DNA from: Microbacterium forte
GTDB lineage: Bacteria > Actinomycetota > Actinomycetes > Actinomycetales > Microbacteriaceae
Assembly: GCF_031885415.1 (NCBI RefSeq)
Contig: NZ_CP116871.1
Location: 1,798,001 to 1,862,000, forward strand
Direction of reading: 5' to 3'
Length of the DNA stretch: 64,000 nucleotides
Shown: positions 1 through 64,000 of the stretch, piece by piece
Layout: each line of letters begins with the position of its first letter
How positions within the stretch are numbered: position 1 is the stretch's first letter
Notes under the pieces: model-generated
What the model was told of the DNA's origin: nothing
Seen by the model: only the letters and a program-made list of their open reading frames with translations
Databases searched by the model: none
Program-made: the position numbers and the translations under genes

Positions 1-163
1 TGGGCAGGAACGTGATCGACAGGTTGTCGGACCCGCCGCCTTCGCCCTCGCCCGAACCCGAGCCGCCGGTGCCGCCGCTGGTGTCGGCGCAGCCGCTCAG
101 CACGAGCGCTGCGGCCACGGCGACCGCCGCGAACCCCGCGATCTTCTTGCGTGCAAACGTCAT
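1..163 (-). CDS. Sugar ABC transporter substrate-binding lipoprotein (N-terminal part only)
   Basis: Only the first 54 codons lie in the window. The ATG at 163 opens a lipoprotein signal peptide: a basic start (RKK), an Ala/Val-rich core and the lipobox LSGC with Cys25, then a Gly/Ser/Glu-rich linker. This is the usual layout of an extracellular solute-binding lipoprotein. It follows the two permease genes by 55 bp on the same strand, so it is read as the capture component of the same importer. The order ATPase-permease-permease-binding protein matches lsrACDB and rhamnose-type systems. The substrate cannot be read from this fragment. Confidence 0.8.
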   Translation of the reverse strand, partial: MTFARKKIAGFAAVAVAAALVLSGCADTSGGTGGSGSGEGEGGGSDNLSITFLP

Positions 164-218
164 TGTTCTTCCTTTCGTGATGATCACCGCTGGCGGGTGC
201 CGACGATGAGAGGCTGCC

Positions 219-1271
219 TCATGGTGCGGGAGAGGCCGCTACGCGGAGGGGCGGGCCGGCCTTCGACCTGACGCGCTGCGCCCAGGCGAGGACGCTGGCT
301 GCGACGACCGAGAAGATCAGCAGACCGCCGGTGATGATGTTGATGACGTCGGAGGTGACGCCGGCGAGGCGCAGGCTGCTGCCGAGCACCCCGATCAGGA
401 GCACCGCGGCGACGACGCCGTGCAGGTGACCCCGTCCGCCGAAGACCGAGACTCCGCCGAGCACGACGGCCGCGATCACCTGCAGTTCGAGGCCGGTGGC
501 GTTGTCTCCGCGGGCGCTGCCGAACCGCAGCGTGTAGAAGATGCCGGCGAACGCGGCGACGACACCCGAGAGCACGAACAGGATGAACTTCGTGCGTTCG
601 ACATCGACGCCCGAGAAGCGCGCTGCGTCCTTCGAGAGTCCGATCGCGAAGATGCCCCGACCGAAGGGGGTGAAGTGCAGCAGCACCGCGAACAGCACCA
701 GCAGGATCAGGAACGGGATGACGATGTACGGGATCGTCGTGCCGGCGATCTTCGCCTTCGCCAGCGCCGTCCACGTCTCCGGGAAGTCGGTGACCGCGGT
801 GGTGCCGAGCAGGCCGACCGCGAGGCCGCGGAAGAGCGCGAGCGTGCCGATCGTGACGGCGAGCGAGGGCAGGCCGACGACCGTGACGAGGAAGCCGTTG
901 AGGGCCCCTCCCACGACTCCGACCAGCAGCGCCGCCAGGGCTGCGACCTCGAACGGCGCACCCGACTCGGTGAGCACACCGATCACGACGCTGGCGAGTC
1001 CGACCATGGAGCCGACCGACAGGTCGATCTCGCCGGTGATCATCACGAGCGTCATCGGCAGCGCGATCAGCAGAATGGGCGCGACATCGAGCAGGAGGTA
1101 GTTCGCCGTGATCGGCTGCGCGAAGCCGCGGATCGTGACGGCCGCGACGATCGCCACCAGCACGAGCAGCGCGATGATCGCGAACTCGCGGTTGACGAAG
1201 ATGCGACGCCACAGGGGCCGGTCGTAGTCGCGGATGACGCGCGTCGACGTGGTCGTCGTTGCCGTGGTCAT
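219..1271 (-). CDS. CUT2-family sugar ABC transporter permease (second)
   Basis: A 350-residue multi-spanning inner-membrane permease of the ribose/rhamnose/autoinducer-2 (BPD_transp_2) family. The family signature GEIDLSVGSMVGL follows the second hydrophobic segment, and a Gly-rich ALGGVSVFGGRG-like stretch lies near the C-terminus. A short cytoplasmic N-terminus (MTTATTTTST) precedes the first helix. The ATG at 1271 overlaps the stop of the upstream permease as ATGA, so the two are translationally coupled. Together with its neighbour it should form the heterodimeric channel. The open frame extends further upstream, but only this start gives family-like length and the overlap. Family is certain; substrate is inferred only. 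Confidence 0.9.
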   Translation of the reverse strand: MTTATTTTSTRVIRDYDRPLWRRIFVNREFAIIALLVLVAIVAAVTIRGFAQPITANYLLLDVAPILLIALPMTLVMITGEIDLSVGSMVGLASVVIGVLTESGAPFEVAALAALLVGVVGGALNGFLVTVVGLPSLAVTIGTLALFRGLAVGLLGTTAVTDFPETWTALAKAKIAGTTIPYIVIPFLILLVLFAVLLHFTPFGRGIFAIGLSKDAARFSGVDVERTKFILFVLSGVVAAFAGIFYTLRFGSARGDNATGLELQVIAAVVLGGVSVFGGRGHLHGVVAAVLLIGVLGSSLRLAGVTSDVINIITGGLLIFSVVAASVLAWAQRVRSKAGPPLRVAASPAP

Positions 1272-2299
1272 GATTCGTCCCTCGCTTCGATGAGCTGGCG
1301 TCTCTGTCTGACCGCGAGCACCCGGTCGAGCACGATGGCCCCGATGATGAGCACACCGACCACGGCGCGCTGCCAGAAGTCGGGGATGCCGAGAATCGGC
1401 AGTGCGCGGTTGATGGTCATCAGGAGCATGGCGCCGATGGCCGCACCCCAGACCGTGCCGACACCGCCGGTGATCGCGATGCCGCCGATCACGGCCGCGC
1501 CGACCGCATCCAACTCCCAGCCGCTGCCGGCCTGTGAGCTGATCGATCCGTAGCGCGCGGCGTAGAAGACGCCGGCCAGCCCGGCGAGCGCGCCGGAGAG
1601 GACGAACGCGGAGAGCACCCGGCGGGTGACCTTGAGGCCGTAGAGCTCGGCGGCCGAGGGGTCGGATCCGATCGCGTAATACTCGCGGCCGCCCCTGGTG
1701 TTGCGCAGATACCAGGCGGCCAGTGCGAGCACGATCACCGCGACGATCGACAGCACCGGGATGAAGAGGATCTGCTGGGTGCCGAGCGCGAGGAAGTCCT
1801 TCGGCATGTCGGAGGCGTTGATGCGGTCGCTGCCGGTCCACAGCACGTTGATGCCGCGGTAGGCATAGAGCGTGCCGAGTGTGATCACCATCGCCGGCAC
1901 CTTGGCGAATGCGACCAAGGCGCCGTTCACGAGACCGAGGAAGGCTCCGAGCAGCACGGCTGCGATCACGACGAGGACGATCGGGATGCCGGGCACGTCG
2001 ACGAAGAGGCGTCCGGTGAGATATGCCGTCAGGCCCATGACCGAGCCGACCGAGAGGTCGACGTTGCGGGTGATGATCACGATGGCCTGGCCGACCGCGA
2101 CGAGCATGAGGATCGACGGCGTCAGCAGCAGATCGCGCCAGCCGTCGGCGCTGAACAGGAAGTTGGGGTTCTTCACCGTGGCGGCGATCACGACGAGCAC
2201 GAGGGCGGCGAGGATGCCGAACTCCCGTGCACGGCCGATGCCGCCCGGCTTCTTGGCGATCGCCGGAGCGGCGGCCGCCGGCGCGGTGGTGAGGCTCAT
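1268..2299 (-). CDS. CUT2-family sugar ABC transporter permease (first)
   Basis: A 343-residue permease homologous to its downstream partner. An Ala/Pro-rich cytoplasmic start (MSLTTAPAAAAPAIAKK) is followed by about eight to ten hydrophobic helices. The signature NVDLSVGSVMGLTAYLTG is the typical sugar-permease motif, and a conserved GGIAITGGVGTVWGA stretch sits near the C-terminus. The start overlaps the ATPase stop (ATGA) and its stop overlaps the next permease start. The two permeases are probably the pair that LsrC/LsrD or RhaP/RhaQ form elsewhere. Confidence 0.9.
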   Translation of the reverse strand: MSLTTAPAAAAPAIAKKPGGIGRAREFGILAALVLVVIAATVKNPNFLFSADGWRDLLLTPSILMLVAVGQAIVIITRNVDLSVGSVMGLTAYLTGRLFVDVPGIPIVLVVIAAVLLGAFLGLVNGALVAFAKVPAMVITLGTLYAYRGINVLWTGSDRINASDMPKDFLALGTQQILFIPVLSIVAVIVLALAAWYLRNTRGGREYYAIGSDPSAAELYGLKVTRRVLSAFVLSGALAGLAGVFYAARYGSISSQAGSGWELDAVGAAVIGGIAITGGVGTVWGAAIGAMLLMTINRALPILGIPDFWQRAVVGVLIIGAIVLDRVLAVRQRRQLIEARDES

Positions 2300-3825
2300 G
2301 ACTGCAGCTCCGATGAGTGGGTGGCGGCGAACATGACGTTCTCGCTGGTGGCGTCGTCGCGGGAGATCTCGGCGGTGATGCGCCCTTCGCGCATCACGAG
2401 CACGCGGTCTGCCATGCCGAGGACTTCGGGGAGCTCCGACGAGATCATCAGGATCCCGAGACCCTCGCCCGCGAGCTGCGAGAGCAGGCGGTGCACCTCG
2501 GACTTCGTGCCGACATCGATGCCTCGTGTCGGCTCGTCGATGATCAGCACCCGGGGGTCGGTTGCCAGCCACTTGGCCAGCACGACCTTCTGCTGGTTTC
2601 CGCCCGAGAGGGTGGCGGCGACGGTGTCGAGCGCGTGCGTCTTGACCTCGAGGCGCGATGCCCACTCCTTCGCCGCACGGTTCTCGATGCCGCTGGTGAT
2701 CAGACCCCACTTCGACAGGCGCCGACGGATCGCGAGAGTGATGTTGCCGCCGACACCCGCATCGATGACGAGCCCCTGCTTGCGGCGGTCCTCGGGCACG
2801 AGCGCGAGGCCGCTGCGCATCGCCGCGGTGGGGTTGCGGCGTGCGACGCCTGCGCCGAGCATCCGCACCTCTCCGTCGCTGTACGGATCGACGCCGAAGA
2901 CGGCACGGGCGACTTCGGAGCGCCCTGCCCCGACGAGGCCGGCGAGGGCGACGATCTCGCCCGCGCGAACGGTGAAGGAGATGTCGTGGAAGACACCGGG
3001 GCGGGTGAGGCCGGTGACCTCGAGCAGCGGTTCGCCGATCGCGGCCTCCTGCTTGGGGAAGAGCTCGGTGACGTCGCGACCGACCATCTGCCTGACCAGG
3101 TCGTCGACCGTGGTCTCGGCGATCGGGGTCGTGTCGATGTAGGCGCCGTCGCGCATCACGGTCACCGTGTCGCACAGGTCGAACACCTCGTCGAAGCGGT
3201 GCGAGATGAAGAGGATCGCACGGCCCTCGTCGCGGAGGCTCCGCGCGACGGCGAACAGACGGTCGACCTCGACGCCGCTGAGCGCCGCGGTCGGCTCGTC
3301 CATGATCAGCACGCTCGCGTCGAGCGAGATGGCCTTGGCGATCTCGATGATCTGCTGGTCGGCGATCGAGAGACCCTCGGTGATGCGGTCGGGGTCGAGC
3401 GTCACTCCCAGGCGACGGAAGATCCGGTCGACCTCGGTGCGCATGGCTTTGCGGTCGATGCGTCCGAGGAGTCCGGTGGGCTGACGCCCCATGAAGATGT
3501 TCTCGGTCACCGAGAGATCGGGGAACAGCGTCGGCTCCTGGTAGATGACCGCGATGCCTGCGGCCTTCGACTGGGCCGTGCTGGTGAAGTCGACGTCTTC
3601 GCCGTGCAGGCGGAAGTCCCCCGAGTCACGGCGGTAGAGACCGGCCATGATCTTCACGAGCGTGGACTTTCCCGCTCCGTTCTCGCCGATGAGGGCGTGG
3701 ATGGAACCGGGGCGGAGCGTCAGGCTGCCGGAGCGGAGCGCGACGACGGGGCCGAAGGACTTCACGACCCGATGCAGCTCGAGCGCGGTGGGGGGAGCGC
3801 TGCGGGCGGAGGCTGCGTCTACCAC
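2296..3825 (-). CDS. CUT2-family sugar ABC transporter ATP-binding protein (two ABC domains)
   Basis: A 509-residue tandem ATPase of the RbsA/LsrA/RhaT type. The first domain has Walker A GENGAGKST (about 47-55) and a divergent signature followed by Walker B VLIMDEPTAAL. The second domain has the degenerate P-loop GLVGAGRSE usual for these proteins, then LSGGNQQK and VLIIDEPTRGID. It drives import through the two permeases encoded next. Start: GTG at 3825, preceded by GGAGAGGAAAG. It is first gene of the operon and lies divergent from a LacI regulator, with a palindromic operator between them. Confidence 0.93.
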   Translation of the reverse strand: MVDAASARSAPPTALELHRVVKSFGPVVALRSGSLTLRPGSIHALIGENGAGKSTLVKIMAGLYRRDSGDFRLHGEDVDFTSTAQSKAAGIAVIYQEPTLFPDLSVTENIFMGRQPTGLLGRIDRKAMRTEVDRIFRRLGVTLDPDRITEGLSIADQQIIEIAKAISLDASVLIMDEPTAALSGVEVDRLFAVARSLRDEGRAILFISHRFDEVFDLCDTVTVMRDGAYIDTTPIAETTVDDLVRQMVGRDVTELFPKQEAAIGEPLLEVTGLTRPGVFHDISFTVRAGEIVALAGLVGAGRSEVARAVFGVDPYSDGEVRMLGAGVARRNPTAAMRSGLALVPEDRRKQGLVIDAGVGGNITLAIRRRLSKWGLITSGIENRAAKEWASRLEVKTHALDTVAATLSGGNQQKVVLAKWLATDPRVLIIDEPTRGIDVGTKSEVHRLLSQLAGEGLGILMISSELPEVLGMADRVLVMREGRITAEISRDDATSENVMFAATHSSELQS

Positions 3826-3873
3826 TGGCTTTCCTCTCCGTTGAGGGGGATGATGATCGGAATGAACTTTACC

Positions 3874-3885
3874 TGAATCGATTCA
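3874..3885. promoter_or_regulatory. LacI-type operator palindrome in the divergent promoter region
   Basis: TGAATCGATTCA is a perfect 12-bp palindrome with a central CG, as LacI/GalR regulators usually bind. It lies between the ABC operon (start 3825) and the LacI gene (start 3976), upstream of a possible minus-strand -10 (TAAAGT, 3866-3871). The natural reading is that the adjacent regulator binds here and controls both directions. Binding is inferred. Confidence 0.6.
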
Positions 3886-3975
3886 AGCTCGTTTCAGGCT
3901 AGTGTATGTGATGCCGGTCTCAGGTCAACCCCCGATGCCGAAGCGTGATCCGCCCGACGACGAGAGGACAGCCGA

Positions 3976-4983
3976 ATGCCGATCAGCATCCGCGATGTCG
4001 CCGTCCGTGCGGGCGTCTCCGTCGGCACGGTCTCGAACGTGCTGAATCGGCCGGACGAGGTCTCCAGCGACTCGGTCGAACGCGTCACGCAGGCGATCGA
4101 AGAACTCGGCTATGTGCGCAATGACGCGGCTCGCAAGCTGCGAGCCGGTGTCAGCACGACCGTGGGATTCGTGGTGCTCGACGGCCAGAACCCCTTCTAC
4201 AACGACGTCGTGCGCGGGGCGGAGGACGAGGCATCGAGCCACGGCATCGCGATCCTCTACGGCAACACCGACGACGACCCCTCGCGGGAGAAGGTCTACC
4301 TCGATCTGTTCCGCGAGCAGCAGGTGCGCGGTCTGCTCATCGCCCCCTACGGCGACGTCATGACGCAGCTGCGCAGGTTCCGCGCGAGCGGCATCGCGAC
4401 GGTGCTCGTCGACCGGTTCAGCGCCGACAGCGGGTTCTCGTCGGTCTCGGTCGACAGCGTCGCGGGCGGGCGGCTCGCGGTCGAGCATCTGATCGAGGGA
4501 GGTCGGCGGCGCATCGCCTTCGTCGGCGGCCCCTTCGACATGCGCCAGGTCACCGACCGTCTCGCCGGCGCTCGTGCCGCGGCCGAGAACGCGGCCGTGC
4601 ACGTCGAGCTCGAGGTCGTTCCGACTGCGGCGATGACCGTCGAGGAGGGCGTCGCCGCGGGCGCGCGCCTGCTCACCCGCCCGCGCCGCGAGTGGCCGGA
4701 TGCTCTCTTCGCCGCGAACGACCTGCTCGCCCTCGGCCTGCTGCAGTCGCTCGTGGCCGGTGGACGCCTGCTCGTGCCGCAGGAGATCGCTCTGATCGGC
4801 TTCGACGACAACCCGTTCGCCGCGGCCGCCGCAGTCCCGCTGTCATCGATCCGCCAGCCCAGCCGCATGATCGGGCGCACCGCGCTGCGGATCGTGCTCG
4901 AAGAGGCGGCCGACCCTGAGAGCATCCCCCGGCAGACCGTGTTCCCGCCCGAGCTGATCGTGCGCAGCTCGACGAGCGGCTGA
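3976..4983 (+). CDS. LacI-family transcriptional regulator, divergent from the sugar importer
   Basis: A 335-residue LacI/GalR regulator. Residues about 2-50 form the helix-turn-helix and hinge (ISIRDVAVRAGVSVGTVSNVL, then NDAARKLRAG). The remainder is a periplasmic-binding-protein-like sensor domain with GFVVLDGQNPFYNDVVRG and the closing IGFDDNPFAAAA and LSSIRQP motifs. The start ATG has GAGAGGAC upstream. Its divergent position makes it the probable repressor of the importer operon, with the imported sugar or a product as inducer. The ligand is unknown. Confidence 0.92.
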   Translation: MPISIRDVAVRAGVSVGTVSNVLNRPDEVSSDSVERVTQAIEELGYVRNDAARKLRAGVSTTVGFVVLDGQNPFYNDVVRGAEDEASSHGIAILYGNTDDDPSREKVYLDLFREQQVRGLLIAPYGDVMTQLRRFRASGIATVLVDRFSADSGFSSVSVDSVAGGRLAVEHLIEGGRRRIAFVGGPFDMRQVTDRLAGARAAAENAAVHVELEVVPTAAMTVEEGVAAGARLLTRPRREWPDALFAANDLLALGLLQSLVAGGRLLVPQEIALIGFDDNPFAAAAAVPLSSIRQPSRMIGRTALRIVLEEAADPESIPRQTVFPPELIVRSSTSG

Positions 4984-5007
4984 CCGGTCCGTCCGCGGCG
5001 CAGCGTT

Positions 5008-5097
5008 GCGGGACGGATGGCTGACCGATTCCCGGTTGGCTGCCGCCTGACACGCGGATGACCAGCCGTCCGTGGTCCGAGCAGCCGTCCGTCCCGC
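5008..5097. repeat. Long inverted repeat between convergent genes
   Basis: The arms are GCGGGACGGATGGCTG (5008-5023) and CAGCCGTCCGTCCCGC (5082-5097), complementary over 16 bp with one G-T wobble, separated by 58 bp. They sit between the ends of a plus-strand LacI gene and a minus-strand M24 gene. A bidirectional transcription end is the simplest role, although the loop is long and no T-tract follows. CAGCCGTCCG also occurs a second time inside the loop. Confidence 0.45.
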
Positions 5098-5108
5098 AGG
5101 AGCCGCCC

Positions 5109-6155
5109 TCAGCGAGCCCCGTACGCCCTCGCGACCGGACGCCGCAGTCCCTCATATTCGACGGACGGCCAGCGGTCGTCGACCGTCAGCACGTCCCAGC
5201 CCTCCGCTGTACGCAGCATGGTGTCCTCGACCTTGAGCCCCGGTGCGGTCGGGTTCCACGCGAACGCCTGATTCTCGACGAGACGATCGACCGTGGACGC
5301 CGCAGCGCGCGGGTCGCGTCCGGCATAGCCGCTCGGCCCACCCTGGTGGTGCCGCTGCCACTCGTCGGCGTCGAAGCCGAAGCGGGCGTACGCCGCCGTG
5401 CCCGCGGCGAATGCCTCGTCGAGGCGAGCGCCCGGCACCGATGCGTCGAGGAAAGCACGCTCCACGCCGAGCAGCGGTTCCTCGTCGACAGGTGCTCCGA
5501 TCCAGCGGGTGGCGTTGGCGATCAGCCCGTCACGGCGACCGCACACCACGACCATGGCCCGATCTCCGAGCACGCCCGCGGTCGGAAGCGGATGCCGGAA
5601 CGCACCGCGATCAGCGCCGGCGACGAGCACGACGAGCGGATCGATCCCCCGGGCGATGAGCTCCGCGGCGACCACCGCCGCGACCGCGCGCTCGGTCTGA
5701 TCCGACCCGACGCGGCCCAGCACATCGGTCAAGGTCTCGGCCGTCTCGCGCCCGAGGACTCGGTACCTCTCGGTCTCGGCGGGCAGCATCCGCGCACGCG
5801 CTGCGCGGAGCTCTGCCGCCACCTGCGACTCCGGAACGCCCGACCGCTCGGCCGCCGCGACCGACGGCGGGATCCACCACGGCACCCGCACCACGCGCTC
5901 GGCATCCTCCGGCAGCAGCTCTTCGGCGATCAGTCGATCCGCCTCGTTCGCGGCGACGAACAGCACATCTCCGTGCGTCTCCGCGCGCACCGCGAGCACC
6001 GGCGGACCCGCGAGCGACACATGCGTGCGCGCTCCCTCGAGGTACCACGACACCGCCTCGTGCGAGGTGAGCACGAGCGTCGCACCATCGACGTCGCGCC
6101 GCACTCGCGCGAGACGATCCTGCTTCTCGATGCGGTCTTCGGATGCTCCGGCCAC
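5109..6155 (-). CDS. M24-family (creatinase/prolidase fold) protein lacking most metal ligands
   Basis: A 348-residue protein. Residues about 1-115 form a creatinase-like N-terminal domain and 116-348 a pita-bread M24 domain, recognisable from FRHPLPT (186-192), HHQGGPSGY (269-277), WNPTAPG (300-306) and VEDT (309-312). In metallo-members the ligands come from DxG, SD.TR, H, EPG and ED. Here the matching positions read CGR (205-207), ANATR (213-217) and WNP, so only His and the last Glu remain. A metal-independent, creatinase-like hydrolase is therefore more likely than an aminopeptidase. The GTG at 6155 is chosen because GAGGAGG lies just upstream. It is divergent from a LacI gene. Confidence 0.7.
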   Translation of the reverse strand: MAGASEDRIEKQDRLARVRRDVDGATLVLTSHEAVSWYLEGARTHVSLAGPPVLAVRAETHGDVLFVAANEADRLIAEELLPEDAERVVRVPWWIPPSVAAAERSGVPESQVAAELRAARARMLPAETERYRVLGRETAETLTDVLGRVGSDQTERAVAAVVAAELIARGIDPLVVLVAGADRGAFRHPLPTAGVLGDRAMVVVCGRRDGLIANATRWIGAPVDEEPLLGVERAFLDASVPGARLDEAFAAGTAAYARFGFDADEWQRHHQGGPSGYAGRDPRAAASTVDRLVENQAFAWNPTAPGLKVEDTMLRTAEGWDVLTVDDRWPSVEYEGLRRPVARAYGAR

Positions 6156-6171
6156 GCGACCCTCCTCGTAG

Positions 6172-6183
6172 AACGTTTTCTCG
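6172..6183. promoter_or_regulatory. Shared LacI-type operator, copy 1
   Basis: On the minus strand this reads CGAGAAAACGTT. The identical 12-mer occurs on the plus strand at 7277-7288, upstream of the oxidoreductase operon. It lies between the divergent M24 and LacI genes. The AACGTT core is of LacI-family type. Two identical copies flanking the regulator gene suggest one regulator controls both units and itself. Confidence 0.55.
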
Positions 6184-6228
6184 TAGTATGACGACAGCCG
6201 TGACCGATCGCGGAATGGAGGGATGCTG

Positions 6229-7233
6229 ATGGCACGCGAATCCTCTCGCCCCGGCATCACCGACGTCGCGAAGCTCGCCGGCGTCTCGCTGTCGACCGTG
6301 TCGCGGGCGATGAACGGGAACCCCACGGTCGACCCCGCCCTCGCGGAGCGCGTGCGGGCCGCCGCCGCCGAACTCGGCTACACCGCGAACCCGGTGGCTC
6401 GGAGTCTGGTGCTCGGCCGCACCCAGACGGTCGCGGTCGTCATCCCGGATCTCGAGAACCCGACCTTCCAGGCGGTCCTCCGCGGGCTCAGCCGTGCAGC
6501 GACTGCCGATGGTTACCACGTGCTCGTCGCCGATTCCCGCGAAGATCTCGACGAGGAGCACGCGCTCGCCAGGGCGACACGACTGCGCACCGACGGCGTG
6601 ATCCTGTGCGCTCCTCGAATGCCCGAAGAGGAGCTCGCGACGCTGCTGCCCGCGCTCTCCCCCGCCGTCGTGATCAACCGCGGGCCGCAGATCAGCGCTC
6701 CCGTCGTCGGCGCCGACTACGGCTTGGGCATGCGCGAGATCGTCGACCATCTGACGTCTCTCGGCCACCGCCGGCTGGTCTATCTCGCCGGAGCGACGCG
6801 CAGCGTGACGCACAAGGCGCGACAGGAGGCGATCGCCGCAGCGGTCTCCCGGCTCGACCGGCTCGAGGTCGAGGAGATCACCGCGGGGGTCGACTTCGAC
6901 AGCGGCACGGCCGTCGCCGATCAGGTGCTCGCGAGCGGTGCGACCGCCGTGATCGCCTACAACGACCTCGTCGCGATGGGCCTCCTCTCGGCGCTGACCG
7001 TGCGCCGCGTCGAGGTACCGGGCCAGCTGTCGATCACCGGCTTCGACGACATCCCGTTCGCCGCCTACACGTCGCCGCCGCTCACGACCGCGGCGGTTCC
7101 GGCTGTCGATCTCGGCGCAGCAGCCTGGGCCGCCATGCACGCCCAACTCACCGGCGGCGAACCCACCCCGGCGCTCACGCTGACGCCGACCCTGGTCGTG
7201 CGCGGAAGCACCTCCGCCCCGCGCGAGGACTGA
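6229..7233 (+). CDS. LacI-family transcriptional regulator of the catabolic operon
   Basis: A 334-residue LacI/GalR regulator. The N-terminal helix-turn-helix reads GITDVAKLAGVSLSTVSRAM, with hinge NPVARSLVLGRT. The sensor domain starts TVAVVIPDLENPTF and ends with ITGFDDIPFAAY and LTTAAVPAVDLG. Of two nearby ATGs, 6229 is preferred because GGAGGG (6217-6222) is correctly spaced from it and abuts 6223. It is transcribed toward the oxidoreductase operon, and identical operator-like 12-mers flank it at 6172 and 7277. Probable repressor with a carbohydrate-derived ligand. Confidence 0.9.
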   Translation: MARESSRPGITDVAKLAGVSLSTVSRAMNGNPTVDPALAERVRAAAAELGYTANPVARSLVLGRTQTVAVVIPDLENPTFQAVLRGLSRAATADGYHVLVADSREDLDEEHALARATRLRTDGVILCAPRMPEEELATLLPALSPAVVINRGPQISAPVVGADYGLGMREIVDHLTSLGHRRLVYLAGATRSVTHKARQEAIAAAVSRLDRLEVEEITAGVDFDSGTAVADQVLASGATAVIAYNDLVAMGLLSALTVRRVEVPGQLSITGFDDIPFAAYTSPPLTTAAVPAVDLGAAAWAAMHAQLTGGEPTPALTLTPTLVVRGSTSAPRED

Positions 7234-7276
7234 GCCGCCTCCGCCCGAGTGCTCGGCTTCCGCCCTGTGCTATCGT

Positions 7277-7288
7277 CGAGAAAACGTT
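7277..7288 (+). promoter_or_regulatory. Shared LacI-type operator, copy 2
   Basis: CGAGAAAACGTT, identical to the copy at 6172-6183 on the other strand, continues here as TTCCTGAG. It sits 31 bp before the oxidoreductase start codon, in the 85-bp gap after the LacI gene, where a repressor would block transcription of the 7319-10658 operon. Confidence 0.55.
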
Positions 7289-7318
7289 TCCTGAGTTCGA
7301 GATCACAGAAGGATCACG

Positions 7319-8647
7319 ATGACGAAGACCCGTTATGCCCTGGCCGGTGCCGGAGTCCGCGCGCAGATGTATGTCGATGCGATCACCGGAGCGCACCGGG
7401 ACCGCGCCGAACTGGTCGCGATCGTCGAGCCCAACCCCGTGCGCGCCGCCTTCCATTCCGAACGCGCGGTCGACGCAGGCGCCTCCGCTCCCCGCCTCGC
7501 GACCCCCGACGAGCTCGAACAGGTGATCCGCGACGAACGCGTCGACCGGGTCATCATCTGCTCGCGCGACGATCTGCACGCCGAGCTGATCGTCCGCTCG
7601 CTCGAGGCCGGTGCCGATGTCGTGGTCGAGAAGCCGCTGACGATCGACGCGGCGAGCGCGGCCCGCATCGAAGAGGTCGTCGAACGCACCGGCCGACAGG
7701 TGGTGCTGACGTTCAACTACCGGTACTCCCCCCGCAACAGCGCGCTGCGCCGGATCATCCAGGACGGCACGATCGGGCAGGTCACCTCCGTCGACTTCCA
7801 GTGGATGCTCGACACCAACCACGGCGCCGACTACTTCCGCCGCTGGCACCGGGACAAGAAGAACTCGGGCGGTCTTCTCGTGCACAAGTCGAGCCATCAC
7901 TTCGACCTCGTCAACTGGTGGATCCGCTCGCAGCCGACCCGCGTCTACGCGTCGGGCGGTCTGCGCTTCTACGGCGCCGAGAATGCGGCCGGCCGCGGCC
8001 TCGGCGAGCGTCCGGCGCGAGGAACCCACGACGGGGGCGACCTCTTCGAACTCGACCTCCGCACCGACGAACGCCTGACCGCGCTCTACCTCGACGCCGA
8101 GCAGCACGACGGCTACGTGCGCGACCTCGACGTGTTCAGCGAGGGCATCACGATCGAGGACAACCTCGCGCTCGTCGTCGACTACGTCTCGGGCGCGACC
8201 ATGTCGTACTCGCTGAACGCGCACTCGCCGTGGGAGGGCTATCGCGTCGCCGTCAACGGCACGCTCGGCCGCGTCGAGCTCGAGGTCGTCGAACGCGGAG
8301 CCGTGCTGGCCGGTGAGGGCCTGCATCCCCACATCGACCCGAGCCTCTCGGGCGGCGACGGCACCACCGCACTGCGCCCTGAAGGCGAGCGCATACTCGT
8401 GCAGCGGCACTGGGAAGCGGCCTACGAGGTGCCCATCGACGGCGGCGACGGCGGACACGGCGGCGGCGACGCCCTGCTCCTGTCCGACGTCTTCGAAGAT
8501 CCGGGCGATGACCCGCTCGCGCGGCCGGCGGACTGGACAGACGGCATCCGCTCCATCGCCGTCGGCATCGCGGGCAACCGCTCCCTCGAGACCGGACTCC
8601 CCGTGAGGGTCGACGAGCTCGGGATCGCCCTGCTCGCACGCCGATGA
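7319..8647 (+). CDS. Gfo/Idh/MocA-family NAD(P)-dependent oxidoreductase
   Basis: A 442-residue sugar-dehydrogenase-type protein. The Rossmann motif YALAGAGVRAQMY is at the N-terminus, and the family hallmark EKPLTID about residue 100 carries the catalytic-region Lys. A C-terminal substrate domain contains GGLLVHKSSHHFDLVNWW, where the His residues are usual in this group. It is longer than the common 330-390 residues. The start has AGAAGGA upstream. Its stop overlaps the next gene (ATGA). With the epimerase and the enolase-superfamily enzyme it likely oxidises a sugar or cyclitol; the substrate is unknown. Confidence 0.88.
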   Translation: MTKTRYALAGAGVRAQMYVDAITGAHRDRAELVAIVEPNPVRAAFHSERAVDAGASAPRLATPDELEQVIRDERVDRVIICSRDDLHAELIVRSLEAGADVVVEKPLTIDAASAARIEEVVERTGRQVVLTFNYRYSPRNSALRRIIQDGTIGQVTSVDFQWMLDTNHGADYFRRWHRDKKNSGGLLVHKSSHHFDLVNWWIRSQPTRVYASGGLRFYGAENAAGRGLGERPARGTHDGGDLFELDLRTDERLTALYLDAEQHDGYVRDLDVFSEGITIEDNLALVVDYVSGATMSYSLNAHSPWEGYRVAVNGTLGRVELEVVERGAVLAGEGLHPHIDPSLSGGDGTTALRPEGERILVQRHWEAAYEVPIDGGDGGHGGGDALLLSDVFEDPGDDPLARPADWTDGIRSIAVGIAGNRSLETGLPVRVDELGIALLARR

Positions 8648-9552
8648 GGATCGTCGTCACCGGCGGGTCCGGGCGACTCGGGCGCACGCTCGTGACAGGA
8701 CTCGCGGATGCCGGACACGAGCTCATCTCCGTCGACAAAGAGCCGATCGCACACCTCGACCGCGCCGGGATCACTCAGTTCTCCCTCGATCTGACCGACG
8801 CGGATGCCACGGCGTCGGCACTCGCGGGCACACGAGCTGACGCGGTGATCCACCTCGCGGCGATCGCGGTGCCCTTCAGCGCACCCGAAGACGTGATCCT
8901 GCGCACGAACGCCGCCCTCGCGCAGTCGGTGCTCGGCGGAGCCGTGCGTGCAGGCATCCGCCGAGTGGTCGCAGCGTCGAGCCCGACGGTGATCGGCTAC
9001 GGCGCACCCCGCGGCTGGACTCCCGAGCGCCTCCCCCTCGACGAGACATCGCCCACCGAACCGTGGAACGCCTACGCCCTGTCGAAGCTGCTGATCGAGC
9101 AGACGATCGACATGCTGCGGCGCCAGGCGGGCGACGACGTGCGGTTCGCATCCTTCCGCCCCTGCTACGTGATCGCCCCCGAGGAATGGGCCGGCGCTCC
9201 GACCCAGCAGGGGCACACCGTGCTCGAACGCCTCGATGACCCCGCACTGTCGGCACCGGCGCTCTTCAACTACATCGATGCCCGCGACGTCGCAGCCTTC
9301 GCCGACGCCCTGCTCGACGCCCTCGACGACATCCCGAACGGCGAGCGGTTCTTCGTCGGCGCCGACGACGCGCTCGCCCGCCGCCCGCTGAGCGAGCTGC
9401 TGCCGCAGTTCCACCCCGGCACCGCGCGGGCGGCGGCCGAGCTCACCGGCACTGCGCCCGCGTTCTCCTCCGCCAAAGCCGCTCGCCTGCTCGGCTGGCG
9501 CGCCGCGCGCACCTGGCGCACGGAGCTCGCGGCAGGACGCGCGCTGCTGTGA
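8644..9552 (+). CDS. NAD-dependent epimerase/dehydratase (extended SDR)
   Basis: A 302-residue extended short-chain dehydrogenase. The cofactor motif TGGSGRLG is at residues 7-14, the central LAAIA follows, and the catalytic YxxxK is in NAYALSKLL about residue 143. Family members act on nucleotide sugars or free sugar acids, for example uronate dehydrogenases. It overlaps both neighbours by 4 bp, so it belongs to the three-gene operon 7319-10658. The uronate-dehydrogenase-like context beside an enolase-superfamily enzyme is suggestive but not proof. Confidence 0.85.
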   Translation: MRIVVTGGSGRLGRTLVTGLADAGHELISVDKEPIAHLDRAGITQFSLDLTDADATASALAGTRADAVIHLAAIAVPFSAPEDVILRTNAALAQSVLGGAVRAGIRRVVAASSPTVIGYGAPRGWTPERLPLDETSPTEPWNAYALSKLLIEQTIDMLRRQAGDDVRFASFRPCYVIAPEEWAGAPTQQGHTVLERLDDPALSAPALFNYIDARDVAAFADALLDALDDIPNGERFFVGADDALARRPLSELLPQFHPGTARAAAELTGTAPAFSSAKAARLLGWRAARTWRTELAAGRALL

Positions 9553-10658
9553 CCACCATCCGGAGTCTGACGTCGCGTCTCCAGCGGGTGCCGCTGACGC
9601 GTCCGTGGGCTGCCGACGTGACGTCGGTCGGTATCATCGCGACCCACGTCGTGCGCTCAGACGGCGGCGAAGGATGGGGTTTCTCGTGGAGCCCGCAGAT
9701 CGGCGCACCCGCCGTGCAGTCGCTGCTGCAGCAGGACATCGCTCCCGCCTCCGTGGGCCGATCCGCTGTTCCCGGCGAGGCCTGGCAGAGCCTGTGGGAG
9801 CACCTGCACGAAGCGGGCGGCGGTGGCATCACGACGATCGCGCTGGCAGGGCTCGACCTCGCGCTGTGGGATGCCGAGGCGCGCGCTGCCGACACCTCGG
9901 TGTCGCGCCTGATCGGCTACCGCCGTGAGCGCGTGCGCGCCTACGGATCGGGCGTGAACCTGCACTACCCGCTCGAAGAGCTGCTCGCCCAGGTGCAGCG
10001 CTGGATCGATGCGGGGTTCGATGCCGTGAAGATCAAGGTCGGAAAGCCCGATCTCTCGGAGGACATCGAGCGCGTCGCCGCCGTGCGCGCGCTGCTCGGA
10101 CCCGATCGCGCGCTGATGATCGACGCGAACCAACGCTGGGATCTCGACCGCGCGACGACGTCGATCGACGCACTGTCGCGCTTCGATCTCGCCTGGATCG
10201 AGGAGCCGCTGCGGGCCGACGACCTCATCGGCCACACCGAGCTCGCCCGTCGCATCGACGTGCCCATAGCGGTCGGCGAGAACCTGCACACGGTGCACCG
10301 CTTCGCAGACTTCCTCCGGGCAGGCGCCGCGCAGATCGTGCAGCCCAACATCGTGCGCGTCGGCGGAATCACCCCGTTGCTCCGCATCGCCGGGCTCGCC
10401 GCCTCGCATGGCGTCGCCCTGCATCCTCACCTGCTGCCAGAGCTCTCGGGCCAGCTCGCCCTGACGCTGCCCGACACCGCGTTCGAACCACTGGTCGAGG
10501 ATGTGGAGGATGCCGGATTCGGGGCGCTCGGCGCTCTGGCCGATCCCTCGCCCGTGACCATCGCCGACGGCTTCCTCACCGAGAACGAGCATCACGGCCT
10601 CGGCATCCGCTTCTCCCCCGTTCTCGGAGACGAGGCTGGACGCGACCTGACGATCTGA
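9549..10658 (+). CDS. Mandelate racemase/muconate lactonizing enzyme family protein (sugar-acid dehydratase-like)
   Basis: A 369-residue enolase-superfamily protein. Visible elements are the KIK motif (Lys161, Lys163), metal ligands Asp192 in IDAN, Glu218 in WIEEP and Glu244 in VGEN, and His292 in LHPHL. These place it in the mandelate-racemase group, many of which dehydrate sugar acids. The Asp that normally pairs with the His (QPD) reads QPNIVRVGG, so it is Asn267. GTG start overlaps the epimerase stop. The last gene of the operon, followed by a terminator. Confidence 0.85.
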   Translation: MTTIRSLTSRLQRVPLTRPWAADVTSVGIIATHVVRSDGGEGWGFSWSPQIGAPAVQSLLQQDIAPASVGRSAVPGEAWQSLWEHLHEAGGGGITTIALAGLDLALWDAEARAADTSVSRLIGYRRERVRAYGSGVNLHYPLEELLAQVQRWIDAGFDAVKIKVGKPDLSEDIERVAAVRALLGPDRALMIDANQRWDLDRATTSIDALSRFDLAWIEEPLRADDLIGHTELARRIDVPIAVGENLHTVHRFADFLRAGAAQIVQPNIVRVGGITPLLRIAGLAASHGVALHPHLLPELSGQLALTLPDTAFEPLVEDVEDAGFGALGALADPSPVTIADGFLTENEHHGLGIRFSPVLGDEAGRDLTI

Positions 10659-10678
10659 CGCACAGCCCCGCGCACGAC

Positions 10679-10712
10679 AGCGCCCTCCCCGTCGCAGGAC
10701 GGAGAGGGCGCT
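10679..10712. terminator. Bidirectional terminator hairpin
   Basis: AGCGCCCTC (10679-10687) pairs perfectly with GAGGGCGCT (10704-10712) around a 16-base loop, between the convergent ends of the enolase-superfamily gene and the GH3 gene. The flanking TTCGTCGTT is only weakly T-rich. Confidence 0.65.
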
Positions 10713-10734
10713 TCGTCGTTCGGACGGTCTGAGA

Positions 10735-13023
10735 TCAGGCCGGCGTCAGCACTCCCGCGTTCGCGCCCTCGAGCAGCTGCTCGACCTGCTCGTGCGTGAC
10801 GTCGACACCGGGGAATCCGATCAGTCGGCCGATCGGGAACGACGCCATCATCTTCTGCATCGCCTCGTCGTTCGGCATCATCGAGGCAGCCGACGAGTCC
10901 GCACCGGTCAGCTCTCCCAGGAATCCGCCGAGGGCGCCCATGACGGTCGGGCCAGCTACGGGGTGCGCGAGGACATCGCCGATCGACGAGTTCATCGTGA
11001 GGGGAAGCGAGACGGCATCGCCCTCGACCTGCACGGTCGCGGAAGAACGGATGTCGCGGCTCGACGCGGCGACCTCGACCGTGTACTCGCCGCTCTCGAC
11101 GATCCAGCGGTCGACGCGCACGTCCCAATAGGCGAGGTCCTCTCGGCGCACGACGAGCTCGACGGTACGGGTCTCCCCCGCAGCGAGCGCCACCGATGCG
11201 AAGGCCTTGAGCTCGCGCGGCGCGCGCTGCACGACGGAGGCGACCGGGGCCGCATAGACCTGCACGATCTCGCGGCCGTCGCGGTCTCCGGTGTTGGTCA
11301 CATCGACCCGCACGACGATGTCGCCGCTCTCGCTCGCCGCGACCGACGCCTCGCCATACGAGAACGTCGTGTACGAGAGGCCGTACCCGAAGGGGAAGGT
11401 GACGTCGAGGCCCTTCGCGTCGTACCAGCGGTAGCCGACCAGCACGCCCTCGCCGTAGCGGACGTGACCGAACTCACCGGGGAAGCTGCCGAACGAGGGG
11501 TTGTCCTCCAGCCGCACCGGAACGGTCTCGGTGAGCTTTCCCGAGGGGTTCACCGCTCCGTAGAGCACGTCGGCGACAGCGCCGCCGCCGGCCTGGCCGA
11601 GCAGCCACGTCTCGACGATCGCCGGCACCCGCTCGGCGAAGGGCAGCGCGACGACGCCGCCGTTCGAGAGCACGACCGCCGTGGTGGGGTTCGCCGCGAT
11701 CACGGCGTCGAGCACCTCCAGCTGCGCAGCGGGCAGATCGATGTGCTCGCGGTCGAAGCCCTCGGATTCCTCGGCAGCGGGAAGGCCGAGGAACACGACG
11801 GCGACGTCGGCTGCGGATGCGACGGCGACGGCCTCGGCGCGCAGGTCGTCGGCCGAACGGCCGGATGCCGCGATGTCGCCACCTTCGACAGCGAAGCCGG
11901 CGGCGTACGTGACGTTCTCTCCACCCACGGCACGGAGCTCGTCCCACGCGGTGTCGACGCGGGTGGGGTTGATGAGCGAGGATCCGGCTCCCTGGAAGCG
12001 CGGCTCGGTCGCGAAGGCTCCGATGACGGCGATCCTCTGCTCCGCGGCGAGCGGCAGCACGTCGCCGTCGTTCTTCAACAGCACGATGGAGCGTCCGGCC
12101 GCTTCCCTCGCGAGCGCATGGTGCGCGTCGACGTCGAGAGGACCTGCGACGGCAGGGCGCCGCTGCGCCTTGCGCACGAGATCGATCGCACGGTCGGCTG
12201 CGGTGTCGAGCACGCTCTCGTCGAGCTCGCCGGCGCGCACCGCGGCCACGAGCTGAGCATCCGTCCGCCCGCCCGACGACGGCATCTCGAGGTCGAGACC
12301 GGCGGCGACGCCAGCCACGCGGTCGTTCACAGCACCCCAGTCCGAGACGACCACGCCGTCGAAGCCCCAGTCATCGCGCAGCACCTGTGTGAGCAGCCAC
12401 GGGTCCTCCGAGGCGTAGACCCCGTTGATGCGGTTGTACGAGCACATGACGGTCCACGGCTCGGCATCCTTGACCACGCGCTCGAAGCCGCGCAGGTAGA
12501 TCTCGTGCAACGGACGCGGGTCCACGTCGGAGCTCGCGCGCATGCGATCGAACTCCTGGTTGTTGGCCGCGAAGTGCTTGAGCGAGGTGCCGACGCCCTG
12601 CGACTGCACTCCTCGCACCGAGGCCGCACCGAGGATCCCCGAGACGATCGGGTCCTCCGAGAAGTACTCGAAGTTGCGACCGCACAGGGGCGACCGCTTG
12701 ATGTTGATGCCGGGGCCGAGCACGATGGCGACGTCTTCGATCGCCGCCTCGACGCCGATGGCCGCGCCGACGCGCTCGACGATCTCGGGATCGAACGTCG
12801 AGCCGATGCCGACAGCGGGAGGGAAGCAGGTCGCCGGCACACTGCTCGAGAGACCGAGGTGATCGGTGCCGCCTGCTTGCTTGCGCAGGCCGTGCGGGCC
12901 GTCGGTCATCATGATCGACGGCAGACCGACGCGCTCGATGGCCTTCGTCGTCCAGAAGTCCGCACCGCTGGTGAGCGATGCCTTCTCCTCGAGGGTGAGA
13001 TCGGATGCCGATGTATCGGTCAT
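10735..13023 (-). CDS. Glycoside hydrolase family 3 beta-glucosidase-like enzyme
   Basis: A 762-residue cytoplasmic GH3 enzyme with no signal peptide. Domain 1 (TIM barrel) carries KHFAANNQEFDRMR about 149-162 and the nucleophile Asp228 in GVVVSDWGAV. The second alpha/beta domain contains the usual RSIVLLKNDGDVLPL. A fibronectin-III-like domain follows (GYGLSYTTFSYG, VTNTGDRDGREIVQVY). After it come about 85 residues with a small Met/Gly-rich helical segment that is not part of the catalytic core. It would release sugar from beta-glycosides taken into the cell. Start ATG at 13023 follows AAAGGAA. Divergent from a TetR regulator. Confidence 0.92.
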   Translation of the reverse strand: MTDTSASDLTLEEKASLTSGADFWTTKAIERVGLPSIMMTDGPHGLRKQAGGTDHLGLSSSVPATCFPPAVGIGSTFDPEIVERVGAAIGVEAAIEDVAIVLGPGINIKRSPLCGRNFEYFSEDPIVSGILGAASVRGVQSQGVGTSLKHFAANNQEFDRMRASSDVDPRPLHEIYLRGFERVVKDAEPWTVMCSYNRINGVYASEDPWLLTQVLRDDWGFDGVVVSDWGAVNDRVAGVAAGLDLEMPSSGGRTDAQLVAAVRAGELDESVLDTAADRAIDLVRKAQRRPAVAGPLDVDAHHALAREAAGRSIVLLKNDGDVLPLAAEQRIAVIGAFATEPRFQGAGSSLINPTRVDTAWDELRAVGGENVTYAAGFAVEGGDIAASGRSADDLRAEAVAVASAADVAVVFLGLPAAEESEGFDREHIDLPAAQLEVLDAVIAANPTTAVVLSNGGVVALPFAERVPAIVETWLLGQAGGGAVADVLYGAVNPSGKLTETVPVRLEDNPSFGSFPGEFGHVRYGEGVLVGYRWYDAKGLDVTFPFGYGLSYTTFSYGEASVAASESGDIVVRVDVTNTGDRDGREIVQVYAAPVASVVQRAPRELKAFASVALAAGETRTVELVVRREDLAYWDVRVDRWIVESGEYTVEVAASSRDIRSSATVQVEGDAVSLPLTMNSSIGDVLAHPVAGPTVMGALGGFLGELTGADSSAASMMPNDEAMQKMMASFPIGRLIGFPGVDVTHEQVEQLLEGANAGVLTPA

Positions 13024-13060
13024 GATGTTCCTTTCGCGGCGACGGCGGTGTCCTGCGAAA

Positions 13061-13089
13061 ACTATATGCCAGTAAGTATTGGATCTCAA
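13061..13089 (-). promoter_or_regulatory. Promoter of the GH3 gene
   Basis: On the minus strand TTGAGA (13084-13089) and TATAGT (13061-13066) are separated by exactly 17 bp, a near-consensus housekeeping promoter. The spacer (AATACTTACTGGCA) is AT-richer than its surroundings and would be a natural site for the adjacent TetR repressor; the dyad is imperfect. Confidence 0.65.
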
Positions 13090-13103
13090 ACGTTGTTCAG
13101 GAT

Positions 13104-13109
13104 TACTCT
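13104..13109 (+). promoter_or_regulatory. -10 box for leaderless TetR mRNA
   Basis: TACTCT ends 7 bases before the A of the ATG at 13116, so transcription would start on the start codon itself. It is one of fourteen such arrangements in the window. Confidence 0.5.
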
Positions 13110-13115
13110 CGAGGG

Positions 13116-13712
13116 ATGGCACGACGAGGTTCATACGCGAAGGGCGTCGCCAGACGCGAGGAGATCCTCGAGAGCGCTCTCGATGTGATCGGCCGCAAGG
13201 GCTACCAGAACGCCTCGCTCAAGCAGATCGCCGAGCTGGTCGGCGTCACCCCCGCCGCGCTCCTGCACTACTTCGGCAGCAAGGAGGAGCTCTTCACCGA
13301 GGTGCTGCGCAAGCGCGACGAGCACGACGGCATGATGCCGCAGACGCTGAATCCGGTCGACGGCAAGTCCGCGTTCATCGATGTCATCCGCCACAACACC
13401 GAGGTCCCCGGAGTCGTCGAACTGTTCTCACGCCTCTCGGTCGACGCCGTCGACCCCGCGCATCCGGCCCATCAGTACTTCCTCGAGCGCAGCGAGAAGC
13501 TCCGCGAGAGCATCACCGACAGCTTCGTCCACGACGCCGCCCACCGGGCGACGCTCGACCCGGACACCATGGCACGGGTGATCCAGGCGGTCGCCGACGG
13601 GCTGCAGCTGCAGTGGATGATCGACCGCTCCGTCGACATGCCGGGCATCATCGGAGCCCTCATGGACGTGCTCTACCCGCCGACCGATCAGCCGGAGACG
13701 CCTACGCGCTGA
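13116..13712 (+). CDS. TetR/AcrR-family transcriptional regulator
   Basis: A 198-residue TetR repressor. The N-terminal helix-turn-helix covers about 13-60, with REEILESALDVIGRKGY and ASLKQIAELVGVTPAALLHYFGSKEELF. The C-terminal ligand domain is helical and of unknown specificity. It is divergent from the GH3 gene with a 92-bp gap, so it probably controls it and itself, by analogy with other TetR-glycosidase pairs. The mRNA looks leaderless. Confidence 0.9.
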   Translation: MARRGSYAKGVARREEILESALDVIGRKGYQNASLKQIAELVGVTPAALLHYFGSKEELFTEVLRKRDEHDGMMPQTLNPVDGKSAFIDVIRHNTEVPGVVELFSRLSVDAVDPAHPAHQYFLERSEKLRESITDSFVHDAAHRATLDPDTMARVIQAVADGLQLQWMIDRSVDMPGIIGALMDVLYPPTDQPETPTR

Positions 13713-13719
13713 ACGCGGA

Positions 13720-13756
13720 GAACCGCCCACACCCTGACAGGCAGGAGGGGCGGTTC
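13720..13756. terminator. Bidirectional terminator
   Basis: GAACCGCCC (13720-13728) and GGGCGGTTC (13748-13756) form a perfect 9-bp stem between the convergent TetR and LCP genes. Confidence 0.75.
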
Positions 13757-13787
13757 TTCGGGATGGTCCGTGCGGTCGGCGTGGACG

Positions 13788-15041
13788 TCAGCGGACGTTT
13801 CCGTTCGAGCAGGTCTGCTGCGCGGCCGAGTTGCCCTTGATCGTGTCAGGCAGCGCCACGACGTTCTCAGGTGTCGCCGCAGGGTCAGGCGTCGCCGCCT
13901 CGGCACCCGCGTCGGCGGGCGTCTGCGTGGCCGGATCCGTCACGACGACTCCGTCGTTCTCGGTGTTCTGATGCGTGACCTGCAGCTGGGCGTTCTCGTT
14001 GATCGCGTTCCACATGGCCTCGGCGGACTCCTTGTCCGGCACGACGCGGTTGGGGTCGGCCGGGTCCGCGAACGTCGGGTACTGCAGGAAGACGATGTCC
14101 TCGAACGGCACGGACTTCACCGCGAGCGCGATCTGCACGATCTTCATCGGGTCGGCGAGCGAGGTGCTCGCCTCGACGTTGTCGAGACCGGTGGTCGCGA
14201 GCTTCAACATCATGGGGACGTTGCCGAGCGTCTCGCCGCTGATCAGCGTGCGCGCCAGGCTCGACATGTACTGCTGCTGGTTGCCGATGCGTCCGAGGTC
14301 GCTGCCGTCTCCGACGCCGTGGCGGGTGCGGAGGAACTGCAGAGCGGTGATGCCCTCGATCACGTGGTTTCCGGCTGCCAGATCGAGGCCCGTGTAGCGG
14401 TCCTTGATCGGAGAGGCGAGGCACACCTCGACGCCGCCGATCGCATTCGTGATCTCGATCACACCGCCGAACGTGACCGATGCCGCGAACTGGATCTCCT
14501 GACCGGTGAGGTCGGAGACGGTCTTCGCGACGCAGTTGAGTCCGCCGTCGGTGTAGGCGGTGTTGATCTGCTGCTTGCTCATCGCGGAGTGCACGTCGCC
14601 CTCGGCGTCTTCGCACTCGGGGATCGGCACCATCATGTCTCGGGGCAGGCTGACGACGGTGATGCGGCGGGGCTCCTCCGACACGTGCAGGAGGAGATTC
14701 ACGTCATTGAGCGTGCCTTCGGAGTCGGCGCCGGTGCAGCGTTCGCCGAAGTACTGCGCATAGGCCTCTTCGCACGTGTCGACACCGGTGAGGAGCATGT
14801 TGAATCCGCCCTCGTACTCGCTGATGTCCGGCGGCAGCTCCTCGGTGCTGTCCAGCTCGACCGCGTTGGCCGAGACCGTGCTCGAGAGGTCGTAGACGAT
14901 GTACGAGACGACGCCGAAGCCGCTCACCAGGACGACGGCGAGACCGATCGCGATGAACGTCAGAAGCTGGCTGACGGGGCCCGGCGAGTGGAGCTGTCCG
15001 TGTCGCGCGATGGTACGACGGCGTCGGGTGTGAGGACTCAC
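13788..15041 (-). CDS. LytR-CpsA-Psr (LCP) family cell-wall glycopolymer ligase
   Basis: A 417-residue membrane-anchored protein. A basic cytoplasmic start (PHTRRRRTIARHG) precedes one transmembrane helix (about residues 27-50), then an extracellular LCP domain with MLLTGVDTC, ITVVSLPRDMMVPIP, INTAYTDGG and LRTRHGVGDGSDLGRIGNQQ. The Arg/Asp pairs in the last two motifs bind the pyrophosphate of lipid-linked substrates. LCP proteins attach wall glycopolymers to peptidoglycan. The C-terminal tail is Ala/Pro/Thr-rich. GTG at 15041 is chosen because longer versions would run into tRNA-Ser; AAAGG lies upstream. Confidence 0.9.
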   Translation of the reverse strand: MSPHTRRRRTIARHGQLHSPGPVSQLLTFIAIGLAVVLVSGFGVVSYIVYDLSSTVSANAVELDSTEELPPDISEYEGGFNMLLTGVDTCEEAYAQYFGERCTGADSEGTLNDVNLLLHVSEEPRRITVVSLPRDMMVPIPECEDAEGDVHSAMSKQQINTAYTDGGLNCVAKTVSDLTGQEIQFAASVTFGGVIEITNAIGGVEVCLASPIKDRYTGLDLAAGNHVIEGITALQFLRTRHGVGDGSDLGRIGNQQQYMSSLARTLISGETLGNVPMMLKLATTGLDNVEASTSLADPMKIVQIALAVKSVPFEDIVFLQYPTFADPADPNRVVPDKESAEAMWNAINENAQLQVTHQNTENDGVVVTDPATQTPADAGAEAATPDPAATPENVVALPDTIKGNSAAQQTCSNGNVR

Positions 15042-15095
15042 TCGGTGCCTTTCGGTTTCAGCGTGCGGTGCGGGGGGACACCGTTCCCTGGAATG

Positions 15096-15180
15096 CGGAG
15101 GGTGTGGGATTCGAACCCACGAGACATCTCTGCCCACTGGTTTTCAAGACCAGCTCCATCGGCCACTCGGACAACCCTCC
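15096..15180 (-). tRNA. tRNA-Ser (anticodon TGA)
   Basis: An 85-base class II tRNA. The acceptor GGAGGGT pairs with ACCCTCC, the anticodon loop CTTGAAA gives TGA, a long variable arm is present, and the T-loop is GTTCGAATC. The discriminator is G and CCA is not encoded. It lies between the LCP and HAD genes, with a possible -10 (TAGACT) on the same strand at 15209-15214. Confidence 0.95.
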
Positions 15181-15222
15181 CGACAGACGAATCTGCCGAC
15201 AAGCCGTGAGTCTAGCCGAGTT

Positions 15223-16044
15223 CTATTCTCTCGCGCTGACCTGGGCGGCCGCTGGAAGCGTGTTCAGTGCCATTGCGAGCCCGCCGTCCTCGACGTCGCC
15301 GGTCACCTCGCCCGCGGCATCCTTGACCTCTGCGGGCGCCTGCCCCATGGCGACGGCACGGCCGTCGAGCCCCAGCGCCCACTCGAACATGCCGATGTCG
15401 TTGCGTCCGTCGCCGGCCACGAAGACCTGCCCGCGCTCGAAGCCGAGCTCGGTGCGCACGCGCTCGAGCGCCGTGCCCTTGTCGACGCCCTGCGGCGCGA
15501 TGTCGAGCCACGCCGTCCAGCCGATCGCGTACGAGACCTCGTTGAGTCCTGCCTCCGCGACGAGGCGGTGGAAGTCCTCCTCGTCGTGACCCGGCGACAC
15601 GACGACGACACGGGAGACCGGCTCGGCGACCAGCTCTTCGAAGCCGACCTGTCGTCCGCCGTCGAGCGTCCAGTCGTCCAGGTGCTCGGTGTACAGCCTG
15701 AGCCCCGAGCCGAGCTCGACCATGTACCGGGCCTCCGGCAGGCGGTCGCGCAGGAGAGCGAGCACGGGAGACGGATCGAACGTCTCGATGTGCCACCGCT
15801 CCCACTCGTCGCCCACCCGACGCATGGTCACCGCTCCGTTCGAGCACACCACGAACTGCGGGGTCAGCTCGAGCTGCTCGACCCAGCGACGCGTGGCCAT
15901 CCAGCTGCGTCCGGTGGCGATCGTCACCTCGTGACCGGCATCCCGCAGCCGCGCGACGGCCTCGGGCACGCCGGGGCTCATCGTCTCGTCCTGCAGGATG
16001 ATCGTTCCGTCGACGTCGAGCCCGACGAGCCAGGGGGCCGTCAC
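15223..16044 (-). CDS. HAD-superfamily (Cof-type) hydrolase
   Basis: A 273-residue haloacid-dehalogenase-like phosphatase. Motif I GLDVDGTI gives nucleophile Asp10 and Asp12, motif II lies in ATGRS, and motif IV is [13 protein letters not shown]. The large cap between them is of Cof type, and members dephosphorylate sugar phosphates, FMN or similar small molecules. The GTG start overlaps the serS stop by 4 bp, so the two are co-transcribed. The substrate is unknown. Confidence 0.9.
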
Positions 16045-17324
16045 GCGGTCGGCTCCAGAACCTCGAGCCCGCCGAGGTACGGCCGAAGCACCTCCGGCAC
16101 GCGCACAGAACCGTCGGCCTGCTGATGCGTCTCGAGCAGCGCGACGATCCAGCGGGTCGTCGCGAGCGTGCCGTTGAGGGTCGCCACCGGCTGCGTCTTC
16201 GCGGTCTGGCCCTCGTGAGCCTCGGGCCGGTGTCGGATGTCGAGGCGGCGCGCCTGATACGTCGTGCAGTTCGAGGTGGAGGTGAGCTCGCGGAAAGCAC
16301 CCTGCGTCGGCACCCACGCCTCGATGTCGTACTTGCGCGCTGCGCTGGAGCCGAGGTCGCCTGCTGCGACGTCGATCACGCGATAGGCGAGGCCGAGCGA
16401 GGTCAGCATCTCCTCCTGCAGAGCGACGAGACGCAGGTGCTCAGCTTCCGCATCCTCCGGGTTCGTGTAGACGAACATCTCGAGCTTGTTGAACTGGTGC
16501 ACCCGGATGATGCCGCGGGTGTCCTTGCCGTGCGAGCCCGCCTCGCGGCGATAGCAGGTCGACCAGCCGGCGTACCGCAGCGCGCCCTTGCCCAGATCGA
16601 GGATCTCGTCCTTGTGGTATCCGGCGAGCGCGACCTCGCTGGTGCCCACGAGGTACAGGTCGTCGTCCTTGTCGAGGTGGTAGACCTCGTCTGCGTGCTC
16701 GCCGAGGAATCCGGTGCCCTGCATGATCTCCGGCCGCACCAGGGTGGGTGTGATCAGCGGCACGAAGTCGTTCTGCAGCGCCTTGTCGAGCGCGAGGTTC
16801 ATGAGCGCGATCTCGAGACGAGCCCCGATGCCGCGCAGGAAGTAGAACCGAGCGCCAGACACCTTCGCGCCGCGCTCCATGTCGATCGCGCCGAGGATCT
16901 CACCGAGCTCGAGGTGATCACGGGGTTCGAAGTCGAATGCGGGCACCTCACCGACTCGGCGCAGCTCGACGAAATCGGCCTCGCCCCCGGCCGGGACGCC
17001 GTCGATGACCACGTTCTCGATGCGTGCGAGAGCAGCGGCCAGGGCCTCGGCGGCCTCGTTCGCCGCCTGCTGCGCCTGCTTGACGCGCTCGGCGAGATCC
17101 TTGGCCTGCGCCACGAGCGCCGCCTTCTCGTCTTTCGGCGCCTTCGCGACCTGCTTGCCGAACGCGTTCTGCTCGGCCCTCAGCTCCTCGAACGCGGCGA
17201 GCGCCGCGCGGCGCGATCGGTCGGCCTCGAGCGCGATGTCGACGGTGCCCTGGTCGTTGCCACGGGCGGCCTGAGAACGGCGGACGATCTCCGGATTTTC
17301 GCGGAGGAGTGCGAGGTCGATCAT
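16041..17324 (-). CDS. serS: Serine--tRNA ligase
   Basis: A 427-residue class II aminoacyl-tRNA synthetase. The N-terminal coiled-coil arm (about 30-105, rich in Ala/Lys/Glu) grips the long variable arm of tRNA-Ser. The catalytic core shows motif 2 in [16 protein letters not shown] and the [15 protein letters not shown] region that includes serine-binding residues. Motif 3 is near the C-terminus in [10 protein letters not shown]. Full family length. Transcription appears leaderless (TAGACT at 17331-17336). It is followed by an HAD hydrolase and a tRNA-Ser gene. Confidence 0.97.
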
Positions 17325-17330
17325 CCACCA

Positions 17331-17336
17331 AGTCTA
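17331..17336 (-). promoter_or_regulatory. -10 box for leaderless serS mRNA
   Basis: TAGACT on the minus strand ends 7 bases before the serS start codon. With the divergent box at 17387-17392, the 74-bp gap holds two back-to-back leaderless promoters. Confidence 0.5.
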
Positions 17337-17386
17337 TGGTGCGGCCCGGGCGCGTCCGCCGCGACCGGGTGGGTCGACGCCCGGGT

Positions 17387-17392
17387 TAGAGT
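17387..17392 (+). promoter_or_regulatory. -10 box for leaderless lipid-kinase mRNA
   Basis: TAGAGT ends 7 bases before the ATG at 17399, placing the transcription start on that codon. Confidence 0.5.
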
Positions 17393-17398
17393 AGCGCC

Positions 17399-18397
17399 AT
17401 GACCACGAGCGCCACCGGCCGACGCCAGGCGGCGCTCATCTACAACCCGATCAAAGTCGACGAGAAGCATCTGCGGGCCAGAGTCCGCGCGCTCTCGAGC
17501 GAGGCAGGGTGGGAGCACCCGGCCTTCTATCCGACAACGATCGAAGACCCCGGCCAGGCTGCGACGGCCCAAGCCCTCGCCCGCGCCGTGGATGTCGTGC
17601 TCGTGGCCGGCGGAGACGGCACGGTGCGCGCGGTCTCCGAAGCCATCGCGAACACCGGGGTGCCACTCGCGATCCTGCCGAGCGGCACCGGAAATCTGCT
17701 GGCGCGCAACCTGGGGCTCCCGCTGGCCGACCCGGACGAGATGATCCGCGCGGCGCTGGGCGAGTTCCGCCACGCGATCGACATCGGCTGGGCGCGCCTG
17801 ACGCGGGAGAACGGCGAGCACGAGGAGCACGCCTACGTCGTTCTCGCGGGCGTCGGGCTGGATGCCGACATGATCGCCAACACCCGCCCAGACCTGAAGA
17901 AGTCGGTGGGATGGATCGCCTACGTCGACGGAGCCGCGAGGTCGCTCGTGACCGCCGAGCCGTTCCGCTCCGTGTTCCAGATCGACGACGGCCGCCTGCA
18001 CTCGACCAAGGTGCACAGCATCCTGTTCGCCAACTGCGGCACTCTGCCGGCGGGCATCTCTCTGATCCCCGACGCGTCGATCACCGACGGCGTGCTCGAC
18101 GTCGCCGTGATCCAGCCCACCGGCATGTGGGGCTGGCTCGGGGTCTGGCGCAAGATCTGGTGGGACAACTCGGTGCTGCGGCGCTCACGCGCCGGTCGCC
18201 GGGTGCTCGAACGTCGGGGCCGGGATGCCTCGGTGCACTACTTCCGCGGAGCCGCCGCCGAAGCGGCCGTGACCTCCCCCACCCCGATCGAACTCGACGG
18301 CGATGAGTTCGGGACCGCGGTGCGCATCACCTGCCGCGTCGACCCCGGGGCGCTCCTGCTGGCCCTTCCCGCCGACCATCCGGTCGCGTCGTTCTGA
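17399..18397 (+). CDS. Diacylglycerol/lipid kinase family protein
   Basis: A 332-residue DAGK-catalytic-domain protein. The nucleotide-binding motif VAGGDGTVRAVSEAI and PSGTGNLLARNLGLP lie at about residues 65-110. The C-terminal half holds the beta-sandwich with VLAGVGLDADM and IELDGDEFG. Bacterial members phosphorylate diacylglycerol or polyprenol-type lipids at the inner membrane face. It has no transmembrane helix. It stands alone, divergent from serS and convergent with a lipoprotein gene. Confidence 0.9.
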   Translation: MTTSATGRRQAALIYNPIKVDEKHLRARVRALSSEAGWEHPAFYPTTIEDPGQAATAQALARAVDVVLVAGGDGTVRAVSEAIANTGVPLAILPSGTGNLLARNLGLPLADPDEMIRAALGEFRHAIDIGWARLTRENGEHEEHAYVVLAGVGLDADMIANTRPDLKKSVGWIAYVDGAARSLVTAEPFRSVFQIDDGRLHSTKVHSILFANCGTLPAGISLIPDASITDGVLDVAVIQPTGMWGWLGVWRKIWWDNSVLRRSRAGRRVLERRGRDASVHYFRGAAAEAAVTSPTPIELDGDEFGTAVRITCRVDPGALLLALPADHPVASF

Positions 18398-18427
18398 TCG
18401 CTGCGGCTCGGGCGTCCGACTGCTGCG

Positions 18428-19168
18428 TCAGCCCCGTACCTCGACCGTGCCGTCGAGGCCGCCGCCGACGAGCGTGAGAGTGAAGGCGTCGTCATCGACG
18501 GCATCTTCGCCGAACTCCAGGATCGTCGCACGCGGCGCCATGTCCATGGTGCACACCTGGTCGTCGTCGGTCGCGAAAGTCGCCGTGCCCGAGGCGCCAG
18601 AGCCCTCGAGATCCTCGACCACGGGGGCGCAGCTCGACGAGCCCCAGGTGAGCAGGACCAGCGAGCCGTCGTCGAACCAGCCGGCGGTGGGCGCGTACTC
18701 GGTCGACGAGCCGGGAGTGCCGGTGAACGAGGGGTCGCCGTCGAGATCGACGTCGTCGACGACGTCGCCGTAGGTCACCTGCAGGGTGATCTCCTTCGTC
18801 GGGTCGACACCTTCCGGCAGCGCACCGACGCTCGCACGCGACGCCAGGTCGGCCGTGCATGCCTTCTCGCCGTCTCCCTCGGACTCCGGCTCGACGAGTG
18901 TCACCGAGACGGTCTGCCCTTCGGTCGTCACCGTGTCGACCTGCGGAACGCAGGTGGAGGATCCCCAGGTGACGACGGCGAACATCCGGCCGTCGTCGAG
19001 CAGCGTGCCTTCGACGTCATCCGAGTCGTCCGTGCTCTGGCCGGGCCCGCTCGAGGGGTTCGAGGTCGCCTGCGACCCGGTAGCCCCAGGGCCGATCGTG
19101 CACCCTGCGACGAGCAGCACGGCGGCCAAGGACGAGAGTGCGGCGATGACACGCGATGGGGATTCCAT
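18428..19168 (-). CDS. Lipoprotein with two copies of an unassigned domain
   Basis: A 246-residue secreted lipoprotein of unknown function. The signal peptide ends in the lipobox LVAGC, followed by a Gly/Ser/Asp-rich linker. The rest is an internal duplication. Copy 1 has FAVVTWGSSTCVP followed by ACTADLASRAS. Copy 2 has VLLTWGSSSCAP followed by VCTMDMAPRAT. Each copy thus has two conserved Cys that could form a disulfide outside the cell. The start at 19168 is supported by a leaderless -10 (TACCCT, 19175-19180). Confidence 0.8.
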   Translation of the reverse strand: MESPSRVIAALSSLAAVLLVAGCTIGPGATGSQATSNPSSGPGQSTDDSDDVEGTLLDDGRMFAVVTWGSSTCVPQVDTVTTEGQTVSVTLVEPESEGDGEKACTADLASRASVGALPEGVDPTKEITLQVTYGDVVDDVDLDGDPSFTGTPGSSTEYAPTAGWFDDGSLVLLTWGSSSCAPVVEDLEGSGASGTATFATDDDQVCTMDMAPRATILEFGEDAVDDDAFTLTLVGGGLDGTVEVRG

Positions 19169-19219
19169 GCACACAGGGTACCGGCCGCGGTCTGCGGAGG
19201 GCACCCCCGCCTTGCCGCC

Positions 19220-20680
19220 CTACTGCAGCGCCGAGGTGAGGCGCGCGAGGTTGTCGAGGACGGTCGAGCGCAGAGGCTGCTGCATCCACTCCTCGAGAGT
19301 CAGCTCCCTGCTGAGGGAGCGGTAGACGTCTTCGACGGCGCGCATCTCGGAGACGAACTCCTCGCCCCGCACCAGCATCGACACCTCGAGGTTCAGACCG
19401 AACGAACGCATGTCCATGTTGCTCGAGCCGATCACGGCGACCTGGTCGTCGATGGTGAGGCTCTTCGTGTGCAGGATGTAGGGCTTGCGGTACATCCAGA
19501 TCCGCACCCCGGCCTTGAGCAGCGCCTCGTAGTAGCTGCGCTGCGCGTGATAGACCATCGCCTGGTCTCCCTCTTCGGAGACGAACAGCTCGACCGCGAC
19601 TCCACGGTCGACCGCGGCGGTGACGGCGAGCAGCAGCGCTTCATCCGGCACGAAGTACGGGCTGACGATCATGATCTTCTCTTTGGCCGCGTAGAGCAGC
19701 CCGAGGAAGAGACGCAGGTTGTTCTCGACCTCGAACCCGGGCCCCGACGGCACGACCTGGCAGTCGAGATCTCCCGACCCGGTCTCGGCGTGCGAGATGT
19801 CGATCTCCTGCAGGACCTCGTCGGTCTCGCTGTACCAGTCGCTGAGGAAGATGGCGTTCACACTCAGCACGACGGGGCCGTCGATGCGGACCATGAGGTC
19901 GACCCAGTGCAGACCGCGCTTGATGTTCTTGGGCAGGTTGTAGGTCGAGTCCGTGACGTTCTGCGAGCCGAGGAAGGCTACTTTGCCGTCGACGACGAGG
20001 AGCTTGCGGTGGTTGCGCAGGTCGGGCCGCTGCATGCGCCCCTTCAGCGGCTGCACCGGAAGCATCAGATGCCAGTTCGCGCCCATGCGATCGAGCCGCC
20101 TGACGGTCTGCCGATACTTCGGCTTCCATCTGTTCGCCCAGTGGTCGAGGAGCACGCGGACGTGCACGCCGCGCTCTGCGACCTCTTCCATCGCGCGGAA
20201 GAAGTTGTCTGTCGAGGCGTCGGCCTGGAGGATGTAGAACTCGATGTGGACGTAGTCCTCGGCCTTGCGGATCTCGTCGGCCATCGCGTCCAGCGACTCC
20301 TGATAGTCCGCGATCAGATGCGCGCCGTTGTCCCCCGAGATCGGCAGCGCTCCGAGCCTGTGGTTCATCTCGACGAGCGGGGGGAACCAGCTCGGCGCAT
20401 CCGGTCGCAGGGTGCCGAAGTGCAGGTGCTCGCTCGTCTCGGCGATGTACTCGTTGATCTGATCCTGCTTGCGGCGGCGGGCGCGCGGCAGGCGCGGGTT
20501 CCCGATGAGCAGGAAGAGGAAGACGCCGATGAACGGGATGAAGAAGACCGCGAGCAGCCACGCCATCGCCGCAGTGGGTCGCCGGTTGCGCGGGATCACG
20601 ATGATCGCCGTGATGCGGATCGTCAGGTCGAGGGCGATCAGGAACGCCGCGGTCCACCAAGCCCAGATCTCGGGCGTCAT
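19220..20680 (-). CDS. cls: Cardiolipin synthase (phospholipase D superfamily)
   Basis: A 486-residue membrane enzyme. Two N-terminal helices form the PLDc_N region (AAFLIALDLTIRITAIIV; MAWLLAVFFIPFIGVFLFLL). Two HKD active-site motifs follow: HRKLLVVDGKVAFLGSQN and HTKSLTIDDQVAVIGSSN. It joins phosphatidylglycerol units into cardiolipin. Length is typical. The start has GAGGACGAGGG upstream. A 57-residue membrane protein gene precedes it on the same strand. Confidence 0.93.
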   Translation of the reverse strand: MTPEIWAWWTAAFLIALDLTIRITAIIVIPRNRRPTAAMAWLLAVFFIPFIGVFLFLLIGNPRLPRARRRKQDQINEYIAETSEHLHFGTLRPDAPSWFPPLVEMNHRLGALPISGDNGAHLIADYQESLDAMADEIRKAEDYVHIEFYILQADASTDNFFRAMEEVAERGVHVRVLLDHWANRWKPKYRQTVRRLDRMGANWHLMLPVQPLKGRMQRPDLRNHRKLLVVDGKVAFLGSQNVTDSTYNLPKNIKRGLHWVDLMVRIDGPVVLSVNAIFLSDWYSETDEVLQEIDISHAETGSGDLDCQVVPSGPGFEVENNLRLFLGLLYAAKEKIMIVSPYFVPDEALLLAVTAAVDRGVAVELFVSEEGDQAMVYHAQRSYYEALLKAGVRIWMYRKPYILHTKSLTIDDQVAVIGSSNMDMRSFGLNLEVSMLVRGEEFVSEMRAVEDVYRSLSRELTLEEWMQQPLRSTVLDNLARLTSALQ

Positions 20681-20780
20681 CCCTCGTCCTCTCGGCCGGT
20701 CGGCACTGCGACGCCGGGCGCGTCAGTGGGCACCGCGGACGGTGCGCTGGCTACACAGTAGCCGATGGTGCCGACGCCGC

Positions 20781-20954
20781 TCAGGAGCGCGGCGGCAGAC
20801 CGCGCGCGGCCCGCTCCTCGGCCTCGATCCGTGCGTGCACCTTGCGTTCGGTGCGATCGAACCGCAGGATTCCGCGGAGCACGAAGAAGAACACGACGCT
20901 CACCCCGATGGTCGGGATGATCGACCATGCGGCTGCGAGCCAGAAGTTCTCCAT
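20781..20954 (-). CDS. Small single-span membrane protein
   Basis: A 57-residue protein: MENFWLAAAW begins one hydrophobic helix (IIPTIGVSVVFFFVLRGIL), then a charged cytoplasmic tail (RTERKVHARIEAEERAARG). Function is not recognised. Start 20954 is supported by TACCAT (20961-20966) exactly 7 bases upstream, implying a leaderless mRNA. It precedes the cardiolipin synthase gene by 100 bp and may be co-transcribed with it. Confidence 0.65.
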   Translation of the reverse strand: MENFWLAAAWSIIPTIGVSVVFFFVLRGILRFDRTERKVHARIEAEERAARGLPPRS

Positions 20955-21066
20955 GGCTCCATGGTACGCGACCCACTGCTCCTCCACACTCGGGGGCCTG
21001 CAGCTGATCGACGATCGGCGCTGTGGAATCGGACCGTCACGACAGCGGTGCGATGAGACTCGCCGG

Positions 21067-22177
21067 ATGACAACACTGCTCCGTGCTTCCGGCTCCGCTG
21101 AGTTCCTCAGCATCGTCCCCTCCCTCGCAGGCTTCACCCCGACCGAGAGCCTCGTCCTGCTGCCGTTCCGAGGCACACGCACCTACGGTGCGATGAGACT
21201 CGACCTCCCCCGCGACGACGTCGAGCTCGAGGACTACGCGGATGCCGCGGTCGGTCTGGTCTCACGAGTCGAGCGAACGGATGCGGTCGCCCTCGTCGTC
21301 TACACGGACGAGGCTGCGCAGAAGACGCGCGATGGGCTCGTCCTTCCTTTCGCCGTGGAGGTCGACGAACTCCTCGGGCGCGCGGAGGACGCGGGACTGC
21401 GAATCGTGGACGCGCTCTGCGTGACCCCCGGCGGCTGGTCGAGCTATCTCGTCGACGACCCGCAGCTCCGCGCTCTCGATCGCACGGCCCCCGAGGTGCC
21501 CGGCGTCGGCGACGTTTCAGGCGACCAGCGTGCCGGCGCTGTTCTGCCGACGGCAGGCTTCGCCGACAGAGAGAGGGTGGGGCGAGCGCTGCGTGACGTC
21601 ACCGACCTCCTCGCGCGGGGCGGAGAGGCCGGGCCGACGGGCGCCGAGAACCCTCAGGCGATCGCTGCGCTCGTGCTCCTCGAAGACATCCCGGCATTCT
21701 TCGAAGCCGTGCTCGCGTCACCCGATGATCTGCCGCCGTTCGCCACCGCCGCACTCCTCTGGTGCCTCGAACGCCCGCTGTTCCGAGATGTGGCACTGAC
21801 GCAGTGGGCGACCGATGTCCACGGCGGCGAACGCACACTCGAGGCGCAGCTCACCTTCGCCGACTCCGGTTCCACGGTGCCGGACGACCTCGGCGAGGTC
21901 TTCCTCGGTCGAGGGCCCACTCCCGATCCGGAGCGGCTCGGGGTCGCCCTCTCACTCGTCCGGACCGCCGCAGCGCTCGCGCCGCGAGACACCAGGCCCG
22001 CACCGCTCACCGCTGCGGCATGGCTCTCGTGGGCGCTCGGCCGATCGAGTCACGCCGGGCAGTACCTCGATCTCGTGCGGGCGATCGACCCCGAATACGG
22101 CCTCGCCGCCCTGCTCGAGACGATGATCAACGCGGCGATGCTTCCGGAGTGGGCGTTCAGACGCGGCGCGACGCCCG

Positions 22178-22185
<8 letters not shown>
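21067..22185 (+). CDS. DUF4192-domain protein
   Basis: A 372-residue cytoplasmic protein typical of actinobacteria. The N-terminus (SAEFLSIVPSLAGFTPTESLVLLPF) matches the DUF4192 opening, and a PERLGVALSLVRTAAALAP stretch lies near the end. Function is unknown. The start is chosen by homology to that opening; GAGACT lies where a leaderless -10 would be. The 3' end overlaps the convergent lysS gene by 8 bp. Confidence 0.82.
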
Positions 22186-23704
<1,519 letters not shown>

Positions 23705-23772
23705 TCGGGGCTCCTTGAAAGTCGTGTCCAGTTTACCGAGGTCGCGTCCCTCACCCCGCGGTCGAGTCTGGG

Positions 23773-23778
23773 TAGCCT
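23773..23778 (+). promoter_or_regulatory. -10 box for leaderless DUF2207 mRNA
   Basis: TAGCCT ends 7 bases before the ATG at 23785. No ribosome binding site is present between them. Confidence 0.5.
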
Positions 23779-23784
23779 CGAAGC

Positions 23785-25623
23785 ATGGCAGCCACCAGAC
23801 TCGCCCACGTTCTCGTCACGACCGGTCTCACCGCCGCTGCGCTGCTCATGTCAGCGGCTCCCGCTGCCGCAGCAGCGCCGCCCGCGGCCCCCGCGTCCGG
23901 TGCGACGGCGGTCCGCGCCGATGTCGACGACTTCGCGTACGCGTCGTGGGACGCGCGCTACGAGGTGGGGCTCGACGACGACGGGCGCGCCCGCATGCAC
24001 GTCACCGAGACCCTCACGGCGCGCTTCCCCGACATCGACCAGAACAAGGGGATCGTCCGCGGACTGCCTACCAGCTACGAGAATGCGTGGCTCGATCCGC
24101 GTGTGCTGTCCGTGACCGACGAGACCGGGGCCGACGTGCCGTACGAGACCGAGAACGAGGACGGACTGCTGCTGGTCCTCACCGGCGACGACGACTACGT
24201 GCGCGGACTCACGACCTACGTCATCGAATACGAGATGCGCGACGTGATCCTCGCCGCCGACTCCGGCGTCGACGAGTTCTACTGGGACCTGCTGCCGCTC
24301 GACAGCACTCAGCGCATCGAGGCCTTCCATGCTGAGGTCGCGTTCGACGAGGCGATGACGGATCGGATGACCGGCGACGCGCGCTGCTACGCCGGCTACC
24401 AGGGCTCGACAGACGAGTGCGATCTGATCGCATCCTCGGACGGCTCGCAGCTCAGTGTCGAGGCGAAGGAGCTCTCCCCCGGCGAGGGCATCACGATCGC
24501 CGTCGGATTCGAGTCGAACACCGCCGCGCAGCCCTCGGCTCGGCAGCCCAACCCCGTGACCGACACAGTGCCCGCTGTCGCCGCGCTCGGTGGACTCGCG
24601 CTCTCGGTCGCCAGCTGGTTCACCGTCTCTGCCTTCAAGAGGAACCGGCGCAAGGCCAGCGGCATCATCGTGGCCCAGTACGACGTGCCGGACTCCCTGC
24701 CGCCGCTGCTCGCCGCCGCGATCGTGCCCGGAGCCAAGGATCCGATCCCGGCCGAGATCATCCACCTCGCTGTGCGCGGCACGCTCCGCATCGAAGAGGG
24801 GACGGACGCCGAACAGCCGCGGCTGCGGCGCCTTCCGGGTGGCCGGATCCCCGACCAGCTCGATGTCGAGGCGCTGGACGCGCTGTTCGCCGGCGCGGAC
24901 TCCGCGGGGGTCGCCGAACTCCCCCACGCGAGCGAGGAGTTCGCCGCTCGCATGAAGACCCTGTCGCAGCACGGCATCGAGGCGGCTGTCTCACGCGGGC
25001 TCACCACGAAGGCCCGCAGCAGGGGCGCGATGATCGTGCAGTGGTGCGCGATCGGCATCGTGCTGGTCGGCTTCGCCCTGGGCATGTCGGGGATCATCGC
25101 GGGGAGGGTCTCGGCGATTCCCGCGTTCGTGGCGATCGCCTTCGGAGCGTTCCTCGTCTTCCTGTCATCCTTCTACAGCTTCTCGAGGCACACGGTGCTC
25201 TCTGCCGAAGGGGCTCGGCAGTACGAGTACCTCATGGGCGTGCGGGAGTTCATCCGCGTCGCTGAAGCCGATCGGCTGCAGATGCTCCAGTCGTACTCCG
25301 GCGCCGAGCGGCGACAGGACGGCAGCGCGAACGTGATCGTCGTCTACGAGCGCCTGCTCCCCTACGCGATGCTGTTCGGCATGGAGAACGAATGGGGAGC
25401 CCTGCTCGAGCAGGTGTACGCCTTCGAGCAGCGCGGGGCGACGTGGATCGGCGACCCCAGCACGCCGTTCGTCCACGGCCAGCTCATCGCATTCGCCGCC
25501 TCTTCGCAGGCTTCCGCGACGTACTCGGCGCCGAGCGCCAGCAGCTCGTCGAGCGCAGGCGGATCGTTCGGCGGCGGCTTCTCGGGCGGCGGCGGGGGCG
25601 GCGGCTTCTCGGGCGGTCGCTGA
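23785..25623 (+). CDS. DUF2207-family membrane protein
   Basis: A 612-residue protein. A cleavable signal peptide (Ala-rich, ending near AAPAAAAAP) is followed by an extracellular beta-rich DUF2207 domain (about 45-240). One transmembrane helix lies around 268-290, a cytoplasmic section follows, and two more helices lie about 415-470. The C-terminal tail is almost only Gly, Ser and Phe (GGSFGGGFSGGGGGGG), as is usual for this family. Function is unknown. It is convergent with the DUF2520 gene, with 2 bp between them. Confidence 0.85.
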   Translation: MAATRLAHVLVTTGLTAAALLMSAAPAAAAAPPAAPASGATAVRADVDDFAYASWDARYEVGLDDDGRARMHVTETLTARFPDIDQNKGIVRGLPTSYENAWLDPRVLSVTDETGADVPYETENEDGLLLVLTGDDDYVRGLTTYVIEYEMRDVILAADSGVDEFYWDLLPLDSTQRIEAFHAEVAFDEAMTDRMTGDARCYAGYQGSTDECDLIASSDGSQLSVEAKELSPGEGITIAVGFESNTAAQPSARQPNPVTDTVPAVAALGGLALSVASWFTVSAFKRNRRKASGIIVAQYDVPDSLPPLLAAAIVPGAKDPIPAEIIHLAVRGTLRIEEGTDAEQPRLRRLPGGRIPDQLDVEALDALFAGADSAGVAELPHASEEFAARMKTLSQHGIEAAVSRGLTTKARSRGAMIVQWCAIGIVLVGFALGMSGIIAGRVSAIPAFVAIAFGAFLVFLSSFYSFSRHTVLSAEGARQYEYLMGVREFIRVAEADRLQMLQSYSGAERRQDGSANVIVVYERLLPYAMLFGMENEWGALLEQVYAFEQRGATWIGDPSTPFVHGQLIAFAASSQASATYSAPSASSSSSAGGSFGGGFSGGGGGGGFSGGR

Positions 25624-25625
25624 CC

Positions 25626-26330
25626 TCAGAGGAGCGGCTGCGGGCCGGACGCGTCTCGGAGCGCCCGCTCGACGGTCGACTGCACGAGTGCAGAGAGATA
25701 GCCGCCCGGGTTCTCGATGCCGAGTTCGCCGAGGCGCGAGGTGGACTGCGCGATGATCGAGCGCGAGAACTCGGTGACGGTCTGGATCGCGTCGGCATAG
25801 GCCTCACGATCCGCCTCCGATATCACCACCGGCTCGCACCCCATCTCGACGGCCAGGGCCTGCGCGATGGGCAGCACTGCGGCGGGAGCGGTGACCGCCG
25901 CATAGCTCGCCTGCAGCTGCCGCAGATCGACCGAGGTGCCCGTGAAGGCGATCGCCGGATGCACAGCGAGCGGGATGGCTCCGCTCGCGGCAGCAGGCCG
26001 CAGCACCTCGATGCCGTGACCGGGGTCGGTGTGCAGCACGAGCTGGCCGAGCTGCCATCCTCCGACCTCGGCGATGCCGGTGATCAGAGCGGGCAGCTGG
26101 TCATGCGGCACGGCCACCACGACGAGCTCGCTGCGACGCACGACCTCGAGAGCATCGAGGATCGGCACGTCCGGCAGCACTGCTGATGCCCGGTCATCGT
26201 CCGAGCCGCTGGTGATTCCCGTGATCGCGTGTCCCGCTCCGGCGAGAGCCGCACCGATGACGGGCCCCACGCGCCCGGCCCCGATGATGCCGACCCCGAG
26301 GCGCCCGTCACGGCGCAGCGGATCACTCAC
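25626..26330 (-). CDS. Rossmann-like and DUF2520 domain-containing protein
   Basis: A 234-residue NAD(P)-binding protein. GVGIIGAGRVGPVIGAAL forms the N-terminal Rossmann motif. The C-terminal helical DUF2520 domain begins about residue 125 (LAVHPAIAFTGTSVDL). Such proteins resemble ketopantoate or prephenate reductases and in actinobacteria usually sit near the pantothenate gene panC. The GTG start overlaps the PH-domain gene stop by 8 bp. The enzyme activity is not established. Confidence 0.85.
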   Translation of the reverse strand: MSDPLRRDGRLGVGIIGAGRVGPVIGAALAGAGHAITGITSGSDDDRASAVLPDVPILDALEVVRRSELVVVAVPHDQLPALITGIAEVGGWQLGQLVLHTDPGHGIEVLRPAAASGAIPLAVHPAIAFTGTSVDLRQLQASYAAVTAPAAVLPIAQALAVEMGCEPVVISEADREAYADAIQTVTEFSRSIIAQSTSRLGELGIENPGGYLSALVQSTVERALRDASGPQPLL

Positions 26331-28332
26331 CGTTCGGAGCCGGCGGCGCCGGAGGTGCCGGAGAGACGGGCGGCGCAGGAGGCGGCGAGACCGGTGACGC
26401 AGGAGGCGGCGAGACCGGCGGCGCGGGCGGTGCCGGAGCCACGGCCGGCCGAGCAAGAGGCGCCTGCGGAGCCGCAGGAGGTGCCGGAGGCGCCGGAGCC
26501 GCAGGAGGTGCCGGAGGCCCAGTCGGAGAACCGACCGGAGCAGCAGGCGGCGCGGGAGGCGGAGGAACGGGAGCCGCGAGATCGGGAGCCGCGGTGTCCG
26601 CCCCGGCGCCCGGGTACCCGGGAACCTGCGCCCCCTCGGCATCCGTCACGTACTCACCCCATCGATGGGTATGATCGCGCGCTGCGGCGGCGACCGCTGC
26701 CGAGCTCACGCCATCGAGGAGATACAGAGCGTCGTCGCGCTCGAGACCCGACAGATACCCCGTGATGAGGCCCTGCACGGAGTGCACCTGCGCACCTGAG
26801 ACACGCTGCGCGCGATCGATCGGTCCCTGAGAGAGCGACACGCCCTGCAGTCGTGCCAGCGGGAAGATGGCCAGCTTGCGCCAGACGACTCCGCGCCTGA
26901 GCAGCAGTCCGAACTCGGTCAGCGCGAAGCCGTGCCGCTTCCACGACACCGGTCGGCGCCACCATGCGCGCCGCGGCATCGTCCGATAGGGATCGCCCTC
27001 GACCGGACCGAGGATGCCGTGCTCCCAGACGAGCGGGATGTCGGCGACCGGAGCATCCGGGAGGATCAGGGCGAGCACCCGTTCGACATCGGCGCGCTTG
27101 CCGACAGGAAGCACGACGTTGAACTGCTGTGCGGAGCCCGACGACTGCTGCGCGGCGCTCTTGCCGCTCATGCGGTTGATCCTGATGGTCCACCAGCCGA
27201 ACGGACGCCACAGCAGCGACTGCGTGACCTCCACGGCGAAGATGCGCCCCGGCGGCAGCGTCTCGGTCACGGTCGTCAGCAGACCGTAGGTGATCCGCAC
27301 GCCATCGGGCGTCGGAGCGATCGAATAGCGCAGCGACTTCGAGATCTGCGCCCAGGTGATTCCGACGATCGCGATGATCATGGGGATCCCGATGCCCAGC
27401 GTGATGCCGAGGCCGAGGAACCCGCCGATCGGATCGCCGTCGATCAGGGAGCCGATCGCGACGCCGCCGACCGCCACGCCGAAGATGATCCCGAAGAAGA
27501 CGAACCAGATCACGCTCGAGATCAGCTGCGACCCGACCAGGCGACCGGTCGGGATCTTGACCACGCTCTCGGGCTCGACATCGGCGAGGTCGACGCCGCT
27601 GATCAGATCGTTGACCCCGGCGTTCACCGACCCGACGAGCTGCGCTCGCGCCGAACCAGGCGCACCGCCGGCGGCACCCGCGGCATCCGAGGGCCGCACT
27701 CCGGCTGCGGCATCCGCGGCTGTCAGTCTCGCCGCGCGCGCACCCGAGGCGAGACGCAGGATGTCGGTCCGCACCGCCTCTGCGCGCGGCGTCGCGAGGT
27801 ACTCGAGCTCGACGTTGGAGTCTGTGCCCGCCCCGACGACCTCGAGCTTCGCGAGTCCGATGATGCGCGCGGGGAACGGGCGGGTGAGGTTGACGCCCTG
27901 AACCCGATCGAGCGGTGCGCGCCGGTGCGAGCGGAAGACGATGCCCTTGCGCACCTCGACATGATCGCCGGTGATCCGGAACTGCTGGAACCGCCACACG
28001 AACCAGAAGACGAGCACGAGCACGGCGACGAGCGCCAGCACGCTGAGCAGCACCACGATGAGCAGGTTGTTCTCGAAGACCCAGTCGACGGGATCCCCGC
28101 CCGAGTAGTCGTCGTAATGCACCTCATCGGGAGTGAAGAACTCGACGAACCAGGCGATGAGCCGATCACGCAGGTTGGCGATCGCGATACCCGCGATGAT
28201 GATGAGCGCCAGCCCGCCCTTGAAGAGCGGGGTGAGCGGGTGCATCCGGTGCCACTCGCCGTCGGCGAGGGTCGCGTCCCGCTCCGGGGATTCGGCCGGT
28301 GCCGGGGGCGATGGGAAGGACTGATCGCTCAC
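26323..28332 (-). CDS. Large PH-domain (bPH2/YdbT-like) membrane protein with a Pro-rich tail
   Basis: A 669-residue protein with four to five hydrophobic helices and repeated bacterial PH domains (about 105-180 with KGIVFRSHRRAPLDRVQGVNLTRPF; another around 480-520 with KLAIFPLARLQGVSLSQGPI). YdbS/YdbT pairs in Bacillus have the same short-plus-long gene layout. The last 115 residues are Pro/Ala-rich. GTG start overlaps the smaller PH gene stop by 4 bp. Likely a membrane complex of the two PH proteins; role unknown. Confidence 0.8.
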   Translation of the reverse strand: MSDQSFPSPPAPAESPERDATLADGEWHRMHPLTPLFKGGLALIIIAGIAIANLRDRLIAWFVEFFTPDEVHYDDYSGGDPVDWVFENNLLIVVLLSVLALVAVLVLVFWFVWRFQQFRITGDHVEVRKGIVFRSHRRAPLDRVQGVNLTRPFPARIIGLAKLEVVGAGTDSNVELEYLATPRAEAVRTDILRLASGARAARLTAADAAAGVRPSDAAGAAGGAPGSARAQLVGSVNAGVNDLISGVDLADVEPESVVKIPTGRLVGSQLISSVIWFVFFGIIFGVAVGGVAIGSLIDGDPIGGFLGLGITLGIGIPMIIAIVGITWAQISKSLRYSIAPTPDGVRITYGLLTTVTETLPPGRIFAVEVTQSLLWRPFGWWTIRINRMSGKSAAQQSSGSAQQFNVVLPVGKRADVERVLALILPDAPVADIPLVWEHGILGPVEGDPYRTMPRRAWWRRPVSWKRHGFALTEFGLLLRRGVVWRKLAIFPLARLQGVSLSQGPIDRAQRVSGAQVHSVQGLITGYLSGLERDDALYLLDGVSSAAVAAAARDHTHRWGEYVTDAEGAQVPGYPGAGADTAAPDLAAPVPPPPAPPAAPVGSPTGPPAPPAAPAPPAPPAAPQAPLARPAVAPAPPAPPVSPPPASPVSPPPAPPVSPAPPAPPAPNGE
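26335..26560. repeat. Low-complexity Pro/Ala-coding repeat
   Basis: Irregular short repeats of GGCGGAGCCG- and GGAGGCGGCGAGACCGG-type units encode PPAPP-like and PVSPPPA-like steps at the C-terminus of the large PH-domain protein. One unit, coding PVSPPPA, occurs three times in close succession. Such a tract is prone to length variation. Confidence 0.7.
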
Positions 28333-28925
28333 AGGCCCGTCCGGCGGGTCTCGGCGACGGCGATCAGGGTGTCGCGCAGCGCCTCGGCGGCAGCCTGGGC
28401 GAGTCCGGGGATCTGCACGCCTGTCGTCGCGGCGGCGGTGACCATCTTGAGCTGCGAGACGCCGAAGGCCCGGTCGAGGGGCCCCTGCGTGATGTCGACG
28501 AGCTGCATGCGGCCGTACGGCACCGCGATCATGCGCTGCCAGAGGATGCCCTTGCGGAAGACGATGTCGTCGTCGCGGAGCATGTACCCGATCGCCTTGG
28601 CCTGCCGGGGGAGGATCACCAGCGTGATCAGGGTGATGAGCACGATGACGCCTGCCGGGATCCACACCCAGGTCTGGTCGAGCACCAGCGCCAGCACGAG
28701 GGCGGCCGCCAGCACGAACGCGACGAAGATCAGATTCTGAAGGACCTGCGAGACCACGTAGCGCGGCGAGATCTGATGCCAGGTGCCGTCGAGCTCCAGC
28801 CTCGCCTCGTTGCGCACGGTGCGCAGCTGCGAGTAGGTGCCCTGGTCGAGGGCAGCGAGATCGGTGACCTCCGTCGAACTAAGCGGTGCCGGGGTCCCCG
28901 GCTCGATCTCTGGGTTCTGAGTCAT
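28329..28925 (-). CDS. PH-domain (YdbS-like) membrane protein
   Basis: A 198-residue protein with two adjacent transmembrane helices (about 60-105) followed by a bacterial PH domain (DDDIVFRKGILWQRMIAVPYGRMQLVDITQGPLDRAFG). It is the short partner of the larger PH-domain protein encoded next, and they overlap by 4 bp. Its start lies 47 bp inside the DUF3180 gene. Function is unknown beyond membrane association. Confidence 0.85.
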   Translation of the reverse strand: MTQNPEIEPGTPAPLSSTEVTDLAALDQGTYSQLRTVRNEARLELDGTWHQISPRYVVSQVLQNLIFVAFVLAAALVLALVLDQTWVWIPAGVIVLITLITLVILPRQAKAIGYMLRDDDIVFRKGILWQRMIAVPYGRMQLVDITQGPLDRAFGVSQLKMVTAAATTGVQIPGLAQAAAEALRDTLIAVAETRRTGL

Positions 28926-29358
28926 CAGGATCCTTCGGCAGGGTGCAGAACTGTTCGGCGATGAGCGCGACGACCGCGAGCACGATCGCGCTTCCGATCA
29001 GTGCCACCATCGCCACAGTCGACCCTACCGGGGGATCGATCGGCCTGGAGAAAAGGAACGCCAGCAGCCCCGCACCGAACCCGGCCATGATCGCCCCGAC
29101 CAGGCTCGATGCGCGGGCGAGCGTCACCGCACGGGTCGCGCGGAACGGATCGATGCGGATGCCGTTGCGAACGCTCGCACGCACCGGCCAGGCGACCCCC
29201 AGCGAGGCCCCGGCGATGAGCAGCAGCAAGACGGGCAGGAGCAGCGACGGTGTGAAGGTCGTGCGGCCCATCGCCGTCAGCATGTGGTCGAGGACGAAGC
29301 CCCCGGCCGCGGCGAGCACGGCGAGGACCGCGAGGAGTCCGAGGGAGGTGCGCTTCAT
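28879..29358 (-). CDS. DUF3180 membrane protein
   Basis: A 159-residue protein with four predicted transmembrane helices (about 7-28, 38-60, 83-105, 113-135). It is found in actinobacteria directly after folK, as here, where the start overlaps folK by 4 bp. The hydrophilic tail (DPDDSEPRDRAGDPGTA) overlaps the first codons of the next gene by 47 bp in another frame. Function is unknown. Confidence 0.85.
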   Translation of the reverse strand: MKRTSLGLLAVLAVLAAAGGFVLDHMLTAMGRTTFTPSLLLPVLLLLIAGASLGVAWPVRASVRNGIRIDPFRATRAVTLARASSLVGAIMAGFGAGLLAFLFSRPIDPPVGSTVAMVALIGSAIVLAVVALIAEQFCTLPKDPDDSEPRDRAGDPGTA

Positions 29359-29894
29359 GAGTGCTCCCGGCGACGCAGCCCGGCGACGAGCTCGGCCACG
29401 CGACCTCTGCCTGGCAGCACGGCGTCACTGTCGAGCTCGAGCCACGGTTCGAGCACGAACAGCCGCTCGAAGGCACGAGGGTGCGGCAGCTGCAGACCAT
29501 CGCCGTCGGCCGACTCGTCGCCGTATGCGATCAGGTCGAGGTCGAGGGTTCGATCGCCCCAGCGCTCATGGCGCTCACGTCCGTGCTCGTCCTCGATCGC
29601 GTGCAGCATGCCGAGCAGGATCGACGGGGCGAGGCGCGTGGTCACCAGCGCGACCGCGTTCACGTATCCGGGGGCCTCCGGATCAGGCCCATCGAGCCGC
29701 AGCGCCACCGTCTCGAACAGCGACGACAGGCGCACGTCTCTGACCAGCGGCAGCCGCGCGATGCGCTCGGCTGCGGCGCGGATCGTGTCCTCGCGATCGC
29801 CGAGGTTCGCGCCGAAGGCGACGACGGCCACGGCCTCCTCCCGCCCGGGTCGGGGGCCGGGCAGGCTCGGCGGGTTGGCCAGGTTGCGACTCAT
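29355..29894 (-). CDS. folK: 2-amino-4-hydroxy-6-hydroxymethyldihydropteridine pyrophosphokinase
   Basis: A 179-residue HPPK that transfers pyrophosphate from ATP to 6-hydroxymethyl-7,8-dihydropterin in folate synthesis. The opening ALGANLGD-type motif reads VAFGANLGDREDTIRAA, and the signature RWGDRTLDLDLIAYG is the family hallmark with its two Asp Mg ligands. LPHPRAFERLFVLEPW follows. It overlaps folB by 4 bp and DUF3180 by 4 bp. Confidence 0.96.
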   Translation of the reverse strand: MSRNLANPPSLPGPRPGREEAVAVVAFGANLGDREDTIRAAAERIARLPLVRDVRLSSLFETVALRLDGPDPEAPGYVNAVALVTTRLAPSILLGMLHAIEDEHGRERHERWGDRTLDLDLIAYGDESADGDGLQLPHPRAFERLFVLEPWLELDSDAVLPGRGRVAELVAGLRRREHS

Positions 29895-30283
29895 CGCGAT
29901 GCCTCCTCGGCGGATCGCTGCCGCGCCCGGCGCACCGTGACGGCGACATCGGAGAACGTGAGCGGGATCGGGGCGTGCGGCTTGTGCACGGTGACGGTGA
30001 CCGAGTGCACCCGGGGGTCGGTGAGCGCGACTGCGGCGATGCGCTCCGCGAGCGTCTCGATGAGGTTCACCGGCTCGCCCGCGACGACCTCGGCGACCTT
30101 CTCTGCGAGCTCTCCGTAGTGCACGGTGTCGGCCACATCGTCCGATGCCGCGGCGTCGTTCAGCGGCATCCTGAGGCGAAGGTCGATCGTGAACTCCTGG
30201 CCGTTCTCACGCTCGTGGTCGTAGACGCCGTGCCGACCGAACACGGTGAGTCCTGTCAGGGCGATCTCGTCGAGGACATCCAT
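29891..30283 (-). CDS. folB: Dihydroneopterin aldolase
   Basis: A 130-residue folate enzyme that converts dihydroneopterin to hydroxymethyldihydropterin. FGRHGVYDHERENGQEF holds the conserved Tyr/Glu-containing active-site loop. DTVHYGELAEKV and NLIETLAERIA are typical, with the catalytic Lys in TVHKPHAPIPL. The ATG at 30283 follows GAAGTAGGA, which decides the start. Four bp separate it from folP. Confidence 0.95.
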   Translation of the reverse strand: MDVLDEIALTGLTVFGRHGVYDHERENGQEFTIDLRLRMPLNDAAASDDVADTVHYGELAEKVAEVVAGEPVNLIETLAERIAAVALTDPRVHSVTVTVHKPHAPIPLTFSDVAVTVRRARQRSAEEASR

Positions 30284-30287
30284 GGTC

Positions 30288-31091
30288 CTACTTCCCCTCC
30301 CAGGCGTGCACGATGGCGAGAGCATCACGGGTGGCACCGACATCGTGCACCCGCACGGCCCACACCCCCGCCCGCGCGGCCAACGCGCTGGTGACGGCGG
30401 TCGCGAGATCGCGCCGCGCTTCCGAGACCTCCTCGGGGTTCACTCCGATGGTCTCCGCGAGGAATCGCTTGCGTGACGTGCCGATGAGCACGCGCGGGCC
30501 GAGCGCGACGATCTCGTCGAGTCCGCGCAGGACGCCCCAGTTCTGTCCGCCTCGCTTCGAGAACCCGATGCCCGGATCGAGGATCAGCCGCGACGGCGCG
30601 ATCCCCGATGCCGCGGCCTCGCCCATCCGCTCCTGGAGCTCCCCCGCCACCTCGCGAGCAGTCCGACGGTAGATGGCGTTCGCATACATGTCTTCAGGGC
30701 TGTCGCGCCAGTGACCGATCGCGTAGTCGGCGCCGGATTCTGCGACCGCCGCGAGCATCTCGGGGTCGGCCAGTCCACCGGAGACATCGTTGACGATCCG
30801 TGCCCCCGCACGCACGGCTGCCGCGGCGGTGGAGGCGTTGATGGTGTCGATGCTCACGGGCGCTCCGGCAGCGACGAGGCGCTCGATGACCGGGAGCACG
30901 CGCTCCTGCTCGACCTCGACTCCCACCCGCTCGGCGCCGGGCCTGGTCGACTCGCCGCCGACGTCGAGCACGCTGGCTCCGTCGGCCCGCAGCCGCAGGC
31001 CGTGCTCGACTGCCCGATCGACGTCGAGATAGCGGCCGCCGTCGCTGAACGAGTCGGGCGTGACGTTGACGATGCCCCAGATGCCTGTCAT
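30288..31091 (-). CDS. folP: Dihydropteroate synthase
   Basis: A 267-residue TIM-barrel enzyme that joins p-aminobenzoate to the pterin, the sulfonamide target. Motifs: GIVNVTPDSFSDGG (residues 5-18), DVGGESTRPGA, SIDTINAS, NDVSGG, LILDPGIGFSKR and IGTSRKRFL. ATG overlaps the folE stop (ATGA). Ordinary chromosomal folP, with no sign of transfer. Confidence 0.97.
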   Translation of the reverse strand: MTGIWGIVNVTPDSFSDGGRYLDVDRAVEHGLRLRADGASVLDVGGESTRPGAERVGVEVEQERVLPVIERLVAAGAPVSIDTINASTAAAAVRAGARIVNDVSGGLADPEMLAAVAESGADYAIGHWRDSPEDMYANAIYRRTAREVAGELQERMGEAAASGIAPSRLILDPGIGFSKRGGQNWGVLRGLDEIVALGPRVLIGTSRKRFLAETIGVNPEEVSEARRDLATAVTSALAARAGVWAVRVHDVGATRDALAIVHAWEGK

Positions 31092-31693
31092 CCGTGCGCC
31101 ATCCCCGAGCCCGACGCCCCGATCAGCGCGATGAGCTCGGCCCGTGCGATCGGTTCGGTGTACTCGCCCCGGGCGGCGATCGTGAGCGTCGAGGCCTCCG
31201 GCTGTCGTCCGCCGCGCATGGTCACGCAGCCGTGGCTCGCGTCGAGCACCACGAGCACGCCACGGGTGTCGAGATGCTCGGCGATCGTGTCGGCGATCTG
31301 CTCGCCCAGGCGCTCCTGCACCTGAGGGCGACCGGCGAGGATCTCGACCACGCGCACGAGCGCCCCGAGTCCGACGACCTGCTCCCCCGGCAGATAGGCG
31401 ATGTGCGCACGCCCGACGAACGGCAGCAGGTGGTGCTCGCACACCGACCGGAAGCGGATGTCCCTCAGCAGCACGGCACCCGACGGGAGGGTGTCGGGAG
31501 CAGGACCTCGAGCGACGCTGATCGTGTGCGCGAGAGGAGCCGCCGGGTCCTCTCCCACGCCCGAGAAGAACTCCGCATAGAGATCGCCCAAGCGGGTCGG
31601 TGTCTGCTTCAGTCCCGGACGATCAGGGTCTTCGCCGATCGCCTCGAGCAGTTCCCTGGTGAGCCGTTCGACACGCGCGCGGTCGACAGACAC
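31088..31693 (-). CDS. folE: GTP cyclohydrolase I
   Basis: A 201-residue enzyme that opens GTP to form dihydroneopterin triphosphate, the first folate step. The Zn ligands are Cys85 and His88 in SVCEHHLLPF and Cys156 in ASHGCVTMRGG. QERLGEQIADTIAEHL is the conserved oligomerisation helix. GTG start, 3 bp after ftsH. First enzyme of the folE-folP-folB-folK operon. Confidence 0.97.
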   Translation of the reverse strand: MSVDRARVERLTRELLEAIGEDPDRPGLKQTPTRLGDLYAEFFSGVGEDPAAPLAHTISVARGPAPDTLPSGAVLLRDIRFRSVCEHHLLPFVGRAHIAYLPGEQVVGLGALVRVVEILAGRPQVQERLGEQIADTIAEHLDTRGVLVVLDASHGCVTMRGGRQPEASTLTIAARGEYTEPIARAELIALIGASGSGMAHG

Positions 31694-31696
31694 GGG

Positions 31697-33697
31697 TCAG
31701 GCCGTCGCGGGTCGAGCCTGGCCGGCTCCCGCCGATCCGGGCTGCGTGCGGGGAGCCGAAGTGGGCGCTTCGACCGAAGCCACCAGCGAGACGTCCTTCT
31801 TCGGGACCTCGATCGGAGGCCGCTCCGAGACGGGGCGGTCCTCGCTCGAGAGCCACAGCGGACGCTCGGGGAGCTTCTTCACCTCGGTGAAGATCTCCGC
31901 GATCTGGTTGTGATCGAGGGTCTCCTCCTCGAGCAGCGACAGGGCGAGGCGATCGAGGATGTCACGGTTGGCGCTGATGACCTCGTAGGCCTCGTTGTGA
32001 GCCTGCTCGATGAGCGCGCGCACCTCTGCGTCCACCCGCTCGGCAACCCTCTCCGAGTACTCGCGTCCCCTGCCCATGTCGCGACCGGCGAAGGGCTCGC
32101 CGCCCTCGCTGCCGAGCTTGACCGGTCCGACCTGGGTGGTCATGCCGTACTCGAGCACCATCTTGCGAGCGATCGACGTCGCCTTCTCGATGTCGTTCGA
32201 GGCGCCGGTGGTCGGGTCGTGGAACACGATCTCCTCAGCGACGCGACCGCCCATGGCGTAGGTCAACTGGTCCTGCAGCTCGTTGCGGGTGATGGAGTAC
32301 TTGTCGTCGAGCGGCAGCACCATCGTGTAGCCGAGAGCCTTGCCTCGGGGCAGGATCGTGATCTTCGTGACGGGGTCGGTGTAGTTCATCGCCGCGGCAG
32401 CGAGAGCGTGACCGCCCTCGTGGTACGCGGTGATGAGCTTCTCCTTGTCCTTCATCACGCGGGTGCGACGCTGGGGGCCCGCGATCACGCGGTCGATGGC
32501 CTCGTCGAGCGCACGGTTGTCGACCAGCTGCGCGTTCGAGCGAGCGGTCAGCAGTGCGGCCTCGTTGAGGACGTTCGCGAGATCCGCTCCGGTGAAGCCG
32601 GGGGTCTTGCGGGCGACGACCTCGAGGTCGACGCTCTTCGACAGCGGCTTGCCCTTGCTGTGCACCTCGAGGATCTTCTGGCGCCCGCGCAGGTCGGGGG
32701 CGTCGACGCCGATCTGGCGGTCGAAGCGGCCGGGGCGCAGGAGAGCCGGGTCGAGGATGTCGGGGCGGTTGGTCGCCGCGATCACGATGACGTTCGCGTT
32801 CGGGTCGAAGCCGTCCATCTCGACGAGCATCTGGTTGAGCGTCTGCTCGCGCTCGTCGTTCCCGCCGCCCATGCCGGCGCCGCGGTGGCGACCGACGGCG
32901 TCGATCTCATCGATGAAGATGATCGCCGGCGCGTTCTCCTTGGCCTGGTTGAACAGGTCACGGACGCGGGAGGCGCCGACACCGACGAACATCTCGACGA
33001 AGTCAGAACCCGAGATCGAGTAGAACGGGGCACCGGCCTCTCCGGCGACGGCGCGGGCGAGCAGCGTCTTTCCGGTTCCTGGAGGGCCGTACAGCAGCAC
33101 GCCCTTCGGGATGCGGGCGCCGATGGCCTGGAACTTGGCCGGGTCCTGCAGGAACTCCTTGATCTCGTGGAGCTCCTCGATCGCCTCGTCTGCACCCGCG
33201 ACGTCGGCGAAGGTGACCGTCGGCGTCTCCTTGTTGACGAGCTTCGCCTTGGACTTGCCGAACTGCATGACCTTGCTGCCGCCGCCCTGCATCGACGAGA
33301 GCAGCCACCAGAACAGCAGGCCGAGCAGCACGAGGGGAAGAAGAAGGGAGAGGATGCCGTCGAACCACGTCGCGCGCGGCACGGCGTCGTTGAAGCCGTC
33401 CTTCGGTTCGGCGGCGTTGATCGCCGAGACGACCTCTTCGGCGCGCGCCTCGACGTAGTAGAACTGGACGTTCTCCGAGCCCTCGAACGCCTTCGACAGG
33501 GTCATGTCGACGCGCTGGTCTCCGTCGGTGTTCACGACCTCGGTGACCGTCTTGCCGGAGAGCAGCTCCAGACCCTCCTGGGTCGTGATCTGCTTCGGCG
33601 CGCCGAGGTTCGAGATCAGCAGGAAGCCGCCGAACAGCAGCAGACCGATCAGAGCGACGTAGATCAGCGGATTCCGAGTGAGCTTCTTGACATCCAT
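31697..33697 (-). CDS. ftsH: ATP-dependent zinc metalloprotease FtsH
   Basis: A 666-residue membrane AAA+ protease. Two N-terminal helices (about 11-30 and 113-133) flank an extracytoplasmic domain. The AAA domain has Walker A GPPGTGKT (204-211), Walker [12 protein letters not shown] and the SRH in [14 protein letters not shown]. The Zn site HEGGH is at 426-430. The C-terminal tail is Pro/Ala-rich. It degrades misfolded membrane proteins and regulators. A -10 (TACGCT) lies close to the start, giving a leader of about 3 bases. Confidence 0.97.
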
Positions 33698-33778
33698 GGT
33701 CGGATCAGCGTATCGCGCGGGCCCTAGGTGGCCGCTGTGCGTTCACCCACGGCGTAGCGGTGCGCCCCGAGCAGCCGA

Positions 33779-34330
33779 TCAGCTGTAGACGTGGGGAGCG
33801 AGCACCGCGACATCGCGCAGGTTGCGGTAACGCTCGTCGTAGTCGAGGCCGTAGCCGACGACGAAGTCGGTGGGGATGTCGAAGCCGACGTACTTGCAGT
33901 CGATGACGACCTTCGCGGCCTCCGGCTTGCGCAGCAGTGCGAGCACCTCGATCGACTCCGCACCGCGCGACTCGAAGTTCTCGAGCAGCCAGCTGAGGGT
34001 GAGGCCCGAGTCGATGATGTCCTCGACGATCAGCACATGCTTGCCGTTCAGGTCGGTGTCGAGGTCCTTGCGGATCTGCACCACGCCGCTCGACTTGGTG
34101 CTCGCGCCGTAGCTCGAGACCGCCATCCAGTCCATCGGGGCGTGGAAGGGGAGAGCACGTGCGAAGTCGGCCATGACCATGACCGCGCCCTTGAGCACGC
34201 CGACGAGGATGATCTCCTTGCCCTCGTAGTCGGCCGCGACCCGAGTTGCGAGCTCATCGAGCTTGGCGATGATCTCCTCCTCTGTGACGAGGATCTGAGC
34301 AAGGTCGTCCTGGATCTCCGCGGCGCGCAT
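33779..34330 (-). CDS. hpt: Hypoxanthine phosphoribosyltransferase
   Basis: A 183-residue purine-salvage enzyme. The PRPP loop VLIVEDIIDSGLTL and the upstream VGVLKGAVMVMADFARAL are typical of HPRT. GLDYDERYRNLRDVAVLAP closes the protein. It converts hypoxanthine or guanine with PRPP into IMP or GMP. Leaderless start is indicated by TAAAAT (34337-34342) 7 bases upstream. In many actinobacteria it directly follows tilS; here a DUF937 gene on the opposite strand lies between. Confidence 0.95.
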   Translation of the reverse strand: MRAAEIQDDLAQILVTEEEIIAKLDELATRVAADYEGKEIILVGVLKGAVMVMADFARALPFHAPMDWMAVSSYGASTKSSGVVQIRKDLDTDLNGKHVLIVEDIIDSGLTLSWLLENFESRGAESIEVLALLRKPEAAKVVIDCKYVGFDIPTDFVVGYGLDYDERYRNLRDVAVLAPHVYS

Positions 34331-34469
34331 GGATTGATTTTAGGTGACGCACCGGCATGGTCCCGCACAGGATCCGCAGATCGTCCACCAGAATTCCGGG
34401 TACAGGTCCGGCATCCGCACTACTGTGGCGCTTGAACGGGCGTGGGCCCGCAGACGGAAGGATTCACCC

Positions 34470-35061
34470 ATGGCACTCGACGACATCCTCACGCAGGTCC
34501 CGATCGACGACATCGCCGCGAAGCTCGGAGTCCCCCCCCGACGTCGCCAAAGAGGCAGTCGAACAGGGCGGCGCCGTGCTGCTCGGCGGCCTCGCCAAGA
34601 ACGCGTCCACCGCGGAGGGCTCTGCGGCGATCGAGAACGCTCTGAAGCGCCACCAGGGCAAGGCCGGGGCGGCGAAGGTAGACGACATCGATCAGGCCGA
34701 TGGCGGCAAGATCGTCGCGCACATCCTCGGCGACGACGAGAAGCAGGTCACCGAGAAGCTGACGGAGTCGAAGGAGACCGCCGGCATCGACTTCGGCAAG
34801 CTCCTCCCGATCCTCGCCCCGATCGTGATGGGCCTGATCGCCAACGCCACGAAGGACAAGTCCGCGAAGCCCGACGCTGCAGAGACGCAGTCGGGTGGCG
34901 GCGGCATCGGCGATGTGATCGGCGGGATCCTCGGCGGCGGCAGCTCGTCGGGCGGCGGCGGCATCGGCGACCTGCTCGGCGGCATCCTCGGCGGCGGAAA
35001 GTCCTCGGGTGGCGGCGGCATCGGAGACCTGCTCGGCGGCCTGCTCGGCGGCAAGAAGTAG
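34470..35061 (+). pseudogene. DUF937-family protein with a frameshift in a C8 run
   Basis: The start ATG (34470), with GGAAGGA upstream, opens MALDDILTQVPIDDIAAKLGV. The frame then breaks at eight consecutive C (34532-34539). Removing one C restores VPPDVAKEAVEQGGAVLLGGL and a continuous 196-residue DUF937 protein. This has a central hydrophobic stretch (LLPILAPIVMGLIANAT) and three near-identical Gly-rich C-terminal repeats (GGGGIGDLLGGILGGG type). A sequencing error, a real mutation, phase variation or recoding could explain it. It sits between tilS and hpt on the opposite strand. A -10 (TACTGT) is at 34421-34426. Confidence 0.8.
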
Positions 35062-35080
35062 CAGCGGCCCCCGCCTGACC

Positions 35081-35121
35081 AGAACCCCTGCGGCCCCCGA
35101 GGACGGGACCGCAGGGGTTCT
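35081..35121. terminator. Strong bidirectional terminator
   Basis: AGAACCCCTGCGG (35081-35093) pairs perfectly over 13 bp with CCGCAGGGGTTCT (35109-35121), between the convergent DUF937 and tilS genes. Confidence 0.85.
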
Positions 35122-35152
35122 CTCGTCGCTGCGGGTCGCGGGATGCTGCGAC

Positions 35153-36139
35153 TCAGCGCGCGGTGAAGACGATGCGTCCGCCCACCCGGGCCGCCGAGCA
35201 CGACGGCAGGTCGATGGGTCCCTGACCCGCCCAGTCCGTGGCGAGCCGCGCGACCTCGAGAGTCTGCAGGCGCGTCAGGCTCACCCCGAACTCGCTGTCG
35301 ACCACCAGTCGGATGATCCGATTGCGCAGAGCCGCCGGATTGGCGGCGAGAGCGGCGACGCTGACCGAGATCCCTGCCTCGGCATGCTCGACGATGTCCT
35401 CGATCGTCTCGTGGATCATCTCGTCGAACGCCTCGGCGTCTTCCCGCAGCTGTTCGGCCGTGCGCGCCAGAGCCTCGGCGATGCCGGGGCCGAGTTCCGC
35501 TTCGAGCACCGGCAGCACGCGGTCGCGCACACGCACCCGCGCGAATCGCTGGTCTGCGTTGTGCGGGTCGTCCCAGACCTCGAGGTCGGATGCCGTGCAG
35601 CACGCTCGTGTGGTCTCGCGCCGCACCGCGAGCAACGGCCGCACCCAGCGCAGCCCGTCGTCGTCTTCGCGCACCGGCGCCATCCCCTGCAGGCTCGCCG
35701 CCCCGGATCCGCGGGCGAGACCGAGCAGCACCGTCTCGGCCTGGTCGTCGAGCGTGTGTCCGAGCAGCACGGCTGAAGCGCCGGCATCCGCGGCAGCGTC
35801 CTTCAGCACCCGATACCGCGCGTCGCGGGCCGCGGCCTCCGGACCGCCGTCCTCGCCCACCTCGACCCGGACGATGAGAGCGTCGAGCCCCAGCGCCGCC
35901 GCCGTTCGCGCGGCGCGTGCGGCGACAGCATCCGATCCGTCCTGAAGACCGTGGTCGACCGTGAGACTCCCCGCTCGGAGTCCGAGCTTGGGGGCTTCGA
36001 ACGCGGTCGCCGCGGCGAGCGCGAGCGAGTCCGCTCCCCCGGAGAGAGCGACGACGACGGTCGATCCCGCGGGCAGATCGGCGAGCGCGGTGCGCACGGC
36101 GAGGCGGATCTCGGCGATGGCGGGTGATAGCGACGGCAC
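35153..36139 (-). CDS. tilS: tRNA(Ile)-lysidine synthase
   Basis: A 328-residue N-type ATP pyrophosphatase that modifies C34 of tRNA-Ile(CAU) to lysidine. The PP-loop SGGADS is at 33-38, and GHTLDDQAETVLLGLARGSG and the following region are typical. A shorter C-terminus than E. coli TilS is normal for actinobacteria. GTG at 36139 is preferred over GTG at 36157 because TACCGT (36146-36151) lies exactly 7 bases upstream, indicating a leaderless mRNA. Confidence 0.92.
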   Translation of the reverse strand: MPSLSPAIAEIRLAVRTALADLPAGSTVVVALSGGADSLALAAATAFEAPKLGLRAGSLTVDHGLQDGSDAVAARAARTAAALGLDALIVRVEVGEDGGPEAAARDARYRVLKDAAADAGASAVLLGHTLDDQAETVLLGLARGSGAASLQGMAPVREDDDGLRWVRPLLAVRRETTRACCTASDLEVWDDPHNADQRFARVRVRDRVLPVLEAELGPGIAEALARTAEQLREDAEAFDEMIHETIEDIVEHAEAGISVSVAALAANPAALRNRIIRLVVDSEFGVSLTRLQTLEVARLATDWAGQGPIDLPSCSAARVGGRIVFTAR

Positions 36140-36216
36140 AGACCAACGGTAGATCACGAGGATGGATCGCCGCGCAGGTCTCGCGCTCTGCGGGCTCTGC
36201 GTCCTAACCTGGCGCC

Positions 36217-36876
36217 GTGACGGATCACCCAGTGCGTTTCAGGGCAGTGCGGTTCAGGACAGAGCGGTTCAAGGCGTTCGTCGATGCCGTCGTCGCGATC
36301 GCGATGACTCTGCTGATCCTTCCGCTCATGGAATCCGTGTCCGAGGCCGCCTCCGGCACGCTCAGCACGGCCGAGTTCTTCGTCGAGCATTCGGGTCAGC
36401 TGCTGAGCTTCGGGCTGAGCTTCGTCCTCATCGCGACGTTCTGGATGGGCCACCATCGGCAGTACCGCGACGTCGAGTGGGTCACGGGCCCGCTGCTCTG
36501 GATCAACATCGCCTGGATGGCGACGATCGTCTGGCTGCCCGTGCCGACCGCGATGATCGGACAGATGGAGACCGACTCTCTGCAGCCGGTTGTCTACATC
36601 GGCACGCTGATCCTCACGCAGATCACGACCCTGGCTGGGTGGCTCTATCTGCTGCGTCATCCCGACTTCACGACGACGCCGGTCGACGTTCTGCGAGCTG
36701 GCGTGATCGGCGACCTCGCCGCGATCATCCTGTTCCTGATCGCCCTCGCGATCGCGGTGTTCGTGCCGTCGCTCGGCTACGCCGGGCTCCTCGTGCTGCT
36801 GCTGACAGGGGTCGTGACGACGCTGCTGAGCCGGGCGTCGCGGCAGGCGCCCAGGCCATCCACCGGCCGCGGGTAG
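36217..36876 (+). CDS. TMEM175/DUF1211-family membrane protein
   Basis: A 219-residue protein with six predicted helices. The first helix begins with RFKAFVDAVVAIAMTLLIL, matching the family motif RxxxFSD...AI..TLL, but the Ser is Val22. Bacterial TMEM175 proteins are tetrameric potassium channels, so a potassium-leak role is likely. The GTG start is supported by TAACCT (36205-36210), 7 bases upstream. Divergent from tilS, with ppa 43 bp downstream. Confidence 0.85.
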   Translation: MTDHPVRFRAVRFRTERFKAFVDAVVAIAMTLLILPLMESVSEAASGTLSTAEFFVEHSGQLLSFGLSFVLIATFWMGHHRQYRDVEWVTGPLLWINIAWMATIVWLPVPTAMIGQMETDSLQPVVYIGTLILTQITTLAGWLYLLRHPDFTTTPVDVLRAGVIGDLAAIILFLIALAIAVFVPSLGYAGLLVLLLTGVVTTLLSRASRQAPRPSTGRG

Positions 36877-36919
36877 GCTAGTGCGCGGCATCCAACCGTC
36901 ATTTCTGAGGAGCACACGC

Positions 36920-37411
36920 ATGGGCGCACACGACGCCGTCATCGAGATCCCGCGCGGCAGCCGCGTGAAGTACGAGGTCGACCACGAGACCGGACGAGTG
37001 CACCTCGACCGCGTGCTCTACACGACCTTCGGGTACCCCGCCGACTACGGCTACTTCGACAACACCCTCGGAGAGGACGGCGACCCACTCGACGTGCTCG
37101 TGCTTCTCGACCACGCGATCTACCCCGGCGTCGTCGTCGAGGTGCGACCCGTCGCCGTGCTCAAGATGAGCGACGAGGCCGGCGGAGACGACAAGCTCGT
37201 CGCCGTGCTGTCGAAGGACCCCCGTTGGGCACACATCCAGGACATCGGCGACGTCGCCGAGTTCACCAAGAAGGAGATCGAGCACTTCTTCGAGCACTAC
37301 AAGGACCTCGAGCCCAACAAGTGGGTCAAGGTCGACGCGTGGGGCGACGCCGCAGAGGCGCAGCGCATCCTCGACGAGGCGATCGTCCGCTTCGGCGAGC
37401 AGGGTCACTGA
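36920..37411 (+). CDS. ppa: Inorganic pyrophosphatase
   Basis: A 163-residue family I soluble pyrophosphatase, hydrolysing PPi from biosynthesis to phosphate. The signature EDGDPLDVLVL gives the Mg-binding Asp53, Asp55 and Asp58. VKYEVDHETG and FFEHYKDLEPNKWVKV are also characteristic. The ATG has GAGGAG upstream; a -10 (TAGGCT) overlaps the end of the preceding gene. Followed by a strong terminator. Confidence 0.97.
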   Translation: MGAHDAVIEIPRGSRVKYEVDHETGRVHLDRVLYTTFGYPADYGYFDNTLGEDGDPLDVLVLLDHAIYPGVVVEVRPVAVLKMSDEAGGDDKLVAVLSKDPRWAHIQDIGDVAEFTKKEIEHFFEHYKDLEPNKWVKVDAWGDAAEAQRILDEAIVRFGEQGH

Positions 37412-37423
37412 CCCCTCGCTGCA

Positions 37424-37470
37424 ACGAGGAAGACCCCCGGATCCGCACAGCGGTCGGGGGTCTTCCTCGT
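37424..37470. terminator. Bidirectional terminator
   Basis: ACGAGGAAGACCCCCG (37424-37439) pairs perfectly over 16 bp with CGGGGGTCTTCCTCGT (37455-37470), between convergent ppa and M23 genes. Confidence 0.88.
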
Positions 37471-37484
37471 CGTGGACGCGGAAC

Positions 37485-38852
37485 TCAGACCGAGACGCCG
37501 CGATCCGCGAGGAAGGTGATGGGGTTGGTGTACGCGCCGTTGATGTAGACCTCGAAGTGCAGGTGGCAGCCGACGGATGCTCCGGTGTTGCCGGCGTAGG
37601 CGATGACCTGACCGGAGTTCACCCAGGTGCCGCTGCGGACCGCGAATCCACCGTCCCTGATGTGCGCATAGCCGGAGGAGACTCCGCCGCCGTGCTGGAT
37701 GCGGATGTAGTTGCCGTAGTTGCCCCGGGGGCCGGCGTAGTCGACGGTGCCGGACTGCGCCGCGTAGATCGCCGCTCCGCAGCCGTTCGCGAGGTCGACG
37801 CCGTAGTGGTAGCCGGAGCATGCCGCGCAGGGCTTGGGACGAGGGCCGAACCCCGCGCTGCGGTGGCCGCCGTGCGGTCGGACCCAGCCTCCCGATCCGG
37901 GTGACCCGCCGACTCCTCCGCCGCCACCGCCACCGCCGCCATTGCCTGCGGCGGCAGCAGCGGCCTCGGCCGCTTCGCGACGCTTGCGTTCTTCCTCCGC
38001 GACGCGCACGCCCTCCTGGTAGCCGGCCACGGTCGTCGCCGTGGCGTCCTTCAGGGCGGCGAGCTGCGCCTGCATCGTCGCGAGGTTGGCCGACTGCTCG
38101 TCGAGCGCCGCCTGGGCGGCGTCGGCTGCCGCCTGGGCCTCGATCATCTTCTGCTCGGCGATCTGCTGCAGACGGTCGCGCTCGGTGCGGGCGACGACGG
38201 CCTGATCGGTGAGCGCCTGGGCCGAGTTGCGTGCGGCGACCGCGTTGTCGTGCACCGTCTGGTTGTACTGGTAGACCTTGTCCATCGTCCCGAGACGAGA
38301 GAGCAGCTGGTCGGCGTTGTCGGCCGAGCCGGCGAAGAAGAGTTCGAGGGCGGTGTCATCGCCCCCGTTGCGATAGAGCTGAGCGGCGAGCTGGGCGGCC
38401 TTCTTGGTCGCGTCGTCGGCGACGAGCGCCTGCTCGTCGGCCTTTGACTGGAGCTCATCTGCGACGGCGATGGCGTCGAAGTACGCCAGCTGTGCGGCGT
38501 TGTACTCCTCGCCGGCGAGGACGGCCTTCGCCTGCGCGTCTGCCACCCGCTGCTTGAGCGACTGGATGAGCCCCTCGATGCGCGTGACCTCGCCTGCCTT
38601 CGCGGCCTCGTTGTTCATCGCGTTCTGGACGTCGTCCCAGCTGGGATACGTCGCCGCGTACGCGGCGGTCACGCCGTTGGAGACGCCGAAGGCGCTGAGG
38701 GCGACGACGCTGAGCGCGCCGAGAGTGAGGGCGCCGCGACGGGTGACCGAGCGGTCCTTCCAGAACGCACGGCTCTCCGCGGGCGTCGGCGCGCAGCCGC
38801 AGTCGTCGGATGCCGCCGCAGCAGCATTCGTCGTCGAGTCCTTGTCGTTCAC
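37485..38852 (-). CDS. Secreted coiled-coil M23-family murein hydrolase
   Basis: A 455-residue secreted protein. The signal region has SVTRRGALTLGAL (RR at 38-39) before a hydrophobic stretch ending in AYAA, resembling a Tat signal. A long alpha-helical coiled coil (about 75-310, Ala/Gln/Glu-rich) follows, then a Gly-rich hinge and a C-terminal LytM/M23 domain with YHYGVDLAN and HLHFEVYING carrying Zn ligands. This EnvC/RipA-like plan suggests peptidoglycan cleavage controlled by the coiled coil. GTG start with GGAAGGGG upstream. Confidence 0.9.
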   Translation of the reverse strand: MNDKDSTTNAAAAASDDCGCAPTPAESRAFWKDRSVTRRGALTLGALSVVALSAFGVSNGVTAAYAATYPSWDDVQNAMNNEAAKAGEVTRIEGLIQSLKQRVADAQAKAVLAGEEYNAAQLAYFDAIAVADELQSKADEQALVADDATKKAAQLAAQLYRNGGDDTALELFFAGSADNADQLLSRLGTMDKVYQYNQTVHDNAVAARNSAQALTDQAVVARTERDRLQQIAEQKMIEAQAAADAAQAALDEQSANLATMQAQLAALKDATATTVAGYQEGVRVAEEERKRREAAEAAAAAAGNGGGGGGGGGVGGSPGSGGWVRPHGGHRSAGFGPRPKPCAACSGYHYGVDLANGCGAAIYAAQSGTVDYAGPRGNYGNYIRIQHGGGVSSGYAHIRDGGFAVRSGTWVNSGQVIAYAGNTGASVGCHLHFEVYINGAYTNPITFLADRGVSV

Positions 38853-39063
38853 TCGGCCCCTTCCGCCGGTTTCACAAATGCCACACTAACAACTTCTTTC
38901 ACATCCGCACCAGGAGGCGGACAGCGCGAGAGGACACAGCGATACGGGTCCATCGTCCTCCCGAACACGCCCGGGGTACATCAGGCTCGCCCTCGATTCG
39001 CGTTTTGCTCAGATCTTCCCTTATGCTTGAGCGTCGGCAAGGAAGTCCTCCGGGACAGACTTC

Positions 39064-39136
39064 GGCCCCATCGTTTAGCGGCCTAGGACGCCGCCCTTTC
39101 ACGGCGGTAGCACGGGTTCGAATCCCGTTGGGGTCA
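39064..39136 (+). tRNA. tRNA-Glu (anticodon TTC)
   Basis: A 73-base cloverleaf. The acceptor GGCCCCA pairs with TGGGGTC, the anticodon loop is CTTTCAC, and the T-arm is CGGGTTCGAATCCCG. Discriminator A, no CCA. A possible -10 (TATGCT) is at 39022-39027. Confidence 0.96.
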
Positions 39137-39146
39137 CTCCTTCCGG

Positions 39147-39152
39147 TATAAT
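39147..39152 (+). promoter_or_regulatory. TATAAT -10 box before tRNA-Asp
   Basis: A perfect TATAAT lies between tRNA-Glu and tRNA-Asp, 13 bases before the tRNA-Asp 5' end. Its -35 would fall inside the 3' part of tRNA-Glu, so tRNA-Asp may have an internal promoter besides read-through. Confidence 0.5.
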
Positions 39153-39165
39153 TGAAAACAAGTAT

Positions 39166-39239
39166 GGCCCTGTAGCGCAGTTGGTTAGCGTGCCGCCCTG
39201 TCACGGCGGAGGTCGCGGGTTCAAGTCCCGTCAGGGTCG
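39166..39239 (+). tRNA. tRNA-Asp (anticodon GTC)
   Basis: A 74-base cloverleaf. The acceptor GGCCCTG pairs with CAGGGTC, the anticodon loop is CTGTCAC, and the T-arm is CGGGTTCAAGTCCCG. Discriminator G, no CCA. Confidence 0.96.
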
Positions 39240-39250
39240 CTCTAAGCGAC

Positions 39251-39278
39251 GGGCCTTTCTCTTCGAGAAGGGCCCTTT
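39251..39278 (+). terminator. Rho-independent terminator after tRNA-Asp
   Basis: GGGCCTTTCT and AGAAGGGCCC form a 10-bp stem (one G-T wobble) with a short TTCG-containing loop, followed by TTT. Confidence 0.75.
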
Positions 39279-39310
39279 CGTCTAGATGCGACAGGTCTAG
39301 CCCGTCGCAC

Positions 39311-39383
39311 GGCTCTGTAGCTCAGTTGGTAGAGCGCACGACTGAAAATCGTGAGGTCACGGGATCGACGCCCGTCGGAGCCA
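39311..39383 (+). tRNA. tRNA-Phe (anticodon GAA)
   Basis: A 73-base cloverleaf. The acceptor GGCTCTG pairs with CGGAGCC, and the anticodon loop is CTGAAAA. The T-stem ACGGG/CCCGT encloses ATCGACG, so position 54 is A instead of the nearly universal T. Discriminator A, no CCA. Confidence 0.95.
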
Positions 39384-39504
39384 CAGGGTGATCATTACAG
39401 TCACCTTAGGAACCCTCGCCTAGCTTCTACATGGCGGGGGTTTCCGCTTTTCCCGGGCGGAGGCGATCTGAACGCCGGACAGCGCACTTGATACCGTCGA
39501 TGAC

Positions 39505-39813
39505 ATGTTCGTCTTCGGAATCGCTGCCGCTGTCGTCGGGATCGCGATCTTCCACACCGCTCTCGGGATGACTCTTCGAGCCAACGCGACCACGCGAGTT
39601 CCGTTCGGCGGCAAGCCTCGGACGACGCCTGAGCGCTCGATCGCACTGCGGGCCGTGGGCGCCGGACTCATCGTGCTCGGCGCCGCGCTCGTGAGCACCG
39701 CGGGATGGCACTGGACGATCATGGTGGTTCTGGCCGGTCCCGTCGCAGCGCTCGTCGTGCTGACCCTCCACAACCGGCGCGTCAGCCGCGAGGCCTCGTT
39801 CACACGAGAGTGA
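39505..39813 (+). CDS. Small two-to-three-helix membrane protein
   Basis: A 102-residue protein. The first helix (VFGIAAAVVGIAIFHTALGM) is followed by a basic loop, then two hydrophobic stretches (AVGAGLIVLGAALVSTAG; IMVVLAGPVAALVVLTL) and a charged tail. The composition is typical of a real membrane protein, but I do not recognise the family. TACCGT at 39492-39497 would start transcription about one base before the ATG. It follows the tRNA cluster. Confidence 0.65.
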   Translation: MFVFGIAAAVVGIAIFHTALGMTLRANATTRVPFGGKPRTTPERSIALRAVGAGLIVLGAALVSTAGWHWTIMVVLAGPVAALVVLTLHNRRVSREASFTRE

Positions 39814-39906
39814 CGACCGCATGGATGCAGTCCATGAGTGCGGCTGCAGCACAGTAGACACGCAGGTCGTCTCTCGCGGTCGATATCCCACCCGACGTAT
39901 GCGAAG

Positions 39907-39920
39907 TAATATATCGATAT
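39907..39920 (+). promoter_or_regulatory. Leaderless promoter and palindrome overlapping the GntR start
   Basis: TAATAT (39907-39912) ends 7 bases before the ATG at 39919. The perfect palindrome ATATCGATAT (39911-39920) covers the -10 end and the first two bases of the start codon. This is a likely self-binding site for the GntR protein encoded here. Confidence 0.55.
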
Positions 39921-40542
39921 GGGACCTGACCTGCCGGTTGTGCCTGGGGCGCAGCGGAACCTCGGAGCTGAGGAGCTCTTCCGTCGACTGGCGACGTCGA
40001 TCGCCGACGGCACTTATGCTCCGGGCGCGAAACTGAGCGACAAGGCGATCGCCGACGACCTCGGCGTCACCCGCACCCCGGTGCGAGAGGCAGTGCAGCG
40101 ACTCGCGCGAGCCGGGCTGATGGAAGTCCACGCGAATCGCTATTCGATGGTCACCGACATCACCGACGAACGCTCACGCATCACCCGCGAGTTCGCCGCG
40201 TCTCAGGGCGGCGAGATCATCCGCGAGGCTGCACTCGCGCTGTCCGAGGCGGACCTCGCCATCGCGTGCGAGCTGATCGGCGCGGCGATCGAGTCGGTCG
40301 AGTCCGGCAAGGGCTGGATCGAGGCCCATGTCGAGCTCTTCGAATTCCTGACCGACCGTGCGCTGAACGATCTCTATCGACTGATGCTGAGCGACTTCTG
40401 GTATCTCGTGTTCCGCGATCTCTACCTCGGAGAGCCGCGAGTGAACACGCGGGAGTCTCTCGAGGAGCTCGAGTCCGCGATGCGCGCTCGCAGCGCGACC
40501 GCCGGCGTCAAGGCCGTGCAGAGGATGCTCCGCCTGAAGTAG
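39919..40542 (+). CDS. GntR-family transcriptional regulator (FCD-type length)
   Basis: A 207-residue regulator. The winged helix-turn-helix covers about 17-75 (FRRLATSIADGTYAPGAKLSDKAIADDLGVTRTPVREAVQRL). The helical C-terminal ligand domain has the size of FadR/FCD domains, but is somewhat short. Target genes are unknown; the AEC transporter lies 314 bp downstream on the same strand. A palindrome over its own start suggests autorepression. Confidence 0.85.
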   Translation: MGPDLPVVPGAQRNLGAEELFRRLATSIADGTYAPGAKLSDKAIADDLGVTRTPVREAVQRLARAGLMEVHANRYSMVTDITDERSRITREFAASQGGEIIREAALALSEADLAIACELIGAAIESVESGKGWIEAHVELFEFLTDRALNDLYRLMLSDFWYLVFRDLYLGEPRVNTRESLEELESAMRARSATAGVKAVQRMLRLK

Positions 40543-40566
40543 CGGATCCACTCCGAGGAGTTGGTT

Positions 40567-40597
40567 CCGGTCCCCCGCGCCCGAACGGGGGGACCGG
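40567..40597 (+). terminator. Terminator hairpin after the GntR gene
   Basis: CCGGTCCCCC (40567-40576) and GGGGGACCGG (40588-40597) form a 10-bp perfect stem shortly after the GntR stop. No long T-tract follows. Confidence 0.65.
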
Positions 40598-40856
40598 ATC
40601 AGTCGATGAGAAGGTCCGCAAGCGCACCCACCCCCCAGTGGGCGCTCAAGACCGAGAGACTCGAGGGCACGTCTGGTTCGACCGACGGAGAGCAGCAGAC
40701 TGCGGCTCGTCGTATTGCCAGCGTATTGGCGAGACGGGCACTGACGCTGATCGGGGCTCAACCATTGACGCCGAGACGCTCGAACTGCTATGCCGAGACA
40801 CCCTGCCCGAGCCGCCGGTGACAATGGGGTGGGTCCGGGCTGGATACGCTCGAACC
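40598..40856. other. Intergenic stretch without a recognised gene
   Basis: Between the GntR terminator and the AEC gene. It contains a small imperfect hairpin (AGCGCACCCAC with GTGGGCGCT, about 40619-40648) and, at its end, the -10 TACGCT (40845-40850) for the transporter. No coding potential or RNA gene was recognised. Confidence 0.5.
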
Positions 40857-41777
40857 ATGCTCGAGACGTTCACCGGATTCGCGGTCGTGGGGGTGGCGAT
40901 CGCCCTCGGGTACCTGCTCGGGCGGATCGATCTGCTCGGCCCGCACGCCCGGCATGTGCTCGGCCGCCTGATCTTCTTCGTGCTGTCGCCGTTCCTGCTC
41001 TTCACCGTGCTCGCCCATGCCGATGCGAAGATGCTCTTCTCCTCGCTGCTCCCCGTCTCGGCGATAGCGGCCGTCGCGATCATCGCGATCTACACGCTGG
41101 TGGCGCGACTCTGGTGGAAGCGCCCCGTCGGAGAGACGCTGATCGGCGCCCTGTCGGCCGGGCAGGTCAACTCGAACAACATCGGCATCCCACTGTCTCT
41201 GTACCTGCTCGGCAGCGCCGCCTACCCCGCGCCGGTCGTGCTCATGCAGCTGCTGGTCTTCACGCCGGTCTCGCTGACGATCCTCGATGCCGTCACGAGC
41301 GACCGGGTCTCGCTGCGCAAGACCCTCGTGCGCACGGCGACCAACCCGATCATCATCGCCTCGCTCCTCGGAACCCTCGTCTCGGTGCTGGGCATCACTG
41401 TTCCGCCCATCGTCATGGAGCCCGCGCAGCTGATCGCCGATGCTGCCGTGCCGGTGCTGCTGATCAGCTACGGCATCTCGCTGCACGGCCAGCGCGTCCT
41501 CGGAGCCCCCGGACACCGCCGAGACATCATCGTCGCCACATCGCTCAAGCTCATCGCGATGCCTCTGATCGCCTGGGTCGTGGCGGAGTTCGTCTTCGGA
41601 CTCTCTTCGGCCGAAGTGCTGATCGTCGTCATCCTCGCGGCGCTTCCGACCGCCCAGAACGTCTTCAACTACTCGCAGCGATACGACATCGGCGAGACCA
41701 TCTCGCGTGACACCGTGTTCCTCACCACGCTCGGCTGCCTGCCCGTGCTGATCCTCATCATGTTCCTGCTGGGGTGA
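40857..41777 (+). CDS. AEC-family (auxin efflux carrier-like) transporter
   Basis: A 306-residue integral membrane protein with about ten helices. SAGQVNSNNIGIPLSLYLLG in the middle and LAALPTAQNVFNYSQRYD near the end are the family hallmarks. Bacterial AEC proteins move carboxylates such as malate or malonate; the substrate here is unknown. ATG at 40857 is supported by TACGCT exactly 7 bases upstream. The 3' end overlaps the convergent DUF2071 gene by 20 bp. Confidence 0.88.
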   Translation: MLETFTGFAVVGVAIALGYLLGRIDLLGPHARHVLGRLIFFVLSPFLLFTVLAHADAKMLFSSLLPVSAIAAVAIIAIYTLVARLWWKRPVGETLIGALSAGQVNSNNIGIPLSLYLLGSAAYPAPVVLMQLLVFTPVSLTILDAVTSDRVSLRKTLVRTATNPIIIASLLGTLVSVLGITVPPIVMEPAQLIADAAVPVLLISYGISLHGQRVLGAPGHRRDIIVATSLKLIAMPLIAWVVAEFVFGLSSAEVLIVVILAALPTAQNVFNYSQRYDIGETISRDTVFLTTLGCLPVLILIMFLLG

Positions 41778-42492
41778 GCACCGCAGCATCCCGCCGGCCG
41801 CCGACGCCGGAGAGGGTCAGCGGGAGATCGCGCATCACGACGACGCTGTCGAAGACCGCAGCCCCGGCGGGAAGCGCCTCGAAGAACGACGACCGAAGGT
41901 GGTGCAGACGGGCACCTTCGACCTTCCACGAGTCGGACGCGAGCGCGACCGGTTCGACGGTGCGTCGGTCGCGCGCCAGTGACCACCCGATGCGACCGGA
42001 GCGGTAGAAGTCGGAGGCCTCGTCGACAGACGCGAACAGCGCACTCGACCATTCGCCGCCCACTTCGACATCGGCGTCGAGGCTGTGCCCGGCCGCCTCC
42101 ATCGCGAGTGCGTAACGATCGCCGGATTCCTCGATCCGGAATCGCGCCCTCCGATGCACCCCGGGGAACAGTCGCCCACCGAACAGCACCGGATGCCATG
42201 CCGAACTGTGGCGTTCGAAGATGAAGACCCCCTGCTCGACGCCGTCGGGGCCGTCCCACTCGACGGCGATCCGATGAGCGGCGTTCTCGGAGCGGAGACC
42301 CCATCGACCGCTCGACCAGCCCGGGCGAATCGATTCCAGACCCAGCACGCACACGCCGGCGACCGCAGAGCCGTCGACGATTCGAGGGCGGAACCCCGCA
42401 GGCAGCAGCGAGACGGCGACGTCAGGGTCCACCCGGTAGCTGATCAGAAGTCGCCGGCGCAGCTGCGCCCGTACGTCGCGAATGATCCTCAT
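41758..42492 (-). CDS. DUF2071 / acetoacetate-decarboxylase-fold protein
   Basis: A 244-residue protein of the YqjF/DUF2071 group. LLISYRVDPDVAVSLLPAGFRPRIVDG at the N-terminus and AHRIAVEWDGPDGVEQGVFI are typical. The fold resembles acetoacetate decarboxylase, but catalysis is not established. The mRNA looks leaderless (TAGATT at 42499-42504), with a well-spaced -35 and a dyad in the spacer. It is divergent from the next gene. Confidence 0.8.
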   Translation of the reverse strand: MRIIRDVRAQLRRRLLISYRVDPDVAVSLLPAGFRPRIVDGSAVAGVCVLGLESIRPGWSSGRWGLRSENAAHRIAVEWDGPDGVEQGVFIFERHSSAWHPVLFGGRLFPGVHRRARFRIEESGDRYALAMEAAGHSLDADVEVGGEWSSALFASVDEASDFYRSGRIGWSLARDRRTVEPVALASDSWKVEGARLHHLRSSFFEALPAGAAVFDSVVVMRDLPLTLSGVGGRRDAAVLTPAGT

Positions 42493-42498
42493 GTTGTG

Positions 42499-42527
42499 AA
42501 TCTAGCACTGTAGCTAAATTACTCCAA
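42499..42527 (-). promoter_or_regulatory. Promoter with internal dyad upstream of the DUF2071 gene
   Basis: On the minus strand TTGGAG (42522-42527) and TAGATT (42499-42504) are 17 bp apart. The -10 ends 7 bases before the start codon at 42492. In the spacer, TAGC and GCTA arms (42503-42516) form a dyad that overlaps the -10, where a MarR-type repressor could bind. Confidence 0.6.
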
Positions 42528-42563
42528 GGGTGTCGGCGTATCCGCCTCCCGTAGGTTGTATGC

Positions 42564-43067
42564 GTGGACAACGCGCTCATCTACGTCGCGGTGATCGCCG
42601 CGATCCTCGTGCTGGCGATCTTCCTCCCCCGCTGGGTGCGCCGCTCGACCGACGCGGCTGGAGGAAGAGAAGGGCGGCGCTACGCGACGACCCGCCTCAC
42701 CGGGATCCTCGACGAACTGGACACGACTCTGGTGCTGCATGCGCCGGAAGCCACAGCACGCGAGGTCGTCGACGGTGTCGTGCTGCAGCAGCCGCGCAAG
42801 TTCACCCGGCTCGGGGGCGGGGGCTACGGCATCCGATTCATCGAGCCCGACGACGCGATCGTGCGGCTCGTCGACGATGAGCGCGGAACCCGGCTGGAGG
42901 TCGAGAGGGTCCGCGAGCACCTGGGCGTGCCGAACACCTCGGAGTTCTGGGCAGACCTGCGCTCCGGCGTCTCCGCGGCCGCGCACGTGAGGGGCATCGA
43001 TGTCTCCCCGGGACGGCCGACCCACCACCGGCGCGACGAGGCGACGGGAACATGGATGCCGGTCTAG
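42564..43067 (+). CDS. Membrane-anchored hypothetical protein
   Basis: A 167-residue protein with one N-terminal transmembrane helix (ALIYVAVIAAILVLAIFLP), a basic flank (RWVRRS), and a soluble domain of unknown family containing LGGGGYGIRFIEPDDAIVRL. The GTG start is supported by TAGGTT (42552-42557), 7 bases upstream. It lies divergent from DUF2071 and upstream of the DivIVA-like gene. I do not recognise a function. Confidence 0.7.
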   Translation: MDNALIYVAVIAAILVLAIFLPRWVRRSTDAAGGREGRRYATTRLTGILDELDTTLVLHAPEATAREVVDGVVLQQPRKFTRLGGGGYGIRFIEPDDAIVRLVDDERGTRLEVERVREHLGVPNTSEFWADLRSGVSAAAHVRGIDVSPGRPTHHRRDEATGTWMPV

Positions 43068-43235
43068 ACCGACCGCACGTCGCGTACCGGAACACCGGGT
43101 GCATCTCACAGCCGCCGCAACTAGGCTGTGGTATTGCTGATGACGCACCGGCCCCACCACAGCCGGCCTCGCGACGGCACCATTTCTCATCACAGCCCTC
43201 AGTCCCTCTGTGACCTGCGCCGGAAAGGCCGACCA

Positions 43236-44651
43236 ATGAGTGAATCCCCCAATAACGACCGGACTCCCGACTTCTTCGACAAGCTGATTGAAGAGACGCC
43301 CCGTGAGCAGTCCGGCTTCACAGCGTCGTTCCGCGGCTACGACAAGGCCGAGGTCGACTCGGCTCTGAGCGCGCTGCGCAATCAGCTGCAGCAGGCGAAG
43401 GCAGACCTCGCCGCCACCGAGGCGCGCCACGAAGACGCCGTCGAGGCGCTCCGCGAAGAAGAGCGCATCGCCCGCGAAGAACTCGAGGCCGAGCTTCTCG
43501 CCACCAAGGCGAAGGCCGCGGAGACCGAGCAGCAGGTCGCCACCCTGACCAACGAGCTCGTCGACACTCCGCGGGCGGACGGCCAGGAGGCGCCGTCGCG
43601 CGAGCAGTTCGAGGCCATCCTCCGTGTCGCCGAAGAGCAGGCGAACGTGCTCATCCAGAACGCCGCGGTGCAGGCGGACCGCCTGATGGCCGCAGCTCGC
43701 GAAGAGGTCACCACGCAGCGTGCCGAGGCCGATGCCGATGTCACCCGCATCATCGCCCACGCTCAGCACGATGCCGACCAGGTGCGCCTGAAGATCGACA
43801 CCGAGTACACCGCGCACCAGGCGACTCTCGAGCGCGAGGCCGCGCACGCCGCCGAGCGGGTGCACCAGGCGACGCAGGAAGCCACGGCGATCCGCACCGA
43901 GGCCGAGAAGGGCGCTGCGGCGCTTCGCTCGCTCGTCACTCGCGAGACGACCCAGCTGCGTGCCGAGGCGGAGCGCGAGGTGCGCGAGATGAACGCGCGC
44001 GTGCTCGAGTTCGAGGAGACGCTCACCCGACGCCAGGACGACGCCCAGCAGGAGTTCCTCGTGCTGCACAACCAGGCCGTCGCCCACGCCGAGCGCATCA
44101 CGAACGATGCCAACGAGCAGGTCGCCGCGTCGCTCGATCATGCACAGCGCATCTCCGCGAAGGCCGACGACTACGAGCGGCTGATGCGCTCGCAGGCGCA
44201 GACCATCGAAGCGGATGCCCAGGTGCGCGCCCGCGACACGCTCGACCGTGCGCGCGTGAAGTCGCAGAAGATCGTCGACTCTGTGACGAGTCACACCTCC
44301 GCAGTACTGCGGGATGCCGAAGACCAGGCGCGCCAGCTGCGCTGGCAGCAGCAGCAGCTCGCCAGCTTCATGGCCGAGGTGCGCGAGCTGATCCGCCCGG
44401 AGGGGATCTTCAGCGACCAGCAGAAGGAGGACGCCGTCGCGCCGGCGGCCGACGCTGACGACGACGTGCTCGACGTCGACACCCTCGATGCCGAGATCCT
44501 CGAAGACGACCAGGACGACACCGTAGAGCCCGTCGAGGAGTTCCGCGGGGACGAGGCCCTCGACGATGAGCTCCTCGATGACGACGCCGAGACCATCGAC
44601 GGAAAGATCACCATCGAGGTCGTCGAGACCGATGAGAAGGCCTCACGCTGA
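43236..44651 (+). CDS. DivIVA-domain coiled-coil protein
   Basis: A 471-residue protein. SGFTASFRGYDKAEVDSALSALRNQL (about 26-51) is a DivIVA-like N-terminal motif. A near-continuous Ala/Glu/Arg coiled coil follows to about residue 400, then a very acidic tail (DADDDVLDVDTLDAEILEDD). Such proteins scaffold polar growth or cell-division machinery in actinobacteria. It is longer than Wag31. ATG at 43236 has GGAAAGG upstream; a -10 (TAGGCT) is at 43122-43127. Confidence 0.82.
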   Translation: MSESPNNDRTPDFFDKLIEETPREQSGFTASFRGYDKAEVDSALSALRNQLQQAKADLAATEARHEDAVEALREEERIAREELEAELLATKAKAAETEQQVATLTNELVDTPRADGQEAPSREQFEAILRVAEEQANVLIQNAAVQADRLMAAAREEVTTQRAEADADVTRIIAHAQHDADQVRLKIDTEYTAHQATLEREAAHAAERVHQATQEATAIRTEAEKGAAALRSLVTRETTQLRAEAEREVREMNARVLEFEETLTRRQDDAQQEFLVLHNQAVAHAERITNDANEQVAASLDHAQRISAKADDYERLMRSQAQTIEADAQVRARDTLDRARVKSQKIVDSVTSHTSAVLRDAEDQARQLRWQQQQLASFMAEVRELIRPEGIFSDQQKEDAVAPAADADDDVLDVDTLDAEILEDDQDDTVEPVEEFRGDEALDDELLDDDAETIDGKITIEVVETDEKASR

Positions 44652-44666
44652 CCTCGATCTCCTGAC

Positions 44667-44707
44667 GAACAGGGGCGTGGGCGGACATTCCGCTCACGCC
44701 CCTGTTC
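44667..44707 (+). terminator. Terminator after the DivIVA-like gene
   Basis: GAACAGGGGCGTG (44667-44679) pairs perfectly over 13 bp with CACGCCCCTGTTC (44695-44707). Confidence 0.85.
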
Positions 44708-44716
44708 CGTCCTCAG

Positions 44717-44744
44717 CGGGCATCCACCGATCGGTGGATGCCCG
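44717..44744. promoter_or_regulatory. Perfect 28-bp palindrome upstream of the ABC exporter operon
   Basis: The half-site CGGGCATCCACCGA is followed immediately by its exact reverse complement, giving 28 bp of uninterrupted symmetry. It lies after the DivIVA terminator, 11 bp before a TTGACG that could be a -35 (44755-44760), and 53 bp before the ABC start codon. A dimeric repressor operator or a second terminator (12-bp stem, GATC loop) are the main readings. Confidence 0.6.
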
Positions 44745-44797
44745 AGTCCGTCGCTTGACGGCTACCGCGCGCGCTCTTCCGCGGGCACGCTGGGAAC

Positions 44798-45703
44798 ATG
44801 ACAGACAGCGTGATCGAGGTGCGGGATCTCCGCAAGGACTACGGCGGGTTCGCCGCCGTCGACGGCATCAGCTTCGACATCGGCCGGGGCGAGACGTTCG
44901 CGCTGCTCGGCCCGAACGGTGCAGGAAAGTCGACGACCATCGAGATCCTCGAGGGATATCGACACCGCACGTCCGGCGAGGTGCGTGTGCTGGGCGTCGA
45001 CCCGCAGCGCGGCGGGCTGGACTGGAAGGCACGCCTGGGGATCGTGCTGCAATCCACCGGCGAAGCGGGCAACTTCACCGTCCGTGAGCTGCTCACCGAG
45101 TTCGCCGGGTACTACCCCCGCCCTCGCGACATCGACGAGGTGATCGCCGCGGTGGGCCTCGAGCAGAAGCAGCGCTCCCGCGCAGGGAAGCTCTCCGGCG
45201 GACAGCAGCGCCGCCTCGACGTCGCACTGGGGATCATCGGTCGACCCGAGATGCTATTCCTCGACGAACCGACCACGGGTTTCGATCCAGAGGCGCGCCG
45301 CCAGTTCTGGGATCTCATCCGCTCGCTCAAGGCGGAGGGAACCACCATCCTGCTGACCACCCATTACCTCGACGAAGCGGCTCAGCTCGGCGACCGCGCC
45401 GCGGTCATCACAGGGGGGCGGATCGCCGCGATCGGGCCGATCGACGAGATCGGCGGCCCGGACGCACGCACACCGCTGGTGCGCTGGCGGGATGCGACGG
45501 GCACGCGTCATGAGCAGCGCACCCCGACTCCTGGAGCGTTCGTCTCGGGGCTGCAGACGACGATCGGCGAACCCGACGCCCTGGAGGTCGTCCGCCCGAC
45601 CCTCGAGGACATCTACCTCGGCCTGATCCGAGAGCACGATGCCGCATCCGCCGCGGACCCCACGGCAGACGACAGCCTCACCGACCTGAAGGAGCCGGCA
45701 TGA
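44798..45703 (+). CDS. ABC exporter ATP-binding protein
   Basis: A 301-residue ABC-2-type ATPase. Walker A GPNGAGKST about residues 43-51, signature LSGGQQRRLDVALGI, Walker B LFLDEPTTGFD and the H-loop TTHYLDEA. The C-terminal part is the domain seen in drug- or antibiotic-exporter ATPases. It overlaps the permease gene by 4 bp. Together with the kinase and regulator downstream it forms a transporter plus two-component module. Confidence 0.92.
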   Translation: MTDSVIEVRDLRKDYGGFAAVDGISFDIGRGETFALLGPNGAGKSTTIEILEGYRHRTSGEVRVLGVDPQRGGLDWKARLGIVLQSTGEAGNFTVRELLTEFAGYYPRPRDIDEVIAAVGLEQKQRSRAGKLSGGQQRRLDVALGIIGRPEMLFLDEPTTGFDPEARRQFWDLIRSLKAEGTTILLTTHYLDEAAQLGDRAAVITGGRIAAIGPIDEIGGPDARTPLVRWRDATGTRHEQRTPTPGAFVSGLQTTIGEPDALEVVRPTLEDIYLGLIREHDAASAADPTADDSLTDLKEPA

Positions 45704-46533
45704 GCACCATGACCGCACCGACGCGCTTCGGCCTCCCCCGCACGATCCGACTCGGCGTGCGTCGCATCGGCTTCGAGCTGCGACAGTACTTCCGCGCGGG
45801 AGATCAGGTCTTCTTCACGTTCCTGTTCCCCACCGTGATGTATCTGATCTTCGCGACCATCTTCACCGGCGACGTCGGCGAGGGCGCTGACAAGGTGAGC
45901 ATGGCGACGTACTACCTCCCCGGACTCATCGCGGGCGGCATCTTCCTCTCGGGAGTGCAGGGCCTGTCGATCGAGATCGCAGTCGAGAAGAGCGACGGCA
46001 CGCTGAAGCGCCTCGGAAGCACCCCGATCTCGCCCGCGACGTATTTCATAGGCAAGATCGGCGAGGTGTTCGTGACCGCGATCCTGCAGATGGCGCTGCT
46101 CCTCACCGTCGCGGTCGTGCTCTACAAGGTGCAGCTGCCCGTGGATGCAGAGTCGTGGGGCCTGTTCGCCTGGGTGTTCGTGCTCGGTCTGCTCTCGTGC
46201 ACGCTGCTCGGCATCGCCCTGTCGGCGCTCCCCCGTTCGGGCAAGACCGCGTCGGCCGTGGTGATCCCGGTCGTGCTGCTGCTGCAGTTCATCTCGGGCG
46301 TCTACATCGCCTTCTCAGCCCTGCCCGAGTGGCTGCAGAACGTCGCCGCCGTGTTCCCGCTCAAGTGGATCGCTCAGGGGATGCGCGCGGCGATCCTGCC
46401 CGACTCGTTCAGAGTCGCAGAACCGGGAGGCGAATGGAACCTCGGTCTCGTCGCGATCATGCTGGCGATCTGGCTCATCGCAGGCTTCATCCTCAGCCGC
46501 GCGACCTTCCGCTGGATCCGTCAGAGCGGATGA
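45700..46533 (+). CDS. ABC-2-type exporter permease
   Basis: A 277-residue membrane protein with six helices. YYLPGLIAGGIFLSGVQGLSIEIAVEKSDGTLKRL is the conserved loop of ABC-2 permeases of the drug or lipid exporter type, and VIPVVLLLQFISGVYIAF a later helix. Works with the ATPase encoded just before (ATGA overlap). Substrate unknown; an envelope-active drug or antimicrobial is plausible because a two-component system follows. Confidence 0.9.
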   Translation: MSTMTAPTRFGLPRTIRLGVRRIGFELRQYFRAGDQVFFTFLFPTVMYLIFATIFTGDVGEGADKVSMATYYLPGLIAGGIFLSGVQGLSIEIAVEKSDGTLKRLGSTPISPATYFIGKIGEVFVTAILQMALLLTVAVVLYKVQLPVDAESWGLFAWVFVLGLLSCTLLGIALSALPRSGKTASAVVIPVVLLLQFISGVYIAFSALPEWLQNVAAVFPLKWIAQGMRAAILPDSFRVAEPGGEWNLGLVAIMLAIWLIAGFILSRATFRWIRQSG

Positions 46534-46579
46534 CATCGGCATCGCGGTCGCCCCGGCGCACGGTTCGACGTCATCGCGG

Positions 46580-46603
46580 CGTCGGGCTGTGCGTCGGGCT
46601 GTG
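46580..46603 (+). repeat. 12-bp tandem duplication upstream of the histidine kinase
   Basis: CGTCGGGCTGTG occurs twice head-to-tail (46580-46591 and 46592-46603), 24 bp before the kinase ATG. It may be an activator-binding repeat or slippage. Confidence 0.6.
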
Positions 46604-46627
46604 CCGAACAGTGGAAGAGTGGTGCGC

Positions 46628-47848
46628 ATGAGCCGCGTGATCCGCCGAGAGCGCCTGGGGTGGGACATCGCCGCGACCGCGCTGCTGCTCGCGGTGGCCG
46701 GCCTCTCCCTCACCCTCCCGCAGAACTTCCCCGGGTCACGCTGGGTGCTCGTCGCCATCACCGTCGGGGTCTTCCTCGTCTACGCGTTCGGCGCCCGCTC
46801 CTATGTCGGGATTCATGAGGGCGTCGAGGATCCTGCGCCCGCTGTCTCGGCGCTGCTGCAGGTCGCGATGATCTCGCTTCTCGCGGTGGGCGTGGCGATC
46901 GAGCCGAACATGCTGCTGCTGCAGACCCTGGTGCTGCCGCTCATCTGGATGACGTCACGATCGACCCTGCAGGCCGTGCTGGTCACGGTGGGCAACGGCG
47001 TCGTGCTCGGTCTCGCCTACGGCTACTGGGGCGACTTCACCGCCGATGCGCTCAGCACCGGTTTCCTCTCGTCCGGTCTGTCGACCGCGTTCAGCCTCGC
47101 TCTCGGCCTCTGGATCACGCGCATCGCCGAGTGGGGCGTCGAGCGCCAGAATCTCCTGGCGGATCTGACCGACGCACAGGCGGGCCTCGAGACGGCGAGC
47201 CGCGAAGCCGGTGCGATCGAGGAGCGCGCTCGTCTCGCTCGCGACGTGCACGACACGATCGCCCAGAGCCTCGCGAGCATCGTCATGCTCGCTGAGCGCG
47301 CGCGTATCGACGGCTCGCCCGCCGCGATCGAGCTGATCGAGAGCGCGGCACGAGAGGCGCTCGTCGAAGCCAGGGCTCTCGTGGCCGTGACCTCGCCCGC
47401 GCCGTCCGCCGGCTCGCTCGGAGACGCGCTCCGCCGCCTCGGCGCCCGCTTCGCGAGGGAGACCGGCATGCGCGTCGACGTGTCGGCATCGGATGCTGTG
47501 CTGGCGCGAGACGTGCAGGTCGTCCTGCTGCGTTGCGCGCAAGAGGGCCTCGCGAACGTGCGCAAGCACTCCGGCGCCGCATCCACTCGGGTCACCCTCG
47601 CGATCGCCGATTCCGCGGAGCTCCGCATCCGCGATGACGGCCGCGGACTCGGAGGAGTCTCGATCGACGATGACCGCGGATTCGGTCTTGCGGGGATGCG
47701 GGAGCGGGTCTCCCTCGTCGGCGGCACCCTGACCGTCGCAGACGGAACGCAGACCGGCACAGACCTGACCGTGCGCATCCCGCTGCACGCCGAGGCCACG
47801 ACCGAGGCCGAGTCCACGGCCGAGGCCGAGAAGGAGACGACGCCATGA
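46628..47848 (+). CDS. Sensor histidine kinase (NarL-type, HisKA_3)
   Basis: A 406-residue kinase. About five transmembrane helices (residues 13-165) form a small membrane sensor with no large external domain. The phosphoacceptor His208 is in RLARDVHDTIAQSL. The ATP-binding domain has LRCAQEGLANVRKHSGA and DDGRGLGG. The stop overlaps the response regulator start by 4 bp. Such intramembrane-type kinases often detect envelope stress or drugs and control the neighbouring exporter. Start 46628 has GGAAGAG upstream. Confidence 0.9.
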   Translation: MSRVIRRERLGWDIAATALLLAVAGLSLTLPQNFPGSRWVLVAITVGVFLVYAFGARSYVGIHEGVEDPAPAVSALLQVAMISLLAVGVAIEPNMLLLQTLVLPLIWMTSRSTLQAVLVTVGNGVVLGLAYGYWGDFTADALSTGFLSSGLSTAFSLALGLWITRIAEWGVERQNLLADLTDAQAGLETASREAGAIEERARLARDVHDTIAQSLASIVMLAERARIDGSPAAIELIESAAREALVEARALVAVTSPAPSAGSLGDALRRLGARFARETGMRVDVSASDAVLARDVQVVLLRCAQEGLANVRKHSGAASTRVTLAIADSAELRIRDDGRGLGGVSIDDDRGFGLAGMRERVSLVGGTLTVADGTQTGTDLTVRIPLHAEATTEAESTAEAEKETTP

Positions 47849-48468
47849 TCCGCGTCATCGTCGCCGACGACCATCCGATCGTGCGGTCCGGCATCGTGGG
47901 ACTCATCGCCCTCGATCCGGGTCTCGAAGTCGTCGGGCAGGCGGCGAACGGCGCGGAGGCGGTCGACCTGGCCGCTCGTCTGCGCCCGGAAGTCGTGCTG
48001 ATGGATCTCCGGATGCCCGGCACCTCCGGCATCGAGGCGACGTCGCGCATCGCTGCAGAGCTGCCCGAGGTGCGCGTTCTCGTGCTGACGACGTACGAGA
48101 CCGACGACGACATCCTCGGTGCGATCGAGGCGGGGGCGAGCGGTTACCTCCTCAAGGCCGCCCCGCAGGAGGAGATCGTCGCGGGGATCCGGGCCGTCGC
48201 TGACGGCCATACGGTCCTCGCCCCGACGATCGCCGCCACGCTCGTCACGCGGATGCGCGGCGACCGACCGGGCAGACCTCAGCTGAGCCCGCGGGAACGC
48301 GAAGTGCTCCGCCTCGTCGCGGCGGGTCGCAGCAATCCGGAGATCGCCCGCGAGCTGTTCATCGGCGAGGCCACGGTGAAGACTCACCTGATCCACGTCT
48401 TCGAGAAGCTCGAGGTCTCCGACCGCACGCGTGCCGTGACGCGGGCGCTCGAACTCGGCCTGATCTAG
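47845..48468 (+). CDS. NarL/FixJ-family response regulator
   Basis: A 207-residue regulator. The receiver domain has the acidic pair Asp8/Asp9, phospho-acceptor Asp54 in LMDLRMPG and Lys in YLLKA. The LuxR-type helix-turn-helix (LSPREREVLRLVAAGRSNPEIARELFIGEATVKTHL) is C-terminal. Partner of the upstream kinase; its target is probably the adjacent ABC exporter. Confidence 0.95.
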   Translation: MIRVIVADDHPIVRSGIVGLIALDPGLEVVGQAANGAEAVDLAARLRPEVVLMDLRMPGTSGIEATSRIAAELPEVRVLVLTTYETDDDILGAIEAGASGYLLKAAPQEEIVAGIRAVADGHTVLAPTIAATLVTRMRGDRPGRPQLSPREREVLRLVAAGRSNPEIARELFIGEATVKTHLIHVFEKLEVSDRTRAVTRALELGLI

Positions 48469-48485
48469 ACGACGACGGAGAACGC

Positions 48486-48519
48486 GAACGGCCCCCATCC
48501 CGAGGGATGAGGGCCGTTC
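48486..48519. terminator. Bidirectional terminator
   Basis: GAACGGCCC...GGGCCGTTC (9-bp stem, 48486-48494 with 48511-48519) extended by an inner CATCCC/GGGATG pairing, between the convergent response regulator and desaturase genes. Confidence 0.85.
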
Positions 48520-48539
48520 GAATCAGCGATGCGGACTGT

Positions 48540-49703
48540 CTACGCGCGGACGAACTGCGTGGCTGCGGGGCAGTCGAAGGGATCAGCACCGGCGGCGAGG
48601 CCGACCCGGTTGAGGTACTCGATGACGATCGCGTACGAGCGCAGAAGGCTCGTCTCGGTGTAGGGCACGTCGTTCGAGACGCAGTAGTCGCGGACGATCT
48701 CGCGGGCCTTCGAGAGGTGCGGACGCGGCATGTTCGGGAACAGGTGGTGCTCCACCTGATAGTTGAGACCGCCCATGAGCCAGGTGGCCCACCATCCGCC
48801 GCGGATGTTGCGCGAGGTACGCACCTGCTTCGAGAAGAAGTCGAGGCGGGCGTTCGGGTCGATGATCGGCATGCCCTTGTGGTTCGGGGCGAACGACGCC
48901 CCCATGTAGACGCCGAAGACGGCGAGCTGCACGCCCATGAAGGCGAATGCCATGCCGAGCGGGAGCATCAGGAAGACCGGGATCAGAACGATCGCGAACC
49001 GGAGGGCGATCAGCCCCAGCTCGATCCAACGGCCCTTGGCCTTCTTGCTGGTCACCAGGTGCTTGACGCCGAGATAGTGGAGGTTGAGCCCCTCGAGCGT
49101 CAGCAGCGGGAAGAACAGCCATCCCTGCTTGCGCGTGATCAGGCGGACGATGCCGCGCGACTGCGCCGCATCCGTCTCGAGGAACGAGATCGTGTCGACC
49201 TCGATGTCGGGGTCCTTTCCGACCTGGTTCGGGTTTCCGTGGTGCTTGGTGTGCTTGGAGTCCCACCACGAGTAGCTGATGCCGACGACGCCGGCGGCCA
49301 GGATGCGAGCGAGGCGGAAGTTCGCCGGGCCCGAGGTGAGGATCTGGCGGTGCGCCGCCTCATGGGCGAGGAACGCCACCTGCGTGAGGACGAGGCCGAG
49401 GCCAGCGGCGATCAGCAGCTGGAACCAGCTGTCGCCGAGCAGGATGAAGCCGGTGATGAGTCCTCCGAGGGCGACGGCGAGGCCGGCGGCGACGAAGATG
49501 TAGAACCATCCGGCGCGCCGGAGAAGGCCCGTCTCCCGGACGACCTGCGACACCTGCTTGTAAGCGTGCGTCATCGGGGGGATGTCTGCGTTTCCGGAAT
49601 ACGTCTGGCGTACCGGTCCGAGCGTGGCCGCGGTCTTTTCGACCTGTGAAATGGAGATGTTGCTCTCCCGTCGATTGGAGCCCTTGAGCTGTGATAAGCC
49701 CAA
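48540..49703 (-). CDS. Membrane fatty-acid desaturase
   Basis: A di-iron acyl-lipid desaturase of up to 387 residues. Histidine boxes are HEAAH, HTKHH and NYQVEHHLFP; four to six helices surround them. It adds a double bond to membrane lipid acyl chains, often in response to cold. The first canonical start is TTG at 49703, without a convincing ribosome binding site. A GGGAGAG (49663-49669) lies just before ATC TCC ATT codons, so translation could begin there, or at the ATG at 49574. The N-terminal end is uncertain. Confidence 0.85.
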   Translation of the reverse strand: MGLSQLKGSNRRESNISISQVEKTAATLGPVRQTYSGNADIPPMTHAYKQVSQVVRETGLLRRAGWFYIFVAAGLAVALGGLITGFILLGDSWFQLLIAAGLGLVLTQVAFLAHEAAHRQILTSGPANFRLARILAAGVVGISYSWWDSKHTKHHGNPNQVGKDPDIEVDTISFLETDAAQSRGIVRLITRKQGWLFFPLLTLEGLNLHYLGVKHLVTSKKAKGRWIELGLIALRFAIVLIPVFLMLPLGMAFAFMGVQLAVFGVYMGASFAPNHKGMPIIDPNARLDFFSKQVRTSRNIRGGWWATWLMGGLNYQVEHHLFPNMPRPHLSKAREIVRDYCVSNDVPYTETSLLRSYAIVIEYLNRVGLAAGADPFDCPAATQFVRA

Positions 49704-49779
49704 GGCAGATCGCCCAACGCTTAACTCAACCTAACCCCCCGCACATGCGCCGTGGGGAATACATCGGCACCCCTTGACG

Positions 49780-49798
49780 ATTCACAGGTCCTGTGAAT
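49780..49798. promoter_or_regulatory. 19-bp palindrome upstream of the desaturase
   Basis: ATTCACAGG and CCTGTGAAT flank a single T, a perfect dyad. It lies 77 bp upstream of the TTG start of the desaturase and just after the stop of the small gene at 49806. It may be an operator for the desaturase or a terminator for the small gene. Confidence 0.5.
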
Positions 49799-49805
49799 GA
49801 AACGG

Positions 49806-50102
49806 TCAGGCGCGGGCTCGCCGAGGGCGTCTTCTCAGCGCCCGCGGGAGCGCGAACGAGAAGGTGCGTGCGCGGCGTTTCGGGGCGCACGCGCCCTCGA
49901 GTGCCTCGCGCGCGTCGTCGAGAGAATCGAAGGCGCCGAGCTCGGTCCCGCGCTGATCACGGGCGAGGTGGGTGGTGCCGTCGAACTCGATGAAACCGGC
50001 GAATTCGCCTGATCGGGTCGCGACGTGCACGTCTGCGTCGGCCTGTTTCCAGGTCAACGGGTCAGAAGGAGGAAAAGTGGTCATGCTCATGGTCATACTC
50101 AT
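49806..50102 (-). CDS. Small hypothetical protein
   Basis: A 98-residue protein. After a Met/Thr-rich start, LTWKQADADVHVATRSGEFAGFIEFDG suggests a small beta-sheet domain seen in other Microbacteriaceae hypothetical proteins. The C-terminus is very basic (KRRARTF, RRRPRRARA), which could bind nucleic acid. The start is uncertain, because a 12-bp tandem repeat supplies four in-frame ATGs (50102, 50096, 50090, 50084). Confidence 0.6.
   Translation of the reverse strand: MSMTMSMTTFPPSDPLTWKQADADVHVATRSGEFAGFIEFDGTTHLARDQRGTELGAFDSLDDAREALEGACAPKRRARTFSFALPRALRRRPRRARA
50079..50102 (-). repeat. 12-bp tandem repeat creating four in-frame ATGs
   Basis: On the minus strand ATGAGTATGACC and ATGAGCATGACC lie head-to-tail, differing at one base. 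Each unit carries two in-frame ATG codons. Confidence 0.75.
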
Positions 50103-50282
50103 TGCTGTGTGACGGGCACGCGATATCGCGACCCGCAAGATGTGAGATCAAGGGCGGATGCCGCGCGCATCGATGCACGTGGTCCGTAATGGCCCTGATC
50201 AGTGGCTCCGTGGACGGCCTAGATAGGGCCAGAACACACGGTGCTCCATCAGTCTAGCAGGTCGGCTTGGCCGGTGCTCGTT

Positions 50283-50726
50283 TCAGCTTTCGGCCGGGAC
50301 CCACACACGCCGCGGGTGGCCCGACGACCCCGCCATGATCCAGGCCCCCTCGGGCTCGGGCCGTGCGTCATCGGCCGCATCCGCCGTCGCCGAGTCCTCC
50401 GTCACAGCGTTCTCCGTGACAGTGTTCTCCGTGACGATCGGCACCTGCTCCCTCGGCTCCGCGCTCTCCCCCGCCGCCCACGCGTCGCGGATGATCCGCC
50501 GAGGGTCGTACTGCCGAGGATCCAACGCCGTCCAGTCCTGGCGGATGCTCGCCACACCGGTCTCCTGCTCGGCTCGCCGCGCCGCGTCGCCTGAGAGCAG
50601 GGTGACACGGCGGACGAGCGCCCCGAGACGGCGCGCGTACTCGGGCAGCCGTCGAGGACCGATGATCACCGTCGCGATCAGCGCGACGAGGAACAGCTTC
50701 TCGATCGTGAGTCCGAACATCGTCAT
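50283..50726 (-). CDS. tatB: TatB-like Sec-independent translocase subunit
   Basis: A 147-residue protein. FGLTIEKLFLVALIATVIIGPRRLP is the TatA/B transmembrane helix and hinge, followed by an amphipathic helix (EYARRLGALVRRV) and a long hydrophilic tail with VTENTVTENAVTED-type repeats. The long tail fits TatB better than TatA. ATG overlaps the tatC stop. With TatA and TatC it completes the twin-arginine translocase. Confidence 0.75.
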   Translation of the reverse strand: MTMFGLTIEKLFLVALIATVIIGPRRLPEYARRLGALVRRVTLLSGDAARRAEQETGVASIRQDWTALDPRQYDPRRIIRDAWAAGESAEPREQVPIVTENTVTENAVTEDSATADAADDARPEPEGAWIMAGSSGHPRRVWVPAES

Positions 50727-51529
50727 CCCTCCGTCGCGCGGGCGGTCATCGCAGCAGCGCTGCGGCGCGCTCTGCGGTCATGGAGCCAGGCGATGAGCAA
50801 CGCCACCAGGAACAGCACGGTCATGGGAACGGCGATCAGGAACATCGACAGCACGTCGGCCGCCGGGGTCACGACCGCGCTGAACAGGACGATGGCGACG
50901 ATGACGATGCGCCAGCTCCTCGCGATCGCCCCGGACGACACGACGCCCAGCAGATTGAGCATCACGAGGAACACCGGAAGCACGAAGGCGATGCCCGTGG
51001 CGAGCACGATCTTGAGGATGAAGTCGACGTAGTACGACGCCTGCAGCAGGGTGCTGTCTTCGGCCGAGGCGAAGCTCGCCAGCAGTTCGACCATGTGAGG
51101 GAACAGGAGGAGACCCGTCAGGCACCCGCCGGCGAACAGGGGGACGGATGCTCCGAGGAACCCGAACGTGTACCTCTTCTCCTTCGTGGTGAGGCCCGGG
51201 GCGAGGAACGCGAAGAGCTCGTACATCCACACGGGACTCGACAGAGCCACACCCGCGAAGAGTGCGATCTTGAGCTTGAGGTCGAACGCCCCGGTGATGC
51301 TGTCGTAGTTCAGGCTCGCATCGCGCGACTCGGCGAGCGCAGTGATGGGTGCCCGCACCACCTCGAGGATCTGGTCCGACAGGACATATCCGGCGGCCAC
51401 CCCGACCAGGAGCGCTGCCGCCGCGCGGTACGAGCGCGTGCGCGCCTCCCGCAGGTGCGACGACAGCGGCATCCCGGTCGGAGCGGACGACGTGCTCGCC
51501 TCGACGGCGTCAGCGACGAGCGCGGACAC
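50723..51529 (-). CDS. tatC: Twin-arginine translocase subunit TatC
   Basis: A 268-residue protein with six helices that binds the twin-arginine signal. HLREARTRSYRAAA near the start corresponds to the conserved HLxELRxR motif. LYELFAF- and APGLT-type motifs (WMYELFAFLAPGLTTKEK) and TPAADVLSMFLIAVPM are also present. It lies 3 bp after tatA and overlaps the tatB-like gene. Confidence 0.95.
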   Translation of the reverse strand: MSALVADAVEASTSSAPTGMPLSSHLREARTRSYRAAAALLVGVAAGYVLSDQILEVVRAPITALAESRDASLNYDSITGAFDLKLKIALFAGVALSSPVWMYELFAFLAPGLTTKEKRYTFGFLGASVPLFAGGCLTGLLLFPHMVELLASFASAEDSTLLQASYYVDFILKIVLATGIAFVLPVFLVMLNLLGVVSSGAIARSWRIVIVAIVLFSAVVTPAADVLSMFLIAVPMTVLFLVALLIAWLHDRRARRSAAAMTARATEG

Positions 51530-51532
51530 GTT

Positions 51533-51775
51533 CTACTCCGCGGCCCGCAGGGCAGGCCTGACGATGTCGGCGGAATCGCGAGCATCCGCAGGACTGCCGA
51601 CACTCGGTGTCGGCGCGATCCGCGCCTCGCTCGGGGTCTCTGCGACCTCCGACTTGAGGATGCGCATGGACTGGCCGACGCTCTTGGCGAGGGCGGGGAG
51701 CTTCGCGGCGCCGAAGATGAGGACGACGATCGCGAGGATGATCAGGGCGTGCCACCCTGTGAGGTTCTGAAGCAT
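51533..51775 (-). CDS. tatA: Twin-arginine translocase subunit TatA
   Basis: An 80-residue protein: one N-terminal helix (LIILAIVVLIFGAAKLP), then an amphipathic helix (ALAKSVGQSMRILKSEV) and a short tail, the standard TatA plan. It oligomerises to form the pore. AGAAGGAAG lies upstream. The first gene of tatA-tatC-tatB; a dioxygenase gene with a Tat signal lies just upstream on the same strand. Confidence 0.92.
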   Translation of the reverse strand: MLQNLTGWHALIILAIVVLIFGAAKLPALAKSVGQSMRILKSEVAETPSEARIAPTPSVGSPADARDSADIVRPALRAAE

Positions 51776-51813
51776 GTCTTCCTTCTTTCTCGTATGAGGT
51801 GCGTGGTTCGTGA

Positions 51814-52797
51814 TCAGTCGGACGGCGGCTCACCACCGCCGCCTGGGCCGCCCTCGCCGCCCGACGGGGCGGAGCCCGCGCTCGGCGTCGTGGTCGTGTC
51901 GACGCCCACCACGAGCGACGCGGAGTACCCGCTGCCGGCGTCACCGGTGACCGTGGCCAGTTGAAGGGCCCCGGAGTCGTCGCCGAAGACGTTGTCGGAG
52001 GAGAGGCTCGTCTGCGCGAAGTTCTGCGAGGACCCCGGGTACCGCGAGTCGGCGTAGACGGTGGCGCAGACGTCTTCCGGCAGCGCCAGCTGGGAGGTGG
52101 CGATGGCGTTGGCCGAGTCCGTGATCGAGTCGACGTCCGGATAGACCTCGAAGTGGATGTGCGGCCAGCGGCCCGAGTAGCATCCGGGGAAGATCGACGT
52201 GAACGAGACCTTACCGTCGGCATCCGCGACCTGCACTCCGCGGAGGTAGGTGACGTCCTCGAGGCCCGAGGAGTACATCGAGTACTCGCCCTCGGCCGTG
52301 CAGTGCCACGCGTAGACCGCGACTCCCTCGAACGGGACGCTGCCGTTCGCGAGATCCACGACCTGCAGCTCGAAGGTCAGGGGGATGCCGTCTGCGGTCG
52401 CCGACCCGTCGATCGAGGTCGTGATGTCCTGACGCACGATGCCGGACTCCTCGAGGACATCCGGCCCGTTCGAGCCGTCGCCGGGGTACGGCCCTGCGGT
52501 CTCATCCGGGATCTCGCCCGTCGCTGTCGTGGCTGTCGATCCGGACGAGCCACCCGTGTCGGTCGTCGCCGTCGAGTCGCTCGTGCTCGACGTGCTGCTC
52601 TGCGACGGAGCGCATGCGGCGAGGACCAGCGCACCCACCCCGAGCCCGGCGAGTCCGAGCACGCCGCGGCGGGTCACCAGCGTGCGGATGTCGAAGGCGG
52701 CGCCCTGATCGACGACCTCCTCGTCGGCGCGGTCGAGCAGTCGCCCCTCGTAGGTCGGGCCCTCAGGGGTCTGGACGGGTTCGGGGATGCGGCTCAT
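51814..52797 (-). CDS. Tat-signal lipoprotein with intradiol ring-cleavage dioxygenase domain
   Basis: A 327-residue exported protein. A long N-region (residues 1-40) precedes TRRGVLGLAGLGVGALVLAAC, a Tat-type RR (43-44) with a lipobox Cys62. A Ser/Thr-rich linker and the catalytic domain follow. The domain has AVYAWHCTAEGEYSMY and GRWPHIHFEVYP, matching the Tyr/His Fe(III) ligands of protocatechuate-dioxygenase-like proteins. The C-terminal tail is Gly/Pro-rich. It has a good ribosome binding site (GAGAGGAG) and lies 38 bp before tatA. An extracellular aromatic-ring oxygenase is likely; substrate unknown. Confidence 0.88.
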   Translation of the reverse strand: MSRIPEPVQTPEGPTYEGRLLDRADEEVVDQGAAFDIRTLVTRRGVLGLAGLGVGALVLAACAPSQSSTSSTSDSTATTDTGGSSGSTATTATGEIPDETAGPYPGDGSNGPDVLEESGIVRQDITTSIDGSATADGIPLTFELQVVDLANGSVPFEGVAVYAWHCTAEGEYSMYSSGLEDVTYLRGVQVADADGKVSFTSIFPGCYSGRWPHIHFEVYPDVDSITDSANAIATSQLALPEDVCATVYADSRYPGSSQNFAQTSLSSDNVFGDDSGALQLATVTGDAGSGYSASLVVGVDTTTTPSAGSAPSGGEGGPGGGGEPPSD

Positions 52798-52886
52798 GAT
52801 CGTGCTCCTCTCGGCGTGGATGGGTGTCGATGTACCCATGGTCACGGAGGGCCCGATCAGCGAGCTATGTCTCGTCTATGCGAAGA

Positions 52887-54056
52887 CTATGACTCCCGGC
52901 GGACGGGCGGGTGCAGGACGAGCACGACGACGATCACGACGAGGACGGCCGCCGTGATCGCCACCGGGATCGGCAGGATCGGGTCGAGCAGCACCACCGC
53001 CGCACCGAGCGGGATGACCGTGTTCACGACGCTGTCGGCGTGCTCGCGGATCGCGATCCACCAGATGCCGAGCAGGAACAGCGCGATGGGGATGGCCACC
53101 GTGAGAGAACCGACGGCGTGCGGGAGATGACTCTCGCCGGTCAGGACGTCGAGCTCGACCTCGATTCCGGCCGAGAAGGCGGCGGCCGCGGCGAAGACGA
53201 AATAGTGCGAGTACCCGTAACGGAGCGACCGCCCGAACGTCGTGATCGCCTTGTGGTGCGGCGGCCAGAAGTAGATCCACCACAGCGAGGCGGTCACCAC
53301 CAGGGTCAGCACGGAGATCGAGATGAGCGGCACGAAGGAGTCGAGCTCGTTCCTCGCATCGATGATCGCGTTGGCGGAGGCGAGGAGGCTCTCACCGAGC
53401 ACGATGAGCGTGAAGAGGCCGTAGCGCTCCGTGATGTGATGCGGATGCCAGGGCGTCTGCCTGCGGTGCTCGGCGAACACCGGCACGCTGATCTCGACGA
53501 GCGCGAAGACGACGAAGGCCACGATCTGGAAAGGCCCCGACGGGATGAACAGGAACAGCACCCACAGCGCCTGCACGCCGGCGATGCCGAACGCGTACCG
53601 ACGGGTCGCGGCCTTCAGCTCTCCCGCACCACGAGACGCGCGCAGCCATTGCCCGATCATCGCGAGACGCATCACGATGTAGCCGATCACCGGCAGCGTG
53701 AAGTCACCGCGCTCGAACGCCGCAGGGATCCCGGCCGCCAGCACGAGGACTCCGCCCATCTGCACGATCGTCGTGACGCGGTAGAGCCAGTCGTCGGTGT
53801 CGAATGATGTGGCGAACCACGTGAAGTTCATCCACGCCCACCACACCGCGAAGAACACCAGCGCATAGGAGGTGATGCCGTGGACGAAGTCGCCGTGGCT
53901 CAGCGCATGGTGCAGTTGGGCCGAGGCGATGCTCACCGCGACGACGAAGACGAGATCGAAGAACAGCTCGAGCGTGCTTGCGGTGCGATGGGGTTGCGCC
54001 GGATCCCTGGGCAGCATGCGGCTGAGATGGAATCGGGTCGCTGAGGTGGTCGTCAC
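52887..54056 (-). CDS. Low-temperature-requirement A (LtrA) family membrane protein
   Basis: A 389-residue protein with about eleven transmembrane helices. TLELFFDLVFVVAVS near the N-terminus and HHITERYGLFTLIVLGESLLA in the middle are the LtrA hallmarks. The biochemical role is unknown. The GTG start is supported by TATTCT (54063-54068) 7 bases upstream, a leaderless arrangement. Lies upstream of and divergent from the exopolysaccharide locus. Confidence 0.88.
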   Translation of the reverse strand: MTTTSATRFHLSRMLPRDPAQPHRTASTLELFFDLVFVVAVSIASAQLHHALSHGDFVHGITSYALVFFAVWWAWMNFTWFATSFDTDDWLYRVTTIVQMGGVLVLAAGIPAAFERGDFTLPVIGYIVMRLAMIGQWLRASRGAGELKAATRRYAFGIAGVQALWVLFLFIPSGPFQIVAFVVFALVEISVPVFAEHRRQTPWHPHHITERYGLFTLIVLGESLLASANAIIDARNELDSFVPLISISVLTLVVTASLWWIYFWPPHHKAITTFGRSLRYGYSHYFVFAAAAAFSAGIEVELDVLTGESHLPHAVGSLTVAIPIALFLLGIWWIAIREHADSVVNTVIPLGAAVVLLDPILPIPVAITAAVLVVIVVVLVLHPPVRRES

Positions 54057-54132
54057 GCGGTCAGAATATCGGCGCCGCTGGCCCCGGAGCGCATGTACTG
54101 AAATAAAGGTTGATCCACTCGCGTGAATTACC

Positions 54133-54161
54133 TTCCGCTGAACGTCCGGTTCCGCTAGAGT
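54133..54161 (+). promoter_or_regulatory. Candidate promoter of the exopolysaccharide locus
   Basis: TAGAGT (54156-54161) is a good -10, preceded after 17 bp by a weak -35 (TTCCGC). Transcription would begin near 54168, giving a leader of about 150 bases to the upstream ORF. Confidence 0.5.
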
Positions 54162-54167
54162 GAACGA

Positions 54168-54368
54168 AGTCTGCAGTGCCTGCTGCCAGCACCACCGTGT
54201 GGGACGGTGACCGCAACTCGTGATTTGGGATCACGGATGCAGCAGGACCCGAGGGGTCGGGACGCAGACGATGCCATGGACGTGGGGTCCGTGGTCTGGG
54301 GAATATCTGGGGAAAACTATGGCGCACTGGGGAATTTTGCGTACATTCACGGCTCAAGGGGCCTCGGC
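54168..54368 (+). promoter_or_regulatory. Structured leader of the sugar-transferase gene with TGGGGAA repeats
   Basis: The leader contains the hairpin CGTGAT-TTGGG-ATCACG (54219-54235) and TGGGGAA repeats at 54297, 54308 and 54328. A GGAC/GTCC hairpin also lies near 54275. The same combination (TTGGGG-loop hairpin followed by two TGGGGAAT copies before an ATGG) recurs at 60360-60461. No known riboswitch class was recognised. Confidence 0.55.
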
Positions 54369-54372
54369 ATGA
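54319..54372 (+). CDS. 17-residue leader peptide (upstream ORF)
   Basis: ATG at 54319, with GGGGA 5 bases upstream, encodes MAHWGILRTFTAQGASA and stops with a TGA at 54370-54372 that overlaps the sugar-transferase ATG (ATGA). The peptide itself has no recognised role. The precise overlap suggests translational coupling or attenuation. Confidence 0.5.
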   Translation: MAHWGILRTFTAQGASA

Positions 54373-55901
54373 CTTCCGTCGAGGATGCTCTGAGCATCAC
54401 CCGCACGGGTACGGTCTTCACGCCGGTCGCTGCTCCTCGAGCCGCCAAGTCGGTCACGCGCACGGTGGTCACACCTCGCGTGTCCGCAACGCTGGAGCGA
54501 CGCCGTCAGTGGGAGCGGCGTTATCGGATGCGACTGCGGATCACGGATGCCGGGGTCATCCTGTTCGCAGTCGGAATCACAGCAGCGGTCCAGGTGATGA
54601 CCGGTGTCGCAGGGGAAGAGGCCCTGCGAACCGGCACTCTGCTGGGCACGCTCTGGTATCTGATGCTCGGCGCGCTGCACACCCGTGACGCAGCGCTGTT
54701 CCGCGCCAGCGCCACCGAGTACCGCGGTGTGGCACACGCCAGCGGGCTGGCGTTCGGGATCATCGCCATGCTCAGCGTCGTGCTCGGTTGGCAGACGACG
54801 CAGCTCGTGCTGCTCGTCGGCCTGCCGCTCGGTGTTCTCACGCTGCTCGTCACCCGCTGGGCGTGGCGGCACTGGCTGACGGCGCAGCGTGCGCGAGGGC
54901 GTTTCGCCTCGCGCACGCTCGTCGTCGGCAACCGCGACGACGTCGAGTACGTCATCCGCACCCTGCACCCGATCGGCGCCTCCGGGTATCAGGTCGTCGG
55001 CGCGACGCTGCTCGACGGCAACGCACGCGACGTCGAAGCCCGCGGCGCACAGTTCCCGGTGCTCGGCAACGTCAACTCGGTCTCGACCGTGGCCGCCGAG
55101 CTGGGCGCTGACACGATCATCGTCGCGAGCCGTCCCGACGGCGAGCCCGATTTCGTGAAGCACCTCAGCTGGCAGCTCGAGGGCACCGCAGCAGAACTCG
55201 TGCTCTCCAGCCGCCTCACCGACGTCGCCGGTCCGCGCATCTCCTTCGCACCGGTCGAGGGGCTTCCGCTCATCCAGGTGCAGATCCCCTCGTACGAGGG
55301 CGGTCAGCACGTGCTCAAGCGTGCACTCGACATCGCCGTCGCATCCGTCGCGCTCATCCCGATCGCACTGATCACGCCGATCCTCGCCCTGCTCGTGAAG
55401 CTCGACTCGCCGGGGCCCCTGTTCTTCTCTCAGGAGCGCGTCGGCCGAGATGGCCGCACCTTCCAGATCATGAAGTTCCGCTCGATGAAGACCGATGCCG
55501 AGCAGCAGCTCGCGACGCTCAAAGAGCAGAACGAGGGCGCCGGCCTGCTGTTCAAGATGAAGGACGACCCGCGTGTCACCCGAGTCGGCCGGATCCTGCG
55601 CAAGCTGTCGCTCGACGAGCTGCCGCAGTTCTGGAACGTCCTCATCGGAGACATGAGCGTCGTGGGTCCGCGCCCGCCGCTTCCTTCCGAGGTCACCGCC
55701 TACGACGGCACCGTGTTCCGTCGTCTCTACATCAAGCCGGGCATCACGGGTCTGTGGCAGGTCTCCGGCCGCAGCGACCTCTCGTGGGACGAGAGCGTTC
55801 GTCTCGACCTGCGCTACGTCGAGAACTGGTCGGTCATGAACGACCTGCAGATCATGTGGCGCACTGCCAAGGTCATGGTGCGGCCCAGCGGGGCATACTA
55901 G
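54369..55901 (+). CDS. Polyprenyl-phosphate sugar-1-phosphate transferase (WbaP/CpsE-type)
   Basis: A 510-residue priming transferase of exopolysaccharide synthesis. Basic N-terminus, four helices (about 60-165), a cytoplasmic Rossmann-like CoA-binding region, then another helix and the catalytic domain (about 313 onward) with SPGPLFFSQERVGRDG, MKFRSM and LDELPQFWNVLIGDMSVVGPRPP. It loads the first sugar phosphate onto the lipid carrier. The start ATG has AAGGGG upstream and overlaps a 17-residue upstream ORF. First large gene of the locus. Confidence 0.93.
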   Translation: MTSVEDALSITRTGTVFTPVAAPRAAKSVTRTVVTPRVSATLERRRQWERRYRMRLRITDAGVILFAVGITAAVQVMTGVAGEEALRTGTLLGTLWYLMLGALHTRDAALFRASATEYRGVAHASGLAFGIIAMLSVVLGWQTTQLVLLVGLPLGVLTLLVTRWAWRHWLTAQRARGRFASRTLVVGNRDDVEYVIRTLHPIGASGYQVVGATLLDGNARDVEARGAQFPVLGNVNSVSTVAAELGADTIIVASRPDGEPDFVKHLSWQLEGTAAELVLSSRLTDVAGPRISFAPVEGLPLIQVQIPSYEGGQHVLKRALDIAVASVALIPIALITPILALLVKLDSPGPLFFSQERVGRDGRTFQIMKFRSMKTDAEQQLATLKEQNEGAGLLFKMKDDPRVTRVGRILRKLSLDELPQFWNVLIGDMSVVGPRPPLPSEVTAYDGTVFRRLYIKPGITGLWQVSGRSDLSWDESVRLDLRYVENWSVMNDLQIMWRTAKVMVRPSGAY

Positions 55902-55902
55902 T

Positions 55903-55979
55903 CACAGAACACTGTGGTTCGGTCCGCCGGGGAGGCGGATGCAGAACCGTGACGCAGTGAAGTGGGTGCGGAAGCACCC
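55903..55979 (+). other. Intergenic RNA with three perfect hairpins
   Basis: Directly after the sugar-transferase stop: CACAG-AACA-CTGTG (55903-55916), TCCGCC-GGGGA-GGCGGA (55923-55939) and GGGTGC-GGAA-GCACCC (55964-55979), all with perfect stems. The next gene starts at 56000 after AGGGGA. Partial termination, RNA processing or translational control are possible. Confidence 0.55.
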
Positions 55980-55999
55980 GACATGAGGGGAAAATCACC

Positions 56000-57148
56000 G
56001 TGCCATCAACCGTCCGGATACTTGGCACCCATGGCGTTCCCGCCGCCTACGGCGGCTTCGAGACGGCCGCCGAGAACGTCGGCCTGTACCTGCGCGAGCA
56101 GGGGTGGAACGTCATCGTCTACTGTCAGATCCCCGGGGAGGGGCCGACGACGGTGGATGAATGGAACGGCCTGCAGCGCGTTCTGATCCACGAGCCCCGC
56201 GAGGGCTGGAAGGGGACCTCGGCGTTCGACCTGACCTCCACCCGTCACGCGATGCGCGCGCACTCGGATGGCGATGTCTGGCTCACCTTCGGCTACAACA
56301 CCGGCGTGTTCGACGTGATCCCCCGGCTTCGCCGGATCCCCAATGTCATCAACATGGACGGCATGGAGTGGACCCGCAAGCGGTGGGGGGTCGTGAAACA
56401 GGGGATCCTGCTCGCCAACGAACGCCTGGCCGGCCTCGTGGGAGACGTGCTGATCGCAGACCACCCGGTGATCGCGACGTACCTGCGTCGGCACTTCGGG
56501 AAGAAGCGGGTGCAGACGATCACCTACGGCGCGCACGAGGTCACCGAGGCGCCGACGGGCCCCGTCGAGGCGCTTGGCCTCGTCCCCGATCAGTACGCGA
56601 CGATCGTCTGCCGCCCGATCCCCGAGAACTCGGTGCTCGAGATCGTGAAGGCGTGGTCGTCCGAGAAACGCGGCATGCCGCTCGTGGTCGTGGGTCCCTA
56701 CGGAGATGATGATCCATACCATCTCGCCGTGCGCGCCGCAGCCTCCGATGAGGTCCTGTTCCCGGGGGCGATCTTCGAACCCGAGCGTCTGCAGTCGCTC
56801 CGCTTCCACTCCGCTCTCTACCTGCACGGGCACACGGTGGGCGGCACCAACCCGTCACTGGTCGAGGCGATGGCCGCGGGCAACGCCGTGATCGCCCATG
56901 ACAATCCCTACAACACCTGGGTCGCCGGACCCGACAACGCCTACTTCACCGGAACCGACGATCTCGCCGGCCTGCTCGACGATGTGCTCTCCGATGACAG
57001 CAGAAGGCGGCGCATGGGTGCCGCCAGCCGTGACCGTTTCCACGCTGAGTTCACGTGGACCAAGATCGGCTCCGAGTATGAACACGCTCTTCGCACCGCG
57101 CTCGCGCGTCGCGGGCACGTACAGCAGCAGACAGGGGTAAACGCATGA
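56000..57148 (+). CDS. DUF1972/GT4-type glycosyltransferase (rhamnosyltransferase-like)
   Basis: A 382-residue glycosyltransferase. The DUF1972 N-terminal domain has GTHGVPAAYGGFETAAENVG, characteristic of Cps2T/WcaL-like transferases that add rhamnose to the first sugar. The C-terminal GT-B half contains GGTNPSLVEAMAAGNAVIAHDNPYN. Acts at the cytoplasmic side on the lipid-linked oligosaccharide. GTG start; overlaps the next gene by 4 bp. Confidence 0.9.
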   Translation: MPSTVRILGTHGVPAAYGGFETAAENVGLYLREQGWNVIVYCQIPGEGPTTVDEWNGLQRVLIHEPREGWKGTSAFDLTSTRHAMRAHSDGDVWLTFGYNTGVFDVIPRLRRIPNVINMDGMEWTRKRWGVVKQGILLANERLAGLVGDVLIADHPVIATYLRRHFGKKRVQTITYGAHEVTEAPTGPVEALGLVPDQYATIVCRPIPENSVLEIVKAWSSEKRGMPLVVVGPYGDDDPYHLAVRAAASDEVLFPGAIFEPERLQSLRFHSALYLHGHTVGGTNPSLVEAMAAGNAVIAHDNPYNTWVAGPDNAYFTGTDDLAGLLDDVLSDDSRRRRMGAASRDRFHAEFTWTKIGSEYEHALRTALARRGHVQQQTGVNA

Positions 57149-58260
57149 TCGATGTCGCAGTGGTCGGACTCGGGAAGATGGGGCTGTCTCATCTTTCGAT
57201 GATCAAGGCCCACCCCGACGTGAATCTGGTGGGGGTGTGCGACGCCACCGGGTATCTGCTCGACATCCTGGCCAAGTACACCGGGGTCAAGCCCTACAAG
57301 GACCTCGACAAGATGCTCGACGAGGCCCGCCCGCAGGCCATCATCATCGCGACGCCGACGCATCTGCACGCCGGGATGATCCGGAACGCACTCGAGCGCG
57401 GCATCCACGTCTTCTGCGAGAAGCCGCTCGTGATCGATCCGGCCGACAGCATCGAGCTCACCGCGCTCGCCGAGCAGAAGGGACTCGTCACGCAGGTCGG
57501 TTATCACAACCGCTTCGTCGGTGCTTTCAGCGAGGTCAAGCGCCTGCTCGACCTCGACGCCATCGGCACCGTCAACACGGCCCTCGCCGAGGCGTACGGC
57601 CCCGTCGTGCTGAAGCCCGCCGGGCGCACCTGGCGCAGCGAGCGCGCGACCGGGGGCGGCTGCCTCTACGATTACGCGGCCCATCCGCTGAACCTCCTCA
57701 CCTGGTATCTCGGCACGCCGGACTCGGTGAGCGGAAGCCAGTTGACGAGCATCTTCTCGGCGCAGATCGACGATGCGGTCGCGAGCACGCTGCACTACCC
57801 GAACGGCACGGCGCAGATCATCTCGAACTGGTCCGACGAGTCGCAGCGCAAGATGACGACCAAGATCACCCTCTGGGGAACGAACGGGCGGATCTACGCC
57901 GACCGGCAGGAGATTCACGTCTACCTGCGCGACACCGCGACCATCCCCGACGGATATCGCGTCGGCTGGAACGTGCGGTACACGACCGACCTGACGGAAG
58001 CGCCCTGGTTCTATCTTCGGGGCGAGGAGTACAGCGCTCAGCTCGACTCGTTCGTGCAGCGCGCTCAGGCGGGCGCGTCCGCCGGGCTCAACGACTTCGC
58101 CTCAGCGGCGGTCACCGACAGGGTGATCTCGATGATCAGCGAAGATGCTCTGCGCGACGGTTCACGGCTCACCGCCGACGCCGCGTCCGATCTTGCAGTG
58201 AACACGGCACCGAAGGGGCGCATCGCGGCAGCACTGACCGCACTGCGCGGAGGGAAATGA
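57145..58260 (+). CDS. Gfo/Idh/MocA-family oxidoreductase of the polysaccharide locus
   Basis: A 371-residue NAD-dependent dehydrogenase. VAVVGLGKMGLSHL is the Rossmann motif and FCEKPLVIDPADS the family hallmark. The C-terminal domain includes GGGCLYDYAAHPLNLLTWYLG. In such loci these enzymes oxidise a nucleotide sugar, for example at C3 before transamination. No aminotransferase is visible here. It overlaps both neighbours. Confidence 0.88.
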   Translation: MIDVAVVGLGKMGLSHLSMIKAHPDVNLVGVCDATGYLLDILAKYTGVKPYKDLDKMLDEARPQAIIIATPTHLHAGMIRNALERGIHVFCEKPLVIDPADSIELTALAEQKGLVTQVGYHNRFVGAFSEVKRLLDLDAIGTVNTALAEAYGPVVLKPAGRTWRSERATGGGCLYDYAAHPLNLLTWYLGTPDSVSGSQLTSIFSAQIDDAVASTLHYPNGTAQIISNWSDESQRKMTTKITLWGTNGRIYADRQEIHVYLRDTATIPDGYRVGWNVRYTTDLTEAPWFYLRGEEYSAQLDSFVQRAQAGASAGLNDFASAAVTDRVISMISEDALRDGSRLTADAASDLAVNTAPKGRIAAALTALRGGK

Positions 58261-58262
58261 CC

Positions 58263-59150
58263 ATGACGACACCCACGCGAACCATGGACCGGCTTCTGTT
58301 CGGTGACAACCAGTTCTTCGGCGTCAATCACATGTCCGAAGAGAAGGCCCGCGCTCAGCAGATGCGGTTCCAGGACACCGGTGCGATCATGGGGGTGCTC
58401 GATGCCGCGTACGACGAGGGCGTTCACACGTTCATGTGCACCACGCATGATCGCATCTCGGAGGTGACCGACCACGTCCGCGCACATCCGGACCGTTATG
58501 CGGACATGACGTTCTTCCCGTGCATGCCGTATGCGCACAAGTACGCGAACGCTGTGACGGAAGACGGGTTCCTCGGCGCGATCCGCAAGTTCCTCCCCGA
58601 GGAAGGGCTGCTCGACAGCATCGCGCGCGGCACGTCGTCGCTCGCTCGCAAGGACATCGAAGGCGTGACGACCCTGCTCATCGACGCCGAGATGAAGATG
58701 TTCGAGGGGCTCGACACCCCCGTCATCTGGCTGCAGAACGTGGTCGTCGATCTGCTGTCGGGTCTGGGCTTCACCGACGCCTTCCGGATCTTCGCCGACC
58801 ACGTGCGCAAGCGCTACAACGCGGAGCCCGGTTTCATCACCATGAACCTCCCTCGATTGCTCGATGACCTCGACAAGGCCGGCGTCGAGAACCCGATCGT
58901 GTGCTCCAACATCAACAAGCTGGGGTTCCGCATGTCCGGCGGAGTCGAGGCGTACCGTGACGCCATGGAGAAGCGCCAGTTCCGTGCCGTCGCGATGTCG
59001 GTGTATGCGAGTGGCGCGATCCCGCCTCGCGAAGCCATCGAATGGGTGACCTCGCTGCCGAACCTCGAGTCGATCGTCTTCGGCGCATCCAGCCGTGCGA
59101 ACATCGCATCGACGGTGAGCCTGGTCGACGAGTACTGGCCTCAGCGCTGA
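58263..59150 (+). CDS. Conserved protein of unknown function in the polysaccharide locus
   Basis: A 295-residue cytoplasmic protein that I do not recognise. It begins with DRLLFGDNQFFGVNHMSEEKA and has alternating strand-helix character with VHTFMCTTHDRISE, MTFFPCMPYAHKYANA and ESIVFGASSRANI, which suggest a TIM-barrel aldolase- or reductase-like fold. It lies directly after the oxidoreductase (possible ATG at 58257 overlapping its stop, but GGAGGG is spaced for 58263) and 1 bp before a glycosyltransferase, so a role in making a sugar precursor is likely. Confidence 0.75.
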   Translation: MTTPTRTMDRLLFGDNQFFGVNHMSEEKARAQQMRFQDTGAIMGVLDAAYDEGVHTFMCTTHDRISEVTDHVRAHPDRYADMTFFPCMPYAHKYANAVTEDGFLGAIRKFLPEEGLLDSIARGTSSLARKDIEGVTTLLIDAEMKMFEGLDTPVIWLQNVVVDLLSGLGFTDAFRIFADHVRKRYNAEPGFITMNLPRLLDDLDKAGVENPIVCSNINKLGFRMSGGVEAYRDAMEKRQFRAVAMSVYASGAIPPREAIEWVTSLPNLESIVFGASSRANIASTVSLVDEYWPQR

Positions 59151-59151
59151 C

Positions 59152-60291
59152 ATGCCGAAGGGTGACCCGAACGTCGTCCTGATCGCCAACCCCGGCTCCG
59201 ACCTCTACGGCTCGGATCGGATGGTTCTCGAGACCGTCCGCGCGCTCGTCGGCGCGGGGCGGAGGGTCGTGGTGACCGTGCCCATGGCAGGGCCCCTCGT
59301 GCCGCTGCTCGAGGAAGCCGGAGCCGAGGTCGTCGAGTGCGCGACGCCGATCGTCCGCAAGGGCCTGCTGAACGCACGGGGACTCGTGGAGCTGGTCGTG
59401 ACGACGATCAAGGCCGTCGGCCCCGGGCTCAGACTCATCCGACGCGTCGACCCCGGCGCGGTGATCGTGAACACCATCACTCCCCCGCTGTGGATCCTCC
59501 TCGGCCGCATCAGCCGACGCCGCACGGTCTGTCACGTGCACGAGGGTGAGGGCTCCGTCGCCGGCATCGTGCGCCGCGCCCTGTACCTGCCGCTCGTGTT
59601 CAGCGATCGCGTCATCGCGAACAGCGACTTCACGCGTCGCGTCCTGGCGTCCTCCGCTCCTCGGGTCCGCGACAGGACGATCGTGGTGCACAACGCGGTC
59701 CCCGGTCCAGGTGAGGTCGTTCCACCGCGAATCGCGCTCACCGCCCCGACGCGCCTCCTCTACGTCGGTCGACTGTCACATCGCAAGGGCGTGCATGTGG
59801 CGGTCGATGCGCTCGACGCGCTCGTCCGCGAGGATCGCGACGTTCGTCTCGACGTGGTCGGCGCTGTCTTCCCCGGCAACGAGGCATACCTCGATGAGCT
59901 TCGCGCCCAGGTCGCCCGCTGCGGACTCGAGGATCGGGTGTCCTTCCTGGGATTCAAGTCGTCGGTGTGGGACGACCTCGCGCGCAGCGACATCGCCGTG
60001 ATCACCTCCCTGGTCGACGAGACGTTCGGCAACACCGCCGTCGAGGCCGCTCTCGCCGCGCGTCCTGCGGTGGTGAGTAAGGTCGGTGGTCTGCCGGAAG
60101 CAGTGAGTTCGTCGCAGAGCGCGACGCTCGTGGCCCCCGGCGACGCTGCTGCGCTCGCGGCGGCGATCGCTGCCAAGATCGACGATTGGCCCTCGCAGGC
60201 AACGCTCGCCGTATCGGATTCCTCGGCAGTCGCGGACGCGTTCTCGGTCGATCGGTACACCGACGGGATCCTCGCCGCACTTCCTCGCTGA
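59152..60291 (+). CDS. GT4-family glycosyltransferase
   Basis: A 379-residue GT-B enzyme. ANPGSDLYGSDRMVLET is the N-terminal acceptor-side motif and RLLYVGRLSHRKGVHVAVDAL begins the donor domain. DETFGNTAVEAALAARPAVVSKVGGLPE is the E(x7)E-type donor-binding signature. It has no transmembrane segment and would extend the lipid-linked oligosaccharide. It starts 1 bp after the preceding stop. Confidence 0.93.
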   Translation: MPKGDPNVVLIANPGSDLYGSDRMVLETVRALVGAGRRVVVTVPMAGPLVPLLEEAGAEVVECATPIVRKGLLNARGLVELVVTTIKAVGPGLRLIRRVDPGAVIVNTITPPLWILLGRISRRRTVCHVHEGEGSVAGIVRRALYLPLVFSDRVIANSDFTRRVLASSAPRVRDRTIVVHNAVPGPGEVVPPRIALTAPTRLLYVGRLSHRKGVHVAVDALDALVREDRDVRLDVVGAVFPGNEAYLDELRAQVARCGLEDRVSFLGFKSSVWDDLARSDIAVITSLVDETFGNTAVEAALAARPAVVSKVGGLPEAVSSSQSATLVAPGDAAALAAAIAAKIDDWPSQATLAVSDSSAVADAFSVDRYTDGILAALPR

Positions 60292-60320
60292 AGGTCTAGC
60301 GAGATCTATCCACAGGACTC

Positions 60321-60458
60321 TTGTCCCCCATCCAGTGGACATGATACGATCGCGCTCACTGGGGATAGCGTCATTTGGGGATGACGCAAGCCGATCGACT
60401 CGTTCTGAACGGGCCGACATCGGCAACCCTGATTGGGGAATCTGGGGAATCGACAATC
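60321..60458 (+). promoter_or_regulatory. Promoter and TGGGGA-repeat leader of the lipoprotein gene
   Basis: TTGTCC (60321-60326) and TACGAT (60345-60350), 18 bp apart, give a transcription start near 60357. The leader holds GCGTCAT-TTGGGG-ATGACGC (60368-60387), TGGGGATA at 60360, and TGGGGAAT at 60434 and 60443, just before the ATG at 60459. The design matches the leader at 54168-54368. Confidence 0.6.
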
Positions 60459-61097
60459 ATGGTGATTGCGCGTACAAGCATGTCCATCGCGGCCCTCGCG
60501 CTCTGCGTGAGCCTGGTCGCCTGCAGCGGCACTGGGGAGCCGTCGAGCGGAGCGGATCCGACGGTCACATCGTCGGCGACTCCCGCTCCTGAACCGTCCG
60601 CGAGCTCCGCGCCGTCGGCGAACTCGGGAGCGACCACCCCCGACGAGCCTGTCGCGAAGATCGAGCGTGCGGGGCACTCGGATGCACCGACCGTGAAGGC
60701 GGATCCGGCGGACACCTCGGATGCCGTGTCCTACGACGACGGCGTCAGCGTCCGCATCGACGACGTGTCGTTCGGCAAGGAGACGTCGCAGGGACCAGGG
60801 AGCTTTCCGGGCCGCGAATACGCCCGACTGACGATCACGATCGACAACGGCTCCTCCGACTCGATCGACCTCGGCACGTCGGTGCTCACGGTGCTCGATG
60901 CGAGCGGCGCGACCGCGGTGCGCGTCTACGCCGCCGAAGCGGAGGTCACCGACTTCGCCGGCACGGTGGCCGCAGGCAAGAGCGCCACCGCGACCTACGC
61001 CTTCGCGCTCCCCGTGGATGCGCGCGACGAGGTCACCGTGGTCGTCGACTTCGACGGCGACCATACATCCGCCGTCTTCCGCGGAGGGCTCGGCTGA
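60459..61097 (+). CDS. Secreted lipoprotein with a DUF4352-like beta domain
   Basis: A 212-residue lipoprotein. The signal has ALCVSLVAC as lipobox region, followed by a Ser/Thr/Pro-rich linker to about residue 85. A folded C-terminal domain then contains REYARLTITIDNGSSDSIDLG, VTDFAGTVAAGKSATATYAF and VTVVVDFDGDH, the pattern of immunoglobulin-like DUF4352 proteins. It probably sits on the outer face of the membrane and may interact with the exported polysaccharide. ATG 60459 is chosen from the leader motif; ATG 60480 is an alternative. Confidence 0.75.
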   Translation: MVIARTSMSIAALALCVSLVACSGTGEPSSGADPTVTSSATPAPEPSASSAPSANSGATTPDEPVAKIERAGHSDAPTVKADPADTSDAVSYDDGVSVRIDDVSFGKETSQGPGSFPGREYARLTITIDNGSSDSIDLGTSVLTVLDASGATAVRVYAAEAEVTDFAGTVAAGKSATATYAFALPVDARDEVTVVVDFDGDHTSAVFRGGLG

Positions 61098-61161
61098 CAT
61101 GTCCACGCTGAGCCCGTCCGCGACCACCGATTCCGACCGCTTCTCGACACGAGGAACCTCC

Positions 61162-64000
61162 ATGACACGCACCGCTCGCGGAGCAGACCGTCTCCGTCGC
61201 GTGATCGCCACGATCGCCACCGCCGCGACAGCCCTCGCCGCGATCGCATTCATCGCTCTGCCCACCGAGTCAGCGTCCGCCGACACACCAGGACAGCCCA
61301 ACACCGTCACCGCTGACGTCCTGCCCACCTGGCAGATCAACGGTGTCGTGTGGAGTCAGGTCGTGGCCGGGAACACGGTGTACGTCACGGGCAGCTTCAC
61401 GAAGGCACGCCCGCCGGGGGTCGCCGTCGGCGGGCCAGGCGAGATCGACGCGAACAACGTGTTCGCGTTCGACATCACCACGGGAAACCCCGTTCCGAAC
61501 TTCAGCCACTCGTTCGACGCTCAGGGACTCGTCGTACGAGTCACCCCCGACGGCAAGACCGTCTACTTCGGCGGCGACTTCACGGCCGTCGACGGGCAGG
61601 CCCGCGCGCACGTCGCGGCCTTCGACGTCGCCACCGGCGCGATGCTCGACTGGGCGCCCCGCACGGACGGACAGGTGAGAGGTTTCGCCTTCGCGGGCGA
61701 CACCGTCTACGTGGGCGGCAACTTCCGCTCCAGCGGCGGTCAGCCGCGCAGCGAGCTGGCGGCCTGGAACACCACCTCCAAGACGATCACGTCGTGGGCT
61801 CCGTCTGCGGCCGGCGACGGATTCGTGTGGGACATGCTGATGTCGCCCGACTCCTCCCGCGTCATCATCGGCGGCTCGTTCACCACTCTCAACGGGGCAC
61901 CCGCATACGGCATGGCCTCTGTCGACACCGCGACCGGGGCCGCACTCCCCTGGGCCGCCACCGACAAGATCAAGACCGCCGGGCTCAACGGTGCGATCTC
62001 GAGCCTCAGCACCGACGGCACGCAGGTCTACGGCACCGGGTACGCGTTCGGTGCAGGAGCATCTTTCGAGGGGACCTTCGCGGCTGACCCCTACACCGGC
62101 CAGATCAACTGGCTCAACGACTGCCTCGGTGACACGTATGCGAGCTTCCCGCAGGGCGGTGTGCTCTACTCCGTCTCGCACAAGCACGACTGCAGCGTTG
62201 TCGGCGCCTTCGGCGACACCAACCCGCGCTCGCGCTGGGTGAAGGCGATCGCCGAGAGCACCACGCCCACGGGTGGCGTGATCACCAAGAAGGACGCCTA
62301 CGGGTGGGACTTCACCGGTCTTCCCTACACGGAGCAGCTCAACTGGTACCCCGATCTCGAGTTCGGCACCTACACGAGCGCGCGTCAAGCCGCATGGTCG
62401 GTCACCGGAAACGCGAACTACGTCGTTCTCGGCGGCGAGTTCCCGAAGGTGAACAACGTGGCGCAGCAGGGCCTCGTCCGATTCGGCAAGACGAACGTCT
62501 CGCCGCACGCCGTCGCCCCGGTCTACAACGCCGGCCTCACCCCCGCGCCGTACTCGAACGAGTCCGGAGTGGTGAGGGTCCCGTTCACCAGCGTCTGGGA
62601 TCGCGACAACGCCACGATCACGTACGACGTGTTCCGCAGTCCCTCCGTCAAGATCGCGACCTTCACCCGCACCGACGGCCGGTTCTGGAACCTGCCGAGC
62701 CTGAGCATCACCGACAGCGGCCAGACGCCGGGAGCGCAGGTGCGCTACCAGGTCAGGGCCAAGGATGCCGACGGCAACGTGCAGTGGAGCGCCTGGTCGC
62801 CCTATGTGACCGTGTCGAGCACGCCGACCGCCACGTACCGCGCAGCGGTGAGGGCAAGCGGTGCCAGCCACCTCTGGCGCCTCGACGAGACGACCGGAAC
62901 GCGACTGTACGACGACGTGGGGAACGCACCCGGTACGGCCACGAGCCTCACGCTCGGCTCGTCGGGCGCACTGCTCAACGATTCCAACGCGGCGATCACC
63001 TCTGCCGGGGGAAGCACGCCCAAGATGACGACGCAGGATGTCAGCACCGCGACGCCGGCCGCGACGGTCGAGGCGTGGGTGAAGACCACCAACACGAGGG
63101 GCGGGCGGATCGTCGGCTTCGGCGACTCCGCCACGGGCACGTCGACGTCGGGGATCACCGACCGAGTGCTCTACCTCGACAACTCGGGACGCGCGAACTT
63201 CGCGATCAACGACGGCTCCTACCGCACGATCTTCAGTCGCACCGCGGTGAACGACGGCAACTGGCACCACATCGTGGGCACCGTGGGCGCCGAGGGCATG
63301 CAGCTCTTCGTCGACGGCAAGCGCGTGGATCGCGATCAGGCACGCACCTCGCCGAGGATCTACGACGGCTACTGGCGCATCGGCGCAGACCAGACGAACG
63401 GCTTCACCAACAAGCCGACCAACGCCGGTCTCGCGGGCACGATCGACGATGTGGCGGTGTACCCGTCCGCCCTGACTCCGGCCGACATCCAGTCGCACTA
63501 CCTCGCGAGCGGGCGTTCGGCCGCGTGGACCGCAGCTCCGACCGATGTCTACGGCGCCGCGGTGTCGACGGACAAGCCGGATCTCTACTGGCGTCTCAAC
63601 GAGACGGCGGCAGGCACCATCGTCGACTCCGCCTCCGGCGGGACGACGGGCAACCTCGCCGGAACCGTGACCCGCGGGCAGACGTCCGCGATCGGGACCG
63701 GAACCGCGACCACCTTCAACGGCACGACCGCGCTCGTGGTCGCGCAGGAGCCCTGGACGGCGCCGACCACCTACAGCGCAGAGCTGTGGTTCAAGACGAC
63801 GAGCAACAAGGGCGGCACGCTGATCGGATTCGGCAACGCCACCAGCGGGCTCAGCACCCAGTACGACAGACACGTCATCATGCAGAGCGACGGAAAGGTG
63901 CAGTTCGGAAGCGGTCAGCCGCAGACGACCCTGGTCACCCCCACCGCCTACAACGACGGCCAATGGCACCACGTGGTCGCCACTCAGGGCGCCGACGGGA
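61162..64000 (+). CDS. Large secreted beta-propeller and LamG-domain protein (3' end missing)
   Basis: The first 946 codons are visible, and the frame stays open to the window end. A signal peptide (RLRRVIATIATAATALAAIAFIAL, cut near ESASA) leads to a propeller-like region of repeated units such as VYVTGSFT, VYFGGDFTAVDGQ, VYVGGNFRSSGGQ and VIIGGSFTTLNG (about 65-450). A Fn3-like region follows (465-550), then LamG/concanavalin-like domains about 553-780 and from 793 (HLWRLDETTG, WHHIVGTVG; YWRLNETAAG, WHHVVATQG). Such proteins bind surface glycans. GAGGAA lies upstream; an in-frame ATG at 61099 is an alternative. Confidence 0.85.
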   Translation, partial: MTRTARGADRLRRVIATIATAATALAAIAFIALPTESASADTPGQPNTVTADVLPTWQINGVVWSQVVAGNTVYVTGSFTKARPPGVAVGGPGEIDANNVFAFDITTGNPVPNFSHSFDAQGLVVRVTPDGKTVYFGGDFTAVDGQARAHVAAFDVATGAMLDWAPRTDGQVRGFAFAGDTVYVGGNFRSSGGQPRSELAAWNTTSKTITSWAPSAAGDGFVWDMLMSPDSSRVIIGGSFTTLNGAPAYGMASVDTATGAALPWAATDKIKTAGLNGAISSLSTDGTQVYGTGYAFGAGASFEGTFAADPYTGQINWLNDCLGDTYASFPQGGVLYSVSHKHDCSVVGAFGDTNPRSRWVKAIAESTTPTGGVITKKDAYGWDFTGLPYTEQLNWYPDLEFGTYTSARQAAWSVTGNANYVVLGGEFPKVNNVAQQGLVRFGKTNVSPHAVAPVYNAGLTPAPYSNESGVVRVPFTSVWDRDNATITYDVFRSPSVKIATFTRTDGRFWNLPSLSITDSGQTPGAQVRYQVRAKDADGNVQWSAWSPYVTVSSTPTATYRAAVRASGASHLWRLDETTGTRLYDDVGNAPGTATSLTLGSSGALLNDSNAAITSAGGSTPKMTTQDVSTATPAATVEAWVKTTNTRGGRIVGFGDSATGTSTSGITDRVLYLDNSGRANFAINDGSYRTIFSRTAVNDGNWHHIVGTVGAEGMQLFVDGKRVDRDQARTSPRIYDGYWRIGADQTNGFTNKPTNAGLAGTIDDVAVYPSALTPADIQSHYLASGRSAAWTAAPTDVYGAAVSTDKPDLYWRLNETAAGTIVDSASGGTTGNLAGTVTRGQTSAIGTGTATTFNGTTALVVAQEPWTAPTTYSAELWFKTTSNKGGTLIGFGNATSGLSTQYDRHVIMQSDGKVQFGSGQPQTTLVTPTAYNDGQWHHVVATQGADG

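Follow-up and report, generated by a model that had tools for sequence, protein, structure and literature searches.

Arrays of G-rich boxes in leaders of Microbacterium surface polysaccharide genes as probable targets of small RNAs with C-rich loops

Architecture of the two leaders

In a surface polysaccharide locus of Microbacterium forte, the genes for a sugar transferase and a lipoprotein are preceded by leaders of similar design. An earlier note had described this design as a TTGGG(G)-loop hairpin followed by paired TGGGGAA repeats, and a sequence check found all of its motifs in place. The window, i.e., the whole 64,000-nucleotide stretch of DNA analyzed, contains exactly two TTGGG(G)-loop hairpins with a stem of at least 6, one in the transferase leader (leader A) and one in the lipoprotein leader (leader B), relative to a mean of 0.03 and a maximum of 1 in 200 shuffles. 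TGGGGAA occurs 10 times (shuffle mean, 2.77; 0 of 100 shuffles reach 10), and three pairs of it start no more than 22 nt from each other (mean of 0.005 and maximum of 1 in 200 shuffles).

The repeats might simply reflect GGGGA as the ribosome-binding word of the genus, duplicated by chance and read by no regulator. UGGGGA does precede several starts at the usual spacing, among them that of the upstream ORF of leader A described below. However, many boxes are too far from any start, the hairpins and box pairs of the window exceed those of all 200 shuffles, and the enrichment of box pairs differs according to which C-loop RNAs a genome carries (see below). We regard chance duplication as very unlikely.

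Leader A extends beyond the earlier description. Pair counts on 11 leaders (G036 was excluded as too divergent) revealed six helices whose pairing is kept through two-sided changes. Such changes were found in 10 of 38 stem pairs, compared with a shuffled mean of 3.3, and none of 500 shuffles was as high. The features of leader A are as follows, "pair counts" being those on the 11 leaders.

54156..54161, plus strand: predicted -10 element TAGAGT (sequence; TAGAGT, TACAGT or similar in related leaders, by eye)
54169..54269, plus strand: structured domain (pair counts)
54169-54174/54264-54269, plus strand: outer helix (pair counts)
54179-54185/54240-54246, plus strand: inner helix (pair counts)
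54193-54209, plus strand: hairpin CACCGT-GTGGG-ACGGTG (sequence; pair counts)
54219-54235, plus strand: hairpin CGTGAT-TTGGG-ATCACG, the one described earlier (pair counts)
54248-54261, plus strand: hairpin CCCGA-GGGG-TCGGG (sequence; pair counts)
54274..54294, plus strand: hairpin CCATGGAC-GTGGG-GTCCGTGG (two-sided changes in 4 of 8 pairs)
54297..54303, plus strand: box A1, TGGGGAA (sequence)
54308..54314, plus strand: box A2, TGGGGAA, which the upstream ORF likely uses as ribosome-binding site (sequence, ORF scan)
54319..54372, plus strand: upstream ORF of 17 codons, MAHWGILRTFTAQGASA followed by a stop, with an ATGA overlap with the transferase start (ORF scan of close leaders)
54328..54334, plus strand: box A3, TGGGGAA, within the upstream ORF (sequence)
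54369..55901, plus strand: bacterial sugar transferase (PF02397), likely real start ATG 54369 (ORF and domain match)

The ATG at 54319 thus belongs to the upstream ORF and not to the transferase. All 14 close leaders scanned have an upstream ORF of the same kind, which in L060 was reported within a longer form.

The features of leader B are the following.

60345..60350, plus strand: predicted -10 element TACGAT (sequence; kept in the G001 ortholog)
60360..60365, plus strand: box TGGGGA, close to the predicted 5′ end of the leader (sequence)
60368..60387, plus strand: hairpin GCGTCAT-TTGGGG-ATGACGC (sequence, shuffles; one pair changed on both sides in the G001 ortholog)
60434..60440, plus strand: box B, TGGGGAA, able to form GATT-GGGG-AATC (sequence)
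60443..60449, plus strand: box B, TGGGGAA, 10 nt 5′ of the lipoprotein ATG (sequence)
60459..61097, plus strand: lipoprotein with DUF4352 (PF11611) (ORF and domain match)

A short hairpin is possible at GATTGGGGAATC in leader B. A third leader of this kind precedes a cytidylyltransferase gene of the same locus, outside the window (G000, the source genome, 1878824-1878870).

The earlier note had proposed a conserved RNA or DNA control element. Similar leaders precede orthologous genes in related genomes, contrary to the first outcome that the note had named as refuting its proposal, and conservation is supported; of the two natures, RNA is favored. The leader element most likely acts as RNA, because its stems covary, its boxes are strand specific, and in close leaders a -10-like sequence lies 5′ of the hairpins (by eye). 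The alternative is that the repeats are DNA sites for a transcription factor, spaced about one helix turn apart, as the direct repeats at 54297-54334 and 60434-60449, with spacings of 9 to 20 bp, would allow. Against this, the boxes lie 3′ of the predicted -10 elements with variable spacing, and some are inside hairpins that show two-sided changes. They also occupy one strand only: upstream of 30 transferases of the genus, TGGGGA was found 75 times on the mRNA strand and 0 times on the opposite strand, relative to 5.2 expected. DNA sites are a highly improbable explanation.

Distribution of the box arrays

Three of these 30 transferase loci (G008, G038, and G032) have no TGGGGA within 300 nt. 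The set of 29 box-bearing genomes used below was chosen by eye and comprises those of 28 of the 30 best transferase loci (minus G038 and G032) plus G014; G008 was retained for other G-runs, and G011, G048, and G052 carry one TGGGGA each. By eye, 20 distant transferase paralogs (L159-L178; 42 to 46% identity) have ordinary ribosome-binding sites upstream, with an array in G014 only. As the genomes are related, genome counts are not independent.

In the leaders, the UGGGGA boxes are located at or adjoining ribosome-binding sites, and the G-runs are unpaired at 0.46, compared with 0.31 in shuffles. The element had been attributed to this locus. Both leaders of the window do belong to one polysaccharide locus, but the motif recurs before other envelope genes, beyond these two units. 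Several matches of the box-pair pattern, e.g., L145, L146, L148, and L149, resemble ordinary coding sequence and were kept when matches of the pattern were counted. In a set of 80 named loci, 12 upstream sequences were inspected and the remainder were counted only.

We considered whether the leader RNA might be read by another factor, i.e., a LoaP-type NusG paralog acting in processive antitermination, an unknown protein, or a ligand as in a riboswitch. As structured leaders before long polysaccharide operons, the leaders described here resemble antitermination or riboswitch-type signals. However, an Rfam scan of the window at the gathering score returned four tRNAs only, and selected leader loci had no family match either (L052 at E 1). 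Moreover, the number and sequence of the hairpins differ widely among leaders while the G-boxes stay constant, and the same boxes precede single genes. Such a factor appears unlikely.

CsrA, which represses translation by binding GGA in hairpin loops and at ribosome-binding sites, was another candidate. CsrA leaders carry several GGA-bearing hairpins, one at the ribosome-binding site, and belong to surface polysaccharide genes; in the E. coli pgaA leader, CsrA reportedly represses translation via GGA sites. Like these leaders and CsrB-type RNAs, leaders A and B have several GGA hairpins, with boxes in loops and overlapping ribosome-binding sites, and the source genome encodes CsrA. However, the word conserved in the leaders, UGGGGA, is not the CsrA site motif, ANGGA. 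Only 15 of the 59 genomes of the genus gave a CsrA match; among the 29 box-bearing genomes 11 have one, and the 18 without a match rule CsrA out as a general reader of the leaders. For this reason a role of CsrA is scarcely probable.

C-loop RNAs in the same genomes

A predicted 6C-like RNA was found in all 29 box-bearing genomes, and the search pattern gave 0 control matches in 59 genomes. That of the source genome has loops AUUCCCCC and UUCCCCCC (hairpin at G000:C1:3451559-3451591). The Rfam model RF01066 did not match this locus (L139, none at E 1). The locus nevertheless comprises a pair of hairpins whose loops are C-runs, the second of them a terminator, and aligns with those of genus relatives, some of which score above the Rfam cut-off.

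A second type of predicted RNA, which we call tri-C, has three hairpins with UCCCCA loops exactly complementary to the UGGGGA boxes. The source genome encodes two, with loops UUCCCCAG or UCCCCA, the exact complement of boxes CUGGGGAA or UGGGGA. Counted by matching bases, their loops are the best fit to the boxes among the C-loop RNAs. Tri-C RNAs covary, the structure being predicted from the same alignment as was counted, and CCCCA at their loci is found 66 times in sense and 8 times in antisense (19 of 22 matched loci; L337, L342, and L343 excluded). In the minimum-energy fold, tri-C B of the source genome has all three C-runs open; that of tri-C A buries the first two, unlike the consensus. 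No Rfam family corresponds to tri-C, and the 11 loci given showed no overlap with RF01066 at E 1.

Tri-C RNAs were found in 21 of the 29 box-bearing genomes. The other eight gave none, which does not prove absence of tri-C or, where a 6C match is lacking, of 6C, because the initial pass of both model searches scored part of the candidates. Tri-C RNAs co-occur with the transferase arrays (21/29 versus 6/22; Fisher p 0.002, uncorrected for relatedness; excluding G003, a weak match, and G027, G039, G044, G046, G053, G055, and G058, which were not given to the model). G-boxes at G000 2419640 (L018) were considered as a G-loop sponge RNA. This idea was dropped: a -10-like sequence lies on the opposite strand at 13 of 14 such loci, by a regular expression written after viewing their sequences, and the G-boxes were therefore interpreted as tri-C loops read on the antisense strand.

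Pairs of TGGGGA are enriched in the box-bearing genomes (273 versus 79 in controls), including the eight without a tri-C match (67 versus 15). They are not enriched in nine genomes with 6C loops GCCCCCC (30 versus 27) or in 10 genomes without a 6C match (23 versus 27). Pairs of TGGGGGC, which would match the GCCCCCC loops, are few and mostly below the reversed control, so that this test of co-evolution was null. Box and loop are nearly invariant wherever they match, and co-evolution is not demonstrable because both hardly vary there.

Discussion

The match between the G-rich loops of the leaders and the C-rich loops of the small RNAs points to a possible RNA-to-RNA switch that controls the cell surface. 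On the sequence evidence, leaders A and B probably serve as arrays of target sites for small RNAs whose hairpin loops are C-rich. The C-loops would pair in trans with the G-boxes, several simultaneously. In leader A, pairing at the box that doubles as the upstream ORF's ribosome-binding site would block translation, and the ATGA overlap would extend the block to the sugar transferase through translational coupling. In leader B and the cytidylyltransferase leader, pairing beside the start codon would have the same effect. With the block of leader A coupled to the transferase, production of the small RNAs would repress the polysaccharide genes jointly.

Because the boxes overlap ribosome-binding sites, translational repression is likely, by analogy with B11, the mycobacterial relative of 6C. 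Two reports on the 6C family (RF01066; B11 in mycobacteria) describe hairpins with C-rich loops, one being the terminator, and translational repression by B11 acting on G-tracts; 6C/B11 targets have G-tracts near ribosome-binding sites and include envelope polysaccharide or lipooligosaccharide genes (PMC12395582, PMC10470900). The Microbacterium system shares C-rich-loop hairpins with a terminator, G-tracts near ribosome-binding sites, and envelope sugar targets, and its G-tracts at or near ribosome-binding sites are complementary to a C-loop, as in 6C/B11-type targets. Unlike those targets, the Microbacterium leader has its G-loop hairpins and boxes arranged as an ordered array that extends over a coupled upstream ORF, and unlike 6C/B11, tri-C has three UCCCCA loops and an unrelated sequence.

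The earlier note knew of no described class that matches. This holds for the architecture, since neither ordered box arrays nor tri-C RNAs with UCCCCA loops are in Rfam or the literature searched, but the likely mode of action resembles that of 6C/B11 small RNAs on their G-tract targets. The C-rich seed loops of RsaE and FsrA of Gram-positive bacteria and of sX13 of Xanthomonas also pair with G-rich ribosome-binding regions. By this description they are like the proposed C-loop RNAs; to our knowledge, no target hairpin arrays are known for small RNAs of this type.

More tentatively, these RNAs may form a multivalent loop-to-loop code, a proposal to which we give somewhat less than even chances. 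An undescribed family of small RNAs, each bearing three UCCCCA loops, would act alongside 6C and engage the UGGGGA loop arrays carried by the leaders of genes for surface polysaccharides, lipoproteins, and secreted proteins. One small RNA could hold several boxes of one leader, and an upstream ORF with a box as its ribosome-binding site would relay the block by translational coupling. If true, this would be an actinobacterial counterpart of Csr control that uses RNA alone, and the 6C family would gain a clear target architecture outside mycobacteria. Multivalent pairing by small RNAs would become testable, as the number of boxes and loops can be counted and each one deleted and put back in turn, and the coupled upstream ORF would offer a simple readout in a surface polysaccharide locus.

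Anatomy of the box-bearing leaders

The motifs that the earlier note had described in the leaders of the sugar transferase (leader A) and the lipoprotein (leader B) were all found as written when checked against the sequence. Its two TTGGG and TTGGGG hairpins are also the only perfect ones in the window with a stem of at least 6; in 200 dinucleotide shuffles, such TTGGG(G)-loop hairpins numbered 0.03 on average, with a maximum of 1. Pairs of the TGGGGAA word occur three times, against a shuffle mean of 0.005. The genome measures 3.75 Mb (window at G000:C1:1798001-1862000, G000 being the M. forte genome), and close relatives of the transferase are found in Microbacterium sp. H83 (91%) and M. 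oxydans (86%).

Features of the leaders (window coordinates unless G000 is named)
54156-54161, leader A, TAGAGT, -10 element predicted from the sequence
54369, ATG, likely start of the sugar transferase gene (PF02397), end of leader A
60345-60350, leader B, TACGAT, -10 element predicted from the sequence
60459, start of the lipoprotein gene, end of leader B
G000 1878824-1878870, third leader of the same locus, 5′ of a cytidylyltransferase gene (PF01467)

The ATG at 54319 that the note had listed for leader A is present but opens a 17-codon upstream ORF rather than the transferase gene, and the end of this ORF overlaps the transferase start by ATGA. An upstream ORF of the type M[AST]HWG... was found in all 14 close leaders scanned (12 genomes plus loci L222 and L223), with a CTGGGGA box immediately 5′ of it. 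In one of the 14, L060, the ORF has a longer form containing that type. Two more distant leaders (L077 and L080), read by eye, also carry an upstream ORF with the ATGA overlap. In the cytidylyltransferase leader, TGATC-TGGGGA-GATCATG can form a hairpin that covers the ribosome-binding site and start codon and has the box as its loop. The leader B ortholog in one relative (G001) keeps the boxes and has one stem pair altered on both sides; in another (G002, L143), the leader of a distantly similar lipoprotein (27% identity) bears boxes as well.

Other features of the region were recorded. A palindrome, TGTCCCCCATCCAGTGGACA, related to that of sRNA-2 (see below), lies 5′ of leader B at about 60323-60342. 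The downstream part of the locus (L022, G000 1862000-1881900) encodes a protein with PKD domains, an O-antigen-ligase-like protein and, on the minus strand, a weakly Wzz-like protein. The window also holds three consecutive tRNA genes (39064-39383) and a fourth on the minus strand (15096-15180).

Box arrays upstream of transferase genes

The transferase has a match in 55 of 59 genus genomes. Within 300 nt 5′ of the 30 best loci, TGGGGA occurs 75 times on the mRNA strand and never on the other, where shuffles lead one to expect 5.2; for runs of four G the two strands have 160 and 17, against an expectation of 78. The word is absent from these 300 nt at three of the 30 loci (G008, G038 and G032). 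Across 80 transferase loci of Actinobacteria (450 nt), TGGGGA occurs 26 times versus 4 on the other strand; among the 26 loci listed, those with at least three copies were from Microbacterium only (L222, L223 and L227), as were all arrays visible in the 12 upstream sequences read.

Boxes also precede genes for secreted proteins or lipoproteins, for instance in M. forte (L021) and its relatives (L142, L143, L150 and L157), some with the start codon written ATGGGGA. Other box-pair matches looked like coding sequence. Intergenic box pairs at G000 2348582-2348606 (L017, L147) are kept between genomes, with no clear downstream gene on the box strand. A conserved, RNA-like intergenic stretch that combines G-boxes with a C-run hairpin (L020, L141, L151; G000 3313900-3315000) lies about 2 kb 3′ of a second sugar transferase gene (G000 3310856-3312295).

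Covariation in the leader structure

Covarying stems were looked for in related leaders. Six helices read off the M. forte sequence were paired in 96.2% of cells across 11 aligned leaders (G036 excluded), and 10 of 38 pairs had changed on both sides, compared with a shuffled mean of 3.3; none of 500 shuffles scored as high. Sliding the helices by 1 to 3 columns left only 0 to 2 two-sided pairs. Runs of at least four G (143 in 28 leaders) had a mean unpaired probability of 0.46 versus 0.31 in shuffles, a comparison among related sequences whose p-value is not to be taken literally. Whole-leader folding energies (z from -4.1 to +1.6) are not unusual in many leaders. Among the six G-runs of leader A the unpaired probability ranges between 0.86 and 0.04, meaning that the predicted ensemble leaves some boxes closed.

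Candidate partner RNAs with C-rich loops

Rfam family RF01066 (6C) matched 17 of 34 genus genomes at E 0.1, four above the cut-off and some of the weak ones unlike 6C. M. forte has a divergent 6C-like locus, uncalled by Rfam, that was detected by a stem-loop pattern; the pattern matched 37 of 59 genomes, its control none, and some of the matches are not 6C. A model built from 20 6C-like sequences matched 22 of the 32 genomes given. All searches combined, a 6C-like RNA is present in 29 of 29 box-bearing genomes, that is, those chosen for arrays upstream of the transferase. The 6C loci of several relatives (e.g., L095 and L097) have a CCGATATATCGG-like palindrome 5′ of the promoter region.

A second RNA, sRNA-2, is a hairpin with a CUCCCCCCG loop found in 15 of 59 genomes (control, 0). 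A near-perfect palindrome, TTTGTCCCCCA..TGGGGGACAAA, lies directly 5′ of it (L018, G000 2419100-2420200) and recurs at 14 related loci among L302-L316; in M. forte, a cold-shock-like gene follows sRNA-2. CsrA is patchy across the genus (15 of 59 genomes, M. forte included).

In 14 of the 15 sRNA-2 genomes, a conserved RNA with three C-loop hairpins (tri-C) lies 5′ of sRNA-2 on the same strand.

tri-C RNAs of M. forte (model matches)
G000 2419559-2419707, minus strand, tri-C A
G000 3058113-3058264, plus strand, tri-C B

The hairpins show CCCCA loops, with exceptions in single hairpins such as the third of G034, and 13 of 14 loci have a -10-like sequence. Both sides had changed in 19 of 39 pairs versus a shuffled mean of 8.8 (0 of 500 as high), the structure having been predicted from the very alignment counted. 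At E 0.1, the tri-C model matched 16 of 40 genomes, including two from its training set. In 19 of the 22 matched loci, CCCCA occurs 66 times in sense and 8 times in antisense. The next gene reads as one protein family, putatively SseB-like, at 12 of 17 loci; in G031 and G025, some 0.6 kb separate tri-C from the transferase gene, from which it points away. In minimum-energy folds, tri-C A pairs its first two C-runs internally, and all three are open in tri-C B. In the 11 loci scanned at E 1, no Rfam family overlapped tri-C. A strict third-hairpin pattern matched two of nine genus genomes and none of 389 genomes from elsewhere in the family, counts that are lower bounds only, as it misses known members.

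Several CCCCA-bearing hairpins adjoining a TTGTCCCCCATATGGGGGACA palindrome were seen about 1.2 to 1.46 kb 5′ of the transferase match of G012, on the opposite strand (L064). This genome has no tri-C match; judged from the sequence, the hairpins are possibly a further C-loop RNA.

Association of boxes with C-loops

The box CUGGGGAA is exactly complementary to the tri-C loop UUCCCCAG. Predicted duplex energies of seven boxes, figures with no shuffle control behind them, were -12.0 to -16.5 kcal/mol with UUCCCCAG loops, -11.1 to -15.7 with a further three tri-C loops and -9.8 to -15.1 with 6C loops. Judged against a reversed-pattern control, box pairs numbered 273 versus 79 in the 29 box-bearing genomes, 30 versus 27 in nine genomes with GCCCCCC 6C loops, 23 versus 27 in ten genomes without a 6C match (four of them less than 90% complete), and 51 versus 26 in the other 11. 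The change of the box to TGGGGGC expected for GCCCCCC loops was not seen in those nine genomes. tri-C RNAs are found together with transferase arrays (21 of 29 versus 6 of 22; Fisher p 0.002, a statistic that ignores relatedness). Box pairs are still enriched (67 versus 15) in the eight box-bearing genomes without a tri-C match, indicating either that 6C suffices or that tri-C was missed there.

A possible multivalent control of polysaccharide genes

Pairing of C-loops with G-tracts is already known. In Mycobacterium marinum, lipooligosaccharide genes are repressed by B11, whose C-rich loop 3 acts on G-tracts close to the ribosome-binding site; part of the repression returned when a matching change was made (PMC12395582). 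In M. abscessus, either C-loop is enough, and repression returned with the pairing (PMC10470900). New as far as searched, with no counterpart found in Rfam or the open-licence papers covered, are the tri-C RNAs and leaders in which covarying G-loops form an ordered array over a coupled upstream ORF.

By analogy, C-loops probably pair with the boxes of the leaders and keep translation from starting at the upstream ORF or at the gene itself, which would silence the coupled gene. That tri-C and 6C form a multivalent loop-to-loop code on UGGGGA arrays, with the block passed on through the coupled upstream ORF, is in our judgment a serious possibility that stops just short of probable, and we rate it slightly lower because the tri-C A fold pairs C-runs internally. 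With several loops acting on several boxes, the response of these genes would be steep.
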